Shown: one piece after another, positions 1-64,000 of the stretch
How positions within the stretch are numbered: the first letter of the stretch is position 1
How the letters are laid out: every line of letters begins with the position of its first letter
NCBI RefSeq assembly: GCF_002150785.1
Contig: NZ_MTAZ01000019.1
Coordinates: 124,001-188,000, forward strand
Length of the DNA stretch: 64,000 nt
Source: Arenibacter amylolyticus
Lineage (GTDB): Bacteria > Bacteroidota > Bacteroidia > Flavobacteriales > Flavobacteriaceae
Direction: 5' to 3'
The notes under the pieces: generated by a model
Databases searched by the model: none
What the model saw: the letters and a program-made list of their open reading frames with translations, nothing else
Told to the model about the DNA's origin: nothing
Translations under genes and position numbers: made by a program

Positions 1-1415
1 GCAAGCTCCCCGGCCACCACTTGGTAGGCTACTTTCACGATGTTAGAGGACGGATTGGTATAATTGGCAATTACGCTTTCGAGGGCGGGATTTTCTTGCA
101 TCGCTTTTAAAGCATCCAATTCTTCCCTAGCTTCTATCAGATTGTTTTTTCGGATAAAAGCAATGCCCCTTGCATAATGCCATATAAGCTTTAGGTGTAG
201 GTATTGATCCCCAGGATAGGGGGTAGTTAAGATTTCATTCCATTTTCCAAATCGGGAATAGGCTAAAAGAGGGGTAGCGGCAAAATCTTGTAAAAAGGGC
301 AGATTTTCCAATTCCCCAATAGGGACCTTTTCAGCTGTTTTTTTGGCGGCCTCAATGGCGGTATGGCTATCCCCCAAAAGACTGGAGGCCGACCATAAAA
401 AATGAAGGTTGTGTGGATAATACCCCAAAGGATACATGCCCTGTGCATAACACTGTGAAATATAATCCTCATCTGCTAAAATTGCAGCTTTATTGGATTC
501 TACCGCGTCTTTATACCTGCCCACACGTATATAGATATGGGAAGGCATGTGTACTAGATGGCCCGCTGCCGGTATTAAAGATCCCAGTTTGTCTGCGCTG
601 GTAACGGCTATGTCTGGATAGGGGAGCTCTACCATATGAATGTAGTAATGGTGCGCACCGGGATGGTTGGGGTTAATCGCTAAGGCACGTTCCAAGGCAG
701 TCTTTCCTTTGGGGGTGTTCTTAGCCGGATTCCCTTCCTTATCCCAATAGTTCCAAGGGGTGGTATTCATCACTGCTTCCGCATACAACGTCTGTAGGTC
801 TGCATCCTCAGGGAATTTCGCTGCTACTGCTGCCATTGCCCCCATGTAGGCCTCATTAAGCTGTACTATGTCTGCAGACAAATCCTCGCTATACCGATGG
901 GTCAATGCCGTTATCAGTGCCTGTTCCTTTGGGGAGGCATCTGCAGCTAACTTTTTAGCTTTCATCAGGGCTTCGTATGCTTTGGTTTTGCGTTCGTCAT
1001 CGGGGAGAGGATCGTTTATGTTGGGCCCCAGCACATAAGCCTGTCCCCAATAAGTGATGGCCGATTGGGGATCTAGTCTACTAGCTTCCATAAACGATCT
1101 GTGCGCCTCTGCATGATTAAAAGCGTAGGCGAGTTTTAATCCTTGATCAAAAAAAGACTGTGCCCTTTCATTCTTGGTACTTATCTTAAAATGATGGTTC
1201 CCCATATTCTCAAACAAAGGGGATATCTGCTGGGTAGTATCCACATTATTCAACATAAACTTGGCTACTGTACATTTCATGGAATACAGGGAAGCCTGCT
1301 GAGGCTTGGCAATGATGGTCCCCTCTTGGTTTTTTTCCGTTGGCACGGCAATTAAAATAAGAAGGACAAAACAGAGAATAATGGTAATTAATACTTGGGC
1401 TGACTTTGTTTTCAT
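1..1415 (-). CDS. Tetratricopeptide-repeat protein, 3' end cut by window edge
   Basis: The gene begins with ATG at 1415, preceded by an in-frame TAA a few codons upstream, and reads open to the first base, so about 471 residues are present and the C terminus is missing. The first 25 residues are a hydrophobic signal or anchor segment. Next come helical TPR-like repeats, for example around AYAFNHAEAHRSFMEASRLD and GKTALERALAINPNHPGAHH. This resembles flavobacterial TPR proteins of about 550-600 residues that carry no catalytic motif. The role is unknown; an envelope-facing scaffold is an inference. No partner gene is visible on either side. Confidence 0.8.
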   Translation of the reverse strand, partial: MKTKSAQVLITIILCFVLLILIAVPTEKNQEGTIIAKPQQASLYSMKCTVAKFMLNNVDTTQQISPLFENMGNHHFKISTKNERAQSFFDQGLKLAYAFNHAEAHRSFMEASRLDPQSAITYWGQAYVLGPNINDPLPDDERKTKAYEALMKAKKLAADASPKEQALITALTHRYSEDLSADIVQLNEAYMGAMAAVAAKFPEDADLQTLYAEAVMNTTPWNYWDKEGNPAKNTPKGKTALERALAINPNHPGAHHYYIHMVELPYPDIAVTSADKLGSLIPAAGHLVHMPSHIYIRVGRYKDAVESNKAAILADEDYISQCYAQGMYPLGYYPHNLHFLWSASSLLGDSHTAIEAAKKTAEKVPIGELENLPFLQDFAATPLLAYSRFGKWNEILTTPYPGDQYLHLKLIWHYARGIAFIRKNNLIEAREELDALKAMQENPALESVIANYTNPSSNIVKVAYQVVAGEL

Positions 1416-1935
1416 CGGACTGCGTTTTTGTAATTAATGAACCATAATCAAAATGGAAATGATGAAGGTTTTTAAGCAATTACTTGGCATAACTCAGGTC
1501 ATTCTTACTATAATACCTGGTCGCTACGATATCATCCATAGTTATATCACAAGGGCTTCCGCACTTGTAGCGCCGTATAGGGCTAAAGCATTTGGTAATG
1601 AGAAGGGGCGTTAACTGTACAATGCGTCTTGAGGGGCGATTTTTTAAATTAACCTATGCCAATATAGACGCGCATAAACCAGCAATGGCTGTTCAAAAGA
1701 AATTTGTGGGGGATAAAATTCCTTGCTTTCGGGGAAATATTACAAAGTGGAATCAGTAAAACCTAGAGCCACTACCTCTAAAGTTAATTAATTTTTAGTT
1801 ATGACGGAAGTGTTATGGAAATTATTAAAAATTGTTAGGGTTGGGATATAGGAGTCTGGCGGGTAATATTAATGTAAACCTCCCTATTCAATAGCCGGTA
1901 TACGGTAATTGGTAGGATTGGTTGGGGCTATGTAA
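1416..1935. other. Intergenic stretch, no convincing gene
   Basis: About 520 bases separate the TPR gene from the DUF58 gene. Both flanking genes are on the minus strand, so this should hold the TPR gene promoter and the DUF58 operon end. A 45-codon plus-strand ORF runs from ATG 1622 to TAA 1757, but it has no recognisable domain. No tRNA, repeat or clear terminator was seen. Confidence 0.5.
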
Positions 1936-3270
1936 TTACAACAGTCCCCTAGCTTTTATTTCCAAGTACTTGTTGATGGTGTTTACGGTTAGGTTTTCGG
2001 GTTTGCTAAGGATAGTCTGTATACCATGCTTTTGCAATTCGGTTACAATGAGTTTCTTTTCGTATATAAACTTCTCTGCGATGGTCTTCTCAAATATTTG
2101 TAGGGTGGTGGTTGCCTTTTTTTCTGAAAAATGATTTAGTTCTGTGTTCTCAAAGAAAATAACAACCAATAAGTGCTGTTTGGCAATAGCCTGTAAATAG
2201 GGGAGTTGTCTTTCTAGGGCATCCAAAGTTTCAAAATTGGTGTACAACAACAGTAGGCTCCTATGCGGTATATTTCTTTTGATATCGGCGTATAACATGC
2301 TAAAATCGCTTTCAACAAAATTGGTCTTAACATTATATAGGGTTTCTAAGATGAGGTTCATCTGAGCGCTTCGCCTTTCTGCCACCACCCTGTTTTCTAT
2401 CTTGTTGCTGAAGGTAAACATCCCCGCCTTATCCTGTTTTTTTAGAGCGATATTGGAAATTACCAAGGTGGAGTTCACAGCGTAATCCAATAAACTAAGA
2501 CCATTAAAGGGCATTTTCATTACACGTCCCTTATCTATGATGGCGTAGATTGGCTGTGAGCGTTCGTCTTGATATTGATTAACCATCAATTGCCCTCTTT
2601 TGGCCGTGGCTTTCCAATTAATATCACGTACGTCGTCGCCTAACACATAGTCCTTTATCTGTTCAAACTCCATGGTATGCCCAATTCTGCGTATTTTTTT
2701 AAGGCCATATTCATGCAATCGGTTGGTAAAGGCCATAAGATTGTATTTGCGGAGCTGTAAGAAGGAAGGGTAAACGGGAACCTCCTGTTGATAGCCAAAT
2801 GTATATCTTTTGGCAACCAATCCAATAGGGGAGCGGGCAAAAATATTTAGATTCCCAAAGACATAGACCCCCCGTTGGGTGGGGCGTAGTTGATAGGTGA
2901 AGCGCTTGGAATTTCCCTTGTTTAAGGTGGCTAAAATTTTAAAATCCCGCTTTTGGAATTGATGGGGTACCTCGTCCAACACCTTAATGGTTACACGGAA
3001 TAAATAGGTGTTAGAGATACGGACCTCTATGTCATTTGCATCTCCGTTAGATAACTTTTCGGGCACAGTACGCGCTCCTATAACTTTTCCTTTGGAAGCA
3101 AATAACAGCAATAAATCCGTTAAAACAAGCAAGATAAATATATAGAATAGCCATTTAATCACCCCTAGGAGGTGGGGAAATGGGTGGGAGAGAATAAACC
3201 CTAGCACCAGTCCGGTGAGTACGATAAAAAATCGTTTCTCTAGATAGGTGTTTTTAAAAAATTGCTTCAA
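1936..3270 (-). CDS. DUF58 domain protein (MoxR-associated)
   Basis: A 444-residue protein with two membrane helices near residues 13-58, a beta-rich extracytoplasmic part, and a DUF58 core at about 197-240 (DDVRDINWKATAKRGQ), followed by a VWA-like C-terminal region. DUF58 proteins are almost always encoded next to MoxR AAA ATPases, as here, and are thought to be their substrates or adaptors in metal-cofactor insertion or complex assembly. It is the last gene of a minus-strand operon (SpoIIM, membrane protein, DUF4129, DUF4350, MoxR, DUF58), 35 bases after moxR. The exact role in this organism is not known. Confidence 0.9.
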   Translation of the reverse strand: MKQFFKNTYLEKRFFIVLTGLVLGFILSHPFPHLLGVIKWLFYIFILLVLTDLLLLFASKGKVIGARTVPEKLSNGDANDIEVRISNTYLFRVTIKVLDEVPHQFQKRDFKILATLNKGNSKRFTYQLRPTQRGVYVFGNLNIFARSPIGLVAKRYTFGYQQEVPVYPSFLQLRKYNLMAFTNRLHEYGLKKIRRIGHTMEFEQIKDYVLGDDVRDINWKATAKRGQLMVNQYQDERSQPIYAIIDKGRVMKMPFNGLSLLDYAVNSTLVISNIALKKQDKAGMFTFSNKIENRVVAERRSAQMNLILETLYNVKTNFVESDFSMLYADIKRNIPHRSLLLLYTNFETLDALERQLPYLQAIAKQHLLVVIFFENTELNHFSEKKATTTLQIFEKTIAEKFIYEKKLIVTELQKHGIQTILSKPENLTVNTINKYLEIKARGLL

Positions 3271-3305
3271 AATGCTGATTTATTAAGGAATAAAACTTCT
3301 TTGAC

Positions 3306-4310
3306 CTACCTGGGGATTTCCATAGTTTCAATAATTTGTGTAATCACCTTGTCTGGTGTCAATCCCTCCATTTCACGTTCTGGTGTTAATATAATACGAT
3401 GTCCCAAAACGGCGATGGCCACTTTTTTAATATCGTCCGGAGTAACAAAATCGCGCCCGTTTATTGCGGCCATGGCTTTGGAAGCGTCCATAATGGCAAT
3501 GGAGGCCCTTGGTGAGGCCCCAAGGTAGAGATTGGCATTTATCCGGGTGTTGTTTACAATTCCAGCTATATACTTCATCAAATTCTGCTCTATAATGATT
3601 TCCTTGATGGTATCTTGGTAAGCGCTAATCTGGTCTGCGCTGAGCACTGGGGCTATTTCTTCTTCCACTGCTTTATTTTTTTGTTGGTGCTTGCTTTCCA
3701 AAATCATGATCTCTTCCTCTAGAGAGGGGTAGTTTACCTTAATTTTAAAAAGGAAGCGGTCTAATTGTGCCTCGGGCAGTCTATAGGTACCTTCCTGCTC
3801 AATGGGGTTTTGGGTGGCAAATACCAAAAATGGGGCTTGCATTTTGTGTTCCGTCCCATCCATGGTAATCTGTCTTTCTGCCATTGCCTCAAATAGGGCG
3901 GCCTGCGTTTTGGCCGGAGCTCTATTTATCTCATCGATTAAAATAATATTGGAAAATAACGGCCCTTTCTTAAATTCAAATTCCGAAGTCTTTACATTAA
4001 AAATGGCCGTCCCTAAAATATCACTGGGCATTAGGTCTGGCGTAAACTGAATTCTATTAAAATCTACGCTCATAGTCCTAGCTAAGAGTTTAGCGGTCAC
4101 GGTTTTTGCCACTCCGGGAACCCCTTCAATGAGAGAATGTCCATTGGCCAAAATGGAGATAATTAGAAGTTGAATCATATCCTGTTGTCCAATGATCACT
4201 TTCCCTAGTTCGGACTTTATCTGTGTCACGGAGGCCTGTAATTCACTAAGGTCTATTCGGTTCCTAAACTCCAATGGATTTTGGGCGTTTTCCTTTGATA
4301 TTTCTTCCAT
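3306..4310 (-). CDS. MoxR-family AAA+ ATPase
   Basis: A 334-residue AAA+ ATPase. The Walker A motif is GVPGVAKT at residues 63-70, Walker B is ILIDEINRAP at about 123-132, and an ATQNP sensor-1 motif and an arginine-rich AAA lid follow. MoxR ATPases act as chaperones that help assemble or activate partner complexes, usually with VWA or DUF58 proteins. It lies 2 bases after the DUF4350 gene and 35 bases before the DUF58 gene, so the three are almost certainly co-transcribed. The length is normal and all ATPase motifs are present. Confidence 0.95.
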   Translation of the reverse strand: MEEISKENAQNPLEFRNRIDLSELQASVTQIKSELGKVIIGQQDMIQLLIISILANGHSLIEGVPGVAKTVTAKLLARTMSVDFNRIQFTPDLMPSDILGTAIFNVKTSEFEFKKGPLFSNIILIDEINRAPAKTQAALFEAMAERQITMDGTEHKMQAPFLVFATQNPIEQEGTYRLPEAQLDRFLFKIKVNYPSLEEEIMILESKHQQKNKAVEEEIAPVLSADQISAYQDTIKEIIIEQNLMKYIAGIVNNTRINANLYLGASPRASIAIMDASKAMAAINGRDFVTPDDIKKVAIAVLGHRIILTPEREMEGLTPDKVITQIIETMEIPR

Positions 4311-4312
4311 GC

Positions 4313-5524
4313 TTATTTTTTAAATTGTTCTATTTTTTTATTCAGGTTGATGAGGTCTTGTTCGTTGTGTTGTTTGTTGGTTTTCAATAGGATTAGTAAA
4401 TCGATCATCGCCTTGGTTTCTTCAAAGGATTTTCCTGATCTGGACGATAGCTCACTCACCGTTTTATCATTTATAGTGTGGGTGTTTATATAGTAACTAC
4501 TCCTTAGAAACTCTAAAAAGTAATTTATTTTTTTGGAAATTAGATCGCTGTAATCCCGATGGTCATGGTAAATACCCCCAACGGTCTTGGCAAAATCTAT
4601 GGAAGAGTTTTCCAAGGGAGGTATTACCGGGATGATGCGTTGTTCCCTTTTGCCTTTAAACAATACAAAAATTAAAATTCCGGTTACCCCTAAATAATAG
4701 GCCCATTTTAGAGCGGGTTGGTTAAGGACAAAGCGCATGGGAGAATCTATAATAACCCTCCCAGCTTTTTTGTAATTGTCCCAGTAAACCGGAGCTTGGT
4801 TTAAATACGAAAGCGCATTCCCAACATACTCCTGGTTGCCACCAAGCATATAATAGTTGGTAAAAGCTTGGGGTGTGGTATTCAAATAAAAATTCCCTTG
4901 TCCAAAGGATACTCGGATATAGTTGGGCCGTTTGGTGTTTTTTAGGGAATCCATGGGCAGTGATCCAACCCGTTCAGGGAAGGTAATATGTCCCAAGACC
5001 GTGGTCTTTACCGTGTCTACGGAAGTAAAATGGGTATTGTAGAGGCCACGGGTCATGGCATAGTTCCTATTAGGGAATGTGGGGTGGGTAAGCTTAATTT
5101 GTACACTATCTTCCTTAAGGGTAGGTAAAGACGCTATGCTTAAATTTAAAGTGTCCATTAGAAAGTTACCAAAACTAGTGGCGGCCAGAAAGGCATCATT
5201 ACCAGCATCCACGTAATTTAGCAATTGGTTCACCTCCTGTTTGTCTAGTTCCAAATAATTATTGATTAAAAGGTAATTGGATCTTTTATCGGATTGGTGC
5301 TTGGATAGGGGGTTGTATAGGCTTTGCTCTACCTTAACTATGTTTTGGGCCGGAAATATTTGTGGCAATTCTTCATATAGCACATAGCACCCAAAAGGAA
5401 TTTTATCTCCAGCGGTGTAGGAAGGTTTCCAATTGATAGGCCTAGGACGCACAATTTCTGTGAAAATTATGCCTAGTAGCACGGTTAAAAATAACCCGAT
5501 AATGATTTTAGACCGTTTATCCAT
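4313..5524 (-). CDS. DUF4350 domain protein
   Basis: A 403-residue protein with an N-terminal membrane helix (about 7-23) and a second helix near 275-292, enclosing a periplasmic domain with the features of DUF4350 (GATase-like, YVLYEELPQIFP near residues 48-58). A cytoplasmic tail of about 110 residues follows. DUF4350 genes are regular neighbours of MoxR and DUF4129 genes in Bacteroidota. The start overlaps the end of the DUF4129 gene by 8 bases, which suggests coupled translation. The molecular function is unknown. Confidence 0.85.
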   Translation of the reverse strand: MDKRSKIIIGLFLTVLLGIIFTEIVRPRPINWKPSYTAGDKIPFGCYVLYEELPQIFPAQNIVKVEQSLYNPLSKHQSDKRSNYLLINNYLELDKQEVNQLLNYVDAGNDAFLAATSFGNFLMDTLNLSIASLPTLKEDSVQIKLTHPTFPNRNYAMTRGLYNTHFTSVDTVKTTVLGHITFPERVGSLPMDSLKNTKRPNYIRVSFGQGNFYLNTTPQAFTNYYMLGGNQEYVGNALSYLNQAPVYWDNYKKAGRVIIDSPMRFVLNQPALKWAYYLGVTGILIFVLFKGKREQRIIPVIPPLENSSIDFAKTVGGIYHDHRDYSDLISKKINYFLEFLRSSYYINTHTINDKTVSELSSRSGKSFEETKAMIDLLILLKTNKQHNEQDLINLNKKIEQFKK

Positions 5525-6245
5525 GGCTGCTTGGATTATTTATAAGATCAAACTTTGGTTGTGCAGCCCTATAGGCAGCTTCATCAATTTCTTGCTCCCC
5601 GTACCACACGCATTCATACAAATAGGAAATCTCCTTAAAGAGAATTTTAAGGGAGGGAGAAGTGATTTCTTGCTCGTAATCTTGATTGGTTTTTTTGTAC
5701 TCCCAAGCAATAACATCATTGCTGGATAGGGTTTTTAAGGCTATCAAATATTGATACCGAATAGCAGATCGGTAGTTCTTTTGGTTAATCGCATTTGCTA
5801 ACAAGGCCTCCAAATCAATTTGATCTATATGTTCTTCGGATAGATTGAGAGGATCTAAAGAAGAGGCTTTTTTATTGAAAATGTGTGAAACTTGCTGCCC
5901 CGTTAAAAATTTTATCAATAGATAAATAGCCAGTAGCCCCATAAGAAGGTAGATCACTACCTCTAATACTTTTGCAATGTCGGCAGGAATTTCTATTCCA
6001 AACAAACCGTGTAGCCCATCTGAAAGCCAGGTAATAGTTCGCAATACTAAATTTTGTGACTCTCCATCGGCAAGTTCGTAATTAAATTCCTTACCGTTAT
6101 ACTTATTGCTAAGGTCTTCCTTAAAGCTCCTAATCACCAAGGGGGTACTGTTATCTTCGGTCAGGACAAGGCTATCCTTAATCTCTTGGGAAAATCCCAT
6201 GGAATAACTAAAAAATGCGAAAAGGGAATACAATCGTTTTCTCAA
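5517..6245 (-). CDS. DUF4129 domain membrane protein
   Basis: A 242-residue protein with a probable signal peptide (residues 1-20, ending GFSQ), a membrane helix near 90-112 (VVIYLLMGLLAIYLLIKFL), and a C-terminal DUF4129-like region of about 100 residues. DUF4129 is often fused to transglutaminase domains; here it stands alone. The start overlaps the preceding gene by 4 bases (ATGA type), and it belongs to the MoxR operon. Its function is unknown, but an envelope role beside the MoxR-DUF58 pair is likely from context. Confidence 0.8.
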   Translation of the reverse strand: MRKRLYSLFAFFSYSMGFSQEIKDSLVLTEDNSTPLVIRSFKEDLSNKYNGKEFNYELADGESQNLVLRTITWLSDGLHGLFGIEIPADIAKVLEVVIYLLMGLLAIYLLIKFLTGQQVSHIFNKKASSLDPLNLSEEHIDQIDLEALLANAINQKNYRSAIRYQYLIALKTLSSNDVIAWEYKKTNQDYEQEITSPSLKILFKEISYLYECVWYGEQEIDEAAYRAAQPKFDLINNPSSHG

Positions 6246-7183
6246 AGGTCTGGGCTTCCTATTTGGTCTATCTTGTTTCTAGTGTGAAGATTATATGTTT
6301 TTTCGTGCAGGGAGTAATATAAAATTCCGTTTACAAATTGTGATAAGCATTGCGAATATACCATAAGGATCAACAACAAGCAGGTACCCAAGGTGTAAAC
6401 TATGGTGGGGACCAAGGAAGTGGTTAAATCTACATCGTTTTGCACCACGTGAAACGTATAGATGCCTACCAGGGTTCCGGGGATCATTAAAACCAATAAG
6501 AACAATAAGCCAATTAGAAACCCAAGGATAAAATTAACGCCTACTGCCCTCCAAAAGTTTTTGGAAACCAAATTCCAACCTTCTCCAAGAGCTTCCATGA
6601 CCCCTCTTTTTTCTTTTAACATGGCAAAAAACGAGACCCCTACCCAGGCCATGAAAAAATATTGAACCACATATTGAGCAATCATTCCAACAAGTGGGAT
6701 AATAGCCAAAATAACGGCTATGAGCATATATCCAAAAAATGCTAAGATCATCACTAAAATAAAGGCTAGAATATTTCCCATATTGCGCTTAACGGTTTCC
6801 CATACGGAGGACTTATTAATATTTTGCCCTTCTTGTTCTTCGTAATGAATCATATAGGAGGTGCTTAGACTATAATTGAGGATGGCGACCACAAGGAAAA
6901 TAATAAAGAACAGGACACCGCCAATAATAAAGTAAGTCCATGGTTCCGAAGCGGTAATCATGCCTCCCAGAGGGTTTTGCTCATTGGCGATAAGGGCTAG
7001 CACCCCAGATACCATCAGGTAGCTAACTACCAGCAGACCAATAAGAAATACGCCGTTGTAGCTGATGAAAATATTGGTGAAGTTTTTGAGGTTCCTTTTT
7101 AGGAAATCAAAATACAAGGAAATGATATCACCAAAGTCCCTGTTTATTTTAAGTTCGATAAACTGCTGATCCTTTTCGTTCAT
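6242..7183 (-). CDS. Polytopic membrane protein of the MoxR/SpoIIM operon
   Basis: A 313-residue protein with about six hydrophobic segments (near residues 42-66, 83-106, 135-160, 165-190, 215-240 and 255-285). It has the look of DUF975 or glycerophosphodiester-phosphodiesterase membrane-domain proteins, but no catalytic motif. Homologues sit between SpoIIM and DUF4129 genes in Flavobacteriaceae. The start at 7183 overlaps the end of the SpoIIM gene by 35 bases; no later methionine gives a better N terminus. The function is unknown. Confidence 0.75.
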   Translation of the reverse strand: MNEKDQQFIELKINRDFGDIISLYFDFLKRNLKNFTNIFISYNGVFLIGLLVVSYLMVSGVLALIANEQNPLGGMITASEPWTYFIIGGVLFFIIFLVVAILNYSLSTSYMIHYEEQEGQNINKSSVWETVKRNMGNILAFILVMILAFFGYMLIAVILAIIPLVGMIAQYVVQYFFMAWVGVSFFAMLKEKRGVMEALGEGWNLVSKNFWRAVGVNFILGFLIGLLFLLVLMIPGTLVGIYTFHVVQNDVDLTTSLVPTIVYTLGTCLLLILMVYSQCLSQFVNGILYYSLHEKTYNLHTRNKIDQIGSPDL

Positions 7184-8132
7184 TTTTTCGGTTTAGTAAG
7201 ATGGGGTATAGAATATAATAGTATACAATAAGGGAAAATGAGGCTCCGATAATGGTTAACGCCAACCAGACCGACATATTGGAGTAGCGGGTTATAAATC
7301 CTTCTATAAATCCGGCAAGGATAAAAAAGGGAACGGTACTCACCACAACCTTTAGTCCGTCTTTAGCGCCCTTCATAAAGGAAACCCGCCTAGAGAATGT
7401 TTTTGGAAAAAGTATACTATTTCCCATGATGAGTCCGGCACAACCTGCCACTACAATTACCGATATTTCTATGGTGCCGTGTAGCCATATCTGTTTATTA
7501 GCTTCAAAAAAGACCTGTTGTGTATAAAAAAAGGTGATAAAAGCTCCTAGCATAACGCCATTGCTAAAAAGAATATAGGCGGTACCAATACTTGTAATTA
7601 CCCCAAAAGCAAAAGCTAAAAATGCCACGCGTATATTATTGATGGTAATCCCTAGAAAGGACCCAATTTCACTGCCTCCCTTATAAATAGCGGTTGGGTC
7701 TCCCATGGCTATATTATTAAGGGTTTCGTTTATATAGGCATCTCCCAAAATTAGGCGTACAAAAGAATCGTCATAAAGTGAAGAGATACTCCCTATGGCT
7801 GCTGAGACGGCAAATAGTAAAAAAGCAAGGAGCAGGGTAGGGTGATATTGTTTAAAAAATAAAGGGAATTCGGTTTTCCAGAAATCTATGATCCTATTCC
7901 GACGCTCTTTTTTGTTCTTATATAGTTTTTGGTGGGCTTGTGAAGCCAAGGAGTTTAAATACAGTAAAGTCTTGCTGTCAGCATAATAGGTCTGTGCATA
8001 GGCAAGGTCATTGGTGAGTTTAATATAGGCATTGGCCAGTTGGTCTGGACTCATGTGAGCATTTAAGTTCATGGCCTTTTCAAATGCCACCCATTTTTCC
8101 TTATTTTGCCTCACGAAAGCAGCTTCACGCAT
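7149..8132 (-). CDS. SpoIIM-family (stage II sporulation protein M-like) membrane protein
   Basis: A 327-residue protein with a cytoplasmic helical N terminus of about 100 residues and then five or six membrane helices, including the SpoIIM-type segments around FGVITSIGTAYILFSNGVML and LHGTIEISVIVVAGCAGL. In Bacillus, SpoIIM helps hydrolyse peptidoglycan during engulfment. In non-sporulating Bacteroidota the family travels with RDD and MoxR genes and its role is unknown. It is the first gene of the minus-strand operon and is divergent from the RDD gene, with only 38 bases between the two starts. Confidence 0.88.
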   Translation of the reverse strand: MREAAFVRQNKEKWVAFEKAMNLNAHMSPDQLANAYIKLTNDLAYAQTYYADSKTLLYLNSLASQAHQKLYKNKKERRNRIIDFWKTEFPLFFKQYHPTLLLAFLLFAVSAAIGSISSLYDDSFVRLILGDAYINETLNNIAMGDPTAIYKGGSEIGSFLGITINNIRVAFLAFAFGVITSIGTAYILFSNGVMLGAFITFFYTQQVFFEANKQIWLHGTIEISVIVVAGCAGLIMGNSILFPKTFSRRVSFMKGAKDGLKVVVSTVPFFILAGFIEGFITRYSNMSVWLALTIIGASFSLIVYYYILYPILLNRKNERKGSAVYRT

Positions 8133-8170
8133 AGTGGAATTGTTGTTGGAAAAATAAAAATAGCATTAAT

Positions 8171-8896
8171 ATGTCCAACCTTCAAATCAATACAACGCAA
8201 AATGTAATGCTCCACTATAAAATTGTTGGGGTTGGGGAGCGGATTATCGCTTTTCTAATAGATGGCTTTTTACTATACCTCTATGCGGTACTAGTACAAT
8301 TCATAGGCACTGCTATTGGATATATTTGGGAGGATAGTTGGAGCCAGATAGGTTTGGTAAGCTTAATTTTTCTGCCTGCTATGTTCTATAGCTTGCTGAT
8401 GCATAGCTTATTCAACGGGCGTACCGTAGGGAAGATGCTTATGCAGATAAGAGTGGTACGGGTAGATGGGACTCCAGTACATTGGTCTAACCTCTTGGTG
8501 CGGTGGATGCTTAGACTCGTAGATATTTGGCTATTCTTTGGTTCAGTGGGGATATTGGCTATTTTGTTCACGGATAAAAAACAACGATTGGGGGATGCAG
8601 CGGCAGGAACGGTAGTGGTTAGCACCAAAAAAAAGGTGAAGGTTTCACACACTATATTGGAGGAGGTAGAGGAAAATTATATCCCTACTTTTACAAATGT
8701 CACCTTGTTAACAGACAAGGATGTAAGGCTTATAAAGGAAACCTACCAAATAGCAAAAAGTAGCAGGGATTACAAAACATTAACTGTGCTGCGAAATAAG
8801 ATAGAGCAGTTACTGAATACCCAATCCGATCTTTATGATATCCAATATTTGGATACAGTCCTTAAGGACTATAATTTTTATACCCAAAATATCTAG
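8171..8896 (+). CDS. RDD-family membrane protein
   Basis: A 241-residue protein with three predicted membrane helices in residues 22-135 that carry the RDD signature (RIIAFLIDGFLLYLY near 24-38; KQRLGDAAAG near 137-146). A soluble helical tail of about 90 residues follows. RDD proteins are of mostly unknown function; some have been linked to Na+/H+ exchange. It faces the SpoIIM operon head to head and is followed after 2 bases by the TRIC-like gene, so the latter is probably co-transcribed. Confidence 0.9.
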   Translation: MSNLQINTTQNVMLHYKIVGVGERIIAFLIDGFLLYLYAVLVQFIGTAIGYIWEDSWSQIGLVSLIFLPAMFYSLLMHSLFNGRTVGKMLMQIRVVRVDGTPVHWSNLLVRWMLRLVDIWLFFGSVGILAILFTDKKQRLGDAAAGTVVVSTKKKVKVSHTILEEVEENYIPTFTNVTLLTDKDVRLIKETYQIAKSSRDYKTLTVLRNKIEQLLNTQSDLYDIQYLDTVLKDYNFYTQNI

Positions 8897-8898
8897 TT

Positions 8899-9519
8899 AT
8901 GATGCACTTTGCTTTTGATGTAATAGGTACCGTTGCTTTTGCAATTTCGGGCGTAATGGTGGCTATGGATAAAAAACTAGATCTCTTCGGGGTTTTTATC
9001 ATCGCTTTTGTTACCGCGGTAGGTGGAGGTACTTTAAGGGATGTATTAATAGGAAACACGCCAGTTTTATGGATGCAAGATCATATTTATATTTACATCA
9101 TTACGGTTACAGTTATTCTATCCATCCTGCTGAGAAGTAAGATAAAGTATGTACGTACGTCTATCTTTTTGTTCGATAGTATTGGAATTGGCTTCTACAC
9201 CCTGTTGGGAATTACCAAGGGACTTAGCGTGGGGCTGTCTCCAGTTATGTGTATTGCCCTAGGAACTATGACCGCTTGTTTTGGAGGAGTTATACGCGAT
9301 ATCCTCTGTAATGAGATTCCAGTTATCTTTAGGAAAGAAATTTATGCAACCGCTTGTATTTCGGGAGGTATAAGTTTTTTCTTGATACGGGAACTTCCGA
9401 TAGATATACTCTATGCCGAAATTTTCACCATTCTTATAATCATTGGAATACGCTTATGGGCAGTTAAGTACCACATATCGCTACCCAACATTTATCGAAG
9501 TTTTAATACCATGGAATAA
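8899..9519 (+). CDS. Trimeric intracellular cation channel (TRIC/UPF0126) family protein
   Basis: A 206-residue membrane protein with two internally similar halves, each containing the glycine-rich UPF0126 signature (AVGGGTLRDVLIG near residues 40-52 and CFGGVIRDIL near 126-135). Prokaryotic TRIC homologues form K+-permeable trimeric channels. About seven helices fill the length. It starts 2 bases after the RDD gene stop, so it is in the same transcript. Family assignment is firm; ion specificity is inferred from characterised relatives. Confidence 0.9.
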   Translation: MMHFAFDVIGTVAFAISGVMVAMDKKLDLFGVFIIAFVTAVGGGTLRDVLIGNTPVLWMQDHIYIYIITVTVILSILLRSKIKYVRTSIFLFDSIGIGFYTLLGITKGLSVGLSPVMCIALGTMTACFGGVIRDILCNEIPVIFRKEIYATACISGGISFFLIRELPIDILYAEIFTILIIIGIRLWAVKYHISLPNIYRSFNTME

Positions 9520-9565
9520 ACTCAAAATCCCACCTGCACTTCTTTTGGGGTAATTGGTTTAGACC

Positions 9566-10318
9566 TTAATTAATTACTTCTGCTTTCTGAATGATGATGT
9601 TCTGGGAGGGCCAATCACCGTTGTCTACAGGTTGACGGTTTATTTCATCTACCACATCCATTCCCTCGATAACCCTACCAAAGGGGGTGTAATTGTTGTC
9701 TAGGTGGTAAGATCCCGGCTTGGTGACTACTATGAAAAATTCGTAGGGAGAGGCCAATTTATGGGGGTTATCCATATCACTGCTGGGCATAGATATGGTA
9801 CCTCTGTGGTGTTTATGCCCTTTTCTTGTGTCCGGGGGCAAGAGGTATCTTCCTATTTCCCCACGTTTTTTGGCGGTCTCCATATTATCGGCGTTGCCTC
9901 CTTGGATGATAAAATCCTTTACCACCCTGTGAAAGTAGGTGTTGTTGAAATAGCCGTTTTTGGTTAGATAAATAAAGTTGGCCTTGTGGTAGGGGACGTT
10001 ATCGTACAATTCTATGATGATATCCCCAAACCTAGTGGTTAGTTTAACGGTGTTTTCCGTTAGGGTCTTGTTGTATTCGTAGAAGAACTCAATGGCATTA
10101 TCTTCGGTGAGTTTAAAGGGTTCTTCCTCTTTTTCCACCTCTTTCACTACTTCTACTTCCCCTGTCTTTTTTTCGGCTTCGGTTTTAAGGGAGTCCAAGG
10201 AATCCGATTTAGTCTGTACCTGAGGGACCTCCTTATTTTTAGTGGATGGTTGATCCTTACAACCGATGATTAGAAGGATAAGAAATACGCTAAATAAGTG
10301 AAACGTTTTAAAAGTCAT
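9566..10318 (-). CDS. Cyclophilin-type peptidyl-prolyl isomerase lipoprotein
   Basis: A 250-residue protein with a lipoprotein signal peptide (lipobox ending IIGC, Cys20) and a charged low-complexity linker rich in Glu and Lys to about residue 70. The cyclophilin domain (about 90-250) has the recognisable FHRVVKDFIIQGGN and TISM/FFIV segments. Cyclophilins catalyse proline cis-trans isomerisation; the signal peptide puts this one in the periplasm or on a membrane surface. It is convergent with the TRIC gene and divergent from the NUDIX gene. Confidence 0.92.
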   Translation of the reverse strand: MTFKTFHLFSVFLILLIIGCKDQPSTKNKEVPQVQTKSDSLDSLKTEAEKKTGEVEVVKEVEKEEEPFKLTEDNAIEFFYEYNKTLTENTVKLTTRFGDIIIELYDNVPYHKANFIYLTKNGYFNNTYFHRVVKDFIIQGGNADNMETAKKRGEIGRYLLPPDTRKGHKHHRGTISMPSSDMDNPHKLASPYEFFIVVTKPGSYHLDNNYTPFGRVIEGMDVVDEINRQPVDNGDWPSQNIIIQKAEVIN

Positions 10319-10403
10319 AAACTTGGGTTATTTTTACTGGCTTCGCAAGAGGGAATACCTCATTTTAATTAATTTACGCGAAAAATACAAAAAAATAGAA
10401 ATT

Positions 10404-11045
10404 GTGAATTTCAAGGATTTTGCCGAGCGCATGTCAAAAATAGAAAATCTAGATTTACCTGGAAGTGCGTCCCATCATAAAATGGTTCCTTTGTTCAGGC
10501 AAAAGGAATTGGCAGCTAGGGCTACGGAAAAAAGAAATCCGAAGAAAGCAGCGGTAATGGCCTTGTTTTATCCGGATATGGGTAACAATACCAACCTATT
10601 GCTAATTCTCAGAAACACCTATCCAGGGATTCATAGCAACCAGATAGGTCTTCCAGGGGGAAAGGTAGAAGTTGGAGATAAAAGCCTCTTAGATACGGCC
10701 TTGAGGGAAACCAGGGAAGAGGTAGGGGCAGATCCTGCCAATATTAGGGTCATCAGGCATTTGACAGATATTTTTATTCCCCCCAGTAATTTTGAGGTGA
10801 CCCCTTATTTGGGACTATACCAAAAAGAACGCCCATTTTTGTTACAGGAGGAGGAAGTGGCCGAATTGGTTGAGGTTCCCTTGTACGAATTTATGGATGA
10901 CAGAAAAATAATCTATCAAAAATTAACCACTTCCTACGCGAAAAATGTGGAAGTACCTGCCTTTAAATTAAAGGGTTACACGGTTTGGGGAGCCACTGCT
11001 ATGATGTTAAGTGAAATTAAGGAACTATTTAAACAAGTGCTATAA
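10404..11045 (+). CDS. CoA pyrophosphatase-type NUDIX hydrolase
   Basis: A NUDIX hydrolase of about 213 residues. The box has GGKVEVGD then ALRETREEVG, and the LPGGKVE context is typical of the NudL/CoA-diphosphatase group, which splits CoA into 4'-phosphopantetheine and 3',5'-ADP. I place the start at GTG 10404, giving (V)NFKDFAERM, because relatives begin just before this helix. An upstream ATG at 10323 would add 27 residues of low-similarity sequence and would collide with the divergent cyclophilin promoter. It is followed by the acyltransferase gene after 39 bases. Confidence 0.85.
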   Translation: MNFKDFAERMSKIENLDLPGSASHHKMVPLFRQKELAARATEKRNPKKAAVMALFYPDMGNNTNLLLILRNTYPGIHSNQIGLPGGKVEVGDKSLLDTALRETREEVGADPANIRVIRHLTDIFIPPSNFEVTPYLGLYQKERPFLLQEEEVAELVEVPLYEFMDDRKIIYQKLTTSYAKNVEVPAFKLKGYTVWGATAMMLSEIKELFKQVL

Positions 11046-11058
11046 AGCACTTATTTTG

Positions 11059-11066
11059 TAATTTTG
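11059..11066 (+). promoter_or_regulatory. Candidate -7 box of the acyltransferase gene
   Basis: TAATTTTG matches the Bacteroidota TAnnTTTG element and lies 18 bases before the ATG at 11085. No good -33 TTG is seen at the right distance, so read-through from the NUDIX gene is also possible. Confidence 0.35.
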
Positions 11067-11084
11067 AAAATTAACCAATAAAAT

Positions 11085-11888
11085 ATGGGCTTGTTTAAGA
11101 AAAATCCCTTTGGACATAATTTGTTTATTAAAAAATGGCTAATCCGCATCTTGGCGGTCATTACCCATAAACGATATAGAGGGTTTAACACCCTGGAAAT
11201 AGAGGGATCCGAGATTATTCGTAATCTCCCCGATAGGAACGTTCTTTTTGTAAGTAATCACCAGACGTATTTTGCGGATGTGGTAGCTATGTTCCATGTT
11301 TTTAATGCCAGTTTAAGTGGTAGGGAAGATTCCATAAAAAATCTGGGGTACATTTGGCAGCCCAAACTAAATATGTATTACGTGGCTGCCGCAGAGACCA
11401 TGAAAAAAAACCTGTTAACCAAGGTGATGGCCTATGCAGGCTCTGTTAGTGTAGAGCGTACTTGGAGGGCCGAAGGAAAAGAGGTAAAGCGCCAAGTGAA
11501 AATGAGCGATATTTCCAATATTGGAAAAGCCTTGGACGATGGTTGGGTAATTACTTTTCCCCAAGGAACCACTACGCCTTGGAAACCATTGCGTAAGGGT
11601 ACCTCCCATATAATTAAAAAATATAAACCCGTTGTGGTACCGGTGGTAATAGACGGATTTAGGAGGTCTTTTGACAAAAAAGGACTTCGGGTAAAAAAGA
11701 AAGGGATTTTACAATCCATGGTTATTAAAGAACCCTTGGATATCGATTACGACAACGAATCCTTCGATTCCATCATAGAAAAATTGGAGTATGCCATAGA
11801 ACAGCATCCTTCCTTTTTAAAGGTGCTCTCCAAAAAAGAATTAATGGCCATTGAAGAGGAGAATAAACAGCGAAAATTTAGAGTCTAA
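11085..11888 (+). CDS. 1-acyl-sn-glycerol-3-phosphate acyltransferase-like protein
   Basis: A 267-residue PlsC-family acyltransferase. The catalytic region reads SNHQTYFAD (near residues 63-71), and the substrate-binding motif reads FPQGTTTPWK where most PlsC proteins have FPEGTRS. It should transfer an acyl chain to lysophosphatidate or a similar lysolipid at the inner membrane. The histidine and aspartate of the first motif are separated by five residues rather than the usual four (HX4D), which I recall as a shared feature of this flavobacterial subgroup. The substrate is not certain. Confidence 0.85.
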   Translation: MGLFKKNPFGHNLFIKKWLIRILAVITHKRYRGFNTLEIEGSEIIRNLPDRNVLFVSNHQTYFADVVAMFHVFNASLSGREDSIKNLGYIWQPKLNMYYVAAAETMKKNLLTKVMAYAGSVSVERTWRAEGKEVKRQVKMSDISNIGKALDDGWVITFPQGTTTPWKPLRKGTSHIIKKYKPVVVPVVIDGFRRSFDKKGLRVKKKGILQSMVIKEPLDIDYDNESFDSIIEKLEYAIEQHPSFLKVLSKKELMAIEEENKQRKFRV

Positions 11889-12535
11889 ACTTCCATCTCT
11901 TTAAGCTCCTTATAGTTTTTGTTCAGTTTTTTTATCAATAGTCCGTAGAGTAAAAAATAGATACATCCCATAGCAGCGGTAACAATCACCCCTAATACTA
12001 TTACCGTAGCCATCATGGTGATCTTTAGTTTGGCGGGATCTACTTGCTCCATAGAGTTGTCATAACCCATTGCTGCCATAGGGTCGTCGCTGAGGTATAA
12101 ACCGGCGGCCATAACCAAAAATGAAATGAAAATTAAGGACAGGCAAAAAATGACATAGTATTTTACCGTCTTTCTTGTTTTTAAAATATTGGATAATAGT
12201 AGTTTGGCATTGTCCAAAGTAGATATTTCCTTATACCTTCTATAAAATTGATATATAAAAAAGAGGACTACGGAGTATTGAACGATACTGGATATCACCA
12301 AAAAGTTTCCTAATCCCAAATCCCGCCAAATTGCCAAGGTCTTGGACATGGACGGGGTTAGGTAAAGAAGGTGGGGAATTAGGAATTCCAATATGCTGAT
12401 GATAAAGATCCACTTTACGATGGAGGAAGATTTTTTCCAGATCATCTTATAGATTTCATCGTAGCCTAATTGTGGCATTTGATCCCCTCTCTTTTTCCAA
12501 TCTTTTTTTAGTAGTTCTAGTTCGTCCATTATCAT
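11885..12535 (-). CDS. Membrane protein paired with an ECF sigma factor
   Basis: A 216-residue protein with four hydrophobic segments (near residues 40-60, 75-98, 130-152 and 180-202) and a cytoplasmic N-terminal region. It begins at the base where the sigma factor gene ends (1-base overlap), so the two are co-expressed. Position suggests an anti-sigma or signal-sensing partner, but no zinc-binding anti-sigma domain is visible. Its end overlaps the convergent acyltransferase gene by 4 bases. Confidence 0.75.
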   Translation of the reverse strand: MIMDELELLKKDWKKRGDQMPQLGYDEIYKMIWKKSSSIVKWIFIISILEFLIPHLLYLTPSMSKTLAIWRDLGLGNFLVISSIVQYSVVLFFIYQFYRRYKEISTLDNAKLLLSNILKTRKTVKYYVIFCLSLIFISFLVMAAGLYLSDDPMAAMGYDNSMEQVDPAKLKITMMATVIVLGVIVTAAMGCIYFLLYGLLIKKLNKNYKELKEMEV

Positions 12536-13029
12536 TAGGGGTTTAAGATTGTGCGTAATTTGTTTTTAATCCTATTCATTTTTACCCGTGCATTTACCTC
12601 GGTAATACCTAGCGTATCTGCAATTTCTGTGTAGTTCTTTTCTTCTAAATAGAGGAATACAAGGGCTTTGTCTATATCGCCCAATTGTTTTACCGCATTG
12701 TACATCAGTTTTAGTTGCTGTTCTTCCGTAGGATCGTACTCATCTGCACTAATTTTAAAGATTACCGATTCGTAGTCTTGAGTGCGTATGTTTTTCTTGG
12801 ATTTTCTATATAGGGTAATTGCAGTATTCAGCGCTACCCTATACATCCATGTACTAAACTTGGAGTCGCCCCTAAACTTTGGATAGGCCTTCCATAATTG
12901 AATCGTTATCTCCTGAAAAAGGTCTTTATGGGAGTCACGATCATTGGTATACAAAGTACATACCTTATGTACTATGTTCTGATTTTTCTCTAATTCCGTT
13001 ACAAACTGATGCTCCAGGTCTTTGGTCAC
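12535..13029 (-). CDS. ECF-type RNA polymerase sigma factor
   Basis: A 164-residue sigma factor. Region 2 covers about residues 20-85 (DLFQEITIQLWKAYPKFRGD, then FSTWMYRVALNTAI), and region 4 covers about 110-160, with the helix-turn-helix around YTEIADTLGITEVNARVKM. No extra C-terminal domain is present. The start codon is GTG at 13029. It should direct RNA polymerase to a small regulon under control of the membrane protein encoded immediately downstream. Confidence 0.9.
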   Translation of the reverse strand: MTKDLEHQFVTELEKNQNIVHKVCTLYTNDRDSHKDLFQEITIQLWKAYPKFRGDSKFSTWMYRVALNTAITLYRKSKKNIRTQDYESVIFKISADEYDPTEEQQLKLMYNAVKQLGDIDKALVFLYLEEKNYTEIADTLGITEVNARVKMNRIKNKLRTILNP

Positions 13030-13475
13030 TTCACATTTTTAGTTGGTAGTCTACTATTGGTAGTGCAAAATAGGTTTTTGTTACAACCAAGTACTACAAT
13101 AATTTATACTGTTTTATAATTATGGGGATCTCTTTCCAAAGTTCGATTAATTATAGCTATCTTCTCCTAACATTGGCAAGGTGCATGCTATTAGGATATT
13201 TCCATAGCATCGGTTTTTCGGGGATTTTTCCGAAACTACTTGTATTACCCTTAGACAAAGGTAGAAAAGTCTTACGTTTTTTTCCATAAGCAGTACGTTT
13301 TCCCATTTTGTTTCCATAAGGTTGCTAAGGTGGATAAAAACCAAATGATGATAGAGAACTTCTAGCATCTCGCTTTTGGTAGGGTGGAGCGTGCTGGGGA
13401 ATGGAAGGAATAATAATGGAAACTTGTTATTCTCAGCTATTTCAGAAACCTTTATTTTTTTGCATATTTGGTAAT
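13030..13475. other. Divergent intergenic region between sigma factor and NDH-2 genes
   Basis: About 445 bases with no convincing gene. It must hold the promoters of the minus-strand sigma factor and the plus-strand dehydrogenase. A minus-strand ORF of 115 codons (13147-13494) lies here, but it has no recognisable domain and runs past the dehydrogenase start, so I do not call it a gene. No tRNA or repeat was seen. Confidence 0.45.
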
Positions 13476-14795
13476 ATGAATATTCCGAAATCAAATTTTC
13501 CGAGAATTATTATTATTGGTGGTGGTTTTGCAGGAATCTCCATTGCAAAAAAACTAAGCGGGAAAGAGGTGCAGGTAGTATTGTTAGACAAGCATAACTA
13601 CCACTGTTTTCAACCCCTGTTGTACCAAGTATCCACAGGGGGATTAGAGCCCGATTCTATTGCCTACCCCATTCGGAAAATACTAAAGGACTTTCCCAAT
13701 TTCTTTTTTAGACTCGCAAATGTAGAAGAGGTTCTTGCTGCTGATAATAAAGTTAGGACCAATATAGGGGAGCTGGAATACGATTATTTGGTGGTGGCCA
13801 CTGGTTCCGAAACCAATTACTACGGAAACAAAGGGATAGAAACCAATAGTATGGCAATGAAAACCATACCTCAGTCCCTTAATTTACGAAGTTTGATATT
13901 GGAGAATTTTGAACAGGCACTGCTTACGGATGAGCTTCACGAAAGGGACGCCCTAATGAATTTTGTAATCGTAGGTGCCGGACCCACAGGGGTGGAACTA
14001 GCAGGAGCTTTGGCGGAGATTAAAAAGGGGATTCTTCCAAAGGACTATCCCGACTTGGATACCAGGAGGGTGCAAATTAACCTGATACAATCGGGAGATA
14101 GGATTCTAAAGGAGATGAGTGAGAAAGCCTCCGAGAAAGCCGAAGAGTTTCTGGAGTCACTTGGCGTTCAGATATGGAAAAATATGCGGGTCACCAGTTA
14201 TGATGGAAAAACGGTTACCACTAATACTGATGATACTTTTGACACCGCAGCTATGATCTGGGCAGCGGGAGTAAAGGGGGTACGTATAAAGGGTTTGGAT
14301 GCCAAAAGGGTGCTTGCTCCTGGGGGTAGATTGGTAGTAAACCAGTACAATCAGGTGAAAGGATATGCCAATGTTTTTGCCATAGGGGATGTGGCCTGTA
14401 TGCAAGAGGAGAATACCCCGTTTGGCCATCCAATGATGGCGCAGCCAGCTATACAACAGGGGAAAAATCTTGGAGATAACTTGGTGCGACTCCTAGAAAA
14501 GAAACCATTGCGTCCCTTTGTATATAAGGATAAGGGGAAAATGGCCACCATTGGTAGGAATAAGGCCGTGGTAGATTTGAAGAAGTTTAAGTTTCAGGGA
14601 GTTTTTGCTTGGTTCGTTTGGATGTATGTACATCTGTTTTTCCTAATTGGTTTTAGAAACAGAGCCGTGGTGTTTATAAATTGGGTGTATAATTATGTGC
14701 GTTTTGATAGGGAAGCGCGACTAATTATTAGGCCGTTCAATAGAAATTATGATGCCTTTAAAGAAGAGGGAGAGCACCGACTTCCCAAGGATTGA
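13476..14795 (+). CDS. Type II NADH dehydrogenase (NDH-2)
   Basis: An FAD-dependent oxidoreductase of 439 residues from the ATG at 13476 (MNIPKSN). A longer reading from 13401 adds 25 residues that do not resemble the family. The first Rossmann motif is IIIIGGGFAGISIAK (FAD) and the second is VIVGAGPTGVELAGAL (NADH); the AIGDVA motif binds the flavin. The C terminus has hydrophobic, membrane-associating segments (VWMYVHLFFLIGF). NDH-2 passes electrons from NADH to quinone without pumping protons. It is convergent with xerD. Confidence 0.92.
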   Translation: MNIPKSNFPRIIIIGGGFAGISIAKKLSGKEVQVVLLDKHNYHCFQPLLYQVSTGGLEPDSIAYPIRKILKDFPNFFFRLANVEEVLAADNKVRTNIGELEYDYLVVATGSETNYYGNKGIETNSMAMKTIPQSLNLRSLILENFEQALLTDELHERDALMNFVIVGAGPTGVELAGALAEIKKGILPKDYPDLDTRRVQINLIQSGDRILKEMSEKASEKAEEFLESLGVQIWKNMRVTSYDGKTVTTNTDDTFDTAAMIWAAGVKGVRIKGLDAKRVLAPGGRLVVNQYNQVKGYANVFAIGDVACMQEENTPFGHPMMAQPAIQQGKNLGDNLVRLLEKKPLRPFVYKDKGKMATIGRNKAVVDLKKFKFQGVFAWFVWMYVHLFFLIGFRNRAVVFINWVYNYVRFDREARLIIRPFNRNYDAFKEEGEHRLPKD

Positions 14796-14836
14796 AATTG
14801 CCTTGTTTTGGGCAAGATCTCCTTATTGATGCAAGT

Positions 14837-15757
14837 TTACAGGCTTTCTTCCTCCCTGGTTGTTTTCCGTGGATGGTACTTCTCCATTACATCTCCTAAA
14901 TGCACCCTGTCTAAATGCATATAAACCTCAGTAGTAGTAATACTCTCGTGTCCCAACATTTGCTGTATGGCTCTTAGGTCGGCCCCATTTTTTAATAAAT
15001 GTGTGGCAAAAGAGTGCCTAAAGGTATGCGGACTAATGGTTTTCTTTAAGCCAATGGCATGGGCAAGCTGTTTTACGATGGTGAATATCATGGCGCGGGT
15101 TAGTTGGTGCCCCCTTCTGTTTAAAAACAAAATGTCTTCAGAACCTTTTTGTATTGGCATGTGTACCCGTACTTCCTTTCGGTATATGTTGATGTATTTT
15201 TTGTTGATTTTACTGATAGGCACAAATCGTTCTTTGTCGCCTTTTCCCACCACCTTTATAAAGTCTTCCTCAAAATAAAGGTCAGACAATCGTAATTCCA
15301 ATAATTCTGACACCCTTAGACCACATCCGTAAAGGGTTTCTAATATGGCCCTGTTGCGTTCACCTTCGGGTTTGGAAAGGTCAATGGCTGCAATTAAACT
15401 ATTGATTTCCTCCTCGGATAGGGTATCTGGTAATTTGCGTCCTACTTTGGGCGACTCTATAAGTTCCATGGGATTGTCTTCCCTATAATCTTCAAAAACT
15501 AAATAGTTGAAGAAACTTTTTAGTCCAGAAATAGTCCTAGCCTGCGATCGGGGATTAACCTGCTGCGCCAATTCGTAAATAAAGCGTTGTAAGGTGGATT
15601 TTGAAATGTAGATGGGACTTTCATTTATATTTCTAGATTCTAAAAACTGCACCAATTTTTCTAAATCTAACGCATAACTGCTGATGGAGTTTTTAGATAG
15701 TCCTCGTTCTATATTTAGGTAATGCTGATAATCGTGTATGGCATGCTTCCAATTCAT
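14837..15757 (-). CDS. xerD: Tyrosine recombinase XerD
   Basis: A 306-residue site-specific recombinase. The N-terminal SAM-like core-binding domain covers about residues 1-95. The catalytic set is complete: Arg148 (CGLRVSEL), Lys172 (VGKGDKER), His244 and Arg247 (HTFRHSF), His270 (LGHES) and Tyr279 (TTEVYMHL). Length and arrangement fit XerD, which with XerC resolves chromosome dimers at dif near FtsK. It lies divergent to the aroQ region, an order I recall from other flavobacteria, and no integrase-type cargo is nearby, so it is housekeeping rather than mobile. Confidence 0.93.
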   Translation of the reverse strand: MNWKHAIHDYQHYLNIERGLSKNSISSYALDLEKLVQFLESRNINESPIYISKSTLQRFIYELAQQVNPRSQARTISGLKSFFNYLVFEDYREDNPMELIESPKVGRKLPDTLSEEEINSLIAAIDLSKPEGERNRAILETLYGCGLRVSELLELRLSDLYFEEDFIKVVGKGDKERFVPISKINKKYINIYRKEVRVHMPIQKGSEDILFLNRRGHQLTRAMIFTIVKQLAHAIGLKKTISPHTFRHSFATHLLKNGADLRAIQQMLGHESITTTEVYMHLDRVHLGDVMEKYHPRKTTREEESL

Positions 15758-15910
15758 AGGTTAAAGATAAAACGGATTTTGAAACTCCTTGTCCTTACTG
15801 CTCCATTTGTTTAAAACGCAGGTTAAATCTTACTTTTCTTAAGTATTTTATTGATATTTATAATATACGCAGAATACTTCCGTTTTCTTAATTAACGAAA
15901 ATTTCTAATT

Positions 15911-16417
15911 ATGAAAAGAATGTTTCTAGTGGCCGTTATGGCATTGTTTGGGTTTAGTGTACACGCTTAGGAAGGTTTTAAGGCAGGAGCACACCTTGGA
16001 TTACCTGTAGGGGATGCAGCAGATTTCTCTAGCTTTAGTATCGGTTTAGATGTAGCCTATTATTGGGAGGTTGCCGACAGTTTTGTGGCTGGTGTTGCCT
16101 CAGGATTTACCAATGCATTTGGGAAAAGTACTACGTTTACTACTGGAGGAAGCTCTATGACCGTAGACTTTGATGATGTTCAATTTCTGCCTGTGGCGGC
16201 TTCTGGACGCTTTTTGGCCGGGGATAGTTTTTCTTTCGGTGCCGATCTTGGGTATGCCATAGGGATAAAGGAAGGGATGGACGGAGGATTCTACTACCGT
16301 CCCTTGGTAGGTTACAGTGTTGGATCTGCTATGGAGCTAAACTTTTCTTATACTGGAATTAGCTTGGATGGTATGAATTGGTCTACCCTTACGCTAGGGG
16401 TATTGTTTACCCTTTAA
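15911..16417 (+). pseudogene. Outer-membrane beta-barrel protein gene broken by an amber codon
   Basis: From ATG 15911 the sequence encodes a signal peptide (MKRMFLVAVMALFGFSVHA), then a TAG at 15968-15970 exactly where signal peptidase would cut and where relatives would have Gln (CAG). The frame then stays open for about 148 residues to TAA 16415-16417. The mature part has alternating hydrophobic/polar strands and glycine-rich turns typical of a small porin-like barrel and ends LGVLFTL. A single C-to-T change explains the break, and no other lesion is seen, so the event is recent or the base call is wrong. Confidence 0.8.
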
Positions 16418-16437
16418 TTTAATATAACTTTCAAGAA

Positions 16438-16472
16438 AGAGGATTAAAGAATACTTTTAGTCCTCTTTTTTT
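16438..16472 (+). terminator. Rho-independent terminator after the porin-like gene
   Basis: An 11-bp stem (AGAGGATTAAA at 16438-16448 with TTTAGTCCTCT at 16456-16466, one T-G pair) and a 7-base loop are followed by a run of seven T. It ends the outer-membrane protein transcript 29 bases before aroQ, so aroQ needs its own promoter or read-through. Confidence 0.8.
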
Positions 16473-16500
16473 ATGCCCTACATTTACCTATTTTTATCCC

Positions 16501-16923
16501 ATGAAGATAATTATTATAAACGGTCCCAATCTTAATCTTTTGGGGAAAAGGGAGCCTGAAGTCTATGGCAAAACCACTTTTGAGGAATATTTTTCTGAAC
16601 TACAATTTAAGTTTAAAGATGTGCAATTGGAGTATTACCAGTCCAATATTGAAGGGGAGCTAATTTCCAAGCTGCACGAATGTGGTTTTGAGGGGTACAA
16701 AGGAATTATTCTCAATGCCGGGGCCTACACCCATACTTCTATAGGGATAGGCGATGCCATTAAGGGAATAGAAACCCCTGTAGTGGAGGTGCATATCAGC
16801 AATACCTTTAATCGTGAAGAATTTAGGCATGTATCCTATATCTCTCCGGTTGCGGAAGGAGTGATCCTTGGGTTTGGACTTAAAGGGTACGATTTGGCTA
16901 TAGAGAGCTTTTTGCAGAAGTAA
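16501..16923 (+). CDS. aroQ: Type II 3-dehydroquinate dehydratase
   Basis: A 140-residue enzyme of the AroQ family, which dehydrates 3-dehydroquinate to 3-dehydroshikimate in the shikimate pathway. The signature ING-PNLNLLGKREPEVYG is complete with the catalytic Tyr22, and His98 lies in EVHISN; NAGAYTHTS is the substrate-binding loop. Length is normal for the dodecameric type II enzyme. The start ATG at 16501 leaves only a short gap after the upstream terminator. The 3' end abuts an 8-bp repeat array. Confidence 0.96.
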   Translation: MKIIIINGPNLNLLGKREPEVYGKTTFEEYFSELQFKFKDVQLEYYQSNIEGELISKLHECGFEGYKGIILNAGAYTHTSIGIGDAIKGIETPVVEVHISNTFNREEFRHVSYISPVAEGVILGFGLKGYDLAIESFLQK

Positions 16924-16941
16924 GGGGGTTAATTTGGAAAT

Positions 16942-17133
16942 GTGCCAATGTACCAGTGTACCAATGTACCAGTGTACCAATGAACCAATTTACCAATGTA
17001 CCGATTTACCAATGAGGAAATGTAGCAATGGGTTTCATTTGGAGATTTGCTAATGTGTTTATTAGGAAATGGGGAAGGGAATAATGTAACAATTTACCAA
17101 TGAACCAATGTAGCAATGAACTAATGTAGCAAT
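16942..17133. repeat. Imperfect 8-bp tandem repeat array
   Basis: Beginning 19 bases after the aroQ stop, eleven 8-base units run in register from 16942 to 17029. The commonest form is GTACCAAT, with variants such as GTACCAGT, TTACCAAT, GAACCAAT and GTAGCAAT. A second block of six units covers 17086-17133, and the bases between are a decayed version. No gene is plausible here. It has the character of a slippage-generated minisatellite. Confidence 0.8.
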
Positions 17134-17512
17134 GGGTGGTTTGACCCTTATAAAACAAGCTTTTACGTTCTTGTAGGTATCTTGAAAACGCAACGAATAG
17201 AAGAAGGCAGCGTTTAGAGGGTAGAAAGACTTAGCAAAAAGGACCTGCCAGCCGTTAGGAGGTATAATGGAAAGAGCGCCCCGCTAGGGGAATGACCATC
17301 AAAAGTTCAAGGTTTAAGTAGCTAGCTCGGCCGGACTAATCCGAATTTAAAGATAAGCTAATAGCTTATTGCCTACAGCCTAAAGCGGCATTTGGTCCAT
17401 ACAAAAATTGACGGTAATATCGCTACACTGGATACTAAACAAAATCGCTAAATTGCCTAGGAATAAAATGCCAGAGTTAAGTGGTCAACCTATATCAGGG
17501 ACGTATAACTTA
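17134..17512. other. Intergenic stretch, no gene recognised
   Basis: About 380 bases between the repeat array and the DUF3817 gene. I found no open frame with domain similarity, no tRNA and no terminator-like hairpin. The segment near 17480-17510 (GTGGTCAACCTATATCAG) looks vaguely like an insertion-sequence end, but no partner end or transposase is present. Confidence 0.4.
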
Positions 17513-17803
17513 CTACCCAGCAGCCATCATTGGCTTTAGGTACTTCTTGTCCACGTAAAAGGTCCCAAAGGGAAGTAAAGACGCAATAAAAAAGATAGAA
17601 AACATTTTAAAACCCCATTTTCGCTCCATGGTGAGCAATACGGCCAAGGCTACATAGGCAATAAAAAGAAAGCCATGCGCGTAGCCAATATAAATGTTTG
17701 GTTCTGGCATTTGCGCCAAATATTTCAATGGCATACCCAAACCAAAAAGCATTAAATAGGAAACTCCTTCAAGAATAGCGGTAATACTAAAAGCTTTTAA
17801 CAT
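17513..17803 (-). CDS. DUF3817 domain membrane protein
   Basis: A 96-residue protein with three hydrophobic segments, containing the DUF3817 pattern (EGVSYLMLFGLGMPLKY near residues 12-28 and YAHGFLFIAYVALA near 42-55). Proteins of this size and pattern are widespread small inner-membrane proteins of unknown function, found across Bacteroidota and Actinobacteria. It is a single minus-strand gene downstream of lpdA, with a 10-bp inverted repeat between them. Confidence 0.88.
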   Translation of the reverse strand: MLKAFSITAILEGVSYLMLFGLGMPLKYLAQMPEPNIYIGYAHGFLFIAYVALAVLLTMERKWGFKMFSIFFIASLLPFGTFYVDKKYLKPMMAAG

Positions 17804-17852
17804 CTCAATTTATTTTTATTGAACCCTGCTGGTCCATTGGTGTATTATAGAT

Positions 17853-17884
17853 GGCCCTGACAAGCTTAGAAACCTGTCAGGGCC
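17853..17884. other. Perfect 10-bp inverted repeat after lpdA
   Basis: GGCCCTGACA at 17853-17862 is the exact complement of TGTCAGGGCC at 17875-17884, with a 12-base loop. It lies 39 bases beyond the lpdA stop but has no T run on either strand, so it may be an mRNA 3'-end stabilising hairpin or a weak terminator. Confidence 0.5.
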
Positions 17885-17922
17885 AAAATGGGCAAAGGAA
17901 ATCAACTTCCTTCGCGTTAATT

Positions 17923-19314
17923 TTATAAATGGATTACTTCCCCATAAGCGTCTGCTACGGCTTCCATAACAGCTTCACTCATGGTTGGGTGTGGGTGTAC
18001 GGCTTTAAGAACCTCATGACCGGTAGTTTCTAGCTTTCTGGCTACTACTGCTTCTGCGATCATATCGGTAACTCCGGCACCAATCATATGGCAACCTAAC
18101 CACTCCCCGTATTTGGCATCGAATATCACTTTTACAAATCCGTCCTTCTCTCCAGATGCAGCAGCTTTTCCACTTGCAGAGAATGGGAATTTACCAACTT
18201 TAATATCGTAGCCTTTTTCAATTGCCTGTTTTTCCGTAAGTCCAACAGAAGCAATTTCTGGAGAACAGTAAGTACAACCAGGGATATTACCATAATCCAA
18301 AGGTTCTACATGCATGTCTGCCAATTTTTCCACGCAAAGGATCCCTTCTGCCGAAGCAACGTGAGCCAATGCCTGTCCTGGAACTACATCCCCAATGGCG
18401 TAGTAACCTGGTATATTGGTCTGGTAATAATCGTTTACTAGGATTTTGTCCCTATCCGTTGCGATTCCTACTTCTTCTAAACCTATGTTTTCTATATTGG
18501 ACTTGATGCCAACTGCAGATAGTACCACATCGGCCTCCAAAACCTTATCTCCTTTGGCGGTTTTAACCGTAGCTTTTACTCCCTCACCGGAAGTGTCTAC
18601 CTTGGTAACCTCGGAAGAAGTCATAATTTTAATTCCTGCTTTTTTAAGGCTACGCTCCAATTGCTTGGATACTTCTTCATCCTCTACAGGCACTACATTA
18701 GGGAGAAACTCTACCACAGTTACTTCTGTGCCCATAGCATTGTAGAAGTAGGCAAATTCTATGCCGATAGCACCACTACCAACTACCAACAACTTTTTGG
18801 GTTGTTTTTCCATCATCATTGCCTCGCGGTAGCCAATAATTTTCTTGCCGTCTTGTGGTAAGCTGGGAAGTTCCCTACTTCTTGCCCCAGTGGCAATAAT
18901 AATATGTTTGGCGGAGTATTCGGTCTCCTTTCCATCAGCAGATTTTACGCTAACTTTTTTACCGGGCTTTAAGGTACCATATCCGTTAATGACTTCAATC
19001 TTGTTCTTTTTCATCAAAAATTGAACACCCTTGCTCATGCCGTCGGCTACGTTACGACTCCTTTTAACCACAGCACCAAAATCCTTATCCACTCCTTCGG
19101 CCATTAAGCCGTAGTCGCTAGCGTGCTGTAGGTATTCAAATACCTGAGCCGATTTCAATAGCGCTTTGGTAGGGATACAACCCCAATTTAAACATACACC
19201 ACCTAGGTTTTCCTTTTCTACAATGGCAGTCTTAAATCCTAATTGGGAAGCTCTAATGGCGGTTACATAACCTCCTGGGCCACTACCTAACACAATAATA
19301 TCGAAATTGCTCAT
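17923..19314 (-). CDS. lpdA: Dihydrolipoyl dehydrogenase (E3)
   Basis: A 463-residue flavoprotein that reoxidises the lipoyl groups of 2-oxoacid dehydrogenase complexes and the glycine cleavage system with NAD+. The FAD motif is GSGPGGYVTA (10-19). The redox disulfide is Cys41 and Cys46 in GGVCLNWGCIPTK, the NAD motif is VVGSGAIGIEFA, and the His-Glu pair near the C terminus is in HPHPTMSEA. Length is normal. It stands alone on the minus strand with no E1/E2 genes beside it, so it probably serves several complexes. Confidence 0.96.
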   Translation of the reverse strand: MSNFDIIVLGSGPGGYVTAIRASQLGFKTAIVEKENLGGVCLNWGCIPTKALLKSAQVFEYLQHASDYGLMAEGVDKDFGAVVKRSRNVADGMSKGVQFLMKKNKIEVINGYGTLKPGKKVSVKSADGKETEYSAKHIIIATGARSRELPSLPQDGKKIIGYREAMMMEKQPKKLLVVGSGAIGIEFAYFYNAMGTEVTVVEFLPNVVPVEDEEVSKQLERSLKKAGIKIMTSSEVTKVDTSGEGVKATVKTAKGDKVLEADVVLSAVGIKSNIENIGLEEVGIATDRDKILVNDYYQTNIPGYYAIGDVVPGQALAHVASAEGILCVEKLADMHVEPLDYGNIPGCTYCSPEIASVGLTEKQAIEKGYDIKVGKFPFSASGKAAASGEKDGFVKVIFDAKYGEWLGCHMIGAGVTDMIAEAVVARKLETTGHEVLKAVHPHPTMSEAVMEAVADAYGEVIHL

Positions 19315-19350
19315 CTATTTGTTTTTTTTGATAACTATATTATAAAGTGG

Positions 19351-19358
19351 CAAAGTTA
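19351..19358 (-). promoter_or_regulatory. Candidate -7 box of lpdA
   Basis: On the minus strand this reads TAACTTTG, matching TAnnTTTG, and would give a leader of about 30 bases before the lpdA ATG. I see no clear -33 TTG at the normal distance. Confidence 0.4.
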
Positions 19359-19577
19359 CAAAACCATCCCGAATTCCCACAGATGCCATTTCAAATTAAT
19401 GGTAAATTAAGTCGACCAACATTTTAAATCGTGTTTAAGTGTGCTATAGAGGATAGTTCCCCTGTAAAATAGTTGGGAGTATTATTAGACCTTGGTATAG
19501 GAATAGGCCCTAGTTTCTACCGTGCACCAAGGTTTTCTCTGGCAGATATAGATTTTTTTAACGGACTCCAGACTTTA

Positions 19578-20075
19578 CTATTGGGCAGGTTTAAACTTAA
19601 GGGCAATCCCATTAATGCAATGACGTTTCCCTGTAGTTTCCCTAGGGCCATCGTTAAATACATGACCTAAGTGCCCCCCGCAGGTGGCACAGAGCACCTC
19701 GGTACGTGCATAGCCTATAAGGTGGTCTACCCCAAAAGCCACATTTCCTTTTATTTCCCTATCAAAACTAGGCCATCCGGTTCCCGAATCAAATTTATGC
19801 TCGCTGCTATAGAGTTCCGTTCCACAGGCCTTACAGGTATAGACCCCTTCCTCTTTAAGGTGTAGCAAGGGGCTAGATCCCGGGCTCTCGGTGCCCGCTT
19901 TGCGCAGTACATAAAATTCCATGTCTGTAAGTTGTTCCCGCCATTCGGCCTCCGTCTTGTTGATGGTAAAACTTTCCTGCTGTGGAACAGCCGTTGTTTT
20001 GGAAGCTTCCTTTTCTTGGGAAGTTCCCTTACATCCTATAAAAACAATGCAAATTGCAAACAGTAGTCTTTTCAT
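19578..20075 (-). CDS. msrB: Peptide-methionine (R)-S-oxide reductase, lipoprotein form
   Basis: A 165-residue MsrB with a lipoprotein signal (lipobox VFIGC, Cys15). It reduces the R epimer of methionine sulfoxide in proteins. The two zinc CxxC pairs (CKAC and CATC) are present, followed by GGHLGHVFNDGP. The catalytic cysteine is in RHCINGIAL near the C terminus. The signal peptide implies repair of oxidised proteins outside the cytoplasm. No MsrA is encoded beside it. Confidence 0.94.
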   Translation of the reverse strand: MKRLLFAICIVFIGCKGTSQEKEASKTTAVPQQESFTINKTEAEWREQLTDMEFYVLRKAGTESPGSSPLLHLKEEGVYTCKACGTELYSSEHKFDSGTGWPSFDREIKGNVAFGVDHLIGYARTEVLCATCGGHLGHVFNDGPRETTGKRHCINGIALKFKPAQ

Positions 20076-20162
20076 GGGGATTCTTTTTTAAGTTAGACGA
20101 GGTACGGGGCCTTTGCTTTCAAAGGTGTATTTAGCATATAGGGGACAGTAATCTTTTTAGCA

Positions 20163-20212
20163 ACAAAAAAAGGCCCGAGTTTTTAAAAAAAAATCAAGAG
20201 CCTGTTTCGTAA
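20163..20212 (-). terminator. Probable terminator of the collagen-like lipoprotein gene
   Basis: On the minus strand an imperfect stem (AGGC and T-rich arm against A-rich arm and GGCCT) is followed by seven T. It lies 20-70 bases past the stop of the gene at 20233-20799. The stem contains bulges, so strength is uncertain. Confidence 0.45.
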
Positions 20213-20232
20213 TTCCATTCATTTAAGGACGG

Positions 20233-20799
20233 TTAATTTATTTTAACCCGTTGCACTTCTTTTTCGGTGACCCCTAGGAAATTCATCACTGCGTTAATAT
20301 TCGATTTGTCTAGTTTTGCACCAGATAATTTGTCCGCAGGTAGGATGGCTATTCTAAACACCTGTCCTTGAGTATCTGCCGGGGAAAGGGTGGATAAGTC
20401 AAAATCTGCCTCCAAGAAAATATTCACGTCAAGAAAGGTGTGGTCATAGTTATATTGTAGTATGCCTTGATCCAAGAGTAGGGTCTGTGGCAATAATCGC
20501 CATACATCTATTGGTGGGTTGTTGCCATCTGGGAGCTGTTCCCATAGCAAGTACACCAATACTACATCGGTCTCAAAGACCTCCACGGTTTGTGGAAAGG
20601 TGTAGTCTATTAAGTAATCATTGCTAGCAGTAAAATCCCCTTCAATATCTATTACGGTACCCAATATATTCACACCATCTTTTCCATCTTCTCCATCTAT
20701 CCCGTCGAAGCCATCGAAACCTGGAGGTCCTGCCGGTCCTTCACAGGCCATAAAAAATAATGCAACGAATGTTCCTAGTAGTAAGCCTAATTTTTTCAT
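20233..20799 (-). CDS. Lipoprotein with short collagen-like segment
   Basis: A 188-residue protein with a lipobox (FFMAC, Cys19) followed at once by about seven Gly-X-Y triplets (GPAGPPGFDGFDGIDGEDGK). The rest (about 45-188) is a beta-rich domain of unknown function, seen in several Bacteroidota lipoproteins with the same collagen-like head. The protein is probably on the cell surface or in the outer membrane. The triplets are too few for a long triple helix, but could trimerise the domain. No functional partner is visible. Confidence 0.75.
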   Translation of the reverse strand: MKKLGLLLGTFVALFFMACEGPAGPPGFDGFDGIDGEDGKDGVNILGTVIDIEGDFTASNDYLIDYTFPQTVEVFETDVVLVYLLWEQLPDGNNPPIDVWRLLPQTLLLDQGILQYNYDHTFLDVNIFLEADFDLSTLSPADTQGQVFRIAILPADKLSGAKLDKSNINAVMNFLGVTEKEVQRVKIN

Positions 20800-20951
20800 A
20801 ATATTAAATTTAAGGTTTAGTATAAAGACTGTTTATCAATGTATGTTTCAAGTGAGTTTCAAAAATCGTTCCACATTTTATAATTATACTTGTAAGCTAG
20901 GTAAGTGGTAATAAATAAGCTGCAATATAGAGGACACTTGCCGAAGTTACC

Positions 20952-20959
20952 TATATTTG
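20952..20959 (+). promoter_or_regulatory. Candidate -7 box of glgB
   Basis: TATATTTG matches TAnnTTTG and lies 18 bases before the preferred glgB ATG at 20977. It also argues against a start further upstream at 20905. The nearest TTG is only 11 bases away, so the -33 element is weak. Confidence 0.4.
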
Positions 20960-20976
20960 AACTAAATAACACAATC

Positions 20977-22875
20977 ATGACCAAGGTAGTAACCCATAGT
21001 TTATTTTCGGATTTTGATATAGACCTGTTTAAGGCGGGGAAACACTTTAAACTTTATGAGAAGTTAGGCTCCCATGTGCTGGAAGTAGATGGGGTAAAAG
21101 GAACCTATTTTGCGGTTTGGGCCCCTACGGCGAGATCGGTCTCTGTAGTAGGTGATTTTAATAGTTGGAATGATGCAGAACATCAACTTCACGTACGTTG
21201 GGATGGTAGTGGCATCTGGGAAGGTTTTATTCCAAAATTGGGAGCAGGTACCTTATATAAATATTGTATCCACTCTAATAACCACGGCGTGGTTACAGAA
21301 AAAGCAGATCCCTTTGCAAAAAGTAGTGAACACCCTCCAAGAACAGCTTCTATCGTTTGGGAGGCTAATCACGATTGGAAAGACGGGAACTGGATGGGAA
21401 GTAGAAAAGAAAAGAATTCCTTGGATAGTCCCTTTGCAGTCTATGAAGTGCATCTGGGGTCTTGGAAAAGGAAATCGGACAACAAGTTTATGTCCTACAG
21501 AGAATTGGCGGTCGATCTGGTAGAATATGTAAAGGAAATGAAGTTTACCCATGTAGAATTCATGCCTATCATGGAATATCCCTATGATCCCTCCTGGGGC
21601 TACCAATTAACCGGATATTTTGCTCCCACCTCTCGATTTGGAAAGGCGGAAGATTTTAAATTTTTGGTAGATACCTTACATCAAAATGATATAGGGGTAA
21701 TCTTGGATTGGGTGCCCTCCCATTTTCCTGAAGATGCCCACGGACTTGGATTTTTTGACGGGTCCCATCTCTATGAGCACCCCGATAGGCGTAAGGGATA
21801 TCATCCAGACTGGAAGAGTTTAATCTTTAATTATGGCCGTAATGAGGTGCGAGCCTTTCTCATTAGCAACGCCATGTATTGGTTAGATCATTATCATATT
21901 GATGGCCTACGAGTAGATGCCGTTGCTTCTATGTTGTACCTAGATTATTCTAGGGAAGAAGGGGAGTGGGAACCCAATATCTACGGGAATAATGAAAATT
22001 TGGAGGCCATATCCTTTATTCGAGAGTTAAATGAAACCGTGTATTCCAATTTTGAGGGCATTCAAATGATTGCCGAGGAGTCTACTTCCTTCCCCATGGT
22101 TTCCAAGCCAGTAAATATTGGCGGACTGGGCTTTGGGATGAAATGGATGATGGGATGGATGCACGATACCTTGGAATACTTTAAGAAAGATCCCTTATAT
22201 CGAAAGTTCCATCAAAACGACCTAACCTTTAGCGCAACCTATGCCTTTACGGAAAATTTTATGCTGCCTTTCTCTCATGATGAGGTAGTCTATGGTAAGC
22301 AGTCACTTTTATATAGAATGCCAGGGGACGAATGGCAACGTTTTGCGAATTTAAGATTGCTATTTGGCTATATGTATACCCATCCAGGCGCCAATTTAAT
22401 ATTTATGGGAGGCGAATTTGGTCAATCTTCCGAATGGAATTTCCAAAATAGTTTGGACTGGCACCTGTTGCAATTCGATTTTCACAAGGGCATACAAAAT
22501 CTAGTGAGGGACTTAAACGGGCTGTATCGCGATCGTCCGGCGCTCTATGAAAAGCAATTTAGTGCAGAAGGATTTCAATGGATCGATTATGGCGATCATG
22601 AAAATTCCGTCCTCACGTATATCAGAAAAGGACACGATTCGGAAAAAGATCTATATATAGCCTGTAATTTTACGCCTACTCCCCAACAGAAATATAGAAT
22701 GGGGGTTCCAGTAACTGGATCCTTAAAGGAGGTGTTTAATAGCGATGGCAAGGAATACGGTGGGTCCGGGATTACGAACGGGAGTGTGAAAATCGCTAAG
22801 ATTCCATGGCATGGTTATGAAAGATCTGTGGAAATTTCCATTCCGCCGCTGGGGATGGTGGTTTTTACCAAATAA
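20977..22875 (+). CDS. glgB: 1,4-alpha-glucan branching enzyme
   Basis: A GH13 enzyme of 632 residues from the ATG at 20977 (MTKVVTHSL). It forms alpha-1,6 branches in glycogen. An N-terminal CBM48 domain (about 35-125, with FAVWAPTARSVSVVGDFN) precedes the catalytic barrel. The nucleophile is Asp314 (GLRVDAVASML), the acid/base is Glu367 (IAEEST), and the transition-state aspartate is in the FSHDEV region. A reading from 20905 adds 24 residues that look non-coding. It is followed by a GH31 alpha-glucosidase gene, suggesting a glycan storage or use locus. Confidence 0.95.
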   Translation: MTKVVTHSLFSDFDIDLFKAGKHFKLYEKLGSHVLEVDGVKGTYFAVWAPTARSVSVVGDFNSWNDAEHQLHVRWDGSGIWEGFIPKLGAGTLYKYCIHSNNHGVVTEKADPFAKSSEHPPRTASIVWEANHDWKDGNWMGSRKEKNSLDSPFAVYEVHLGSWKRKSDNKFMSYRELAVDLVEYVKEMKFTHVEFMPIMEYPYDPSWGYQLTGYFAPTSRFGKAEDFKFLVDTLHQNDIGVILDWVPSHFPEDAHGLGFFDGSHLYEHPDRRKGYHPDWKSLIFNYGRNEVRAFLISNAMYWLDHYHIDGLRVDAVASMLYLDYSREEGEWEPNIYGNNENLEAISFIRELNETVYSNFEGIQMIAEESTSFPMVSKPVNIGGLGFGMKWMMGWMHDTLEYFKKDPLYRKFHQNDLTFSATYAFTENFMLPFSHDEVVYGKQSLLYRMPGDEWQRFANLRLLFGYMYTHPGANLIFMGGEFGQSSEWNFQNSLDWHLLQFDFHKGIQNLVRDLNGLYRDRPALYEKQFSAEGFQWIDYGDHENSVLTYIRKGHDSEKDLYIACNFTPTPQQKYRMGVPVTGSLKEVFNSDGKEYGGSGITNGSVKIAKIPWHGYERSVEISIPPLGMVVFTK

Positions 22876-22970
22876 AAGATGACCAATGCACTTCTGAAAA
22901 ATACAGGGAAGAGTCATATCGTAAATAATACGGGAAATTCTTTTTTTGTACCTTCTTAAACTACAAGTTC

Positions 22971-25370
22971 ATGATAACTAGTACCAAATTAGAATATAAA
23001 GGAAATCTATATCCCAATTCAATTGTCGATTTTAATAGGGATGCAGAAAAGCTATACTTCACCACCTTAAACGGAGTTATTCTGGAAATTACCGTTCTAC
23101 GCGATAGTATCTGCAGGTTTAGGTATGCCACCGAAAATGTTTTTGAGCCCGATTTTTCCTATGCTATAAGCGAGAACGCTAGCTTGGGATATAATAAGTT
23201 GGAGATAGCAGAAACGGAAACGGAATACCTGGTGCACACTGCCAAGCTTACTATATTGGTAGATAAAAAGACCTTAAGGACACAAATATCGGACCTAGAT
23301 GGCTTTATCCTCAATGAGGACGAACTGGGTTTTCATTGGGAAGAAAATTATGAATTCGGTGGGAATACCGTAAAAATGAGCAAAATCTGCCAACATGCGG
23401 AAAGCTTCTACGGGCTGGGAGATAAGGCAACCCACAGTAATCTAAAAGGCAAGCAACTTACTAATTGGGTAACGGACCAGTATGCCTATGGTAAAGATCA
23501 AGACCCGCTATATAAGGCAATTCCATTTTATATCGGCTTGCACAACGAAAAGGCCTATGGTATTTTCTTTGACAATACTTTTAAAACTGGGTTCGATTTT
23601 GCACATGAGCGGAGAAATGTAACTAGCTTTTGGGCAGATGGGGGGGAGATGAACTACTATTTTTTCTATGGTCCTACTTTTGCTCATGTTGTAAAAGGCT
23701 ATACGAACCTTACCGGTACGCCGGAATTACCGCCCTTATGGGCACTGGGATTCCATCAATCCAAGTGGAGCTATTATCCAGAGAACAAAGTAAGGGAGTT
23801 GGCGGCAAAGTTTAGAAAGTTGAGAATTCCCTGTGACGGACTTTATTTGGATATAGATTATATGGACGGATTCCGCTGTTTTACTTGGGATAAAAAGTAT
23901 TTTCCAAACCCCAAACAAATGGTCTCGGATTTGGAAAAAGACGGGTTTAAGACAGTGGTGATGATAGATCCAGGGATAAAAATAGACAAGGATTATTGGG
24001 TCTATCAAGAGGCGATAGCCAAGGATTATTTCTGTAAGCGTGCCGATGGGGCCCTTATGAAAGGAAAAGTATGGCCGGGGGAATGTAATTTTCCAGATTT
24101 CACCAATCCCGAGGTAAGGGAATGGTGGGGTGGTCTTTACAAGGAAATGTTCAAGGAAATTGGAGTACATGCGGTATGGAACGATATGAACGAACCTGCT
24201 GTCATGGATGTTCCTACTAAAACCGCTCCCTTGGATACAAGGCATAATTTTGATGGCCACCCTTGCTCGCATCGCAAAGCCCATAATATTTATGGGATGC
24301 AAATGGTAAGGGCTTCCTATGAGGGGATTAAGAAATATGTTTACCCCAAAAGGCCTTTTGTAATCACCAGAGCCGCTTATGCGGGTACACAACGTTATTC
24401 TTCTACGTGGACTGGGGATAATGTGGCTACCTGGGAACATTTATGGATAGCGAATGTGCAGGTGCAAAGGATGTGTATGAGCGGATATTCCTTTGTGGGA
24501 TCGGATATTGGTGGTTTTGCGGAACACCCCACGGGAGAGCTGTTTGCAAGATGGGTGCAATTAGGCGTGTTTCACCCTTTTTGCAGAGTGCATAGTAGTG
24601 GAGACCATGGCGACCAAGAGCCTTGGTCCTTTAGCGATGAGGTTACTAAGATTGTGCGGAAATATATAGAACTTCGCTATCAACTTCTACCGTATTTGTA
24701 TACCATGTTCCATAAATATGTTAAGGAAGGAACGCCCATGATTAAACCCTTGGTATATTTTGACCAAGAAGATCCCCAGACCCATTTCAGGATGGACGAG
24801 TTTATTTTTGGAGAGCAAATATTGGTGTGTCCCGTGCAAGAACCAAACGCCTTGGGACGCAGGATGTATTTTCCTAGGGGCACTTGGTATGATTATTGGA
24901 CAGATGAGGTGATGGCCGGGGGAATGGAAAATTGGATTGATGCCAAATTGGAAAAAATACCGGTTTTTGTAAAGGAAGGTGCTATTATTCCAAAATATCC
25001 AGTTCAGCAATACGTAGGGGAACTGGAGATTAAAGAGCTTGTTTTAGAGGTCTATTATAAGAATGGGGTGGAAACCTCTACTGTATACGAGGATGCCCAG
25101 GATGGCTACGATTATAAAAAAGGAAGGTTTAGTCTACGGAATTTCCACTTTCGGGGTAAAGATCAAGAATTGATTATTCAGCAGTTTAAGGAAGGGACGT
25201 ATATTACACCCTACGAAACCTTTAGACTTAATTTCCATGGCTTGCCTTTTAAAATTATGGAGGTTTGGGTAGATGGTGAGCAAATGGATACCGAAAACCT
25301 AGGGATAAACGATAATATGCATATTCATATAAGCAAAGATTTTACTGTTTTGCATCTTCTTGGAGCTTAA
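22971..25370 (+). CDS. GH31-family alpha-glucosidase
   Basis: A 799-residue glycoside hydrolase of family 31. The catalytic nucleophile is Asp405 in WNDMNEP, and the acid/base is Asp483 in TGDNVATW. An N-terminal beta-sandwich precedes the barrel and C-terminal beta domains follow it. No signal peptide is evident, so a cytoplasmic alpha-glucosidase acting on malto-oligosaccharides or glycogen fragments is most likely. It lies 95 bases after glgB on the same strand and may be co-regulated with it. Confidence 0.93.
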   Translation: MITSTKLEYKGNLYPNSIVDFNRDAEKLYFTTLNGVILEITVLRDSICRFRYATENVFEPDFSYAISENASLGYNKLEIAETETEYLVHTAKLTILVDKKTLRTQISDLDGFILNEDELGFHWEENYEFGGNTVKMSKICQHAESFYGLGDKATHSNLKGKQLTNWVTDQYAYGKDQDPLYKAIPFYIGLHNEKAYGIFFDNTFKTGFDFAHERRNVTSFWADGGEMNYYFFYGPTFAHVVKGYTNLTGTPELPPLWALGFHQSKWSYYPENKVRELAAKFRKLRIPCDGLYLDIDYMDGFRCFTWDKKYFPNPKQMVSDLEKDGFKTVVMIDPGIKIDKDYWVYQEAIAKDYFCKRADGALMKGKVWPGECNFPDFTNPEVREWWGGLYKEMFKEIGVHAVWNDMNEPAVMDVPTKTAPLDTRHNFDGHPCSHRKAHNIYGMQMVRASYEGIKKYVYPKRPFVITRAAYAGTQRYSSTWTGDNVATWEHLWIANVQVQRMCMSGYSFVGSDIGGFAEHPTGELFARWVQLGVFHPFCRVHSSGDHGDQEPWSFSDEVTKIVRKYIELRYQLLPYLYTMFHKYVKEGTPMIKPLVYFDQEDPQTHFRMDEFIFGEQILVCPVQEPNALGRRMYFPRGTWYDYWTDEVMAGGMENWIDAKLEKIPVFVKEGAIIPKYPVQQYVGELEIKELVLEVYYKNGVETSTVYEDAQDGYDYKKGRFSLRNFHFRGKDQELIIQQFKEGTYITPYETFRLNFHGLPFKIMEVWVDGEQMDTENLGINDNMHIHISKDFTVLHLLGA

Positions 25371-25408
25371 TTTTTATGTAAATTTCGAAAAAAATAATAC
25401 AGAATACC

Positions 25409-26215
25409 ATGAGGAAGATTATACTTATAATAGCCGTGTTTTTTGGCGTCTTGGCCTGTAAAACAAATCCGTTTACAGGGCAGAAAGTGTTGAACTTTTA
25501 TGGGAATAGTCAGATATTTCCAATGGCCTTTGCTCAATATGAGGAGTTTTTAAAAGAACATAAGGTGGTTACAGGAACCGCAGATGCCACTATGATCAAA
25601 AAAACAGGACAGCGAATAGCAGCTGCCGCGGAGCGCTGGCTAACCGCAAATGGATATCCAGGCTACCTGAAAGATTATAAATGGGAATACAAGTTGGTAG
25701 AGGACGAAACAGTAAACGCCTGGTGTATGCCAGGGGGGAAAATTGTTTTCTATACCGGTATTTTACCTATTTGTAAAGGGGAAACAGGAGTTGCCGTTGT
25801 AATGGGACACGAGGTGGCCCACGCCTTGGCCAATCATGGAGCACAGCGGATGAGTGCAGGTACCTTACAGCAATTGGGAGCTGTAGCGGGGAATGTGGCT
25901 ATCCAAGATCCAGAAAAAAGACAATTGTTCAATCAGGCCTACGGTATTGGCTCGCAGGTAGGAGTAATGTTGCCTTTTAGTAGGAGTCATGAAACCGAGG
26001 CAGACCGTATAGGACTTCAAATTATGGCCATAGCGGGTTATAACCCAGATGAGGCAGCTGAGCTATGGAGGAGAATGAAGGAGCATGGCGGAGCAGCTCC
26101 TCCAGAATTTTTAAGTACCCACCCCTCCAATGAGACCAGAATTAGGAACCTTACGGAATGGGCGCCCCTAGCCAAGCAGGAAGCTGCTAAATTTGGGGTT
26201 ACAAGCTTTCAATAA
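25409..26215 (+). CDS. M48-family zinc metallopeptidase lipoprotein
   Basis: A 268-residue protease with a lipobox (FGVLAC, Cys17). The zinc site HEVAH is at 134-138, and the third ligand is in HETEADRIG, the BepA/LoiP-type arrangement. Such periplasmic or outer-membrane M48 enzymes degrade misfolded envelope proteins. The family usually lacks membrane helices, as here. The gene sits 39 bases after the GH31 gene and ends just before a strong hairpin terminator. Confidence 0.92.
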   Translation: MRKIILIIAVFFGVLACKTNPFTGQKVLNFYGNSQIFPMAFAQYEEFLKEHKVVTGTADATMIKKTGQRIAAAAERWLTANGYPGYLKDYKWEYKLVEDETVNAWCMPGGKIVFYTGILPICKGETGVAVVMGHEVAHALANHGAQRMSAGTLQQLGAVAGNVAIQDPEKRQLFNQAYGIGSQVGVMLPFSRSHETEADRIGLQIMAIAGYNPDEAAELWRRMKEHGGAAPPEFLSTHPSNETRIRNLTEWAPLAKQEAAKFGVTSFQ

Positions 26216-26255
26216 TAGCATATAATGTAATATATTGCCCGTATAAAAATTGGGG

Positions 26256-26282
26256 AGCCGCTCCATAGAGCGGCTTTTTTTT
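26256..26282 (+). terminator. Rho-independent terminator after the M48 gene, abutting the MFS start
   Basis: An 8-bp perfect GC-rich stem (AGCCGCTC at 26256-26263 with GAGCGGCT at 26268-26275) with a 4-base loop CATA is followed by a run of T to 26282. The ATG at 26283 follows with no gap, so the terminator sits in the MFS leader. Confidence 0.85.
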
Positions 26283-27620
26283 ATGCCAAAAATGAAGAAT
26301 AAACAGCTAGAAAAAGGCAGTAAAAAATTATTGAACGCCTGGGCATTTTACGACTGGGCAAACTCGGTCTATAGCCTGGTGATTACATCGGCTATATTTC
26401 CCATCTTCTATGGCATTCTTTTCCGGATGGCAGATGTGGAGAAAGTAGTGGTATTTGGAGGGGAAATAGCGCGTGCTCCCCTAATTAGTTACGTAACCTC
26501 CGCCGCCTTTTTATTTATAGCCTTAATTACCCCTTTTATATCCGGGATTGCAGATTATTTGGGTAATAAGAAGCTGTTTATGAAGTTTTTCTGCTATCTG
26601 GGAGCCCTCTCCTGTATTGGACTGTATTGGTTTTCATTAGACCATATTTATATCAGTCTTAGCTGTTACTTTTTCGGTTTGGTAGGGTTTTGGGTCAGTA
26701 TGGCTATTTATAATTCTTATTTACCCGATATTTCCTTCCCAGAGCAACAGGATGCTATAAGTGCCAAGGGGTTTTCGCTAGGATATGTGGGGAGCGTTCT
26801 ACTCTTGCTCTTTAATTTGGCAATGGTAATGAAGCCCTCATGGTTTGGAATAACCTCTAACGAAGCGGGAATTGCAGAGGTGAAGGCGATGCGGTATTCT
26901 TTCCTTACTGTGGGGATTTGGTGGGTTGGCTTTGCCCAGTACACCTTTTATTATTTACCTAAGGGGTATCGGAAAGAAGGAAATCGACCTAATGTGGTGC
27001 TCAATGGTTTTAGGGAGCTAAAGGAGGTTTGGCGCCAAATGGGACATCGGATGCGGTTAAAAAGGTATTTGGCTGCCTTCTTTGTATATAGTATGGCCGT
27101 ACAAACGGTAATGCTAATTGCTACTTATTTTGCGGAGGAAGAGATAGCATGGGGAGGAGATAAGGAGCGATCCATGGGGCTGATTATCAGTATTCTGGTA
27201 ATTCAGTTGGTGGCCATCTTGGGTGCTACCGTTACGGCCAAGTTATCTGGGAGGCTGGGAAATATAAAGACCTTGATCATTGTTAACTTACTCTGGTTGG
27301 CCATTTGTTTTTATGCATACTTCGTAATTACCCCTACCGAATTTTATATAGCAGCTGGGTGTGTGGGCTTGGTAATGGGTGGGATACAGGCGCTGTCCCG
27401 TTCTACCTATTCCAAATTCCTTCCAGATACCACCGATACTGCCTCCTTCTTTAGTTTTTACGATGTGGCAGAGAAAATCGGTATTGTGATAGGTACTTTA
27501 ATTTACGGATACATCGCCCAAGCTACCGGCAGTATGCGGAATGCTATTATGTTTTTAGGGGCATTATTTCTCCTAGGTGCCTTTCTATTGACCAGAGTAA
27601 ATAAAGGGCGGAAATTTTAA
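26283..27620 (+). CDS. MFS transporter of the UMF1/Atg22-like group
   Basis: A protein of about 445 residues (456 if read from TTG 26250, but that lies inside a terminator hairpin). I take ATG 26283 (MPKMKNKQ) or 26292. It has about twelve membrane helices and the AFYDWANSVYSLVI motif near the N terminus that is typical of the Atg22/UMF1 branch of MFS proteins. Eukaryotic Atg22 is a vacuolar amino-acid exporter; the bacterial substrate is unknown. The leader is essentially absent, because the terminator T run ends at the ATG. Confidence 0.85.
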   Translation: MPKMKNKQLEKGSKKLLNAWAFYDWANSVYSLVITSAIFPIFYGILFRMADVEKVVVFGGEIARAPLISYVTSAAFLFIALITPFISGIADYLGNKKLFMKFFCYLGALSCIGLYWFSLDHIYISLSCYFFGLVGFWVSMAIYNSYLPDISFPEQQDAISAKGFSLGYVGSVLLLLFNLAMVMKPSWFGITSNEAGIAEVKAMRYSFLTVGIWWVGFAQYTFYYLPKGYRKEGNRPNVVLNGFRELKEVWRQMGHRMRLKRYLAAFFVYSMAVQTVMLIATYFAEEEIAWGGDKERSMGLIISILVIQLVAILGATVTAKLSGRLGNIKTLIIVNLLWLAICFYAYFVITPTEFYIAAGCVGLVMGGIQALSRSTYSKFLPDTTDTASFFSFYDVAEKIGIVIGTLIYGYIAQATGSMRNAIMFLGALFLLGAFLLTRVNKGRKF

Positions 27621-27660
27621 TCCCGCCCAATACTGCGTTAAGGGGTTTCATTCCAATTGG

Positions 27661-28755
27661 TTATTGGTTTTTCTTTAGGGAAATTCCACCATATTTACTG
27701 CTGATGAAAACAGATTTTCCGCTGCTTGGTTTCCCGTAATATCCCTTGTAGTATTTCTCGGTAGATTTTTCCGTGCTCACCTCCATCGTTAAATGATTCT
27801 GCCCACGTAGACCAGCATAGGAAGCTTCTATCTCAAAATTAAAATGATAATCTGCCGCATAGCCGATAGTAATGCCGGTATAGGAGGATTGCAATTGTAG
27901 GTTGCCTGCTTTAGGGGTTATTTCATCTATTTTTATAGCCCCGTAACTCGACTTTAGATCTAGGGTTCCATGGACTCTTCCCAACGCTATGGTGACGTAA
28001 TCCCCATTACCTTCCACATTTCCTACCTCCCCAATTTCCAATTTGCCATAATCATTGTTAAAGGTGAGGTTTTCCATGATACCTATCTTGGTATTGGTGT
28101 AGTCTGCGGAAATGCGGAGATCGCCCGCTTTAGATATGGTGAAATCTGAATAATCTGCTTTAATGCTGCCACTTTTCATATATTCTATAGTAGAGCGGGA
28201 AGTATAGTCAAACGATAATTCATTGTTTCTTCCATGTAATTCCCCAATCTCTAACCTGCCATAGTCACAGTTAATAGTAGCGTGCCCATCTATTCTGTCT
28301 AACAGAATGTTGCCATAGTCATTATTGAGATCAACGCTGTTTTTTATTGGGATTTTGATGGTGTAATTTACCTGCATATTTACATTGTTGTTGTTTCCCC
28401 AGCCCCAGCTCCATTTGCTTTTGGATTGATTGAATACCGTGGTTGCAGATATCCTTGATTTAGAATTTTCAAATTGGATATCGATATCGTCCAACTTGCG
28501 TTGCACCTTTTCCTCGTTGTCCCCTGTGGTCTTTATTTGAACTTGAATTAGAACCCGATTTTCGTTCCAAGAGGTGATGTTTAAATTTCCATAGCGATTT
28601 TTTACCTTCAGTAAGGCGTCGGAATTTACCGAATATTCTTTCTTGATGGTCTTTTCTTTGCTGTACTTACCTCCCTGAATTCCGTCAGTGGCGTAAGTAA
28701 AAATGGGGATAGCCAATAATATAGCTAGGATTTTTTTAGATAATACTGTTCTCAT
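27661..28755 (-). CDS. Adhesin-like protein with GIN/DUF4097-type beta repeats
   Basis: A 364-residue protein with a signal peptide (residues 1-23) and a repetitive beta-rich body. Repeats of the form [DS]YG-x-[IL]-x-[IL] recur about every 20-30 residues (YGNLNITSW, YGNILLDRI, YGRLEIGEL, YGKLEIGEV, YGAIKIDEI, YGGISLKK), as in DUF4097 and putative auto-transporter head GIN domains that form a beta solenoid. It is the third gene of a sigma / anti-sigma-like / adhesin-like operon, overlapping the preceding gene by 20 bases. The ligand is unknown. Confidence 0.8.
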   Translation of the reverse strand: MRTVLSKKILAILLAIPIFTYATDGIQGGKYSKEKTIKKEYSVNSDALLKVKNRYGNLNITSWNENRVLIQVQIKTTGDNEEKVQRKLDDIDIQFENSKSRISATTVFNQSKSKWSWGWGNNNNVNMQVNYTIKIPIKNSVDLNNDYGNILLDRIDGHATINCDYGRLEIGELHGRNNELSFDYTSRSTIEYMKSGSIKADYSDFTISKAGDLRISADYTNTKIGIMENLTFNNDYGKLEIGEVGNVEGNGDYVTIALGRVHGTLDLKSSYGAIKIDEITPKAGNLQLQSSYTGITIGYAADYHFNFEIEASYAGLRGQNHLTMEVSTEKSTEKYYKGYYGKPSSGKSVFISSKYGGISLKKNQ

Positions 28756-29299
28756 GTTGTTGGGTTTTTAATGATTTTATTTCTTCTAGTTGTTTTATTA
28801 CCTCATTCAACAATCCAATCCTGGTTTGAAAATTTCCGATCATGGCACTTAATATCAACTTGGTGTTTCCTCCGTTTATAAGGTCTTGCTCCAATTTTTT
28901 ATAATCATTTTCCAAGGTGTTAAGTTGGGACATTACATCGTTGATCATTTTATCGGTCTCCGGCCCGCGCTCATTTTGTAAAGTTTTTACCTGTTCCTCA
29001 ATCAAACTAGTAAAGTAATATTGGGAATTCACTGCCTCTGGGGAAATCTTGGAAAGCTGTTGCTCCATGGTGGTAGGGCGGTTATAAAAATTTAAGGCCA
29101 AGGAAAACAATAGCAACAGCGAGGCTGCAATGGCCAAGGGCTTCCACCAAGTGCTATCTTTTTTAATTCTGGACTGTTTCTTGGGGAGTGTCTCTAGCTT
29201 GGCCATAAAACGCTCCCGGTGCCCAATGGCGGGTTCCTGGGTGTCTAGCTTGCCTTTAAGCTGTTCAAATAATTGTTCTATGTTGTCCTTTTCTGTCAT
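28736..29299 (-). CDS. Anti-sigma-factor-like protein with one membrane helix
   Basis: A 187-residue protein with a cytoplasmic N terminus, a single membrane helix near residues 50-66 (PLAIAASLLLLFSLALNF), and a periplasmic coiled-coil-prone helical tail (about 70-170). It begins 4 bases before the sigma factor stop (overlapping start and stop), so coupled translation is likely. Order and topology fit an anti-sigma factor, but no zinc-binding anti-sigma domain is visible, so this is an inference. Confidence 0.7.
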   Translation of the reverse strand: MTEKDNIEQLFEQLKGKLDTQEPAIGHRERFMAKLETLPKKQSRIKKDSTWWKPLAIAASLLLLFSLALNFYNRPTTMEQQLSKISPEAVNSQYYFTSLIEEQVKTLQNERGPETDKMINDVMSQLNTLENDYKKLEQDLINGGNTKLILSAMIGNFQTRIGLLNEVIKQLEEIKSLKTQQHENSII

Positions 29300-29850
29300 G
29301 TTACAGCTGTTAGTTTTTGTCTTAGGCTGCTCTTGGCCCTGGAAATAATAGTTCTGCAGTTGGCATAGCTTAGCTGCATAATGTCACTTATTTCCTCGTA
29401 ATCGTAGCCTTCAATTAAATGCAGGGTTAGTGCAAGCCTATATTTTTCATTTAAGAGGCCCATTGTTTTTATAACGTGTTGTGCCTTTAAGTCTACATCC
29501 CCAGGGTCCGCTACATAACCCTCGTTGTCTTCTACCTTGTACAATACTGGGTCTAGGGCAACCTCTTGTTTTTTTATCATCTTTCGGTACTCCTGAATGC
29601 TGTTGTTGATGACTATTCGTTTTAACCATGCCCCAAAACTCACTTCGCCTTTAAAGCTTTCCAGTTTTGTAAAAGCGCTTAGGAAAGACTCTTGCATAAC
29701 ATCCTCTGCTAGGGCTGGTTGCTTAACTATTCTATAGGCAACGTTGTACATGCCTTGGTAATAGCGGTCGTAGACCTCCATTTGGGCAGACGCATCCCCG
29801 TTTAAACACTGTTGCAACAAGGTGTTAATATGTTTTCTTTCTAGGCTCAA
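29296..29850 (-). CDS. ECF-type RNA polymerase sigma factor
   Basis: A 184-residue sigma factor. Region 2 covers about 20-90 (YNVAYRIVKQPALAEDVMQE, then GAWLKRIVINNSIQ), and region 4 covers about 125-180, with the helix-turn-helix around YDYEEISDIMQLSYANCRTI. It heads the three-gene operon with an anti-sigma-like protein and a beta-repeat adhesin-like protein, so it probably controls a surface or envelope response. Confidence 0.9.
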   Translation of the reverse strand: MSLERKHINTLLQQCLNGDASAQMEVYDRYYQGMYNVAYRIVKQPALAEDVMQESFLSAFTKLESFKGEVSFGAWLKRIVINNSIQEYRKMIKKQEVALDPVLYKVEDNEGYVADPGDVDLKAQHVIKTMGLLNEKYRLALTLHLIEGYDYEEISDIMQLSYANCRTIISRAKSSLRQKLTAVT

Positions 29851-30071
29851 AAAGTATTCAACTTTATTAAAAGATGTAGTAATTTAGGGATTGTTACAGT
29901 TTATTTGTAAAGTTTTTATTTATTGGCATAGGAATTGCCCAAATAAGGATGAGAATAATTTAAAGAAAATGCTAGACTCATAGGTTGTATAGGGGTTTGG
30001 CGGATAATTAACGTCTAATGTGAAATAGAATTCTGTTGAAAAATTAGTGACAGAATGACCGAAAATAAAAT

Positions 30072-32522
30072 ATGGGTAATTTGAAGAATATAAAATTTGA
30101 CACTATGTCATTGCAAGGAATCGATGAAGGTGCAGAATTAATTCCGTTAATGACAGCGGAGGATGAGGAAGAAATAAACAATGAAAGTTTGCCTAACACC
30201 TTGCCCATTCTGCCATTGAGGAATACCGTTTTGTTTCCTGGGGTGGTTATACCCATTACGGCTGGGAGGGATAAGTCTATCAATCTTATAAAAGATGCCA
30301 ATAACGGTTCAAAGGTAATTGGCGTAGTTTCTCAAAAGGACGAGGAAACAGAAAATCCTGGAGTAAAGGATATCAATACCTTGGGAACCGTAGCCAGAAT
30401 TTTGAGGGTATTGCAAATGCCAGACGGTAATACCACGGTAATCATTCAGGGTAAAAAGCGATTTGAAGTGGCAGAGGTGCTTACGGAAGAGCCTTATATG
30501 ACGGCTACGGTACGAGAGACCAAGGAAGTGAGACCAGATAGGGAGAATAAGGAGTTTAGGGCAATTATAGATTCTATTAAGGAGTTGTCCCTACAGATTA
30601 TTCGGGATAATCCCAATATTCCCAGCGAGGCGTCCTTTGCGATTAAAAATATCCAGAGCGATTCATTTTTAATCAATTTCATCTCCTCCAATCTTAATTT
30701 AAGTGTACAGGAAAAGCAAGAGCTTTTGGAGATTGGCGACTTAAAGGAAAGGGCGTTGGCCACCTTGAAATATATGAATGTAGAGCTGCAGAAACTGGAA
30801 TTGAAAATTGATATTCAGTCCAAAGTTCGTAGTGATATGGACCAACAGCAACGCGAATATTATCTGCATCAGCAAATGAAGACCATCCAGGAAGAGCTTG
30901 GGGGAATTTCCTATGAGCAGGAAGTGGACGAAATGCGGACCAAAGCAAAAACGAAAAAATGGAGTGAAGCGGTTGCAGAACATTTCGATAAGGAAGTATC
31001 TAAACTGCAGCGAATGAATCCGCAAGTAGCGGAATATTCCATCCAGCGAAATTATTTAGATCTCTTTCTAGACCTCCCGTGGAATGAATTCTCCAAGGAT
31101 AAATTCGATCTTAAAAGGGCCCAGAGAATATTGGATAGGGACCATTACGGATTGGAGGACGTTAAGAGGCGAATCATAGAATATTTGGCGGTATTAAAAC
31201 TGCGTAACGATATGAAATCGCCCATACTTTGTCTCTATGGACCTCCAGGGGTTGGTAAAACCTCTTTAGGGAAATCTGTAGCAGAGGCACTAGGTAGGGA
31301 ATATGTGCGTATTTCCTTAGGTGGACTCAGGGATGAAGCTGAGATTCGTGGTCATAGAAAAACCTATATTGGTGCCATGCCTGGTAGGATTATTCAGAGT
31401 TTAAAAAAGGCCGGGAAATCTAACCCCGTGTTTATCTTGGACGAAATAGACAAATTGTCTAGCAGTAATCAAGGAGATCCTTCCTCTGCCATGTTGGAGG
31501 TGTTAGATCCGGAGCAGAACAGCGAATTCCATGACAATTTCCTAGAGGTTGGATATGACCTTTCCAAGGTGATGTTTATTGCAACGGCTAATAATTTGTC
31601 TACTATCCAACCTGCGCTTAGAGATCGTATGGAAATAATAAATGTAACTGGGTATACCATTGAGGAAAAGGTGGAGATTGCCAAGAGACACTTATTGCCA
31701 AAACAATTAAAAGAACACGGTCTTAGTACAAAAGATCTTAAAATTGGGAAAGTCCAGTTAGAGAAAATTGTAGAGGGATACACACGCGAATCTGGAGTGC
31801 GTTCCTTGGAAAAGATGGTGGCTAAGATGGTAAGAAATGCGGCCAAATCCATTGCCATGGAAGAGGAGTACAATGTGAAGGTGAGCAATGATGATGTAGA
31901 AAAAATCTTAGGTCCTGCTAGGATGGAAAGAGATAAATATGAAAACAACGATGTGGCCGGTGTGGTTACAGGCTTAGCTTGGACCAGTGTAGGTGGAGAT
32001 ATTCTATTTATAGAATCTATCCTTTCTAAAGGGAAAGGGACCCTTAATATTACTGGAAATTTAGGAAAGGTAATGAAGGAGTCTGCTACAATTGCCATGG
32101 AGTTCATAAAGTCTAACAGTGAGCGGTATGGCATAGATCCAGAGGTTTTTGATCAGTACAATGTACATATTCACGTGCCAGAAGGAGCCACTCCTAAAGA
32201 TGGACCCAGTGCGGGTATTACAATGCTAACCTCTTTGGTCTCTTTGTTTACCCAAAGAAAGATAAAGAAGAGCATTGCTATGACGGGAGAAATAACCCTA
32301 AGAGGCAAGGTATTGCCTGTAGGGGGGATTAAAGAGAAGATTTTGGCGGCCAAAAGAGCAAGGATCAAAGAAATCATCTTATGTGAAGACAATAGAAAAG
32401 ATATCCTAGAGATTAAAGAAGAATATCTAAAAGGGTTAACCTTCCATTATGTGACCGATATGCAGGAAGTGCTGGATATTGCCATTACGGATGAGAAAGT
32501 TAAGAATGCTAAGGAACTATAA
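30072..32522 (+). CDS. lon: ATP-dependent protease Lon
   Basis: An 816-residue protease. The N-terminal substrate-binding domain is at about 45-250, the AAA+ domain has GPPGVGKT, and the C-terminal protease has the Ser713-Lys754 dyad (DGPSAG and GGIKEK). It degrades damaged and regulatory proteins in the cytoplasm. Length and domain order are normal for LonA. The gene is monocistronic: its own leader starts more than 200 bases from the divergent sigma gene, and a strong terminator follows. Confidence 0.97.
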
Positions 32523-32562
32523 TTCTATTGATAGTGTCAATTAAAAGACACCTGGTATAACA

Positions 32563-32598
32563 GTGCCCGTCTTGCGGAAAGACGGGCACTTTTACTTT
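32563..32598 (+). terminator. Rho-independent terminator of lon
   Basis: An 11-bp stem (GTGCCCGTCTT at 32563-32573 with AAGACGGGCAC at 32579-32589), a 5-base loop, then TTTTACTTT. It is GC-rich and perfectly paired, 41 bases after the lon stop. Confidence 0.88.
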
Positions 32599-32711
32599 AG
32601 AATTAAAAGGTTTTTTAATTCTTTGGGCTATTTTTACTGCTAAATAATGATTTTAACCAGCGCCCTAGTTCGGTACTGGGGGGTGAACAATTACAATAAT
32701 TTTTAAATCCC

Positions 32712-33410
32712 ATGGGAAAAATAAACATAGCTATTGATGGCTATTCATCAACAGGTAAGAGTACAATTGCCAAGCAATTGGCAAAAGCACTGGGATACAT
32801 CTATGTAGATACTGGGGCAATGTACAGGGCGGTTACCCTATATGCCATGCGCCACGGTTTAATAGGCGAAACAGAGGAGGAGTTGAAAAGGCTGGTAACC
32901 CACCTGCCTAAAATAAATCTTCAGTTTGTGCACAATGCAGACCTGGGATTTTCGGAAATGTATCTAAATGGGGAGAATGTAGAAAAGGAGATTAGGGCAT
33001 TGCCGGTATCCAAACAAGTAAGTAAGGTAGCTACCTTGGAAGCTGTACGAAAGAAATTAGTGGCTATGCAACAGGAGATGGGTAAGAGAAAAGGGGTAGT
33101 GATGGACGGTAGGGATATAGGTACCGACGTTTTTCCGGATGCGGAATTTAAAATATTTATGACAGCCTCCCCCGAGACAAGAGCGTTTAGGCGGTATAAG
33201 GAACTGTTGGAAAAAGGTGAGAAAGTGACCTATGATGAGGTGTTGGTAAATGTGCGCTATAGGGATGCCATAGATTCCAATAGAAAATTCTCTCCATTAA
33301 AAAAGGCCGAGAATGCTATTGAGTTCGATAATAGTGATATGGGATTGGAAGAGCAATTAGACCGTATCTATAATTATGCATTGCGTAAAATTGAGGAGAC
33401 AAACGCTTAA
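32712..33410 (+). CDS. cmk: Cytidylate kinase
   Basis: A 232-residue (d)CMP kinase. The P-loop GYSSTGKST is at residues 9-17, the CMP-binding insert covers about 40-110, and the GRDIGTDVFPDAEFKIF motif is at about 133-149. It phosphorylates CMP and dCMP with ATP in pyrimidine salvage and lipid-head-group turnover. The start ATG follows MGKINIAIDG. The gene stands alone after the lon terminator and before a bidirectional hairpin. Confidence 0.95.
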   Translation: MGKINIAIDGYSSTGKSTIAKQLAKALGYIYVDTGAMYRAVTLYAMRHGLIGETEEELKRLVTHLPKINLQFVHNADLGFSEMYLNGENVEKEIRALPVSKQVSKVATLEAVRKKLVAMQQEMGKRKGVVMDGRDIGTDVFPDAEFKIFMTASPETRAFRRYKELLEKGEKVTYDEVLVNVRYRDAIDSNRKFSPLKKAENAIEFDNSDMGLEEQLDRIYNYALRKIEETNA

Positions 33411-33433
33411 TCCCCTTTGAAAATGGTAAAAGA

Positions 33434-33478
33434 AAAGGCGGATGTCCAAAAAAAATAACTTTGGATATCCACCTTCTT
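33434..33478. terminator. Bidirectional hairpin between cmk and the LysM gene
   Basis: A long stem (AAGG and GGATGTCCAAA at 33435-33450 against TTTGGATATCC and CCTT at 33460-33475, one mismatch and one G-T pair) with a 9-base A-rich loop. It sits between two convergent genes and has short T runs on both strands. Confidence 0.6.
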
Positions 33479-33501
33479 AGTTAGTGGCAAAAATACCAGG
33501 C

Positions 33502-33879
33502 TTAGTTGGGAATGACCAAAACTTGGTCTGGGTGGATTAAATCTGGATTTTTGAGAATGTCCTTGTTGGCCTCAAAAATTTTCTTGTACTTCATAGGGTC
33601 TCCGTAATATTTTTTGGCAATCTTACTTAAAGATTCCCCGCTTTTTACCGTGTGTCGGTGGTAAACGCTTTGATCGGCAACGGTAATATTGGCTTTTAGA
33701 TCGGAAGGATTTTCCCCGCCTATCTCTTTAATTTTGTCCCAAAGAAGGTTTTTTTCATATTGGGTCTTAGTTTCCCCTTTAATTTTAAGAATGCCATTCT
33801 CCTCGGTAACATTACCGTTTTTTACTTCTAATTTTTCGCCAAGGTTTAATACCTCTTGATACTTTGATTTTACACTCAT
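33502..33879 (-). CDS. LysM-domain protein of the YgaU/Kbp type
   Basis: A 125-residue protein. Its N-terminal 75 residues form a small alpha/beta domain of BON type ([12 protein letters not shown], then [13 protein letters not shown]), followed by a LysM domain at about 75-123 ([19 protein letters not shown], then [10 protein letters not shown]). The layout matches E. coli YgaU/Kbp, a cytoplasmic K+-binding protein. No signal peptide is present, which supports a cytoplasmic place. K+ binding here is inferred from the family. Confidence 0.85.
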
Positions 33880-33992
33880 CTATCCGTTTTTTAATGGTTA
33901 TTATTAGCTATTACAAGATAAGGGATTCTTGGATTAGTTACGGCTATAAATCAAGAAATAGTTAAGTTGTTGGAGGTCAAGTGGTTTTTGTG

Positions 33993-34023
33993 TTGGTGTT
34001 ATGGAAAATTAATTGTACATTTG
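33993..34023 (+). promoter_or_regulatory. Promoter of rpsA
   Basis: A TTG at 33993-33995 and TACATTTG at 34016-34023 are 20 bases apart, a good match to the Bacteroidota TTG-N19/20-TAnnTTTG promoter. Transcription would start near 34030, giving a leader of about 115 bases before the rpsA ATG. Confidence 0.65.
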
Positions 34024-34146
34024 CACTCCTTTTTTAACAAACTATCGAGAGGAAAAAGGGAATATAAAAAAATAATAATCATAACATCTTCCTTGGATAT
34101 TGTTTTACTCTTGTGACTCCATGGAATACAAATTAAAGATCAGCAA

Positions 34147-35988
34147 ATGGCTGAAGACAAAACACCAGCAGAGGTAGAAGCTACTACCGAAGCTACTCAA
34201 GAACAAAAAGTAGAAACCCCAGCTCAAGATCCTCAAGAATTCTTGGAGAACTTTAACTGGGAAAAGTACGAGCAAGGTATCGAGCGCGTTGATGATTCCA
34301 AATTAAAGGAATTTGAAGAAATGGTTGCCGAGAACTTTGTGGATACTGCAGACGCAGAAGTGGTGGAAGGAACAGTAGTGTACCTTACGGAGCGTGAGGC
34401 GATCATTGATATCAACGCCAAGTCTGAAGGAGTAATTTCACTTAATGAATTCCGCTACAATCCCGATCTTAAAGTAGGGGATAAAGTAGAGGTGTTGATT
34501 GATATCCGTGAGGATAAAAGTGGACAATTAGTTCTTTCTCATAGAAAAGCCAGAACAATCATGGCATGGGATAGGGTTAATGCCGCTCATGACAACGAAG
34601 AAATTGTTAGTGGTTTTGTAAAATGCAGAACTAAAGGTGGTATGATCGTGGATGTATTTGGAATTGAAGCGTTCTTGCCAGGTTCTCAAATAGATGTTAA
34701 GCCGATCCGTGATTACGATCAGTATGTCAACAAGACTATGGAATTTAAAGTGGTTAAGATTAACCACGAATTTAAGAACGTAGTTGTTTCGCATAAAGCA
34801 TTGATTGAAGCGGACATTGAAGAGCAGAAGAAGGAAATCATCAGCCAGTTGGAAAAAGGACAAGTATTAGAAGGTGTTGTTAAAAACATTACTTCTTACG
34901 GTGTGTTCATAGACCTTGGTGGTGTTGATGGATTGGTACATATTACTGATCTTTCTTGGAGCAGAATCAACCATCCGAACGAAGTGGTTGAACTTGACCA
35001 GAAATTAAACGTGGTAATCTTAGATTTCGACGAAAACAAATCTAGAATCCAGTTAGGTCTTAAGCAATTGGAGAAACATCCATGGGATGCCTTGAGCGAA
35101 GACATTAAGATTGGTGATAAAGTTAAAGGTAAAGTAGTTGTTATTGCAGACTACGGTGCATTTATCGAAGTTGCCGAAGGTGTTGAAGGATTGATTCACG
35201 TTTCTGAAATGTCTTGGTCTACTCACTTGCGTTCCGCTCAGGATTTCGTAAAAGTTGGAGATGAGATTGAAGCAGTAGTATTAACCTTGGATAGAGAAGA
35301 TCGTAAGATGTCTCTTGGTATCAAGCAATTGACTCCAGACCCATGGACTGATATTACAACTAAATACCCTGTTGGTTCTAAGCATAAAGGAATTGTACGT
35401 AACTTCACCAACTTTGGTGTATTCGTAGAATTGGAAGAAGGGATAGACGGATTAATCTATATCTCCGATCTTTCTTGGACCAAGAAAATTAAGCACCCAT
35501 CAGAGTTTGTAACCGTTGGTGATACTTTGGAAGTGGAAGTATTGGAGTTGGATGTTGAGGGTCGTAAATTAAGTTTAGGACACAAGCAGACTACCGAGAA
35601 CCCATGGGATAAGTACGAAACCGAGTTTGCCTTGGATACAGTTCATAAGGGCAGTATAGCAGAGATAGTAGACAAAGGTGCTACTATTGAGTTTAACGAG
35701 GATATCGTAGCCTTTGTACCAACCCGTCACCTGGAAAAAGAAGATGGTACCAAATTGGTAAAAGGTGAGGAAGCTGAATTTAAAGTGATTGAATTCAATA
35801 AAGAATTCAAGAGAGTGGTTGCAAGTCATACCGCAATATTCAGAGAAGAAGAGAAGCGTAATGTGAAGGCCGCCGTTAAGAAGGCTGCAGCTGCTGCAGA
35901 CGAAGCGAAACCTACTTTAGGGGATGCTAACGAAGCTTTGCAAGCGCTTAAGGATAAAATGGAAGCGAACGACAAGAAAAAGAAGTAA
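34147..35988 (+). CDS. rpsA: 30S ribosomal protein S1
   Basis: A 613-residue S1 protein with six S1 domains, at about 70-140, 155-230, 240-310, 325-395, 410-480 and 495-560, and a charged Glu/Lys-rich head and tail. It binds mRNA leaders on the small subunit, which matters in Bacteroidota since they use few Shine-Dalgarno contacts. Codon choice is strongly biased, as expected for a highly expressed gene. The leader of about 115 bases is unusually long for this window and could hold autoregulatory structure. A strong terminator follows. Confidence 0.96.
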   Translation: MAEDKTPAEVEATTEATQEQKVETPAQDPQEFLENFNWEKYEQGIERVDDSKLKEFEEMVAENFVDTADAEVVEGTVVYLTEREAIIDINAKSEGVISLNEFRYNPDLKVGDKVEVLIDIREDKSGQLVLSHRKARTIMAWDRVNAAHDNEEIVSGFVKCRTKGGMIVDVFGIEAFLPGSQIDVKPIRDYDQYVNKTMEFKVVKINHEFKNVVVSHKALIEADIEEQKKEIISQLEKGQVLEGVVKNITSYGVFIDLGGVDGLVHITDLSWSRINHPNEVVELDQKLNVVILDFDENKSRIQLGLKQLEKHPWDALSEDIKIGDKVKGKVVVIADYGAFIEVAEGVEGLIHVSEMSWSTHLRSAQDFVKVGDEIEAVVLTLDREDRKMSLGIKQLTPDPWTDITTKYPVGSKHKGIVRNFTNFGVFVELEEGIDGLIYISDLSWTKKIKHPSEFVTVGDTLEVEVLELDVEGRKLSLGHKQTTENPWDKYETEFALDTVHKGSIAEIVDKGATIEFNEDIVAFVPTRHLEKEDGTKLVKGEEAEFKVIEFNKEFKRVVASHTAIFREEEKRNVKAAVKKAAAAADEAKPTLGDANEALQALKDKMEANDKKKK

Positions 35989-36013
35989 GCCTCTATTTTA
36001 ATAACTATAGAAA

Positions 36014-36043
36014 AGCCTCGACCTACGTCGGGGCTTTTTTTTT
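36014..36043 (+). terminator. Rho-independent terminator of rpsA
   Basis: A 9-bp stem (AGCCTCGAC at 36014-36022 with GTCGGGGCT at 36027-36035, one T-G pair), a 4-base loop CTAC and nine T. It is 25 bases after the rpsA stop. Confidence 0.88.
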
Positions 36044-36169
36044 GGATTCTAGGTAAGGAAGGTGTAGGTTTATGGAATAAATATAATTTTAAAATATTGG
36101 GTATCAGTTCTTCCTGTTATTAATAAAACACTATTCCTAGAACAATCCTTTATATTAGATAGAAATCCC

Positions 36170-36177
36170 TACTTTTG
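36170..36177 (+). promoter_or_regulatory. Candidate -7 box of pyrR-pyrB
   Basis: TACTTTTG matches TAnnTTTG and lies 28 bases before the pyrR ATG at 36206. The leader would be only about 20 bases, with no room for a PyrR-type attenuator. The -33 region lacks a clear TTG. Confidence 0.45.
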
Positions 36178-36205
36178 TAAATCAAAGGCATTGGACAAAA
36201 TAGCT

Positions 36206-36745
36206 ATGAGTCAAAAAGTATTGCTTTCTTCCAAAGAAATAAATATTATCCTGCATCGCCTGGCTTGCCAATTGTTGGAGAATCACCTAGATTTTAAGGA
36301 AACCGTATTAGTTGGCCTGCAGCCAAGAGGAATTTTCTTGGCGGTTCGTTTGGCCAAGATCCTTAAAGAGGAATATGGCGTAGAAACTATAGATTTAGGA
36401 TTCTTGGACATTACGTTTTATAGGGACGATTTTAGACGGGGCGATAAGACATTGGAGGCCAATAAGACCAAAATAGATTTTCTTGTAGAAGATAAAAAAG
36501 TGGTGTTTATAGATGATGTGCTTTATACAGGACGTAGTATAAATGCAGCTTTAACGGCCATACAATCTTTTGGAAGGCCTAGGGAAGTAGAATTGTTAAC
36601 CCTTATCGACCGTCGCTTTAGCAGGCATTTGCCCATTCAACCTACTTATAGGGGGAGGCAGGTAGATGCTATCAATGAGGAAAAGGTAAAAGTGATGTGG
36701 GAAGAAAATGATGGGGAAGACGTTATATATTTAGTAAAGAAATAA
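36206..36745 (+). CDS. pyrR: PyrR, pyrimidine regulator / uracil phosphoribosyltransferase
   Basis: A 179-residue protein from the ATG at 36206 (MSQKVLLSS); a TTG 15 bases upstream is less likely. It has the PRPP-binding loop VVFIDDVLYTGRSINAA and the YRDD/RGRQVDA segments of PyrR. In Firmicutes PyrR binds a leader RNA attenuator and also has uracil phosphoribosyltransferase activity. It is followed after 4 bases by pyrB, so the pair is one transcript. The very short leader argues against the classical attenuation on this operon. Confidence 0.92.
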   Translation: MSQKVLLSSKEINIILHRLACQLLENHLDFKETVLVGLQPRGIFLAVRLAKILKEEYGVETIDLGFLDITFYRDDFRRGDKTLEANKTKIDFLVEDKKVVFIDDVLYTGRSINAALTAIQSFGRPREVELLTLIDRRFSRHLPIQPTYRGRQVDAINEEKVKVMWEENDGEDVIYLVKK

Positions 36746-36749
36746 ACGC

Positions 36750-37676
36750 ATGAGCGAACTGAGTGTAAATCACTTGCTGGGGATTAAGTACCTGAAAGAG
36801 TCGGATATTCAGCTCATTTTTGAAACTGCCGATCACTTCAAGGAAGTTTTAAATAGACCTATAAAAAAGGTTCCTTCGCTTCGCGATATTACCATAGCGA
36901 ATATCTTTTTTGAAAATAGTACCCGTACGAGACTCTCCTTCGAATTGGCCGAAAAAAGACTCTCTGCCGATGTGGTGAATTTCTCAGCAGGACAGTCTTC
37001 AGTGAAAAAAGGGGAAACCTTGATAGATACGGTAAATAATATCCTATCTATGAAGGTAGATATGGTGGTAATGAGGCACCCCAATCCAGGAGCTGGTATA
37101 TTCCTGTCTAAGCATGTTAAATCTTCCATTATAAACGCAGGGGACGGTGCACATGAGCACCCAACACAGGCGTTGTTAGATTCCTATTCTATTAGAGAGA
37201 AGCTGGGGGATGTAAGTGGTAAGAATGTTCTTATCGTTGGGGATATCCTTCATTCTAGAGTGGCACTTTCCAATATATTTGCCCTAAAATTACAGGGAGC
37301 CAACGTGAAGGTGTGTGGCCCCAAAACCTTAATGCCAAAGCATATCGAGTCACTTGGGGTAAGCGTGGAGAGCGATCTGCGAAAGGCTCTAAATTGGTGC
37401 GATGTCGCCAATATGCTACGAATACAGAACGAACGCTTAGATATTAGCTATTTCCCCACCACTAGGGAGTATACCCAACAATATGGCGTTAATAAAGCGC
37501 TATTGAACAGTTTGGATAAGGAAATTGTGATAATGCACCCGGGACCTATTAATCGCGGTGTGGAAATAACCAGTGATGTGGCCGATTCCAAACAATCCAT
37601 TATTTTAAATCAGGTAGAGAATGGAGTGGCTATTAGAATGGCGGTAATTTATTTGTTGGCATCAAAAATAAAATAA
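36750..37676 (+). CDS. pyrB: Aspartate carbamoyltransferase, catalytic subunit
   Basis: A 308-residue enzyme that joins carbamoyl phosphate and aspartate in pyrimidine synthesis. The carbamoyl-phosphate motif is FFENSTRTRLSFE (near residues 52-64), and the aspartate-side residues are GDGAHEHPTQALLD and HPGPINRGVE. Length and motifs are normal for a PyrB without a fused regulatory subunit; no pyrI follows. It lies 4 bases after pyrR, and a conserved small gene follows. Confidence 0.96.
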   Translation: MSELSVNHLLGIKYLKESDIQLIFETADHFKEVLNRPIKKVPSLRDITIANIFFENSTRTRLSFELAEKRLSADVVNFSAGQSSVKKGETLIDTVNNILSMKVDMVVMRHPNPGAGIFLSKHVKSSIINAGDGAHEHPTQALLDSYSIREKLGDVSGKNVLIVGDILHSRVALSNIFALKLQGANVKVCGPKTLMPKHIESLGVSVESDLRKALNWCDVANMLRIQNERLDISYFPTTREYTQQYGVNKALLNSLDKEIVIMHPGPINRGVEITSDVADSKQSIILNQVENGVAIRMAVIYLLASKIK

Positions 37677-37683
37677 TAGACGT

Positions 37684-38016
37684 ATGATTTTAGACAGAGA
37701 AGAAAACGTAACTATTGTGCTGCAGGAAGACACTTCCTTAAAGGCATTTATAAATAACCTGAAGGAGAGTTATCCCAAGATTAAGAACGATCACATCATC
37801 CTAAATCTCTTTTCTTTTTCCAAGCTTACATCAGGAGATGTCTTAGAGTTTTTAGATCTGTCCGAAACTCATAGGAATTCCAAAAAATCCTTTGTGCTGG
37901 TTACCGATAAGGTGGCTTACGATGAGGTTCCAGACAATATCTGCGTGGTACCTACTATTCAGGAGGCTAGGGATATTATAGAACTCGAGGAAATAGAGCG
38001 GGAGCTAGACCTCTAG
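37684..38016 (+). CDS. Small conserved protein, STAS-like, between pyrB and rnz
   Basis: A 110-residue protein with alternating alpha/beta segments resembling a STAS or anti-anti-sigma fold (VLQEDTSLKAFIN, then HIILNLFSF, then SFVLVTDKVAYDEV). In flavobacterial genomes a small gene like this precedes the ribonuclease Z gene, and it is sometimes annotated as part of it. It starts 7 bases after pyrB, so it is probably co-transcribed. The function is unknown; the fold assignment is by eye. Confidence 0.7.
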   Translation: MILDREENVTIVLQEDTSLKAFINNLKESYPKIKNDHIILNLFSFSKLTSGDVLEFLDLSETHRNSKKSFVLVTDKVAYDEVPDNICVVPTIQEARDIIELEEIERELDL

Positions 38017-38379
38017 TGTCACAGTAGTAGACGTGCTCACTGATGGGGCTGCAACACTATATAGGGCTTACCTAATCCTTAGCTGCGTATCGGTTTTTGT
38101 TTAATGGCTACTATATTCCTAGATTTAAAACAGTAAGTGCCCTAAATTGGGACGGCGGTTGTCTGGTTGCAGCCAGTTGCCAAGTTTGGTGGTCTTTTCC
38201 TATGTCTAGGATAAGGAGTATATTGGGAGAAACGTATGGGTTCCTTTGCTATTTAGCAAAAGCTATAAGCAATAGGGTGTTGTGGGAAGCTATAGGGAAA
38301 TGGAGGGGAGGATCTAATATTCCCACAAACCCAATACCTTGAACGAATGTCCCATTATTAATTTTTTTTTTTTTTTTCT
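38017..38379. other. Intergenic region with a 16-base T tract before rnz
   Basis: About 360 bases before rnz. No credible gene was found; an 81-codon ORF at 38097-38342 has no domain and odd composition. The notable feature is a run of sixteen T at 38362-38377, two bases before the rnz start. No terminator hairpin or TAnnTTTG box was clear. Confidence 0.55.
38362..38377 (+). repeat. Homopolymer T tract (16 bases)
   Basis: Sixteen consecutive T end two bases before the rnz ATG at 38380. Such tracts are prone to slippage, and length changes would alter the promoter-to-start spacing. No other run of this length was noted in the window. Confidence 0.8.
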
Positions 38380-39285
38380 ATGAAACTAACCATTTTGGGA
38401 TGTTATGCAGCTACCCCTAGATCTTTAAATAACCCAACCTCCCAGGTACTCGAGATAAAGAATCACTTGTTTTTAATTGATTGTGGAGAAGGTACCCAGG
38501 TACAATTGCGTAAGCATAAGATAAAATTCTCTAGAATCAACCATATTTTTATATCCCATTTACACGGGGATCATTTTTTTGGTTTACCTGGTTTAATTTC
38601 CACTTTCCGATTACTAGGTCGTAAAACGCCATTACATGTTTACGGGCCAAAAGGGATCAAGGAGGCGATTACCCTATTTTTAAAATTAGGGGATTCCTGG
38701 ACCAATTATCCACTGTACTTTCACGAGCTTAGCGCTTTAGGATCCGAACTTATTTTTGAGGACAATAAGGTGGAAGTGAGTACTATTCCCCTTCAACATC
38801 GAATTTATACCAACGGCTTTTTGTTTAAGGAGAAAATTGGAGAGCGTATCTTAAATGTGGAAGCAGTATCAAAATACGGTGTGGATACATGTTATTTCCA
38901 GAATATTAAAAAGGGAAAGGATGTAATTTTGGACAATGGTAACAGAATAGACAATCACTTGTTGAGTTTTGATCCTCGTCCGCGTAAAAGCTATGCGTTT
39001 TGTAGCGATACCCAATATTCGGAGCAGGTGATTCCCATCATCAGTGGGGTGAGTGTTTTATATCATGAATCTACCTTTTTGGAGTCGGAAAAGGCCTTAG
39101 CGCCTAAAACTAAACACGCAACAGCCAAGGAAGCCGCAACCATCGCAAAAAAGGCCGAGGTGGGAAAGCTGATCCTAGGCCATTTCTCTACCCGTTACGC
39201 CTCTACTGAACTTTTTAAAGAGGAAGCAACCACAATTTTTCCTGAAGTGGAACTGGCCGAGGATGGAAAGTATTTTGAGCTTTAA
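38380..39285 (+). CDS. rnz: Ribonuclease Z
   Basis: A 301-residue beta-lactamase-fold endonuclease that trims the 3' ends of tRNA precursors. The metal motif SHLHGDHFFGLPG is at about 62-74, and further metal ligands are in YHES and the C-terminal LGHFSTRY. The length fits the short, prokaryotic form. The start ATG is set two bases past the T tract. It is separated from pyrB by a small conserved gene and an empty stretch of about 360 bases. Confidence 0.95.
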   Translation: MKLTILGCYAATPRSLNNPTSQVLEIKNHLFLIDCGEGTQVQLRKHKIKFSRINHIFISHLHGDHFFGLPGLISTFRLLGRKTPLHVYGPKGIKEAITLFLKLGDSWTNYPLYFHELSALGSELIFEDNKVEVSTIPLQHRIYTNGFLFKEKIGERILNVEAVSKYGVDTCYFQNIKKGKDVILDNGNRIDNHLLSFDPRPRKSYAFCSDTQYSEQVIPIISGVSVLYHESTFLESEKALAPKTKHATAKEAATIAKKAEVGKLILGHFSTRYASTELFKEEATTIFPEVELAEDGKYFEL

Positions 39286-39538
39286 GAAGATAGTTAAGGA
39301 GGTATTCTGTTGTTTATTTTGGTTAACGCCAGCTGTAGCAAAAGGGGAAGAGGTGTGGAGTTGGTTTTAAAAGTGAAAATAACCAAGTTTGGCTTTCTTT
39401 TTTTAATTTGTTTTGTGCAAATTTGTGGTTGGTGTTAGATTGCGCTAAAAGGTTATTCCAGGCTTACTGGATGTATAATTCCTGTGCTACTGGCCCTTAG
39501 TTATTTAGGATTCCCTTCTCCAATTTCAATTCGTTCTT

Positions 39539-40186
39539 ATGCAAAAAGATTTAGGTGATTATAGAAGATCTTATGGTAAAAGTGAGCTTACCAAGGCCAA
39601 TGTTCCCGAAAATCCCATGGAGCTTTTTCAAAAGTGGTTCTATGAGGTGGAAGCCAGTGAAGGGATAGATGAGCCCAATGCAATGAACATAGCTACCGTG
39701 GGCAAGGATGGATATCCAAAAAATAGGGTGGTCTTGTTAAAGAAATTCACCTATGAGGGATTTATTTTTTACACCAATTATGAGAGCGAGAAAGGCAAGG
39801 CCATAAGTAATAACCCTAAGGTGTGTCTTTCCTTTTTTTGGCCCAATATGGAGCGGCAAATTATTATAAAAGGTGATGCCGAAAAAATTGCCCCTAATTT
39901 GTCCGATGGATATTTTGAGTCCAGACCGGATGGAAGCAAGTTGGGCGCCATTGTTTCTCCTCAAAGTGAGGTAATCCCTAACAGGGAATTTTTGGAATCC
40001 AAATTAAAGGATTTAGAAAAATCCTATGCAGACCGAGAGATTGAACGGCCCAGTTACTGGGGCGGGTTTATAGTAAAGCCGGTTTCCATCGAATTTTGGC
40101 AAGGGAGACCAAATAGGTTGCACGATAGGATACGCTATAGTCTGCAGCCAGATTATGACTGGAAGATAGAGCGGTTGGCACCCTAG
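39539..40186 (+). CDS. pdxH: Pyridoxamine 5'-phosphate oxidase
   Basis: A 215-residue FMN enzyme that oxidises PNP or PMP to pyridoxal 5'-phosphate. Conserved features are the FMN-binding NRVVLLKKFTYEGFIFYTNY region (55-75), PNMERQIIIKG, SPQSEVI and the C-terminal EFWQGRPNRLHDR motif. Length is normal. Upstream, 253 bases show no gene or clear promoter box. It ends 63 bases before the phosphohistidine phosphatase gene. Confidence 0.95.
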   Translation: MQKDLGDYRRSYGKSELTKANVPENPMELFQKWFYEVEASEGIDEPNAMNIATVGKDGYPKNRVVLLKKFTYEGFIFYTNYESEKGKAISNNPKVCLSFFWPNMERQIIIKGDAEKIAPNLSDGYFESRPDGSKLGAIVSPQSEVIPNREFLESKLKDLEKSYADREIERPSYWGGFIVKPVSIEFWQGRPNRLHDRIRYSLQPDYDWKIERLAP

Positions 40187-40249
40187 GTGCAGCTAGTTTT
40201 ATTTTACCTTTATGGGAGTAAAACAACGGGACCATTAAATTTTTAAGGA

Positions 40250-40738
40250 ATGAAAACAATACTTTTATTGAGGCACGGAAAATCCTCTTGGGACTACCAA
40301 GTCTCGGACAGGGATAGACCGCTTTTGGAAAGAGGGATAAGAGATGCTGCCAGGGTTGGGAAGGAGTTTTTAAAAGACCGAATAATTATTGATGCGGCCT
40401 TCTCTAGCCCCGCTAACCGAGCAATGCATACGGCTATTATTTTCTTAAGGACCATTAGTTATCCCCTGGATAAATTTAAGCTATCCCCAAGCTTGTACGA
40501 CTTTAGCGGAGATGATGTATATTCGTTCATTCGTTCCTTGGATAACACCAAAAATACAGTAATGCTTTTTGGCCATAACGAGGCCTTTACACATATTGCC
40601 AACTCCTTGGGGGATGTATATATAAGCAATGTACCTACAAGTGGTTTTGTAGAGTTAAAATTTGATACGAATGATTGGGGTGCCGTGATTAAGGGAGTAA
40701 CAGGGCGCACAATATTTCCAAAACATATTAGAGAATGA
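40250..40738 (+). CDS. SixA-like phosphohistidine phosphatase
   Basis: A 162-residue histidine phosphatase (phosphoglycerate-mutase fold). The catalytic RHG has His9 (LLRHGKSSWD), and the second histidine is in FGHNEAF near residue 107. Length and pattern fit the SixA group, which removes phosphate from histidine residues of signalling proteins. The stop overlaps the ppk1 start by 4 bases (ATGA), so translation is coupled. PPK1 itself works through a phosphohistidine, which makes the pairing notable. Confidence 0.85.
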   Translation: MKTILLLRHGKSSWDYQVSDRDRPLLERGIRDAARVGKEFLKDRIIIDAAFSSPANRAMHTAIIFLRTISYPLDKFKLSPSLYDFSGDDVYSFIRSLDNTKNTVMLFGHNEAFTHIANSLGDVYISNVPTSGFVELKFDTNDWGAVIKGVTGRTIFPKHIRE

Positions 40739-42813
40739 TTAAACATAAGTACCAATATATAAACCGAGAAATTAGTTGGTTAAGCTTTAATGAGAGAGTT
40801 TTACAAGAGAGTGCCGATAAAAATGTTCCCCTTATAGAGCGATTGCGATTTTTAGGGATATTTTCTAACAATCTCGATGAGTTTTTTAAAGTGAGATATG
40901 CTACCGTAAAGCGAATAGTGAATGCAGGGAAAACCGGTAAAAGTGTGCTGGGTGGAGAGAGTGCCAAGGACCTTTTGGAGGAAATTACGGAAATAGTTAT
41001 TAAGCAGCAGACTAAAAGCCTTAAGATCTTGGGCGATATAGAGAAGGAGCTAGAAACGGAGAATATCTTTCTGGTGAACGAAACTGAAATATCCGAGAGT
41101 CAGGCCTGCTTTATAAAAAATTATTTTATTGAAAAGGTAAGCCCTTTATTGATGACCATTATCTTAAATGATAAGGTGGGATTTCCTATGTTAAAAGATA
41201 CGGCCGCGTATTTGGCAGTTAAGATGGTGCTTAAAAACCAACCAGGCTGTAAGACGCAGGCCAAGCAGAAGCGGTTTGCATTGATCGAAATTCCCAAGGG
41301 TATAGATAGATTTGTAGTGCTGCCAAAAGAAGGGGATAAGAACTATATTATTATTCTGGACGATCTTATTAGATACTGCTTGGACAGTGTGTTTAATATG
41401 TTCGATTACGAGACCATTTCTGCTCATATGATTAAAATTACCAGGGATGCAGAATTGGATATAGACAATGACCTAAGTAAGAGTTTTATAGAGAAAATCT
41501 CCACCAGTGTGGAGCACCGGAAAATAAGTGATCCCGTCCGTTTTGTGTATGACAAGAAAATTGCCGCAGATACCCTTAATTTTCTAAAGGAGAAAATGGA
41601 TGTGGAGGATACGGATAGTGTAATTCCCGGAGGTAGGTATCACAATAGGCGAGACTATATGAGCTTCCCTAGCTTAGGGAGAAAAGACCTGATGTACGAA
41701 CCGATCGTTCCCCTGCCTGTGAAAGGCTTATCTATGGAAGGGAGTCTTTTTGAGCGAATAGCAGAAAAGGACTTTTTGCAATATACTCCTTATCAAACCT
41801 TTTCCTATATCATTAAGTTTTTAAGGGAGGCTGCCTTAGATCCTAAGGTGAACAACATAAAGATTACCGTGTACAGATTGGCTAATAATTCGCAAGTCGC
41901 CGCTTCTTTAATCAATGCTGTGAAGAATGGGAAGCAGGTAACGGTGCAAATAGAATTGCAAGCAAGATTTGATGAGCAAGCCAATATAGAGTATGCCGAA
42001 CAATTGCAGGCAGAAGGCGTACAGCTAATTTTTGGGGTACGGGGGTTAAAGGTGCATAGTAAAATATGCTTGGTAGAACGGGAGGAAGCAGGCCGAATAA
42101 AACGTTACGGATTTATCAGTACCGGGAATTTCAATGAGTCAACAGCCCGTATCTATACGGATTATACGTTGTTTACTACCCACGAGGGGATTTTAAAGGA
42201 GTTGAATAAGGTTTTCGATTTCTTTGATACCTCCTATAAGATTCAAAAGTATAAACACCTTATTGTTTCGCCCCACTATACGAGAAATGTTTTCAAAAAA
42301 CTCATCGATAAAGAGATTGCAAATGCAAAGGCCGGCAAGGAGGCGTATATAAAAATTAAAATGAACAGTTTTACCTCCTATAAAATGGTAGATAAACTAT
42401 ACCAAGCCAGTAATGCGGGGGTTAAGATTCAACTGATTATCCGAGGAATTTGCTGTTTAATACCCGGGGTTAAGGGGATGAGTGAGAATATTGAAGCCAT
42501 CAGCGTGGTAGATAAATTTCTAGAACACCCAAGAGTTTTCATTTTTGGGAATGATGGCGATCCCAAGGTGTATATTTCCTCTGCAGATTGGATGACCAGA
42601 AACTTGGATTACCGAGTGGAGGTTGGAGTGCCAATTTATGATAAGGAGGTTAGACAAGAGCTTTTGGATACCTTTAATATTTCTTGGCAAGACAATGTGA
42701 AAGCACGATTGTTTTCAGAAAAACAGGACAATGCCTATAGAAAGAACAAGAAAGCTAAGGTTAGGTCCCAGTTTGCAACCTATGAGTATTACCAAAAGAA
42801 GTTGGAAGAATAA
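40735..42813 (+). CDS. ppk1: Polyphosphate kinase 1
   Basis: A 692-residue enzyme that makes long-chain polyphosphate from ATP. It has the usual four-domain layout, with an N-terminal helical domain, a head domain, and two phospholipase-D-like C-terminal domains. The histidine that is phosphorylated is His441 (LKVHSKICLV), and the second catalytic histidine is His598 (EHPRVFIFGN). Length is normal. It is translated together with the SixA-like gene and is ended by a strong terminator. Confidence 0.97.
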   Translation: MIKHKYQYINREISWLSFNERVLQESADKNVPLIERLRFLGIFSNNLDEFFKVRYATVKRIVNAGKTGKSVLGGESAKDLLEEITEIVIKQQTKSLKILGDIEKELETENIFLVNETEISESQACFIKNYFIEKVSPLLMTIILNDKVGFPMLKDTAAYLAVKMVLKNQPGCKTQAKQKRFALIEIPKGIDRFVVLPKEGDKNYIIILDDLIRYCLDSVFNMFDYETISAHMIKITRDAELDIDNDLSKSFIEKISTSVEHRKISDPVRFVYDKKIAADTLNFLKEKMDVEDTDSVIPGGRYHNRRDYMSFPSLGRKDLMYEPIVPLPVKGLSMEGSLFERIAEKDFLQYTPYQTFSYIIKFLREAALDPKVNNIKITVYRLANNSQVAASLINAVKNGKQVTVQIELQARFDEQANIEYAEQLQAEGVQLIFGVRGLKVHSKICLVEREEAGRIKRYGFISTGNFNESTARIYTDYTLFTTHEGILKELNKVFDFFDTSYKIQKYKHLIVSPHYTRNVFKKLIDKEIANAKAGKEAYIKIKMNSFTSYKMVDKLYQASNAGVKIQLIIRGICCLIPGVKGMSENIEAISVVDKFLEHPRVFIFGNDGDPKVYISSADWMTRNLDYRVEVGVPIYDKEVRQELLDTFNISWQDNVKARLFSEKQDNAYRKNKKAKVRSQFATYEYYQKKLEE

Positions 42814-42867
42814 TCGGCCGATTTGGGCTGTTATTTAGCTCATTAATTAGTGGTAAAATAAATTAGT

Positions 42868-42900
42868 AAAGGCCCTCTGCAGATAGAGGGCCTTTGTTTT
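42868..42900 (+). terminator. Rho-independent terminator of sixA-ppk1
   Basis: An 11-bp perfect stem (AAAGGCCCTCT at 42868-42878 with AGAGGGCCTTT at 42885-42895), a 6-base loop, then GTTTT. It lies 54 bases after the ppk1 stop. Confidence 0.85.
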
Positions 42901-42923
42901 ATGTCTTGCTGTTGGAAGGGTGA

Positions 42924-43505
42924 TTAACCGTGAACGGTTTCTTTTTTACTCAAATCCTTCATTATTTCAGCCTCATAGGTAAGCAGTGCCTCCCACTTTT
43001 TATCTACCTCTTTACGGTCGCCATATTGCCTGGCAAATTTTAGGAACATGGTGTAATGCCCCGCTTCACTAACCATAAGTTTGTGATAGAATTCTGCTAA
43101 CTCCTTATCTTCTAATTCTTCCGAAAGGAGTCGGAATCGTTCGCAGCTTCTGGCTTCAATTAGGGCGGCGTATAATAAGCGGTGTACTAATTGGGTGGTT
43201 CTACTGCCTCCTTTGGGGAAGAATTTCATCAAGGCAATCACATACTCGTCCTTCCTGTCCCTGCCCAATGTCTTGCCGCGTTGTAAAATCCGGTCGTGCA
43301 CCATTTTAAAATGCCCCATTTCTTCCCTGGCTAGGGCAACCATCTCTTCTACGAGCTCGGTATATTCCGGGAAGCTTACGATTAGGGAAATAGCCGTGCT
43401 TGCTGCTTTCTGTTCGCAATAGGCATGATCCGTTAATATTTCATCAATATTCTTTTCTACAATATTCACCCATCGTGGGTCTGTGGGTAATTTTAAACCT
43501 AACAT
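42924..43505 (-). CDS. miaE: tRNA hydroxylase MiaE
   Basis: A non-haem diiron protein of 193 residues from ATG 43505 (MLGLKLPTD). A longer frame from 43553 adds 16 residues that look non-coding. It hydroxylates the isopentenyl group of ms2i6A37 in tRNA, using oxygen. The iron-binding residues are in DHAYCEQKAA, LAREEMGHFKMV, ALIEARSCERF and VSEAGHYTMF, a ferritin-like set with two ExxH motifs. It is convergent with ppk1. MiaE needs an upstream MiaA/MiaB pathway, not visible in this window. Confidence 0.9.
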   Translation of the reverse strand: MLGLKLPTDPRWVNIVEKNIDEILTDHAYCEQKAASTAISLIVSFPEYTELVEEMVALAREEMGHFKMVHDRILQRGKTLGRDRKDEYVIALMKFFPKGGSRTTQLVHRLLYAALIEARSCERFRLLSEELEDKELAEFYHKLMVSEAGHYTMFLKFARQYGDRKEVDKKWEALLTYEAEIMKDLSKKETVHG

Positions 43506-43680
43506 ATCTTTAAATTCTAATTCAAAAATAGAAAGAATAGGGCAATGTCCCATACTATATCCGGAGATAATTTTATCTTTAATCCTTGGAGGGGCCAGAA
43601 TCCTGATAACTAGATATAAAGATGCTATAATCAGGCGTTTACGGAGGGTTCCCTTACATTAAATTATTATAAAGCATATT

Positions 43681-44538
43681 ATGGCATTTAAAGAGGTGAG
43701 TGAGCAGTTGTTAACGCTGTTGGAAATAAATGTGCAACAGGAGGAAAGAACATGGTTGTTGTCTAAGCTAGATCAAATAATTAAAGAGAGGTCTACCAGA
43801 GATTTGTATTTGACCTATAGTTTGGTTCCCTCAAAAATTACGAAAGCTAGTTCTTTATCTTTGCAAATATCTGATGAAGATTTGAAGGCGTATTTAGAAT
43901 TGCAACATGCCCATATTCATCAAATAGCAAGAATCTATCTTTTAGTGCGAGTGTTGGAGGAAAACGCAGAATTCTTCACCCCTAAAGTGGCAAATATCAT
44001 CCAGGTGGCTGATACTGGTGAGCTGGAGACATTTTTAAAGTTTTTGGTGTTGCTGCCAAATCCAGAGGAATACCAGCATCAGGCAGTGGAAGCGCTAAGA
44101 ACCAATATTGCAACGGTGTTTAATGCCATCGCTATGCACAATCCATATCCTGCCCTCTATTTTAATGACCAGCAGTGGAATCAAATGTATCTAAAGGCTG
44201 CATTTATGCAACAAGACCTTAGGGGGATGCTATCGGTAGATAAAAGAGCTAATAAAGATCTTGCTAGGATTATCTCTGATTATGCCCACGAACGATGGGC
44301 AGCATCTAGAGCGGTAGACCCCTATTTTTGGCGACCAGTAGCTCCTTTTTTGGAGGAGGGACTGCTGCCCGATATGGAGCGATTAATGCAGAGCGATAAT
44401 GTATTAGAAAGAAAAGTGGCCTCGCTATGCTGTGCAAGCTCTAACTGGGAACAAGCCAAGGAATTGCTTCAAAAATATCCAGAATTTGTGGCCCAAATCA
44501 ATTCCGGGGAATTGGACTGGGACAATTTGGAAGAATAG
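43681..44538 (+). CDS. eboA: EboA-family protein, first gene of the ebo cluster
   Basis: A 285-residue all-helical protein with no signal peptide or catalytic motif. Its identity rests on size, helical pattern (EYQHQAVEALRTNIATVFNA, SDYAHERWAASR) and position ahead of eboB-F homologues. EboA is unique to ebo clusters and its function is unknown. The gene is separated from eboB by an opposite-strand DUF1080 gene and a 600-base gap, so it is probably transcribed alone. No promoter box was clear. Confidence 0.85.
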   Translation: MAFKEVSEQLLTLLEINVQQEERTWLLSKLDQIIKERSTRDLYLTYSLVPSKITKASSLSLQISDEDLKAYLELQHAHIHQIARIYLLVRVLEENAEFFTPKVANIIQVADTGELETFLKFLVLLPNPEEYQHQAVEALRTNIATVFNAIAMHNPYPALYFNDQQWNQMYLKAAFMQQDLRGMLSVDKRANKDLARIISDYAHERWAASRAVDPYFWRPVAPFLEEGLLPDMERLMQSDNVLERKVASLCCASSNWEQAKELLQKYPEFVAQINSGELDWDNLEE

Positions 44539-44585
44539 ATTTCATTGGGGTGTAATTAGCAGCTTGTTGTAAGGATTATTCGCTC

Positions 44586-45353
44586 TTAGGGCATCTCCAA
44601 AAATTGGAAGGATATATTTCTAAAGGCCATAGGGCCATGGTCTCCTTGAATCATTAAAGGACCGGTGGCACTTTCTTTTTTAGATATAGGGCCTCCAGTG
44701 GGTAAGGGAACTTCTACATTGTTATGAATCACCACCCCGTTTAATTTTACCTCAATGAATTTGGCGTTGGCAGTTTTCTCACCTTGTTCATTAAATCTAG
44801 GCGCTTGGAAATGAATCTTTAGAGTTTGCCATTCTCCAGGTGCCTTGTATGGTGCGGAGGTAGGTGCAATGCCCATAAAAACTTTGGAAGGGGTGGTTTC
44901 CCAGTTTCTGTGGATACCTCCAAAATCACTGGAGGTAGGTTGGCTAACACCATAGCTGTCCTTTATTTGCAATTCATACCTGCCTTGTAAATAAAGGCCA
45001 GAATTGGATGCTTTGGGTATAAGCACCTCCAATTCCAAAATAATATCTCCGTGTTCCCATTGGGTTAAAAGGTGGTCTTTTTTTGTGAAACTATAGTTGT
45101 TGTACAAAACGCCAGTACCAGGGGTAACCGTTATAGGATTGGGATGTTTTTGTTTCTTTTTATTGCTCAACTTGGTTGAAGCTTCGTCCTGATGGGTGTG
45201 TACGGCTATATTGGGATCTGCCACCACATTGCCCACAATTTCCCAATTCCCTGCCTGGTCCATAAAATCGTCTAAATTAGTGAGGGTGAAACGCTCTTGA
45301 GCAAGAGCAGCAGATCCACATAGCAATAGGGTGAGGAGGAGGTTTGCTTTCAT
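44586..45353 (-). CDS. DUF1080 (3-keto-disaccharide hydrolase-like) secreted protein
   Basis: A 255-residue protein with a signal peptide (residues 1-18, ending ALAQ) and one concanavalin-like DUF1080 domain (about 25-255; GLYLQGRYELQIKDSYG and GPLMIQGDHGPMAFRNI). DUF1080 proteins act on or bind sugars; some cut 3-keto-glycosides. It lies on the opposite strand inside the ebo cluster, between eboA and eboB. Export suggests a periplasmic or surface sugar role. Whether it belongs to the ebo pathway is not known. Confidence 0.85.
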   Translation of the reverse strand: MKANLLLTLLLCGSAALAQERFTLTNLDDFMDQAGNWEIVGNVVADPNIAVHTHQDEASTKLSNKKKQKHPNPITVTPGTGVLYNNYSFTKKDHLLTQWEHGDIILELEVLIPKASNSGLYLQGRYELQIKDSYGVSQPTSSDFGGIHRNWETTPSKVFMGIAPTSAPYKAPGEWQTLKIHFQAPRFNEQGEKTANAKFIEVKLNGVVIHNNVEVPLPTGGPISKKESATGPLMIQGDHGPMAFRNISFQFLEMP

Positions 45354-45965
45354 TATGGTAGAGATATTAGGTTAACTTTTTAAAATTAAAACAGTGTAAT
45401 ATATATGTTTTGTAGGAAAATAAACTTATCCGTTTCTCATAAACGCTTCTCATCTCAAAAAACGTTTAGTCTATTACAATATTGTTAAATACAAATGCTT
45501 ACTTTCAGAATTATTTTCATTGATGGTTGGTAAGGGTAAAATATAGGGCCGATTTCAAAAGAAAGAGTGGATCATTTTAGTAAGATAGGTGGTATTAAGC
45601 TAGAAATGGATATTCCAGTAGCTACTATGGGCAATGGGAAAAGTATTCGTTTAGTTTTCAAAAATGAAAATGAAAAGGAGGAAGTGATCACCAACTTGGA
45701 TTGGATTTCCTTGTACTATTAAGGGTGTTTAAAAGTTGTAAGTTGCTTTGCATTGCTATAAATATGTCGTTCTTCCCCTACTTTTTGTTAAATCCAGTTT
45801 AAATCTGCGGAAAAGTATCGGGGAGGTGCTAATATTTCAGTAGTTTTATACGTTGTATAAGAACCGAAATCCTGAGGATTTACATCCCAAATTTTGATAG
45901 GATCGTGGTAGGGCAGTGAGGAGATGTGTTTTATTGTTAATTTATTAAAGTAGTAAAAGATTGTT
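45354..45965. other. Intergenic region inside the ebo cluster, with a gene remnant
   Basis: About 610 bases between DUF1080 and eboB. It should contain the promoters of both flanking genes, though no TAnnTTTG match was obvious. It also contains a short plus-strand coding remnant at 45546-45722 (listed separately). The rest is AT-rich with no gene seen. Confidence 0.5.
45546..45722 (+). pseudogene. Remnant of a carbohydrate-binding (CBM6-like) domain
   Basis: An open frame of 58 codons ends at TAA 45720-45722 and has no ATG at a sensible place. The end reads as a beta-sandwich strand set (IKLEMDIPVATMGNGKSIR, then LVFKNENEKEE, then NLDWISLYY), as at the C terminus of CBM6-like or related sugar-binding modules. 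The rest of the gene is absent upstream, where stops occur in frame. The family call is by eye. Confidence 0.5.
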
Positions 45966-46874
45966 ATGGAAGAGAAAATGATGATTATAGATCCGCATGT
46001 GCATATGTCCGCTAGAACTACGGACGATTATGAAGCTATGGCGGAAGCGGGAGTAGTTGCTGTTATAGAGCCCTCCTTTTGGTTGGGGCAGCCACGTACT
46101 CAGGTGGGATCTTTTCAGGATTATTTTAGCAGCTTGGTAGGTTGGGAGCCGTTTAGAGCCAGTCAATTTGGTATTAAGCATTATTGCACCATTGGCTTAA
46201 ACTCTAAAGAGGCCAACAATGAGGCCCTGGCAGAGCAGGTGATGGAATTATTGCCCCTCTATTTGCATAAAGAAAATGTAGTGGCCATTGGGGAGATTGG
46301 TTATGACGACCAAACGCCCGCCGAGGATAAGTATTTTCGTTTACAACTAGAACTAGCCAAAGAGCTAAATCTTCCCGTACAGGTACATACCCCTCACCGA
46401 GATAAAAAAGCGGGAACGCTTAGAAGTATGGAAGTTTGTTTGGAACACGGCTTAGATCCTGCTATGGTGGTTATAGATCACAATAACGAGGAAACAGTAA
46501 AAGAGGTCTTGGATCGAGGCTTTTTAGCAGCATTTACCATTTATCCCAAAACGAAAATGGGGAACGAACGAATGGTGGAGGTGGTGAGAAAATTTGGAAG
46601 TGACGGAATTATCGTGGATAGTTCTGCAGACTGGGGGGTAAGTGATCCCTTGGCAGTTCCAAAAACAGCCTCCCTAATGCTTAAAAGAGGTATTCCAAAA
46701 GCCGATGTGGTGAAGACTTGTTATCAGAACGCCTTGGATATCTTTGGAATGAACGGAAAAATGAAGGAGTCCGATTGGTTAAACCCTGAGGGTGTTAACC
46801 AGACCCAACTTTATAATGATAATAGCGTCTTAAGAGGGCAGCAGCCCAGAGTAGATACCGATAAAATAGTATAA
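45966..46874 (+). CDS. eboB: TatD-like metal-dependent hydrolase, EboB
   Basis: A 302-residue amidohydrolase-fold protein. The metal set is complete: His11 and His13 (DPHVHM), a glutamate in AIGEIGYD, histidines in QVHTPH and VIDHNNE, and an aspartate in DSSADWG. TatD relatives are deoxyribonucleases or hydrolases, but EboB's substrate is unknown. It is followed directly by eboC (ATAATG, 1-base overlap of stop and start), so eboB-F form one operon. The start is ATG 45966. Confidence 0.88.
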   Translation: MEEKMMIIDPHVHMSARTTDDYEAMAEAGVVAVIEPSFWLGQPRTQVGSFQDYFSSLVGWEPFRASQFGIKHYCTIGLNSKEANNEALAEQVMELLPLYLHKENVVAIGEIGYDDQTPAEDKYFRLQLELAKELNLPVQVHTPHRDKKAGTLRSMEVCLEHGLDPAMVVIDHNNEETVKEVLDRGFLAAFTIYPKTKMGNERMVEVVRKFGSDGIIVDSSADWGVSDPLAVPKTASLMLKRGIPKADVVKTCYQNALDIFGMNGKMKESDWLNPEGVNQTQLYNDNSVLRGQQPRVDTDKIV

Positions 46875-47767
46875 TGAATCCTGTTTTAAAGGGATATTTA
46901 CAGCTGACTAGGCCGGCCAATTTGCCTACAGCAGCTGCCGATATATTGGCAGGTATCGCTATATCCGGATTTTTCTTGGCCAGCACCCAGCATGCATCGC
47001 TAGCATGGATGGCTGTGGTGCTTTTAATTGCTGCCTCAGTCTTGCTTTATGCGGCTGGAGTGGTGCTCAATGATGTGTTTGATTATAAATTAGACCAGGT
47101 AGAGCGTCCGGAGAGACCCATTCCTTCTGGCGTAATTCCGTTAACCTCTGCTGCTGTTTTTGGAGGTGTTCTTATGGTGTTGGGAATAGGCGCTGCGTTC
47201 TGGGTAGGACTCAGCAGTGGGTTAGTAGCGCTTGGCCTAGCGCTTTCCATTCTTTTGTACGACGCCCTAGGGAAGCACCATCCTTTTTTTGGTCCTTTGA
47301 ATATGGGGCTTTGCAGGGGGCTTAATTTATGGTTGGGGATGTCTATCCTAGGCCAACTTATCCATTGGCAATACGCCCTAATTCCTATTATTTATATTGC
47401 AGCAATTACCTTAATCAGTAGGGGCGAGGTGCATGGTGATAATAAAAGACATATCGTATTGGCAGGGCTGTTGTATGTGGTGGTGATTACAGCCATAGCA
47501 GGAATCCTTTTATACGCTGGTCAGAACATATGGGTGTCCTTGCCATTTGTACTGCTTTTTGCTATATTGATATTTAGGCCCTTGCTAAGAGCATACCGGG
47601 AGAACTCACCCCAAAATATAAAAATGGCCGTAAAGACCGGGGTAATTTCCATCATCGTTTTAGATGCAGCCTTGGCGGTGGGCTTCTCTTATTGGTGGGT
47701 AGGTGTGGTTACGCTCTTGCTATGGCCCTTATCCATCTATTTATCCAAACTGTTCGCAGTAACTTAA
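46874..47767 (+). CDS. eboC: UbiA-like prenyltransferase, EboC
   Basis: A 297-residue integral membrane protein with about eight or nine helices. The first aspartate-rich motif NDVFDYKLD is intact (near residues 56-64), followed by RPERPIPSG. The second region reads YDALGKHHPF and NMGLCRGLNL, which is less like the classical DxxxD. UbiA proteins attach prenyl groups to aromatic or sugar acceptors at the membrane. The acceptor here is unknown, though membrane anchoring of a metabolite fits proposed ebo roles. It overlaps eboB by one base. Confidence 0.88.
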   Translation: MNPVLKGYLQLTRPANLPTAAADILAGIAISGFFLASTQHASLAWMAVVLLIAASVLLYAAGVVLNDVFDYKLDQVERPERPIPSGVIPLTSAAVFGGVLMVLGIGAAFWVGLSSGLVALGLALSILLYDALGKHHPFFGPLNMGLCRGLNLWLGMSILGQLIHWQYALIPIIYIAAITLISRGEVHGDNKRHIVLAGLLYVVVITAIAGILLYAGQNIWVSLPFVLLFAILIFRPLLRAYRENSPQNIKMAVKTGVISIIVLDAALAVGFSYWWVGVVTLLLWPLSIYLSKLFAVT

Positions 47768-47778
47768 TAGTTTAAAGA

Positions 47779-48954
47779 ATGCAACATTACAAGACAATAT
47801 CACAATCCTTTAAGGTGCCTTACGAATATAAGCTCCACTTTACAGAACATATTTTTGGGCAAGATAATGCTATGTTCAAGGATTTGATAAAAGATTATAA
47901 TCCCAAAGGGAAGGTAAAGGTGCTTTTTGTAATCGATAGTGGGGTGTTGGAATGTCATCCCAAACTATCCGATGAAATTACCGCCTATTGCCAAAAATAC
48001 CAAGCAGAAATCCATGGAACCGAACAAATAGTAATCCCCGGAGGGGAGCAATGTAAAAACGACTACGGAAATGTAGAGCGGATATTGCAGGGCATTAATG
48101 ATAATCGAATCTGTAGGCACTCCTTTGTTGTAGCCATAGGAGGCGGAGCCATCATAGACATGGTGGGATACGCTGCGGCAATTGCACATAGAGGGGTTAA
48201 ATTAATCCGTATTCCCACTACCGTATTATCGCAGAACGATTCTGCTGTGGGCGTAAAGAATAGTATTAATATTTTCGGGAAAAAGAATTTCTTGGGCACT
48301 TTTGCCCCGCCTTATGCAATCATTAATGATCCTCATTTCTTAACCACCTTGGAACAGCGCGATTGGATCTCTGGAATTTCGGAAGCTATAAAAGTAGCCC
48401 TTATTAAGGATGAGGTGTTTTTTAGTTTTCTGGAAGAAAATAGCGGTAAGCTAAGAGTTCGGGATATGGAGGCCATGCAATACCTGATCTATCGATGCGC
48501 AGAAATGCATATGGAACATATTGCGCAAGGGGGAGATCCCTTTGAAAGCGGTTCTTCCAGGCCGTTGGATTTTGGGCATTGGGCAGCCCATAAATTGGAG
48601 TTCATGACCAATTACCAATTGAGACACGGGGAGGCCGTTGCCATAGGGATGGCTTTAGATCTTACCTACGCCCACCTAAGTGGATTGATAACGATGGAAA
48701 CCTTGGAGCGTATTTTGGCTGTAATGGAGACTATCGGGTTCGATCTACATATCCCCTTGTCGGAGCAGAATGAAATAGAGGAGCTATTAAACGGTATTGA
48801 GGAATTTAGGGAGCATTTGGGGGGAGAACTTACCATTACCCTCATCAATAAAATTGGCGTTAAACACGATGTCCACGTTATAGATAGGGATGTCATGAAA
48901 AATGCCATCATGTGGCAAAATAACAAGTTTCAACCAAAAATATCAATGCAATAG
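47779..48954 (+). CDS. eboD: Sugar phosphate cyclase-like protein, EboD
   Basis: A 391-residue protein of the dehydroquinate-synthase superfamily. NAD-binding GGGAIIDMVGYAAA is at 121-134, the metal ligands Glu202, His267 and His283 are present, and Arg261 and Lys160 are kept. It differs from AroB at SQNDSAVGVKN (151-161; AroB has QVDSSVGGK) and at LDFGH (263-267; AroB has LNLGH). It is therefore a sugar phosphate cyclase of unknown product rather than shikimate AroB. It is 11 bases after eboC and overlaps eboE by one base. Confidence 0.88.
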   Translation: MQHYKTISQSFKVPYEYKLHFTEHIFGQDNAMFKDLIKDYNPKGKVKVLFVIDSGVLECHPKLSDEITAYCQKYQAEIHGTEQIVIPGGEQCKNDYGNVERILQGINDNRICRHSFVVAIGGGAIIDMVGYAAAIAHRGVKLIRIPTTVLSQNDSAVGVKNSINIFGKKNFLGTFAPPYAIINDPHFLTTLEQRDWISGISEAIKVALIKDEVFFSFLEENSGKLRVRDMEAMQYLIYRCAEMHMEHIAQGGDPFESGSSRPLDFGHWAAHKLEFMTNYQLRHGEAVAIGMALDLTYAHLSGLITMETLERILAVMETIGFDLHIPLSEQNEIEELLNGIEEFREHLGGELTITLINKIGVKHDVHVIDRDVMKNAIMWQNNKFQPKISMQ

Positions 48955-50147
48955 TGCTGATTAAAGATAAATTTCACCTTAGTTATTGTACTAATATACA
49001 CCCTGGCGAAGATTGGAAGCAGACCTGGGAGAATTTGGAGGCAGCCCTTCCAAAGATAAAACAGCAGGTTTCACCAGAGCAGCCTTTTGGCGTGGGATTG
49101 CGACTTTCCAATGTAGCAAGTTTGGAACTTCAACAGGGAAATAGACTACAGGAATTTAAAGATTGGTTAGATCGGAACAATTTGTACGTCTTTACCATGA
49201 ACGGATTTCCTTATGGGAATTTTCACAACGAAAGGGTAAAGGATAGGGTGCATGCCCCAGATTGGACCACGGATGAGCGCTTAACATATACCCAAAGACT
49301 TTTTGATCAACTCGCTTTCCTATTGCCCCAAGGCCTTGAAGGGGGAATATCTACCTCACCTATCAGTTATAAGTTTTGGCATAGCGGTAGTGAGGCTACA
49401 GATAAAGCTTTTAAACAGGGGGCAACTAATCTGGCTGAGGTGGCCTTGCAGTTGGTAGGTATTGAAGCGCGTACAGGAAAGTACCTGCATCTGGATATTG
49501 AACCGGAACCGGATGGAATGTTGGAGAATAGTAAGGAGGTTTTACAGTTTTATGATGCCTATCTCCTTCCTATTGGAGCTAGTATTTTGATGGAAAAACT
49601 AGGGTGTTCTAAGGCCAAAGCAAAGGAGTTATTGCTTAGGTACCTTACGATCTGTTATGATGTATGCCATTTTTCCCTTGCCTATGAGGAACCAAAAGAT
49701 ACTATTGGAAAATTTAGAGAAGCCGGAATTAAAGTAGGTAAGATACAAGTGAGTTCTGCTTTGAAAATTCTGTTTAATGAAGGGGATAGGGAAGCTATAT
49801 GGCAGTCCTTGGATCGGTTTAATGAACCCACTTACCTACATCAGGTTACCCAAAAAAAAGGAGACCAAGTAATTACCTTTAGGGACTTACCGGAATTATT
49901 GGCTAATAAAGAAGATTATAATGAATTGAGGGCACACTTTCATGTGCCAATTTTTATAGAGCAATACGAATCCTTATTTTCTACCCAAGATCAGATTTTA
50001 AAAGTGTTGGAACTCCTTAAAGAGGACGCATTTTCTAATCATTTGGAAATAGAGACCTATACATGGGATGTATTGCCAAAAGAGTTGAAATTGGAACTAA
50101 CAGCATCCATAGTTCGAGAAATTAATTGGTTAAAGAATAAGTTGTAA
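48954..50147 (+). CDS. eboE: Metabolite traffic protein EboE (TIM-barrel)
   Basis: A 397-residue protein of the xylose-isomerase-like TIM-barrel fold, starting with GTG at 48954 inside the eboD stop (TAGTG). The metal-like positions are in LDIEPEPDG (180-188) and CYDVCHFSLAYE. EboE relatives are annotated as metabolite traffic proteins and have sugar isomerase or endonuclease folds, but no reaction is known. It is followed after 2 bases by eboF. The GTG start fits the length of relatives. Confidence 0.88.
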   Translation: MLIKDKFHLSYCTNIHPGEDWKQTWENLEAALPKIKQQVSPEQPFGVGLRLSNVASLELQQGNRLQEFKDWLDRNNLYVFTMNGFPYGNFHNERVKDRVHAPDWTTDERLTYTQRLFDQLAFLLPQGLEGGISTSPISYKFWHSGSEATDKAFKQGATNLAEVALQLVGIEARTGKYLHLDIEPEPDGMLENSKEVLQFYDAYLLPIGASILMEKLGCSKAKAKELLLRYLTICYDVCHFSLAYEEPKDTIGKFREAGIKVGKIQVSSALKILFNEGDREAIWQSLDRFNEPTYLHQVTQKKGDQVITFRDLPELLANKEDYNELRAHFHVPIFIEQYESLFSTQDQILKVLELLKEDAFSNHLEIETYTWDVLPKELKLELTASIVREINWLKNKL

Positions 50148-50149
50148 TC

Positions 50150-51526
50150 ATGAAGAAGACGGTTGTAATAAATGTGGTTGGATTGACCAGGGGGATTATT
50201 GGCGAGCACACTCCCTTTATAAAATCATTTTTGGAAAAAGGGAGCTGGGGAACCATTACTCCGCAGTTACCTGCAGTTACCTGTTCTGCACAGGCTACGT
50301 ATTTAACGGGGAAAACACCAGCAGACCATGGAATCGTGGCCAATGGTTGGTATTTTAAGGAAGAGCACGAAATTAAGTTTTGGAGACAATCTAATACCTT
50401 AATCCAAGCAGATAAGATATGGGACAAGATGAAAAAGGAAGATCCCAATTTTACCTGTGCCAACCTTTTCTGGTGGTATAATATGTATTCTAATGCCGAT
50501 TTTAGTGCAACCCCAAGACCAAATTATTTGGCAGATGGGAGAAAAATTCCCGACTTTTACTCGCATCCAGCAGAACTGCGCGACAAGCTCAGGGCAGAAT
50601 TGGGAGATTTTCCGCTGTTCCATTACTGGGGCCCAAAAACCTCTATAAAATCCAGTCAATGGATAGCCGATGCTGCCATTAGAACCGATGAGATGCATAA
50701 CCCAACCCTTAGTTTGGTGTATTTGCCACATTTGGATTATAATATGCAGCGACATGGTATCGATTTTTCAAAAATAGGCAAGGACCTTCGTGAAATAGAC
50801 GCGGTTGTTCAACAATTGGTAACTTATTATGAGAGTAAATCTGCCCATGTTTTACTTCTTTCCGAATATGGGATTACCAATGTCAACAATCCCGTTCACT
50901 TGAATAGAATTTTGAGAAGAGAAGGCTATATAAATATCCGGGTAGAACGTGGCTTAGAATTGCTAGATGCAGGGGCAAGTGATGCTTTTGCAGTGGCAGA
51001 CCATCAACTGGCCCATATATATGTAAAGGATAAGAAGAATATCGAGAAGATCAAAACCCTGCTACAAAAAGTGAAGGGGGTAGAAAAAGTGTTATCCGGG
51101 GATCAATTAAAAGAGGCGCAATTAGATCACGAACGAAGCGGAGACTTGGTGGTTGTTGCCGATAAGGATTCTTGGTTCACCTATTATTTTTGGTTAGATG
51201 ATAAAAAAGCGCCAGATTATGCGAGAATGGTGGACATCCATAAAAAACCGGGTTATGATCCCGTGGAAATGTTGACCGATCCTAAGGATAAGCTGGTGAT
51301 GCCTAAGGTGGCATGGAAATTACTGAAGAAGAAACTTGGATTTAGGACGGTATTAGATATTATTCCATTGGATGCTAGCCTGATAAAGGGTTCCCATGGT
51401 AGAATACCAGAGGATAGTAAGGATCTTCCCATCCTAATAAGCAACCGAGGTGGGATTGATGTCCCAGATTCATTATTGGCAACCGAGGTCTTTGGAATTA
51501 TAGAAAATCATATCTTGGGGAACTAA
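50150..51526 (+). CDS. eboF: Phosphodiesterase/nucleotide-pyrophosphatase-like protein, EboF
   Basis: A 458-residue alkaline-phosphatase-superfamily protein with the NPP core. The candidate nucleophile is Thr44 (PAVTCSAQATYLTG), and the last metal histidine is in GSHGRI. The first metal aspartate is replaced (NVVGLT where NPPs have DG), and the usual SDHG is SEYG. The D/H pair in LDYNMQRHG has altered spacing. These differences look family-wide for EboF, so activity may be lost or changed. It is the last gene of the eboB-F operon. Confidence 0.85.
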   Translation: MKKTVVINVVGLTRGIIGEHTPFIKSFLEKGSWGTITPQLPAVTCSAQATYLTGKTPADHGIVANGWYFKEEHEIKFWRQSNTLIQADKIWDKMKKEDPNFTCANLFWWYNMYSNADFSATPRPNYLADGRKIPDFYSHPAELRDKLRAELGDFPLFHYWGPKTSIKSSQWIADAAIRTDEMHNPTLSLVYLPHLDYNMQRHGIDFSKIGKDLREIDAVVQQLVTYYESKSAHVLLLSEYGITNVNNPVHLNRILRREGYINIRVERGLELLDAGASDAFAVADHQLAHIYVKDKKNIEKIKTLLQKVKGVEKVLSGDQLKEAQLDHERSGDLVVVADKDSWFTYYFWLDDKKAPDYARMVDIHKKPGYDPVEMLTDPKDKLVMPKVAWKLLKKKLGFRTVLDIIPLDASLIKGSHGRIPEDSKDLPILISNRGGIDVPDSLLATEVFGIIENHILGN

Positions 51527-51662
51527 TATGAAATAAGCGCGACCGAAAACTAGTCGTAAGTGTGATTGTAGTTATGCGAACCCTTCTGCCGTTGGGCAAG
51601 TTAATATTCCTGTGCTTGGTGCAGCAATAGTTTGATTTATAAAAATCAATAAAAATCTACAT

Positions 51663-52010
51663 GTGAAAATTTTCGATAGGATAGTAGCTATAGTCTTAAT
51701 TGTATTGTTTGTATGGGCAATGGCCTTGCAGTACAACGATCCGGATCCTTGGATGTGGTATGTTATCTATGGCAGTGCAACACTGGCGTCGGTATTCTTT
51801 ATTTTTAATAAGTTACGATTATCCGTGTCGGTGCTATTCAGTTTTCTTTATTTGATGGGAGCTAGTGTCTTTTGGCCCGATACGTTTGAAGGAGTCGCTA
51901 TTGGAGACGGTAATATAGATAATATAGAACGCGCTAGAGAGGGATTGGCTTTATTGATATTGGCATTGGTAATGCTATTTTACGCATGGCGAATTAAAAA
52001 AATGCGATAG
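51663..52010 (+). CDS. TMEM220-like small membrane protein
   Basis: A 115-residue protein with four membrane helices and the TMEM220-family motif ALQYNDPDPWMWYVIYG near the N terminus (20-37). The start is GTG 51663. The family spans animals and bacteria and has no known function. It is 136 bases after eboF and convergent with dnaX, which it nearly touches. Membership in the ebo unit is possible but not shown. Confidence 0.8.
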   Translation: MKIFDRIVAIVLIVLFVWAMALQYNDPDPWMWYVIYGSATLASVFFIFNKLRLSVSVLFSFLYLMGASVFWPDTFEGVAIGDGNIDNIERAREGLALLILALVMLFYAWRIKKMR

Positions 52011-52012
52011 CT

Positions 52013-53830
52013 TTAAAAATCTAGATCAAACTCCCTTCTTAGTAAGTCGATCGCAGGATTCTTTTCCCTTAATTTAAGGTACTTCTCCTCAGGAGTAAAG
52101 GCAAATTTTGTTTCGGTGGTTTCATTTACCGTAATCTCGAGGGTGATAAAATGGTTGTTAAGCTTTTCTTTTAAATACTCCATTAAATCGTACTTCTCCC
52201 GCTCCACCTCTTTTTTCATGGTGTCATTGGGAAGTTCAATCCATATTACGACCCTATCCTTAAGCTTGGGAACATCTGCATGTAGGTTAGATGCCAGGAT
52301 TTTTCGGCCAGATTTATCTAAAATATCTACAAAATCTGCCCAATGTTTTTGCATTTCCTTTTCGGAGAAATCTGCGTTGGGCAGGTTGCTTTCATCAACA
52401 ACATGTTCTTTCTTATTGAGCTGATGTTCTTTTTTAGCCTTTAAACTAGAAAGGCTTAGTCCGGAAACTCTCTTTTTCTTGGACTTTAGATCTATTTTGG
52501 TCCTTGGAGCAGCAGCTTGCCCAGTAGGAGTGGAGCTCACTGCATTGGTTGACGCTATGGATGCTGCGGTAGAACCGGCTTGGGGAGCAGTAGTGGTATT
52601 GCCAGTTTTTGGCAGATCTTGTGGCTGTGCTTGCTGTCCTTGGCCAGTAATTCCTTCAGCTTTGGGTTCGGTAGCTTCGGAGACCGGTTTTTTAATCTTG
52701 TAGTAAGAGGCCGGAATGATAAAATCTGGCCGACTCCGACCAGTTCCTAATGGCTTAGGGTTTTTTTTTTCTCCATCAAAGTCGATGGAGGCTAATTTCA
52801 TTAGGGTGAGTTCTACTAAGAGTCGCTGGTGTTTGCTGCTCTTGTATTTAATGTCGCAATCATTGGCAAGGTCTATCGCTTGAACCAAAAAAGTCCCAGA
52901 GGCTTTTTGGGATTGCTCCATATATTGCTTTTTAGCTTCCTCACCAACCTCCAGAAGAGGGATAGTATTTTGGTGTTTGCAGACCATGAGGTCTCTAAAA
53001 TGCGAAGCTAATCCGATAATAAAATGATGGCCGTCAAAACCTTGTGCCAATGTTTCGTTGAATAATACCAATAAGGAGGGGATATCCCTGGTTAATATTA
53101 AATCGGTGGCCTTAAAGTAGGTGTCGTAATCCAAGACATTTAAATTCTCGGTTACGGCCTTACGGGTTAGGTTTTTACCAGAAAAACTGACTACTCTATC
53201 AAAAATGGAAAGTGCATCACGCATGGCACCGTCTGCCTTTTGAGCAATGATGTGCAGGGCGTCGTCTTCTGCTTCCACCTGTTGGTTCTCGGCTATGTAT
53301 TTTAAATATTCCGCGGTATCCTTTACCGTAATTCGCTTAAAATCAAAAATTTGGCAGCGCGATAGAATAGTGGGAATAATTTTGTGCTTTTCGGTGGTGG
53401 CCAAAATAAAAATGGCATGTGCCGGTGGCTCTTCCAAGGTCTTTAAAAAGGCGTTGAAAGCCGCTTGAGACAACATGTGCACCTCATCAATAATATATAC
53501 TTTATACTTCCCTACCTGTGGAGGAATCCTAACTTGACTGGTAAGTTCTCGTATATCGTCTACCGAGTTGTTGGAGGCGGCATCGAGCTCAAAAATATTA
53601 AAGGCGAAATCCTCATCTTCGGGTGCTTCCCCCTGTTGGTTAATCTGTTTTGCGAGAATACGAGCGCAGGTGGTTTTCCCTACTCCCCTTGGACCTGTAA
53701 ACAACAATGCCTGTGCTAAATGATTGTTTTCAATAGCATTGGTCAAGGTATTGGTAATAGCTTGCTGCCCCACCACATCCTTAAATGTTTTGGGTCTATA
53801 TTTTCGAGCAGATACTATAAAAGGTTCCAA
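52013..53830 (-). CDS. dnaX: DNA polymerase III subunit gamma/tau
   Basis: A 605-residue clamp-loader ATPase. Walker A is GPRGVGKTT (near 45-53), Walker B is YIIDEVHMLS, and the SRC box is ILSRCQIF. A proline/alanine-rich linker (about 395-450) precedes a C-terminal tau-like domain. The zinc-binding cysteine cluster that E. coli DnaX has after Walker A is absent here, replaced by an acidic loop (QQGEAPEDED). The gene is divergent from rnpB. Confidence 0.95.
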   Translation of the reverse strand: MEPFIVSARKYRPKTFKDVVGQQAITNTLTNAIENNHLAQALLFTGPRGVGKTTCARILAKQINQQGEAPEDEDFAFNIFELDAASNNSVDDIRELTSQVRIPPQVGKYKVYIIDEVHMLSQAAFNAFLKTLEEPPAHAIFILATTEKHKIIPTILSRCQIFDFKRITVKDTAEYLKYIAENQQVEAEDDALHIIAQKADGAMRDALSIFDRVVSFSGKNLTRKAVTENLNVLDYDTYFKATDLILTRDIPSLLVLFNETLAQGFDGHHFIIGLASHFRDLMVCKHQNTIPLLEVGEEAKKQYMEQSQKASGTFLVQAIDLANDCDIKYKSSKHQRLLVELTLMKLASIDFDGEKKNPKPLGTGRSRPDFIIPASYYKIKKPVSEATEPKAEGITGQGQQAQPQDLPKTGNTTTAPQAGSTAASIASTNAVSSTPTGQAAAPRTKIDLKSKKKRVSGLSLSSLKAKKEHQLNKKEHVVDESNLPNADFSEKEMQKHWADFVDILDKSGRKILASNLHADVPKLKDRVVIWIELPNDTMKKEVEREKYDLMEYLKEKLNNHFITLEITVNETTETKFAFTPEEKYLKLREKNPAIDLLRREFDLDF

Positions 53831-53880
53831 CAGTTTACACTTATAAGGGACCCAATTTTCGGGGGTCGGTATATATACTG

Positions 53881-53888
53881 CAAATATA
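53881..53888 (-). promoter_or_regulatory. Candidate -7 box of dnaX
   Basis: On the minus strand this reads TATATTTG, matching TAnnTTTG, and would give a leader of about 45 bases before the dnaX ATG. The leader contains a small hairpin (GACCC/GGGTC). The -33 element is unclear. Confidence 0.4.
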
Positions 53889-53953
53889 GAAATAGCATTG
53901 TATTAAAGTCCCTATTTAGGCGGGATTTGCACAATATTTATCAACAATTGAAC

Positions 53954-53961
53954 TATCTTTG
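53954..53961 (+). promoter_or_regulatory. Candidate -7 box of rnpB
   Basis: TATCTTTG matches TAnnTTTG and lies about five bases before the predicted RNA 5' end (53966), as expected. A TTTG at 53926-53929 is 24 bases upstream, slightly far for a -33 element. Confidence 0.55.
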
Positions 53962-53964
53962 CCA

Positions 53965-54288
53965 AAAGCAGGTCACCTTATCGCTGGTACCAATACTAAT
54001 TGGAATCAGAGGAAAGTCTGGACACCATAGTGCAGTATAGCGGGTAACGCCCGTCCGTCGTGAGGCGAGGACAAGTGCAACAGAGAGAAGGTACAGGTAA
54101 TGCTGTAGTGAAAGCAGGTAAACTCTATACGGTGCAACGCCATGTAAATCAGTGTTCGAGGGCTGCACGCTCAAGCTGAAGGGTAGGCGGTTAGAGTAAT
54201 TGAGCAATCAATTGCCTAGATAAATGATAAGGGAGTCCGCAATTGCTTGTGGATTACAGAATCCGGCTTATGACCTGCTTATTTTTTT
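53965..54288 (+). ncRNA. rnpB: RNase P RNA
   Basis: The RNA component of RNase P, which cleaves the 5' leaders of tRNA precursors. The universal core GAGGAAAGTC is at about 54009-54018, and the 3' core ACAGAATCCGGCTTAT is at about 54256-54271. The closing helix P1 pairs AAGCAGGTCA (53966-53975) with TGACCTGCTT (54271-54280), and a T run (54282-54288) follows. Length of about 320 is normal for bacterial type A. It lies divergent from dnaX and convergent with rsmD. Confidence 0.93.
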
Positions 54289-54346
54289 GTACTACCTATA
54301 TTTTTAGTGGTATCCTTCGTATAGGTGTCGCACCCATCACCTTAGA

Positions 54347-54898
54347 TTATTCTTGGTCTCCTACCCATTCAAAAAAGCTGAAAATACTACTTCCATATCT
54401 TCTTTGGTTGGTAAAGTTGGGAGTTTGGGATAGATCCGTGTGTTTTGGATGTTCCAAAATCAATACGCCATTCTCTAAAAGCAATTCTTTTTCGAATACT
54501 AAATGGGCAATTTGGGCGAAATCCTCCACGGGTAAATCGTACGGAGGGTCAGCAAAGATTAAATGCGCTTTCTCTGCCTGGTTCTCCAAATAATCATACA
54601 CATCCCTTTTTATGGCCTGAATAGGGAAATCGTATTTTTCGGAAGTTTCGGCAATGTATTGTACACATCCCTGATGGGCATCTACAGCAATAATATTAGT
54701 GGTCCCTCTGGAGGCAAATTCATAACTTATGTTGCCAGTACCAGAAAACAGGTCCAACACCTTTAAGTCTTCAAAATAGTATTGGTTGTTAAGAATATTG
54801 AACAGCGCTTCCTTGGCCATATCCGTCGTTGGGCGAACAGGAAGCTTTTTGGGTGCCATTAGGCGTTGTCCCTTATTTTTACCAGATATGATACGCAT
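54347..54898 (-). CDS. rsmD: 16S rRNA (guanine-966-N2)-methyltransferase
   Basis: A 183-residue Rossmann-fold methyltransferase. The SAM motif is LDLFSGTGNISYEFA (near 47-61), and the catalytic motif is FADPPYD (near 115-121). It methylates G966 of 16S rRNA during 30S assembly. The start MRIISGKNKGQRL matches the family N terminus. It is 3 bases after the DUF3822 gene in transcription order and convergent with rnpB. Confidence 0.95.
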   Translation of the reverse strand: MRIISGKNKGQRLMAPKKLPVRPTTDMAKEALFNILNNQYYFEDLKVLDLFSGTGNISYEFASRGTTNIIAVDAHQGCVQYIAETSEKYDFPIQAIKRDVYDYLENQAEKAHLIFADPPYDLPVEDFAQIAHLVFEKELLLENGVLILEHPKHTDLSQTPNFTNQRRYGSSIFSFFEWVGDQE

Positions 54899-54901
54899 TG
54901 A

Positions 54902-55738
54902 TTAATGGGAATTTAATAGTGTAAAATCTATAGACTGTTCTTCCACATCCCCATAATGATAAAGGGTGTGGTGAGCGGGAATAAAAATGGATATATGGTT
55001 TATATAGGTGTGGCATAATTCGTAGAGGGGGTCCCCTTCCTCTATCGCTCCGAACAATTTAAGCATTGTAGTTTCTGTATCTAACTGCAATTGCTCTAGG
55101 GTAAATAGAAGGTAATAAATAAAATCCTCCTTAGACGTAAAACTGAAGTTGTTGTAAAGTAATAGCTTTTTGTTTTGAATAACGGCAATATCCATATGGC
55201 CATCCATTATATGTGCATAGCATATGGGCTCCTTGTTATTGCCATGGCTGTTTATTAAATACTTTATTAAAACGGTCCCATGATGCATAAACTCAAAATC
55301 GCCGAAAAGATCGTAGATGTAGTTATTAATGTTTACATAGGGAACATAGACATTTGCCATCTCCATATTTTCAATCTCGTCGTATACCAAATGGTCGTTG
55401 GCCAATATTTTGGCATTGAACTTTAGGTAATTGGCTAGATCATCCTTATTGAAAAGGGCTTTGGGGACCAAACAGAATAGGTTGTTCCTATGAATGACTA
55501 CAACCTCGGAAAATTGATTTTTACGAATCTTATGCGTCTCAAAGAGCTCTTTTATTTCCTTTTGTAAGGCATAGGGGGTCAGTTCGTTTTGGAAACTGAT
55601 TCTTTCCGAAGCGAGAATGGTATTGGTAAGTGTGTCCAATACACAAAAAGAAAGTCCATTCAAGCTAACTTGAATGGACAATTTATGATATTCTGATTTG
55701 AAATCTTCTAAAATGCTATTGGTTGTTTCGTTTGTCAT
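54902..55738 (-). CDS. DUF3822 family protein
   Basis: A protein of about 278 residues from ATG 55738 (MTNETTNSIL); a longer frame from 55759 adds seven residues. DUF3822 is restricted to Bacteroidota and usually lies beside rsmD, as here. The body has alternating strands and helices (LSIQVSLNGLSFCVLD, then VLIKYLINSHG, then DGHMDIAVI), suggestive of an actin-like or related fold. The function is unknown. The start overlaps the upstream gene by 23 bases. Confidence 0.8.
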   Translation of the reverse strand: MTNETTNSILEDFKSEYHKLSIQVSLNGLSFCVLDTLTNTILASERISFQNELTPYALQKEIKELFETHKIRKNQFSEVVVIHRNNLFCLVPKALFNKDDLANYLKFNAKILANDHLVYDEIENMEMANVYVPYVNINNYIYDLFGDFEFMHHGTVLIKYLINSHGNNKEPICYAHIMDGHMDIAVIQNKKLLLYNNFSFTSKEDFIYYLLFTLEQLQLDTETTMLKLFGAIEEGDPLYELCHTYINHISIFIPAHHTLYHYGDVEEQSIDFTLLNSH

Positions 55739-56366
55739 AGATAGATGGCCAATTTCCACTGGTGCTTACCTCAGTCATGGAACCAACTTTGATCACGTTA
55801 CCATTAACTTCATCAACGTTTACTTGAGTGTTCTCCTTCGCTAATAAATCCTTGGGTTGGTCATGAAGCACAACATCTTTACTTACCTTAACTTCAAAAA
55901 CGGGAGCTTTGTAATTCCCTTTTTCTATAATGCCAGCGCTCATTTCAAACTGTTCGTTATTTTTTGCATACGGAACATTCATCATAGTCTTGTAGCGCGT
56001 GTCATTTTTAAACAAAGAATCCTTTACAGATACGAAACCAAGGGTGTCTATAATTTTAACCTCCTTTAGCATATCGATACCAAAATTCCTGTCGTACTCC
56101 ATATACGAGGAGTCTCTTTGCTGTGTAATGATGTATTTGCCAGTATCTACAAAGCTGACCAAGGCTTTAAAATCTTTGGCATACCTCCCATTTACGGTCT
56201 TATAAGCCTCTTGGGAATTTCTAATGTCCTTTAGGTTAGCTATCACCTGGGCAAAACGCTCTTGTTTAACCTTCTTAAACTCAATAGGCCCATTGACAGA
56301 TTTATAGATCATAAATGCTAATCCAATACTTACCAGCCAAAGAAAAATTTGTAAAATGGTCTTCAT
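55716..56366 (-). CDS. Membrane-anchored hypothetical protein
   Basis: A 216-residue protein with an N-terminal membrane helix (about 5-22, ILQIFLWLVSIGLAFMIY) and a long soluble periplasmic part. Sequences such as DIRNSQEAYKTVNGRYAKDF look pilin-like in the first strand, but no pilin cleavage motif is present. Relatives occur next to DUF3822 and rsmD in Flavobacteriaceae. It is the first gene of a three-gene minus-strand run. The function is unknown. Confidence 0.7.
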   Translation of the reverse strand: MKTILQIFLWLVSIGLAFMIYKSVNGPIEFKKVKQERFAQVIANLKDIRNSQEAYKTVNGRYAKDFKALVSFVDTGKYIITQQRDSSYMEYDRNFGIDMLKEVKIIDTLGFVSVKDSLFKNDTRYKTMMNVPYAKNNEQFEMSAGIIEKGNYKAPVFEVKVSKDVVLHDQPKDLLAKENTQVNVDEVNGNVIKVGSMTEVSTSGNWPSIYDKRNNQ

Positions 56367-56431
56367 TTCTTATGTGTTATTATATTTAGTGGTTATCACA
56401 AATCTACAATTTTTTTTTAATGCCAAAAGTA

Positions 56432-56460
56432 TTTGACCTTAAAAATACTGATTATCTTTG
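56432..56460 (+). promoter_or_regulatory. Promoter of the RecD-like helicase gene
   Basis: TTTG at 56432-56435 and TATCTTTG at 56453-56460 are 17 bases apart, a good TTTG/TAnnTTTG match. The start ATG is only seven bases past the -7 box, so the mRNA would be leaderless or nearly so. Confidence 0.65.
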
Positions 56461-56467
56461 AAGACCT

Positions 56468-57904
56468 ATGAATTCTATAACTGACACTAATTTTTACAAT
56501 CTTCTAATTGATAAATTTCCGCATGACGTAACCCCCAAGCAGTCAGTTGCATTACAGCAACTTTCTAGCTTTATTTTATCCAAGGAAAAAAATAAGGTAT
56601 TTTTATTGAAGGGATTTGCAGGTACTGGAAAAACTACCATTATTGGTACCATGGTGACCAATTTGTGGAAAACTACCATGAAGGCGGTTTTAATGGCCCC
56701 TACCGGGAGAGCGGCGAAAGTGATGTCTAACTATTCCGGAACCCAAGCATTTACTATTCACAGAAAAATATACTTCCCTAAAAAACAAAGGGGAGGAGGG
56801 GTGCAATTTGTGTTATCGCCCAATAAACATACAAACACGCTGTTTATTGTAGATGAAGCTTCCATGATTTCGGATACGCCCACAGATTCCAAATTGTTGG
56901 AAAATGGCTCCTTATTAAACGATCTAATGACCTATGTATACGGAGGTCATAATTGTAAGTTGATACTTATTGGGGATACTGCCCAGTTGCCACCAGTGCA
57001 TTTAAATCTTAGCCCTGCATTGGATGAAAGGCAATTATCCTTGAACTACGATAAGGAAGTGATAAAGTTAGAGTTAGACGAGGTGGTGCGCCAGGCGGTG
57101 GATTCTGGCATACTTGCCAATGCTACCAATTTAAGGGAGCAATTACAGAGCGAGTTTTATGACGACTTTAAATTCTCTGTTTCCCCATATGCGGATATTG
57201 TTAGATTGATTGATGGGCACGACATCCAGGAGGCGATAGATGAGTCCTATTCCCAAAATGGGAAAGAGGAAACTGCCATAATTGTACGATCTAACAAACG
57301 CGCCAACCTGTACAATGAAAATATAAGGAATAGGATTTTATATCTAGAAAATGAATTGGCCGTTGGGGATTATATGATGGTGGTTAAAAATAACTACTTT
57401 TGGTTGAAGCCAACCTCCGAGGCCGGATTTATTGCTAATGGTGACATTATTGAAGTGCTGGAGATTTTCTCTATAAAAGAATTATACGGATTTAAATTCG
57501 CAGAAGTAAAGGTTAAAATGGTAGATTACCCCAATCAGAAACCTTTCGAAACAGTTCTCTTATTGGACACCATAATGGCAGAGACCCCCTCCTTGTCCTA
57601 TGAGGATGGCAACCGACTTTACCAGGAGGTAATGAAAGACTATGCAGAGGAAAGGTCCAAGTACAAAAAGTTTTTGGCCGTAAAGAACAATACTTTTTTT
57701 AATGCCCTTCAAGTGAAGTTTTCATATGCCATCACCTGTCATAAATCCCAGGGAGGGCAGTGGAACACCGTTTTTGTAGAACAGCCTTACCTGCCTAATG
57801 GAATGGATAAGGAATACCTAAGATGGTTGTATACTGCTATCACTAGGGCTAAGGATAAGTTATATCTGATTGGATTTAAGGACGATTTTTTTGTTGATCC
57901 TTAA
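56468..57904 (+). CDS. RecD-like ATP-dependent DNA helicase/endonuclease
   Basis: A 478-residue SF1 helicase. Walker A is GFAGTGKTT (near 49-57), Walker B is FIVDEASM, and the last helicase motif is ITCHKSQGGQWNTVFVEQ near 420-437. It resembles the short RecD-type helicases of Bacteroidota, annotated as ATP-dependent endonucleases, that act without RecB and RecC. The first ATG is used because the N terminus aligns with relatives. The near-absent leader is unusual. Confidence 0.88.
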   Translation: MNSITDTNFYNLLIDKFPHDVTPKQSVALQQLSSFILSKEKNKVFLLKGFAGTGKTTIIGTMVTNLWKTTMKAVLMAPTGRAAKVMSNYSGTQAFTIHRKIYFPKKQRGGGVQFVLSPNKHTNTLFIVDEASMISDTPTDSKLLENGSLLNDLMTYVYGGHNCKLILIGDTAQLPPVHLNLSPALDERQLSLNYDKEVIKLELDEVVRQAVDSGILANATNLREQLQSEFYDDFKFSVSPYADIVRLIDGHDIQEAIDESYSQNGKEETAIIVRSNKRANLYNENIRNRILYLENELAVGDYMMVVKNNYFWLKPTSEAGFIANGDIIEVLEIFSIKELYGFKFAEVKVKMVDYPNQKPFETVLLLDTIMAETPSLSYEDGNRLYQEVMKDYAEERSKYKKFLAVKNNTFFNALQVKFSYAITCHKSQGGQWNTVFVEQPYLPNGMDKEYLRWLYTAITRAKDKLYLIGFKDDFFVDP

Positions 57905-57933
57905 TAAGTTAAATTCGCATTAAATAATGGCAG

Positions 57934-58500
57934 ATGGCTTTTGAAACTGTTTTAAGCATATTTTTAGGGATTGGGCTTGCCGCATCGGTGGGTTTTAGAA
58001 TTTTTATGCCCTTGTTTGCTTTAAGTTTGGCTGCCTATTTTAATGTCTGGGAATTAAATGATCACTGGGAATGGATAGGGAGCATCCCGGCTTTGGTTAC
58101 CTTAGGGGTAGCCACTGTAGTTGAAATTTTCGCTTATTTAATTCCATGGGTAGATAATTTGCTAGACGGTTTTGCAGTGCCTTTGGCCGCTATTGCCGGC
58201 ACGGCAGTGATGGTATCTACTATGGCAGATCTAGATCCTGTTTTTACATGGAGCCTGGCCATTATTGCTGGAGGTGGTACCGCAACGGCCATTAAAAGTA
58301 CTTCCGCTACCGGAAGGGTAGCCTCATCGGCTACAACAGGCGGATTAGCAAATCCTATCATCGGGTTGGTAGAAACGGTGGCTGCAGGAATAATGACTAT
58401 TTTGGCCATTTTTGTACCCATACTAGCCGTGGGCCTTACGGTACTAATATTGTTTTTCCTTTTAAAAATATATAAAAGGCTAAAACCGAAATCTAATTAA
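57934..58500 (+). CDS. DUF4126 domain membrane protein
   Basis: A 188-residue protein with five or six hydrophobic segments and the DUF4126 pattern ([20 protein letters not shown] near 12-31, and [16 protein letters not shown] near 129-144). Glycine- and alanine-rich helices suggest close packing. The family has no known function. It lies 30 bases after the helicase gene and 17 bases before kdsB, so co-transcription is likely. Confidence 0.85.
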
Positions 58501-58517
58501 TATTTAAAATTTTTTTA

Positions 58518-59246
58518 GTGAAAATAATTGCAATGATACCCGCCCGTTATGCTGCTTCCAGATTCCCTGGGAAATTAATGCAGGACTTACAGGGAAAACC
58601 AGTTATCCAGAGAACTTATGAGGCAGCGGTTAATACTGGCTTGTTCGAGGAAGTGTACGTAGTAACGGATAGCCCCGTAATTTATGAATGTATTAGCAAT
58701 ATTGGTGGAAAGGCCATTATGAGCAAAAAGGAACACGAATGCGGGAGTGATCGTATCGCCGAGGCTGTAGAAGCCATGGATGTAGATATTATTGTGAACG
58801 TACAAGGGGATGAGCCTTTTACAGAACGCAAAAGCTTGGCCGATGTTATTGAAGTCTTTAAGGACGATCATGATAAGGAGATAGACCTAGCTTCCCTGAT
58901 GACACGGATCACGGATTGGGTAGAGATCAACGATCCCAACACTGTAAAGGTTATAGTGGATAAGCAGCATTTTGCCCTATATTTTTCAAGAGCCCCTATT
59001 CCGTACCCTAGAGCTAGGGAGTTAGATATACCTTACTTTAAGCACAAAGGTATTTATGCCTTTAGAAAGCGTGCTTTAATGGATTTCCAGCGATTGCCCA
59101 TGCAAATACTGGAAGCAACCGAAAAAATTGAGGCGATCCGATATTTGGAATATGGTAAAAAAATAAAAATGGTGGAAACCAATGTCTCGGGAATTGAAAT
59201 AGATACTCCAGAAGACCTGGAAAAGGCTAAAAGTGTATGGAAGTAG
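58518..59246 (+). CDS. kdsB: 3-deoxy-manno-octulosonate cytidylyltransferase
   Basis: A 242-residue enzyme that activates Kdo (or 8-amino-Kdo) with CTP for lipopolysaccharide core synthesis. The nucleotide-binding motif [13 protein letters not shown] is at about 7-19, and further motifs are NVQGDEPF and SRAPIPYPR. The start is GTG at 58518. It overlaps the HAD gene by 10 bases and is near a KdnB-like oxidase, so it may act on Kdo8N as the Shewanella enzyme does. Confidence 0.93.
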
Positions 59247-59959
59247 ATTATAGCAAAATTAAGGTAATTGGTTTTGATGCGGATGATACCTTATGGGTAA
59301 ATGAGACCTATTTTAGGGAGACCGAGGAGAAGTTCGCCAACCTTTTGGAAAAATATGAAACCAAGAACAAAACGGATCAAGAGCTCTTTAGGACCGAAAT
59401 GGAGAATTTGGGGCTTTATGGATACGGGATAAAGGGGTTTGTGCTATCTATGATAGAGACTGCTTTAGATCTTTCCAATAATAAGGTTTCTCAAGCAACA
59501 ATTACAGAAATCCTAGACCTAGGGAAGCAAATGTTGTCTCACCCAGTGGAGTTGTTGGAGGGGGTAGAGGAAGTGCTGCAGCAATTAAAGGATAGGTACC
59601 GCTTAATAGTTTTAACCAAGGGAGATTTGTTGGACCAGGAGCGGAAATTAGAAAAATCTGGACTCTCCAAATACTTTCATCATGTGGAAGTGCTCAGTGA
59701 TAAAAAAGAAGACAATTATAAAAAGCTCTTGGAACATCTTCAAATTCCCGTTTCGGAATTTTTGATGGTAGGAAACTCCTTAAAATCAGACATCTTGCCC
59801 ATTGAAAACATTGGGGCAAAAGCGGTTCATATCCCATTTCATACCACCTGGCAGCACGAGGTAGTGGAGCTAGAGGAACATCAGAACGGCCATCTTACCC
59901 TTAACTCCCTTTCCGAGCTTTTAAAATATCTAAACTATAGTAATGGAAATAAGGAATAA
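59237..59959 (+). CDS. HAD-family phosphatase between kdsB and kdnB
   Basis: A 240-residue haloacid dehalogenase-fold hydrolase. The catalytic FDADDT (Asp14, Asp16) is complete, motif II is VLTKGD, motif III is the Lys in KEDNYKK, and motif IV is [11 protein letters not shown] helical cap follows motif I (C1 type, YjjG-like), which makes it unlike KdsC, a capless phosphatase of the Kdo pathway. The substrate is unknown. It overlaps kdsB by 10 bases and the next gene by 17 bases, implying linked expression. Confidence 0.85.
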
Positions 59960-61064
59960 GGAGGTAGATACAAGTACTAAGGTAAATGCCAAATTTAGGA
60001 ATTTCCCCATGGTGCCTAGGGTGATATTTGGCAAGGGTAGTTTTGATCAGTTAGGGGAGATTTTACTTCCAAAAAGGAAAAATTCCGAAGCCCCTATGAT
60101 CTATTTGATCGATGATGTATTTGAAGGGGGATCACTAATTTCTCGGATTCCTAGGTTTCCCAATGACCAGATTATTTTTATATCGGCAGATGAGGAGCCA
60201 AAAACTGCACAGGTAGATTTTTTGACAGATGGGATACGTAGTCAATTTAGTCAACTTCCCTCCGGAATAGTTGGCATAGGGGGAGGCACCTTATTAGATT
60301 TGGCCAAAGCGGTGGCCATTATGCTGAATAACGAAGGAAGGTCCCAGGATTATCAAGGTTGGGACTTGGTGAAACAACCGGCTATCTATCACGTGGGGAT
60401 ACCCACCATCAGTGGTACTGGTGCCGAGGTGTCTAGGACTACGGTCTTATTGGGACCAGAGAAAAAATTGGGCATCAATTCCGATTTCACTCCTTTTGAT
60501 CAGGTGGTGTTAGATCCAGACCTTACTAAGGGGGTTGCTAAAGACCAGTGGTTTTATACGGGAATGGACTGTTTTATCCATTGCGTGGAATCCCTAAATG
60601 GTACCTTTTTAAATGCCTTTAGCCAGAGTTATGGAGAAAAAGCGCTAGAACTCTGCAAGGAGGTCTATTTGGAAGATTTGGAAGATGCGGACGCTAGGGA
60701 TAAATTAATGATGGCTTCGTGGCATGGGGGTATGAGTATTGCCTACTCGCAAGTGGGTGTTGCCCACGCTATGAGTTATGGACTGTCTTACTTGCTGGGA
60801 GTGCGACATGGGATAGGGAATTGTTTGGTTTTTCAGCATTTGGAAGAGTATTATCCAGAAGGGGTAGCCCTCTTTCATGCAATGAGGAAAAAACATCAAA
60901 TAAACTTACCCAAAGGAATATGCAGCGACTTAACGGATAGTGATTATGATATAATGATTAGGGTGGCCCTAAGTTTGGAACCGCTTTGGGAAAATGCATT
61001 GGGCAAGGAATGGCGCTCAATCATAAGTCCTGAAAAGTTAAAAGCTATTTATCAAAAAATATAA
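59943..61064 (+). CDS. kdnB: Iron-containing alcohol dehydrogenase, KdnB-like (Kdo 8-oxidase)
   Basis: A 373-residue group III iron-type dehydrogenase. The nucleotide motif GIGGGTLLDLAKAVA is at about 98-112, and the metal ligands are in FYTGMDCFIHCVE and the histidines of VGVAHAMSYG and GVRHGIGN. It resembles KdnB of Shewanella, which oxidises C8 of Kdo before KdnA adds an amino group. Next to kdsB this gives a route to Kdo8N. The partner aminotransferase KdnA is not in the window. Confidence 0.8.
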   Translation: MEIRNKEVDTSTKVNAKFRNFPMVPRVIFGKGSFDQLGEILLPKRKNSEAPMIYLIDDVFEGGSLISRIPRFPNDQIIFISADEEPKTAQVDFLTDGIRSQFSQLPSGIVGIGGGTLLDLAKAVAIMLNNEGRSQDYQGWDLVKQPAIYHVGIPTISGTGAEVSRTTVLLGPEKKLGINSDFTPFDQVVLDPDLTKGVAKDQWFYTGMDCFIHCVESLNGTFLNAFSQSYGEKALELCKEVYLEDLEDADARDKLMMASWHGGMSIAYSQVGVAHAMSYGLSYLLGVRHGIGNCLVFQHLEEYYPEGVALFHAMRKKHQINLPKGICSDLTDSDYDIMIRVALSLEPLWENALGKEWRSIISPEKLKAIYQKI

Positions 61065-61109
61065 GTTTTAATTGATCCTTCCCGTTTGGAGGGTACTAAT
61101 TTAGCATGC

Positions 61110-61649
61110 ATGCATACCCTCGCAAAATTCATATACTTTAAAATTATGGGGTGGAAACTAATCGGTTCCTTTCCTAAAGTGGATAAATGTGTGGTAATCG
61201 TAGTGCCACATACCAGTTGGGTCGATTTCTTTCTTGGGCTTCTGGTGCGCAGGGTGCTTAACGAGGAGATTAATTTTATTGGAAAGAAGAGCTTGTTTAA
61301 GCCCCCCTTTGGCTGGTATTTTCGTTGGATGGGCGGTACGCCTATAGATAGGAGTAAAAATATGGATACCGTAAGGGCAACGGTAAAAATCTTTCAACAG
61401 AAAAAACAGTTTAGACTTGCCCTTTCACCAGAGGGAACGCGGAAAAAGGTAAGTGAATGGAAAACGGGATTTTACTATATTGCAAAAGCCGCCGAAGTCC
61501 CAATTGTATTGGTTGCATTTGATTTTGGGGAGAAACAGGTAAAGATTTCAACACCCCATTATCCAACAGATGATAAGGAGTTGGATTTTAAAACCTATAA
61601 AGCTTTTTTCAAGGGGGTGATGGGAAAAATCCCTGAAAAAAGCTTTTAG
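61110..61649 (+). CDS. Short PlsC-family acyltransferase
   Basis: A protein of about 179 residues from ATG 61110 (MHTLAKFIYF); a TTG at 61086 is less likely. The catalytic motif PHTSWVD has the normal His-x4-Asp spacing, and the second motif is SPEGTRKK. This compact group transfers acyl chains to lysophospholipid-like acceptors. It lies 45 bases after kdnB on the same strand, so it may join the lipopolysaccharide cluster. The exact acceptor is unknown. Confidence 0.85.
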   Translation: MHTLAKFIYFKIMGWKLIGSFPKVDKCVVIVVPHTSWVDFFLGLLVRRVLNEEINFIGKKSLFKPPFGWYFRWMGGTPIDRSKNMDTVRATVKIFQQKKQFRLALSPEGTRKKVSEWKTGFYYIAKAAEVPIVLVAFDFGEKQVKISTPHYPTDDKELDFKTYKAFFKGVMGKIPEKSF

Positions 61650-61664
61650 TAGTTTTAATATCGG

Positions 61665-62375
61665 TTACTCTTCCATGGTGTGATATACATTCTGTACATC
61701 ATCATCCTCTTCTATCTTTTCTAGAAGTTTTTCCACATCGGCAGCTTCCTCTTCGGATAGTTTTTTGGTAACCTGTGGAATACGGTCAAAGCCAGAGGAA
61801 AGGATCTCTATTTCTCTGCGCTCCAATTCCTTTTGTATGGCTCCGAAACTTTCAAAGGGGGCGTATATTAGAATACCGTCCTCATCAGCAAATACCTCTT
61901 CGGCACCAAAATCGATCATTTCCAGTTCCAGTTCCTCAGGATCGATGCCTTCTGTGGGAATCCTAAAATTACAGGTATGGTCAAACATAAATTCTACCGA
62001 ACCGGAAGTTCCTAGGCTTCCGTTGCATTTATTGAAATAGCTTCTTATGTTGGCAACAGTCCTGGTATTGTTGTCCGTTGCGGTCTCTACTAAAATAGCG
62101 ATACCATGAGGGGCGTAGCCTTCAAAAAGCACCTCCTTATAATCGCCCAAACTTTTGTCCGAAGCCCTTTTTATAGCCCTTTCCACATTGTCCTTGGGCA
62201 TATTTACGGCCTTTGCATTTTGGATTACCGCTCGTAACCTCGCGTTGGATCCCGGGTCTGGACCCCCCTCTTTTACTGCAATTACAATATCCTTGCCTAT
62301 TCTTGTAAAGGCTTTGGACATTGCCGACCATCTTTTCATCTTTCGTGCTTTTCTAAACTCAAAAGCTCTTCCCAT
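61665..62375 (-). CDS. yebC: YebC/PmpR family protein
   Basis: A 236-residue protein of the YebC family, which has been reported both as a transcription regulator and as an aid to translation of proline-rich stretches. It keeps the conserved N-terminal KAFTRIGKDIVIAVKEGG and the PKDNVERAIKRA motif at about 78-89. Three domains (helical head, two alpha/beta domains) fill the usual length. It is a single minus-strand gene convergent with the acyltransferase gene. Confidence 0.93.
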   Translation of the reverse strand: MGRAFEFRKARKMKRWSAMSKAFTRIGKDIVIAVKEGGPDPGSNARLRAVIQNAKAVNMPKDNVERAIKRASDKSLGDYKEVLFEGYAPHGIAILVETATDNNTRTVANIRSYFNKCNGSLGTSGSVEFMFDHTCNFRIPTEGIDPEELELEMIDFGAEEVFADEDGILIYAPFESFGAIQKELERREIEILSSGFDRIPQVTKKLSEEEAADVEKLLEKIEEDDDVQNVYHTMEE

Positions 62376-62442
62376 TATTTGTTTTTGTTTAGATTAAGGA
62401 AACAAATTTAATAATTTTTAAGGCTGTAACAACAGTTCTAGT

Positions 62443-62730
62443 TTATTCACTGTCTATTATCTCCTCTATTTTTTTTGCCAATTTGAAGTCCTTTTCCGTT
62501 ACACCGTTGGCATCATGGGTATTGAGGCGAATATGAAGGGAATTGTAAACGTTGCTCCAGTCGGGATGGTGGTTTTGTGCCTCACACTCGAAAGCAATTC
62601 TGGTCATTACCGAAAATGCTTCTTTAAAGTTCTTAAATTCGAAAGAGGTTTCTATGGCGCCTTCAACATATTCCCAGCCTTCCAATTGTTCCAATCTTTT
62701 TTCTATTTCTTCTTTGGATAATGTGCTCAT
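62443..62730 (-). CDS. 4a-hydroxytetrahydrobiopterin dehydratase
   Basis: A 95-residue pterin-4a-carbinolamine dehydratase. The active-site motif NHHPDWSNVYN is at about 53-63, and a further conserved histidine follows in LNTHDANG. It recycles the pterin cofactor of aromatic amino acid hydroxylases such as phenylalanine hydroxylase, which is not encoded in the window. It lies upstream of yebC on the same strand with a 67-base gap. Confidence 0.93.
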   Translation of the reverse strand: MSTLSKEEIEKRLEQLEGWEYVEGAIETSFEFKNFKEAFSVMTRIAFECEAQNHHPDWSNVYNSLHIRLNTHDANGVTEKDFKLAKKIEEIIDSE

Positions 62731-62778
62731 GTCGTTAATTTTTATAAAGTTAATAAAATAAGCCTAGGATAGCGTGTG

Positions 62779-63597
62779 CTATTCTGTAAAGATATGCTGG
62801 TCTATGATGTCTTGATAGCTAAAGCGTAAATATTTGGGTAGTCGATTCATATTGGGCAATACGGCAAGATAGCGATCTTCATTGGAGGTGTATACCCTTT
62901 TATAAATGGGCCGAGATTTCCCCATACGTTTTACGATTTCCTCAATAAATTCGTCATGGTGAATTAGATCTTCGGAGCCTAGGTGGTAAATTCCAGATTT
63001 ATTTCTATTGATGATATAGTGAATTTGCTGGGTAAGCCTGTCCTCACTAGTGACGTTCATAATTAGATTGGGAAATACTTCTAAGGGTTGGTTCAGCGTC
63101 AAGGCGTCTTTCACCTCCCTTATTCTGGGGGAGTGGCTGCCAAAAACCATGGGAACTCGTATAATGGTCATTTGGGATTGTGGAATCCGCAACAGCATGT
63201 TTTCTATCTTTATTTTGAGTCGGCCATAAATGCTTTCCGAATAGGTTTTGTCGTACTCATAGGAAGGGTACTTGCTATAGGCATCAAAAACATTGGCAGA
63301 GGAAATAAAGTGTAGTTTGCAATTGTGCTCTAAGATATAGGCTATTAGGTGTTGATGAGCCACTATTTGCGCCGGAAAATTGCCCCTTAGGGCGGAGATG
63401 ATGATGTTGGGTCTTACCTTTTCTAGGATTTGAACAAGGTCGTCCTCCTCTAGGTCATACCTATAGAAGTGATGGTTGTCCTCAAATCGTTTTCTTGCGG
63501 AATAATAAGTTCCGTAGGTATCAAAATAGGAGTTTAGTTCCCGGTAAATAGCATTTCCGATAAAACCACTGGCTCCTAAAATGAGTATTTTATTCAT
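62779..63597 (-). CDS. SDR-family sugar nucleotide reductase/epimerase (RmlD-like)
   Basis: A 272-residue extended short-chain dehydrogenase. The NAD(P) motif is LGASGFIGNA at residues 6-15, the catalytic tyrosine and lysine are in IYGRLKIKI, and HFISSANVFDAY is the active-site serine region. It resembles dTDP-4-dehydrorhamnose reductase and related sugar-nucleotide enzymes. The substrate is unknown, and no other sugar-nucleotide genes are adjacent. It is followed downstream by the pterin dehydratase gene. Confidence 0.8.
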   Translation of the reverse strand: MNKILILGASGFIGNAIYRELNSYFDTYGTYYSARKRFEDNHHFYRYDLEEDDLVQILEKVRPNIIISALRGNFPAQIVAHQHLIAYILEHNCKLHFISSANVFDAYSKYPSYEYDKTYSESIYGRLKIKIENMLLRIPQSQMTIIRVPMVFGSHSPRIREVKDALTLNQPLEVFPNLIMNVTSEDRLTQQIHYIINRNKSGIYHLGSEDLIHHDEFIEEIVKRMGKSRPIYKRVYTSNEDRYLAVLPNMNRLPKYLRFSYQDIIDQHIFTE

Positions 63598-63639
63598 TCA
63601 ATCATCTCCTTTTCCCTTACTCAGTTAATTAAAATGAGC

Positions 63640-64000
63640 TTATACTTTATAGAAAGGGGGTTTTACTATGGTTGCCGGAACCGCCTTTTTTCTAATTTGA
63701 ATATAAATGTTATTGCCAATTCCTGAGACTTCTGTAGGAACAAATCCGAGACCTATTCCTTTGGAAAGTGAGGGCGACATGGTTCCGGAGGTTACCTTTC
63801 CCAGAGTATTACCATCTTGGTCTACAATGTCATATCCTTGTCTTGGAATACCTTTTTCGTTAAGTTCAAAAGCGATCAACTTTCTTTTAGGGCCGGCTTC
63901 CTTTTCTTTGGCCAACGCTTCGCTATTTACAAAATCTTTAGTGAATTTTGTAATCCACCCCAATCCGGTTTCCAGTGGAGAGGTAGTATCATCAATATCG
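63640..64000 (-). CDS. gcvT: Aminomethyltransferase GcvT, C-terminal part (cut by window edge)
   Basis: About 120 residues of the C terminus of the glycine cleavage T protein. The frame continues without a stop past the last base, so the N-terminal part lies outside. The visible part has the ETGLGWITKF junction, a GY-x-I-x-GNTLGKVTSGTMSPSL-type motif and the end segment IGNNIYIQIRKKA. GcvT moves the methylene unit of glycine to tetrahydrofolate and releases ammonia. The nearby lpdA could supply the L protein of the same system. Confidence 0.9.
   Translation of the reverse strand, partial: DIDDTTSPLETGLGWITKFTKDFVNSEALAKEKEAGPKRKLIAFELNEKGIPRQGYDIVDQDGNTLGKVTSGTMSPSLSKGIGLGFVPTEVSGIGNNIYIQIRKKAVPATIVKPPFYKV

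Follow-up and report, generated by a model that had tools for sequence, protein, structure and literature searches.

Predicted synthesis of 8-amino-Kdo in Arenibacter amylolyticus from a kdsB-HAD-kdnB locus and an unlinked kdnA

Overview

Arenibacter amylolyticus probably makes 8-amino-3,8-dideoxy-manno-octulosonate (Kdo8N) by the Shewanella route, as judged from a kdnB orthologue adjoining kdsB and a kdnA orthologue elsewhere in the genome. In the proposed scheme, KdsC would release Kdo, KdnB would oxidise its C8 hydroxyl to an aldehyde, the unlinked KdnA would transaminate this C8 aldehyde, presumably with glutamate as the amino donor, KdsB would activate the resulting Kdo8N as a CMP sugar, and WaaA would add it to lipid A. 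KdsB, KdsC (above its cut-off) and WaaA are all encoded in the genome, while the activities of KdnB and KdnA and the use of Kdo8N in lipopolysaccharide are predicted from sequence. The enzymes belong to a known type, here in organisms new to it, and the case for the predicted pathway is strong. To our knowledge, Kdo is nearly universal in lipopolysaccharide, and this unusual amino-Kdo sugar may reach well beyond Shewanella. The association of KdnA and KdnB with kdsB in many marine flavobacteria and Desulfobacterota predicts that the lipid A junction of these common environmental bacteria is altered in charge.

Organisation of the locus

The window, i.e. the whole stretch of 64,000 nucleotides that was analysed, corresponds to C14:124001-188000 of a 3.99 Mb genome in 101 contigs. 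The features considered here are the following.

58518..59246, + strand: kdsB, CMP-Kdo synthetase family; GTG start, 242 aa; above cut-off for TIGR00466 and NF003952, with solved KdsB relatives
59196..59204, + strand: codons of KdsB residues 227-229 (Glu-Ile-Asp); Glu227, where Gly is usual, with Asp229 two residues further on
59237..59959, + strand: HAD phosphatase, optional neighbour; 240 aa; PF00702; closest solved relatives 3ddh and 2pke
59943..61064, + strand: kdnB, predicted Kdo 8-oxidase orthologue; 373 aa; PF00465; match to 5k8c
61086..61649, + strand: PlsC-type acyltransferase, conserved next gene; PF01553

The first-pass annotation had described a cluster of three overlapping genes, and this holds: in the ORF list of the window kdsB, HAD and kdnB all lie on the + strand with overlaps of 10 and 17 nt, and each has a family match (TIGR00466, 189 bits where 155 is the cut-off; PF00702, 65 bits; PF00465, 77 bits). 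Among the best 80 of 538 KdnB relatives in named genomes, the nearest in kdsB are Arenibacter loci (kdsB 89%, upstream helicase 88-90%). Elsewhere in the window, at 47875-51526, a weak Fe-ADH-family match is followed by two ORFs that look by eye sugar-isomerase-like and alkaline-phosphatase-like, a row reminiscent of an ebo-type cluster.

KdnB and KdnA

The best solved relatives of the window KdnB are 5k8c, a 3-deoxy-alpha-D-manno-octulosonate 8-oxidase (E 2.7e-139), closely followed by 3rf7 (E 2.1e-136); other Fe-ADHs come in only from 1e-23, which argues for full-length orthology with KdnB, apart from other Fe-ADHs. The gene first described as a KdnB-like oxidase next to kdsB is thus a clear KdnB orthologue. 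In the alignment it keeps D209, H213, H275 and H289, the Asp-His-His-His set that we take to be the metal ligands of Fe-ADHs. None of the NCBIfam models names KdnB or KdnA above its cut-off, and plasmids searched with KdnB gave zero matches at E 1e-60. The FeADH3 (cd08184) subfamily within the type III alcohol dehydrogenases, to which the window enzyme may belong, has KdnB as its one listed characterised member in the part of PMC5125639 consulted.

The partner aminotransferase had been reported as not visible, which is correct for the window and incorrect for the genome. Nine PF01041 matches occur in the genome, of which the four strong ones were translated in the search for KdnA, and the suggested search found a kdnA orthologue at L004:1351-2553(-), equivalent to C10:122583-123785, i.e. 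on a contig other than that of kdnB. Its product has the Kdo8N transaminase 5k8b as its best solved relative (E 3.8e-149, the second best being at 3e-50) and carries K186, which is presumably the PLP lysine and is present in 19/19 KdnA orthologues. The concern over a missing KdnA is thereby set aside, and since the orthologue is present, the absence of KdnA, half of the refutation proposed by the first-pass annotation, does not refute the Kdo8N reading.

The entries 5k8c and 5k8b are, we assume, the Shewanella oneidensis KdnB and KdnA. As in that system, a full-length orthologous oxidase and transaminase are found here, with KdsB beside KdnB. The two systems differ in that here kdnA lies on another contig, HAD stands between kdsB and kdnB, and the phylum is another; in Shewanella, kdnA is presumably in the same operon.

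Co-occurrence in Bacteroidota

Among 296 Bacteroidota genomes, 22 carry KdnB at E 1.1e-96 or better, the rest giving 3e-30 or worse. KdnA orthologues (E 1.1e-109 or better) occur in 19 of these 22 carriers vs 0/274 others (Fisher p 4e-27, not corrected for kinship). Together with the two orthologues in the genome, this co-occurrence across the phylum strengthens the original proposal of a Shewanella-type route. Weaker KdnA-like matches were left out of the orthologue count, namely that of G131 (1.5e-84) and those of a block of f17 genomes (about 2e-74 to 2e-64). A KdnA orthologue is lacking in three carriers: G118, and the f17 genomes G145 and G169, both of which have a weaker KdnA-like match.

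It is very improbable that KdnB and KdnA are relics, or enzymes of another substrate, and that no amino-Kdo is made. Decay does happen: all four metal ligands are retained in 21/22 Bacteroidota KdnB, and the exception, the G118 homologue, has lost two of them. Against a relic in A. amylolyticus stand the full length of both genes, the conserved metal ligands and PLP lysine, the near-exclusive similarity to the characterised KdnB/KdnA pair and the tight co-occurrence of the two proteins. The G118 homologue itself (L246, 6645-7721, - strand) is 44% identical, bears the substitutions H213Q and H275R, and is kept in a kdsB-HAD row; a search of G118 found no KdnA, and its KdsB has Gly227. Loss of the pathway would be expected to leave such a combination, and we propose that the G118 protein is a decayed or repurposed enzyme.

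Gene order in relatives

The best 80 of 538 KdnB relatives in named genomes comprise 62 loci of flavobacterial type (L138-L199), among them the kdnB locus of Zobellia uliginosa DSM 2061 (L141), and 18 others (L200-L217). In the former, kdsB lies at most 2.6 kb upstream of kdnB in 62/62 loci, HAD stands between them in 52/62 and is absent in 10/62, and PlsC is directly downstream in 58/62; the constancy of the kdsB-(HAD)-kdnB order means that the arrangement is not due to chance. Among the 18 others, kdsB is near in six and HAD in none.

The transaminase gene joins the locus in several relatives. The order kdnA-kdsB-HAD-kdnB is contiguous in G029, so that kdnA shares the operon of kdnB there, unlike in A. 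amylolyticus. The order kdnA-kdsB-kdnB is found in G196, in the Cyclobacteriaceae locus L201 and in the Chitinophaga loci L211 and L215, and kdnA-kdnB-kdsB in L216. In G249 the order is kdnA-kdnB-kdsA-kdsC-like-kdsB, the KdsC-like protein falling short of its cut-off (49 against 208 bits). These gene orders link the two enzymes to Kdo metabolism.

Lipid A or a surface polymer

The substrate of the pair could instead be Kdo, or an ulosonate related to it, destined for a surface polymer, lipid A keeping plain Kdo. We consider this unlikely, although some divergent loci lend it substance. G145 (L243, L244) and G169 (L245) encode a KdnB-like oxidase of 42-43% identity, and an additional kdsB lies at a distance of 16-20 kb; the G145 stretch, where the figure is 42%, resembles a polysaccharide cluster on visual inspection. 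In G181 (L247:5390-8422, - strand), a KdnA-like aminotransferase, an Fe-ADH and a NeuA/PseF-type CMP-sugar synthetase stand in a row, which we propose to be an amino-ulosonate module; in other f17 genomes, KdnA-like and Fe-ADH matches lie near each other by coordinates.

The literature also provides an argument for plain Kdo in lipid A. A 2011 review (PMC3210612) treats Kdo8N as peculiar to Shewanella and sets this genus apart from every other known lipopolysaccharide. It also cites the core of Arenibacter certesii, solved in 2005, so that the contrast drawn with Shewanella counts against Kdo8N in A. certesii. Both this review and PMC4052302, in the sections at hand, describe Kdo8N under Shewanella; the latter states that it is confirmed in 'other bacterial species', with three papers cited, the two identified ones being on Shewanella. 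A Leptospira paper, in its accessible portion, names a gene kdnB by annotation only (PMC8510873). For Capnocytophaga canimorsus, a core with a single plain Kdo is reported (PMC3342949). Within the literature searched, seen in part, no report of Kdo8N in Bacteroidota was met; outside that scope fall the A. certesii core paper, a 2007 review and the two original papers on the pathway (Gattis 2013; Zachman-Brockmeyer 2016).

Two observations weigh against a surface polymer as the destination in A. amylolyticus: the KdsB family (PF02348) has a single gene in the whole genome, and kdnB keeps its place beside kdsB in every one of the flavobacterial-type loci among the best 80 of 538. Incorporation of Kdo8N at lipid A remains the preferred reading. 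Counting against it are the unlinked position of kdnA in this genome and the occurrence of KdnA homologues in KdnB-free Desulfobacterota, described below.

The interposed HAD phosphatase

The HAD protein has a motif of the DxDxT type, which we take to be HAD-type. It resembles two solved HAD hydrolases over most of its length, 3ddh (E 1.8e-73) and 2pke (E 3.9e-52), both solved without a named function. KdsC belongs to a family distinct from all three, and the KdsC-family models TIGR01670 and NF007019 are absent from the matches of the window HAD at E 0.001. A separate KdsC-type protein, above cut-off, is encoded on C48 of this genome, and for this reason a role of HAD as a KdsC replacement was rejected.

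The insertion of HAD had been read as a possible sign of a variant pathway. In such a route HAD could, for example, remove the phosphate from an intermediate based on Kdo or Kdo8N, an idea that is compatible with the Shewanella-type route; it is nevertheless improbable. In its favour, HAD overlaps both neighbours here, stands between them in most flavobacterial-type loci among the best 80 of 538, and lies between kdsB and a CAT-family gene in G088, which has no KdnB. At E 1e-30 it is present in 58/296 Bacteroidota genomes and is enriched with KdnB (16/22 carriers vs 42/274 KdnB-free genomes, not corrected for kinship). The same figures also speak against it, HAD being absent from six of the 22 carriers and from ten of the 62 loci, and present in 42 genomes that have no KdnB. 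Moreover, neighbours vary at the ten inspected HAD loci without a linked kdsB (a CAT-family gene adjoins HAD at three of them, picked out by eye), and kdsC is encoded separately. A specific role in the pathway is thus unsupported and the variant-pathway claim is not borne out; HAD is regarded as an optional operon member, either a bystander or an auxiliary phosphatase.

Residue 227 of KdsB

Shewanella KdsB prefers Kdo8N. In the main KdnB group, Glu227 is found in 84/84 KdsB, vs 1/35 from Bacteroidota without a working KdnB (Glu 1, in G160; Gly 26; Ala 7; Ser 1). The 84 sequences come from the window, 14 genomes, the 62 named loci and seven further loci (one of Desulfobacula), some being of the same species; the 35 are from 34 Bacteroidota without KdnB and from G118, with its defective KdnB. 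Left out of the 84 are the divergent carriers G091 (Cys227) and G249 (Ser227), as well as G145 and G169, whose extra kdsB encodes Ala at this position; G146 and G190 also lie outside. Twenty further Bacteroidota KdsB have no Glu227, 15 from f17 genomes having Gly and five from other genomes Ser; 14 of these 15 f17 genomes, which include G145, have a weaker KdnA-like match. Gly227 is present in all seven solved KdsB seen as alignments (two of them near-copies).

Asp229 of the window KdsB probably corresponds to D219 of the Aquifex enzyme, by the offset of match ends. According to the part of PMC3149649 consulted, Aquifex D219 binds Mg-A in the active site. Glu227 may favour Kdo8N by facing its C8 ammonium; the single-sequence fold of KdsB (mean pLDDT 32.6) was unusable.

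Ten genomes behind named loci extend the comparison. Glu227 is found in three of three of Chitinophagaceae type and in five of seven of Desulfobacterota type, one being the Desulfobacula already counted; G299 has one Glu227 copy, one Gly copy and a fragment, and G302 has Ser. Exceptions among genomes with kdnA or kdnB include G249 (Ser), G091 (Cys), G302 (Ser), G306 (Pro) and one copy of G382 (Pro). Conversely, the G160 KdsB (L232) has Glu227 in a genome where neither a KdnA nor a KdnB orthologue was found.

On a tree of 162 KdsB, built without the residue-227 column, Glu changes 11 times and KdnA 13 times. In seven independent pairs differing in KdnA, Glu on average shifts along with KdnA in 2.7, shifts against it in 0.0 and shows no difference in 4.3; these pairs agree in direction, and are so few that a sign test cannot reach 0.05. 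The Glu227 signature is thus a new lead, testable yet imperfect, suggestive of Kdo8N use without being exclusive to it, and offers a one-position prediction of sugar specificity.

Desulfobacterota

In 198 Desulfobacterota genomes, KdsB was found in 187 (E 1e-25), KdnB in 21 (E 1e-50) and a KdnA homologue in 50 (E 1e-60). Fifteen of the KdnB are of the main type (53% identity or more) and six are divergent (41-43%). A KdnA homologue accompanies the main type in 15/15 genomes and the divergent type in 1/6, and occurs in 34/177 genomes with neither. Residue 227 was compared in 110 KdsB from 108 genomes, a sample biased by its selection among the top matches listed for a Glu-type query: Glu227 is present in 43/47 KdsB of KdnA-positive genomes (the others being Pro 2 and Gly 2) vs 21/63 of KdnA-negative ones. 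As a strict marker of the pathway, Glu227 is weakened by these Desulfobacterota and by the divergent kdnAB group without Glu, being neither necessary nor exclusive.

A broader proposal is offered tentatively, as one that we would sooner doubt than rely on. Kdo8N lipopolysaccharide would be widespread in marine Bacteroidota and sulfate-reducing Desulfobacterota. Substitution by Glu next to the catalytic aspartate would have occurred repeatedly and made KdsB a CMP-Kdo8N synthetase, so that core chemistry could often be read from KdsB. In some Desulfobacterota, the place of KdnB would be taken by a different Fe-ADH, encoded immediately before KdnA and KdsB.

Nine KdnB-free, KdnA-positive loci were viewed. 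In L327, L330 and L344, a full-length Fe-ADH-like ORF stands directly before kdnA and kdsB, its Fe-ADH kinship having been checked for L330 (ORF at L330:260-1423) and L344; this non-KdnB Fe-ADH is possibly a second type of Kdo 8-oxidase. L322, L342 and L343 do not show the row, which is seen by eye in L331, L335 and L339. The KdsB of the L327 and L330 genomes are of the Glu type.
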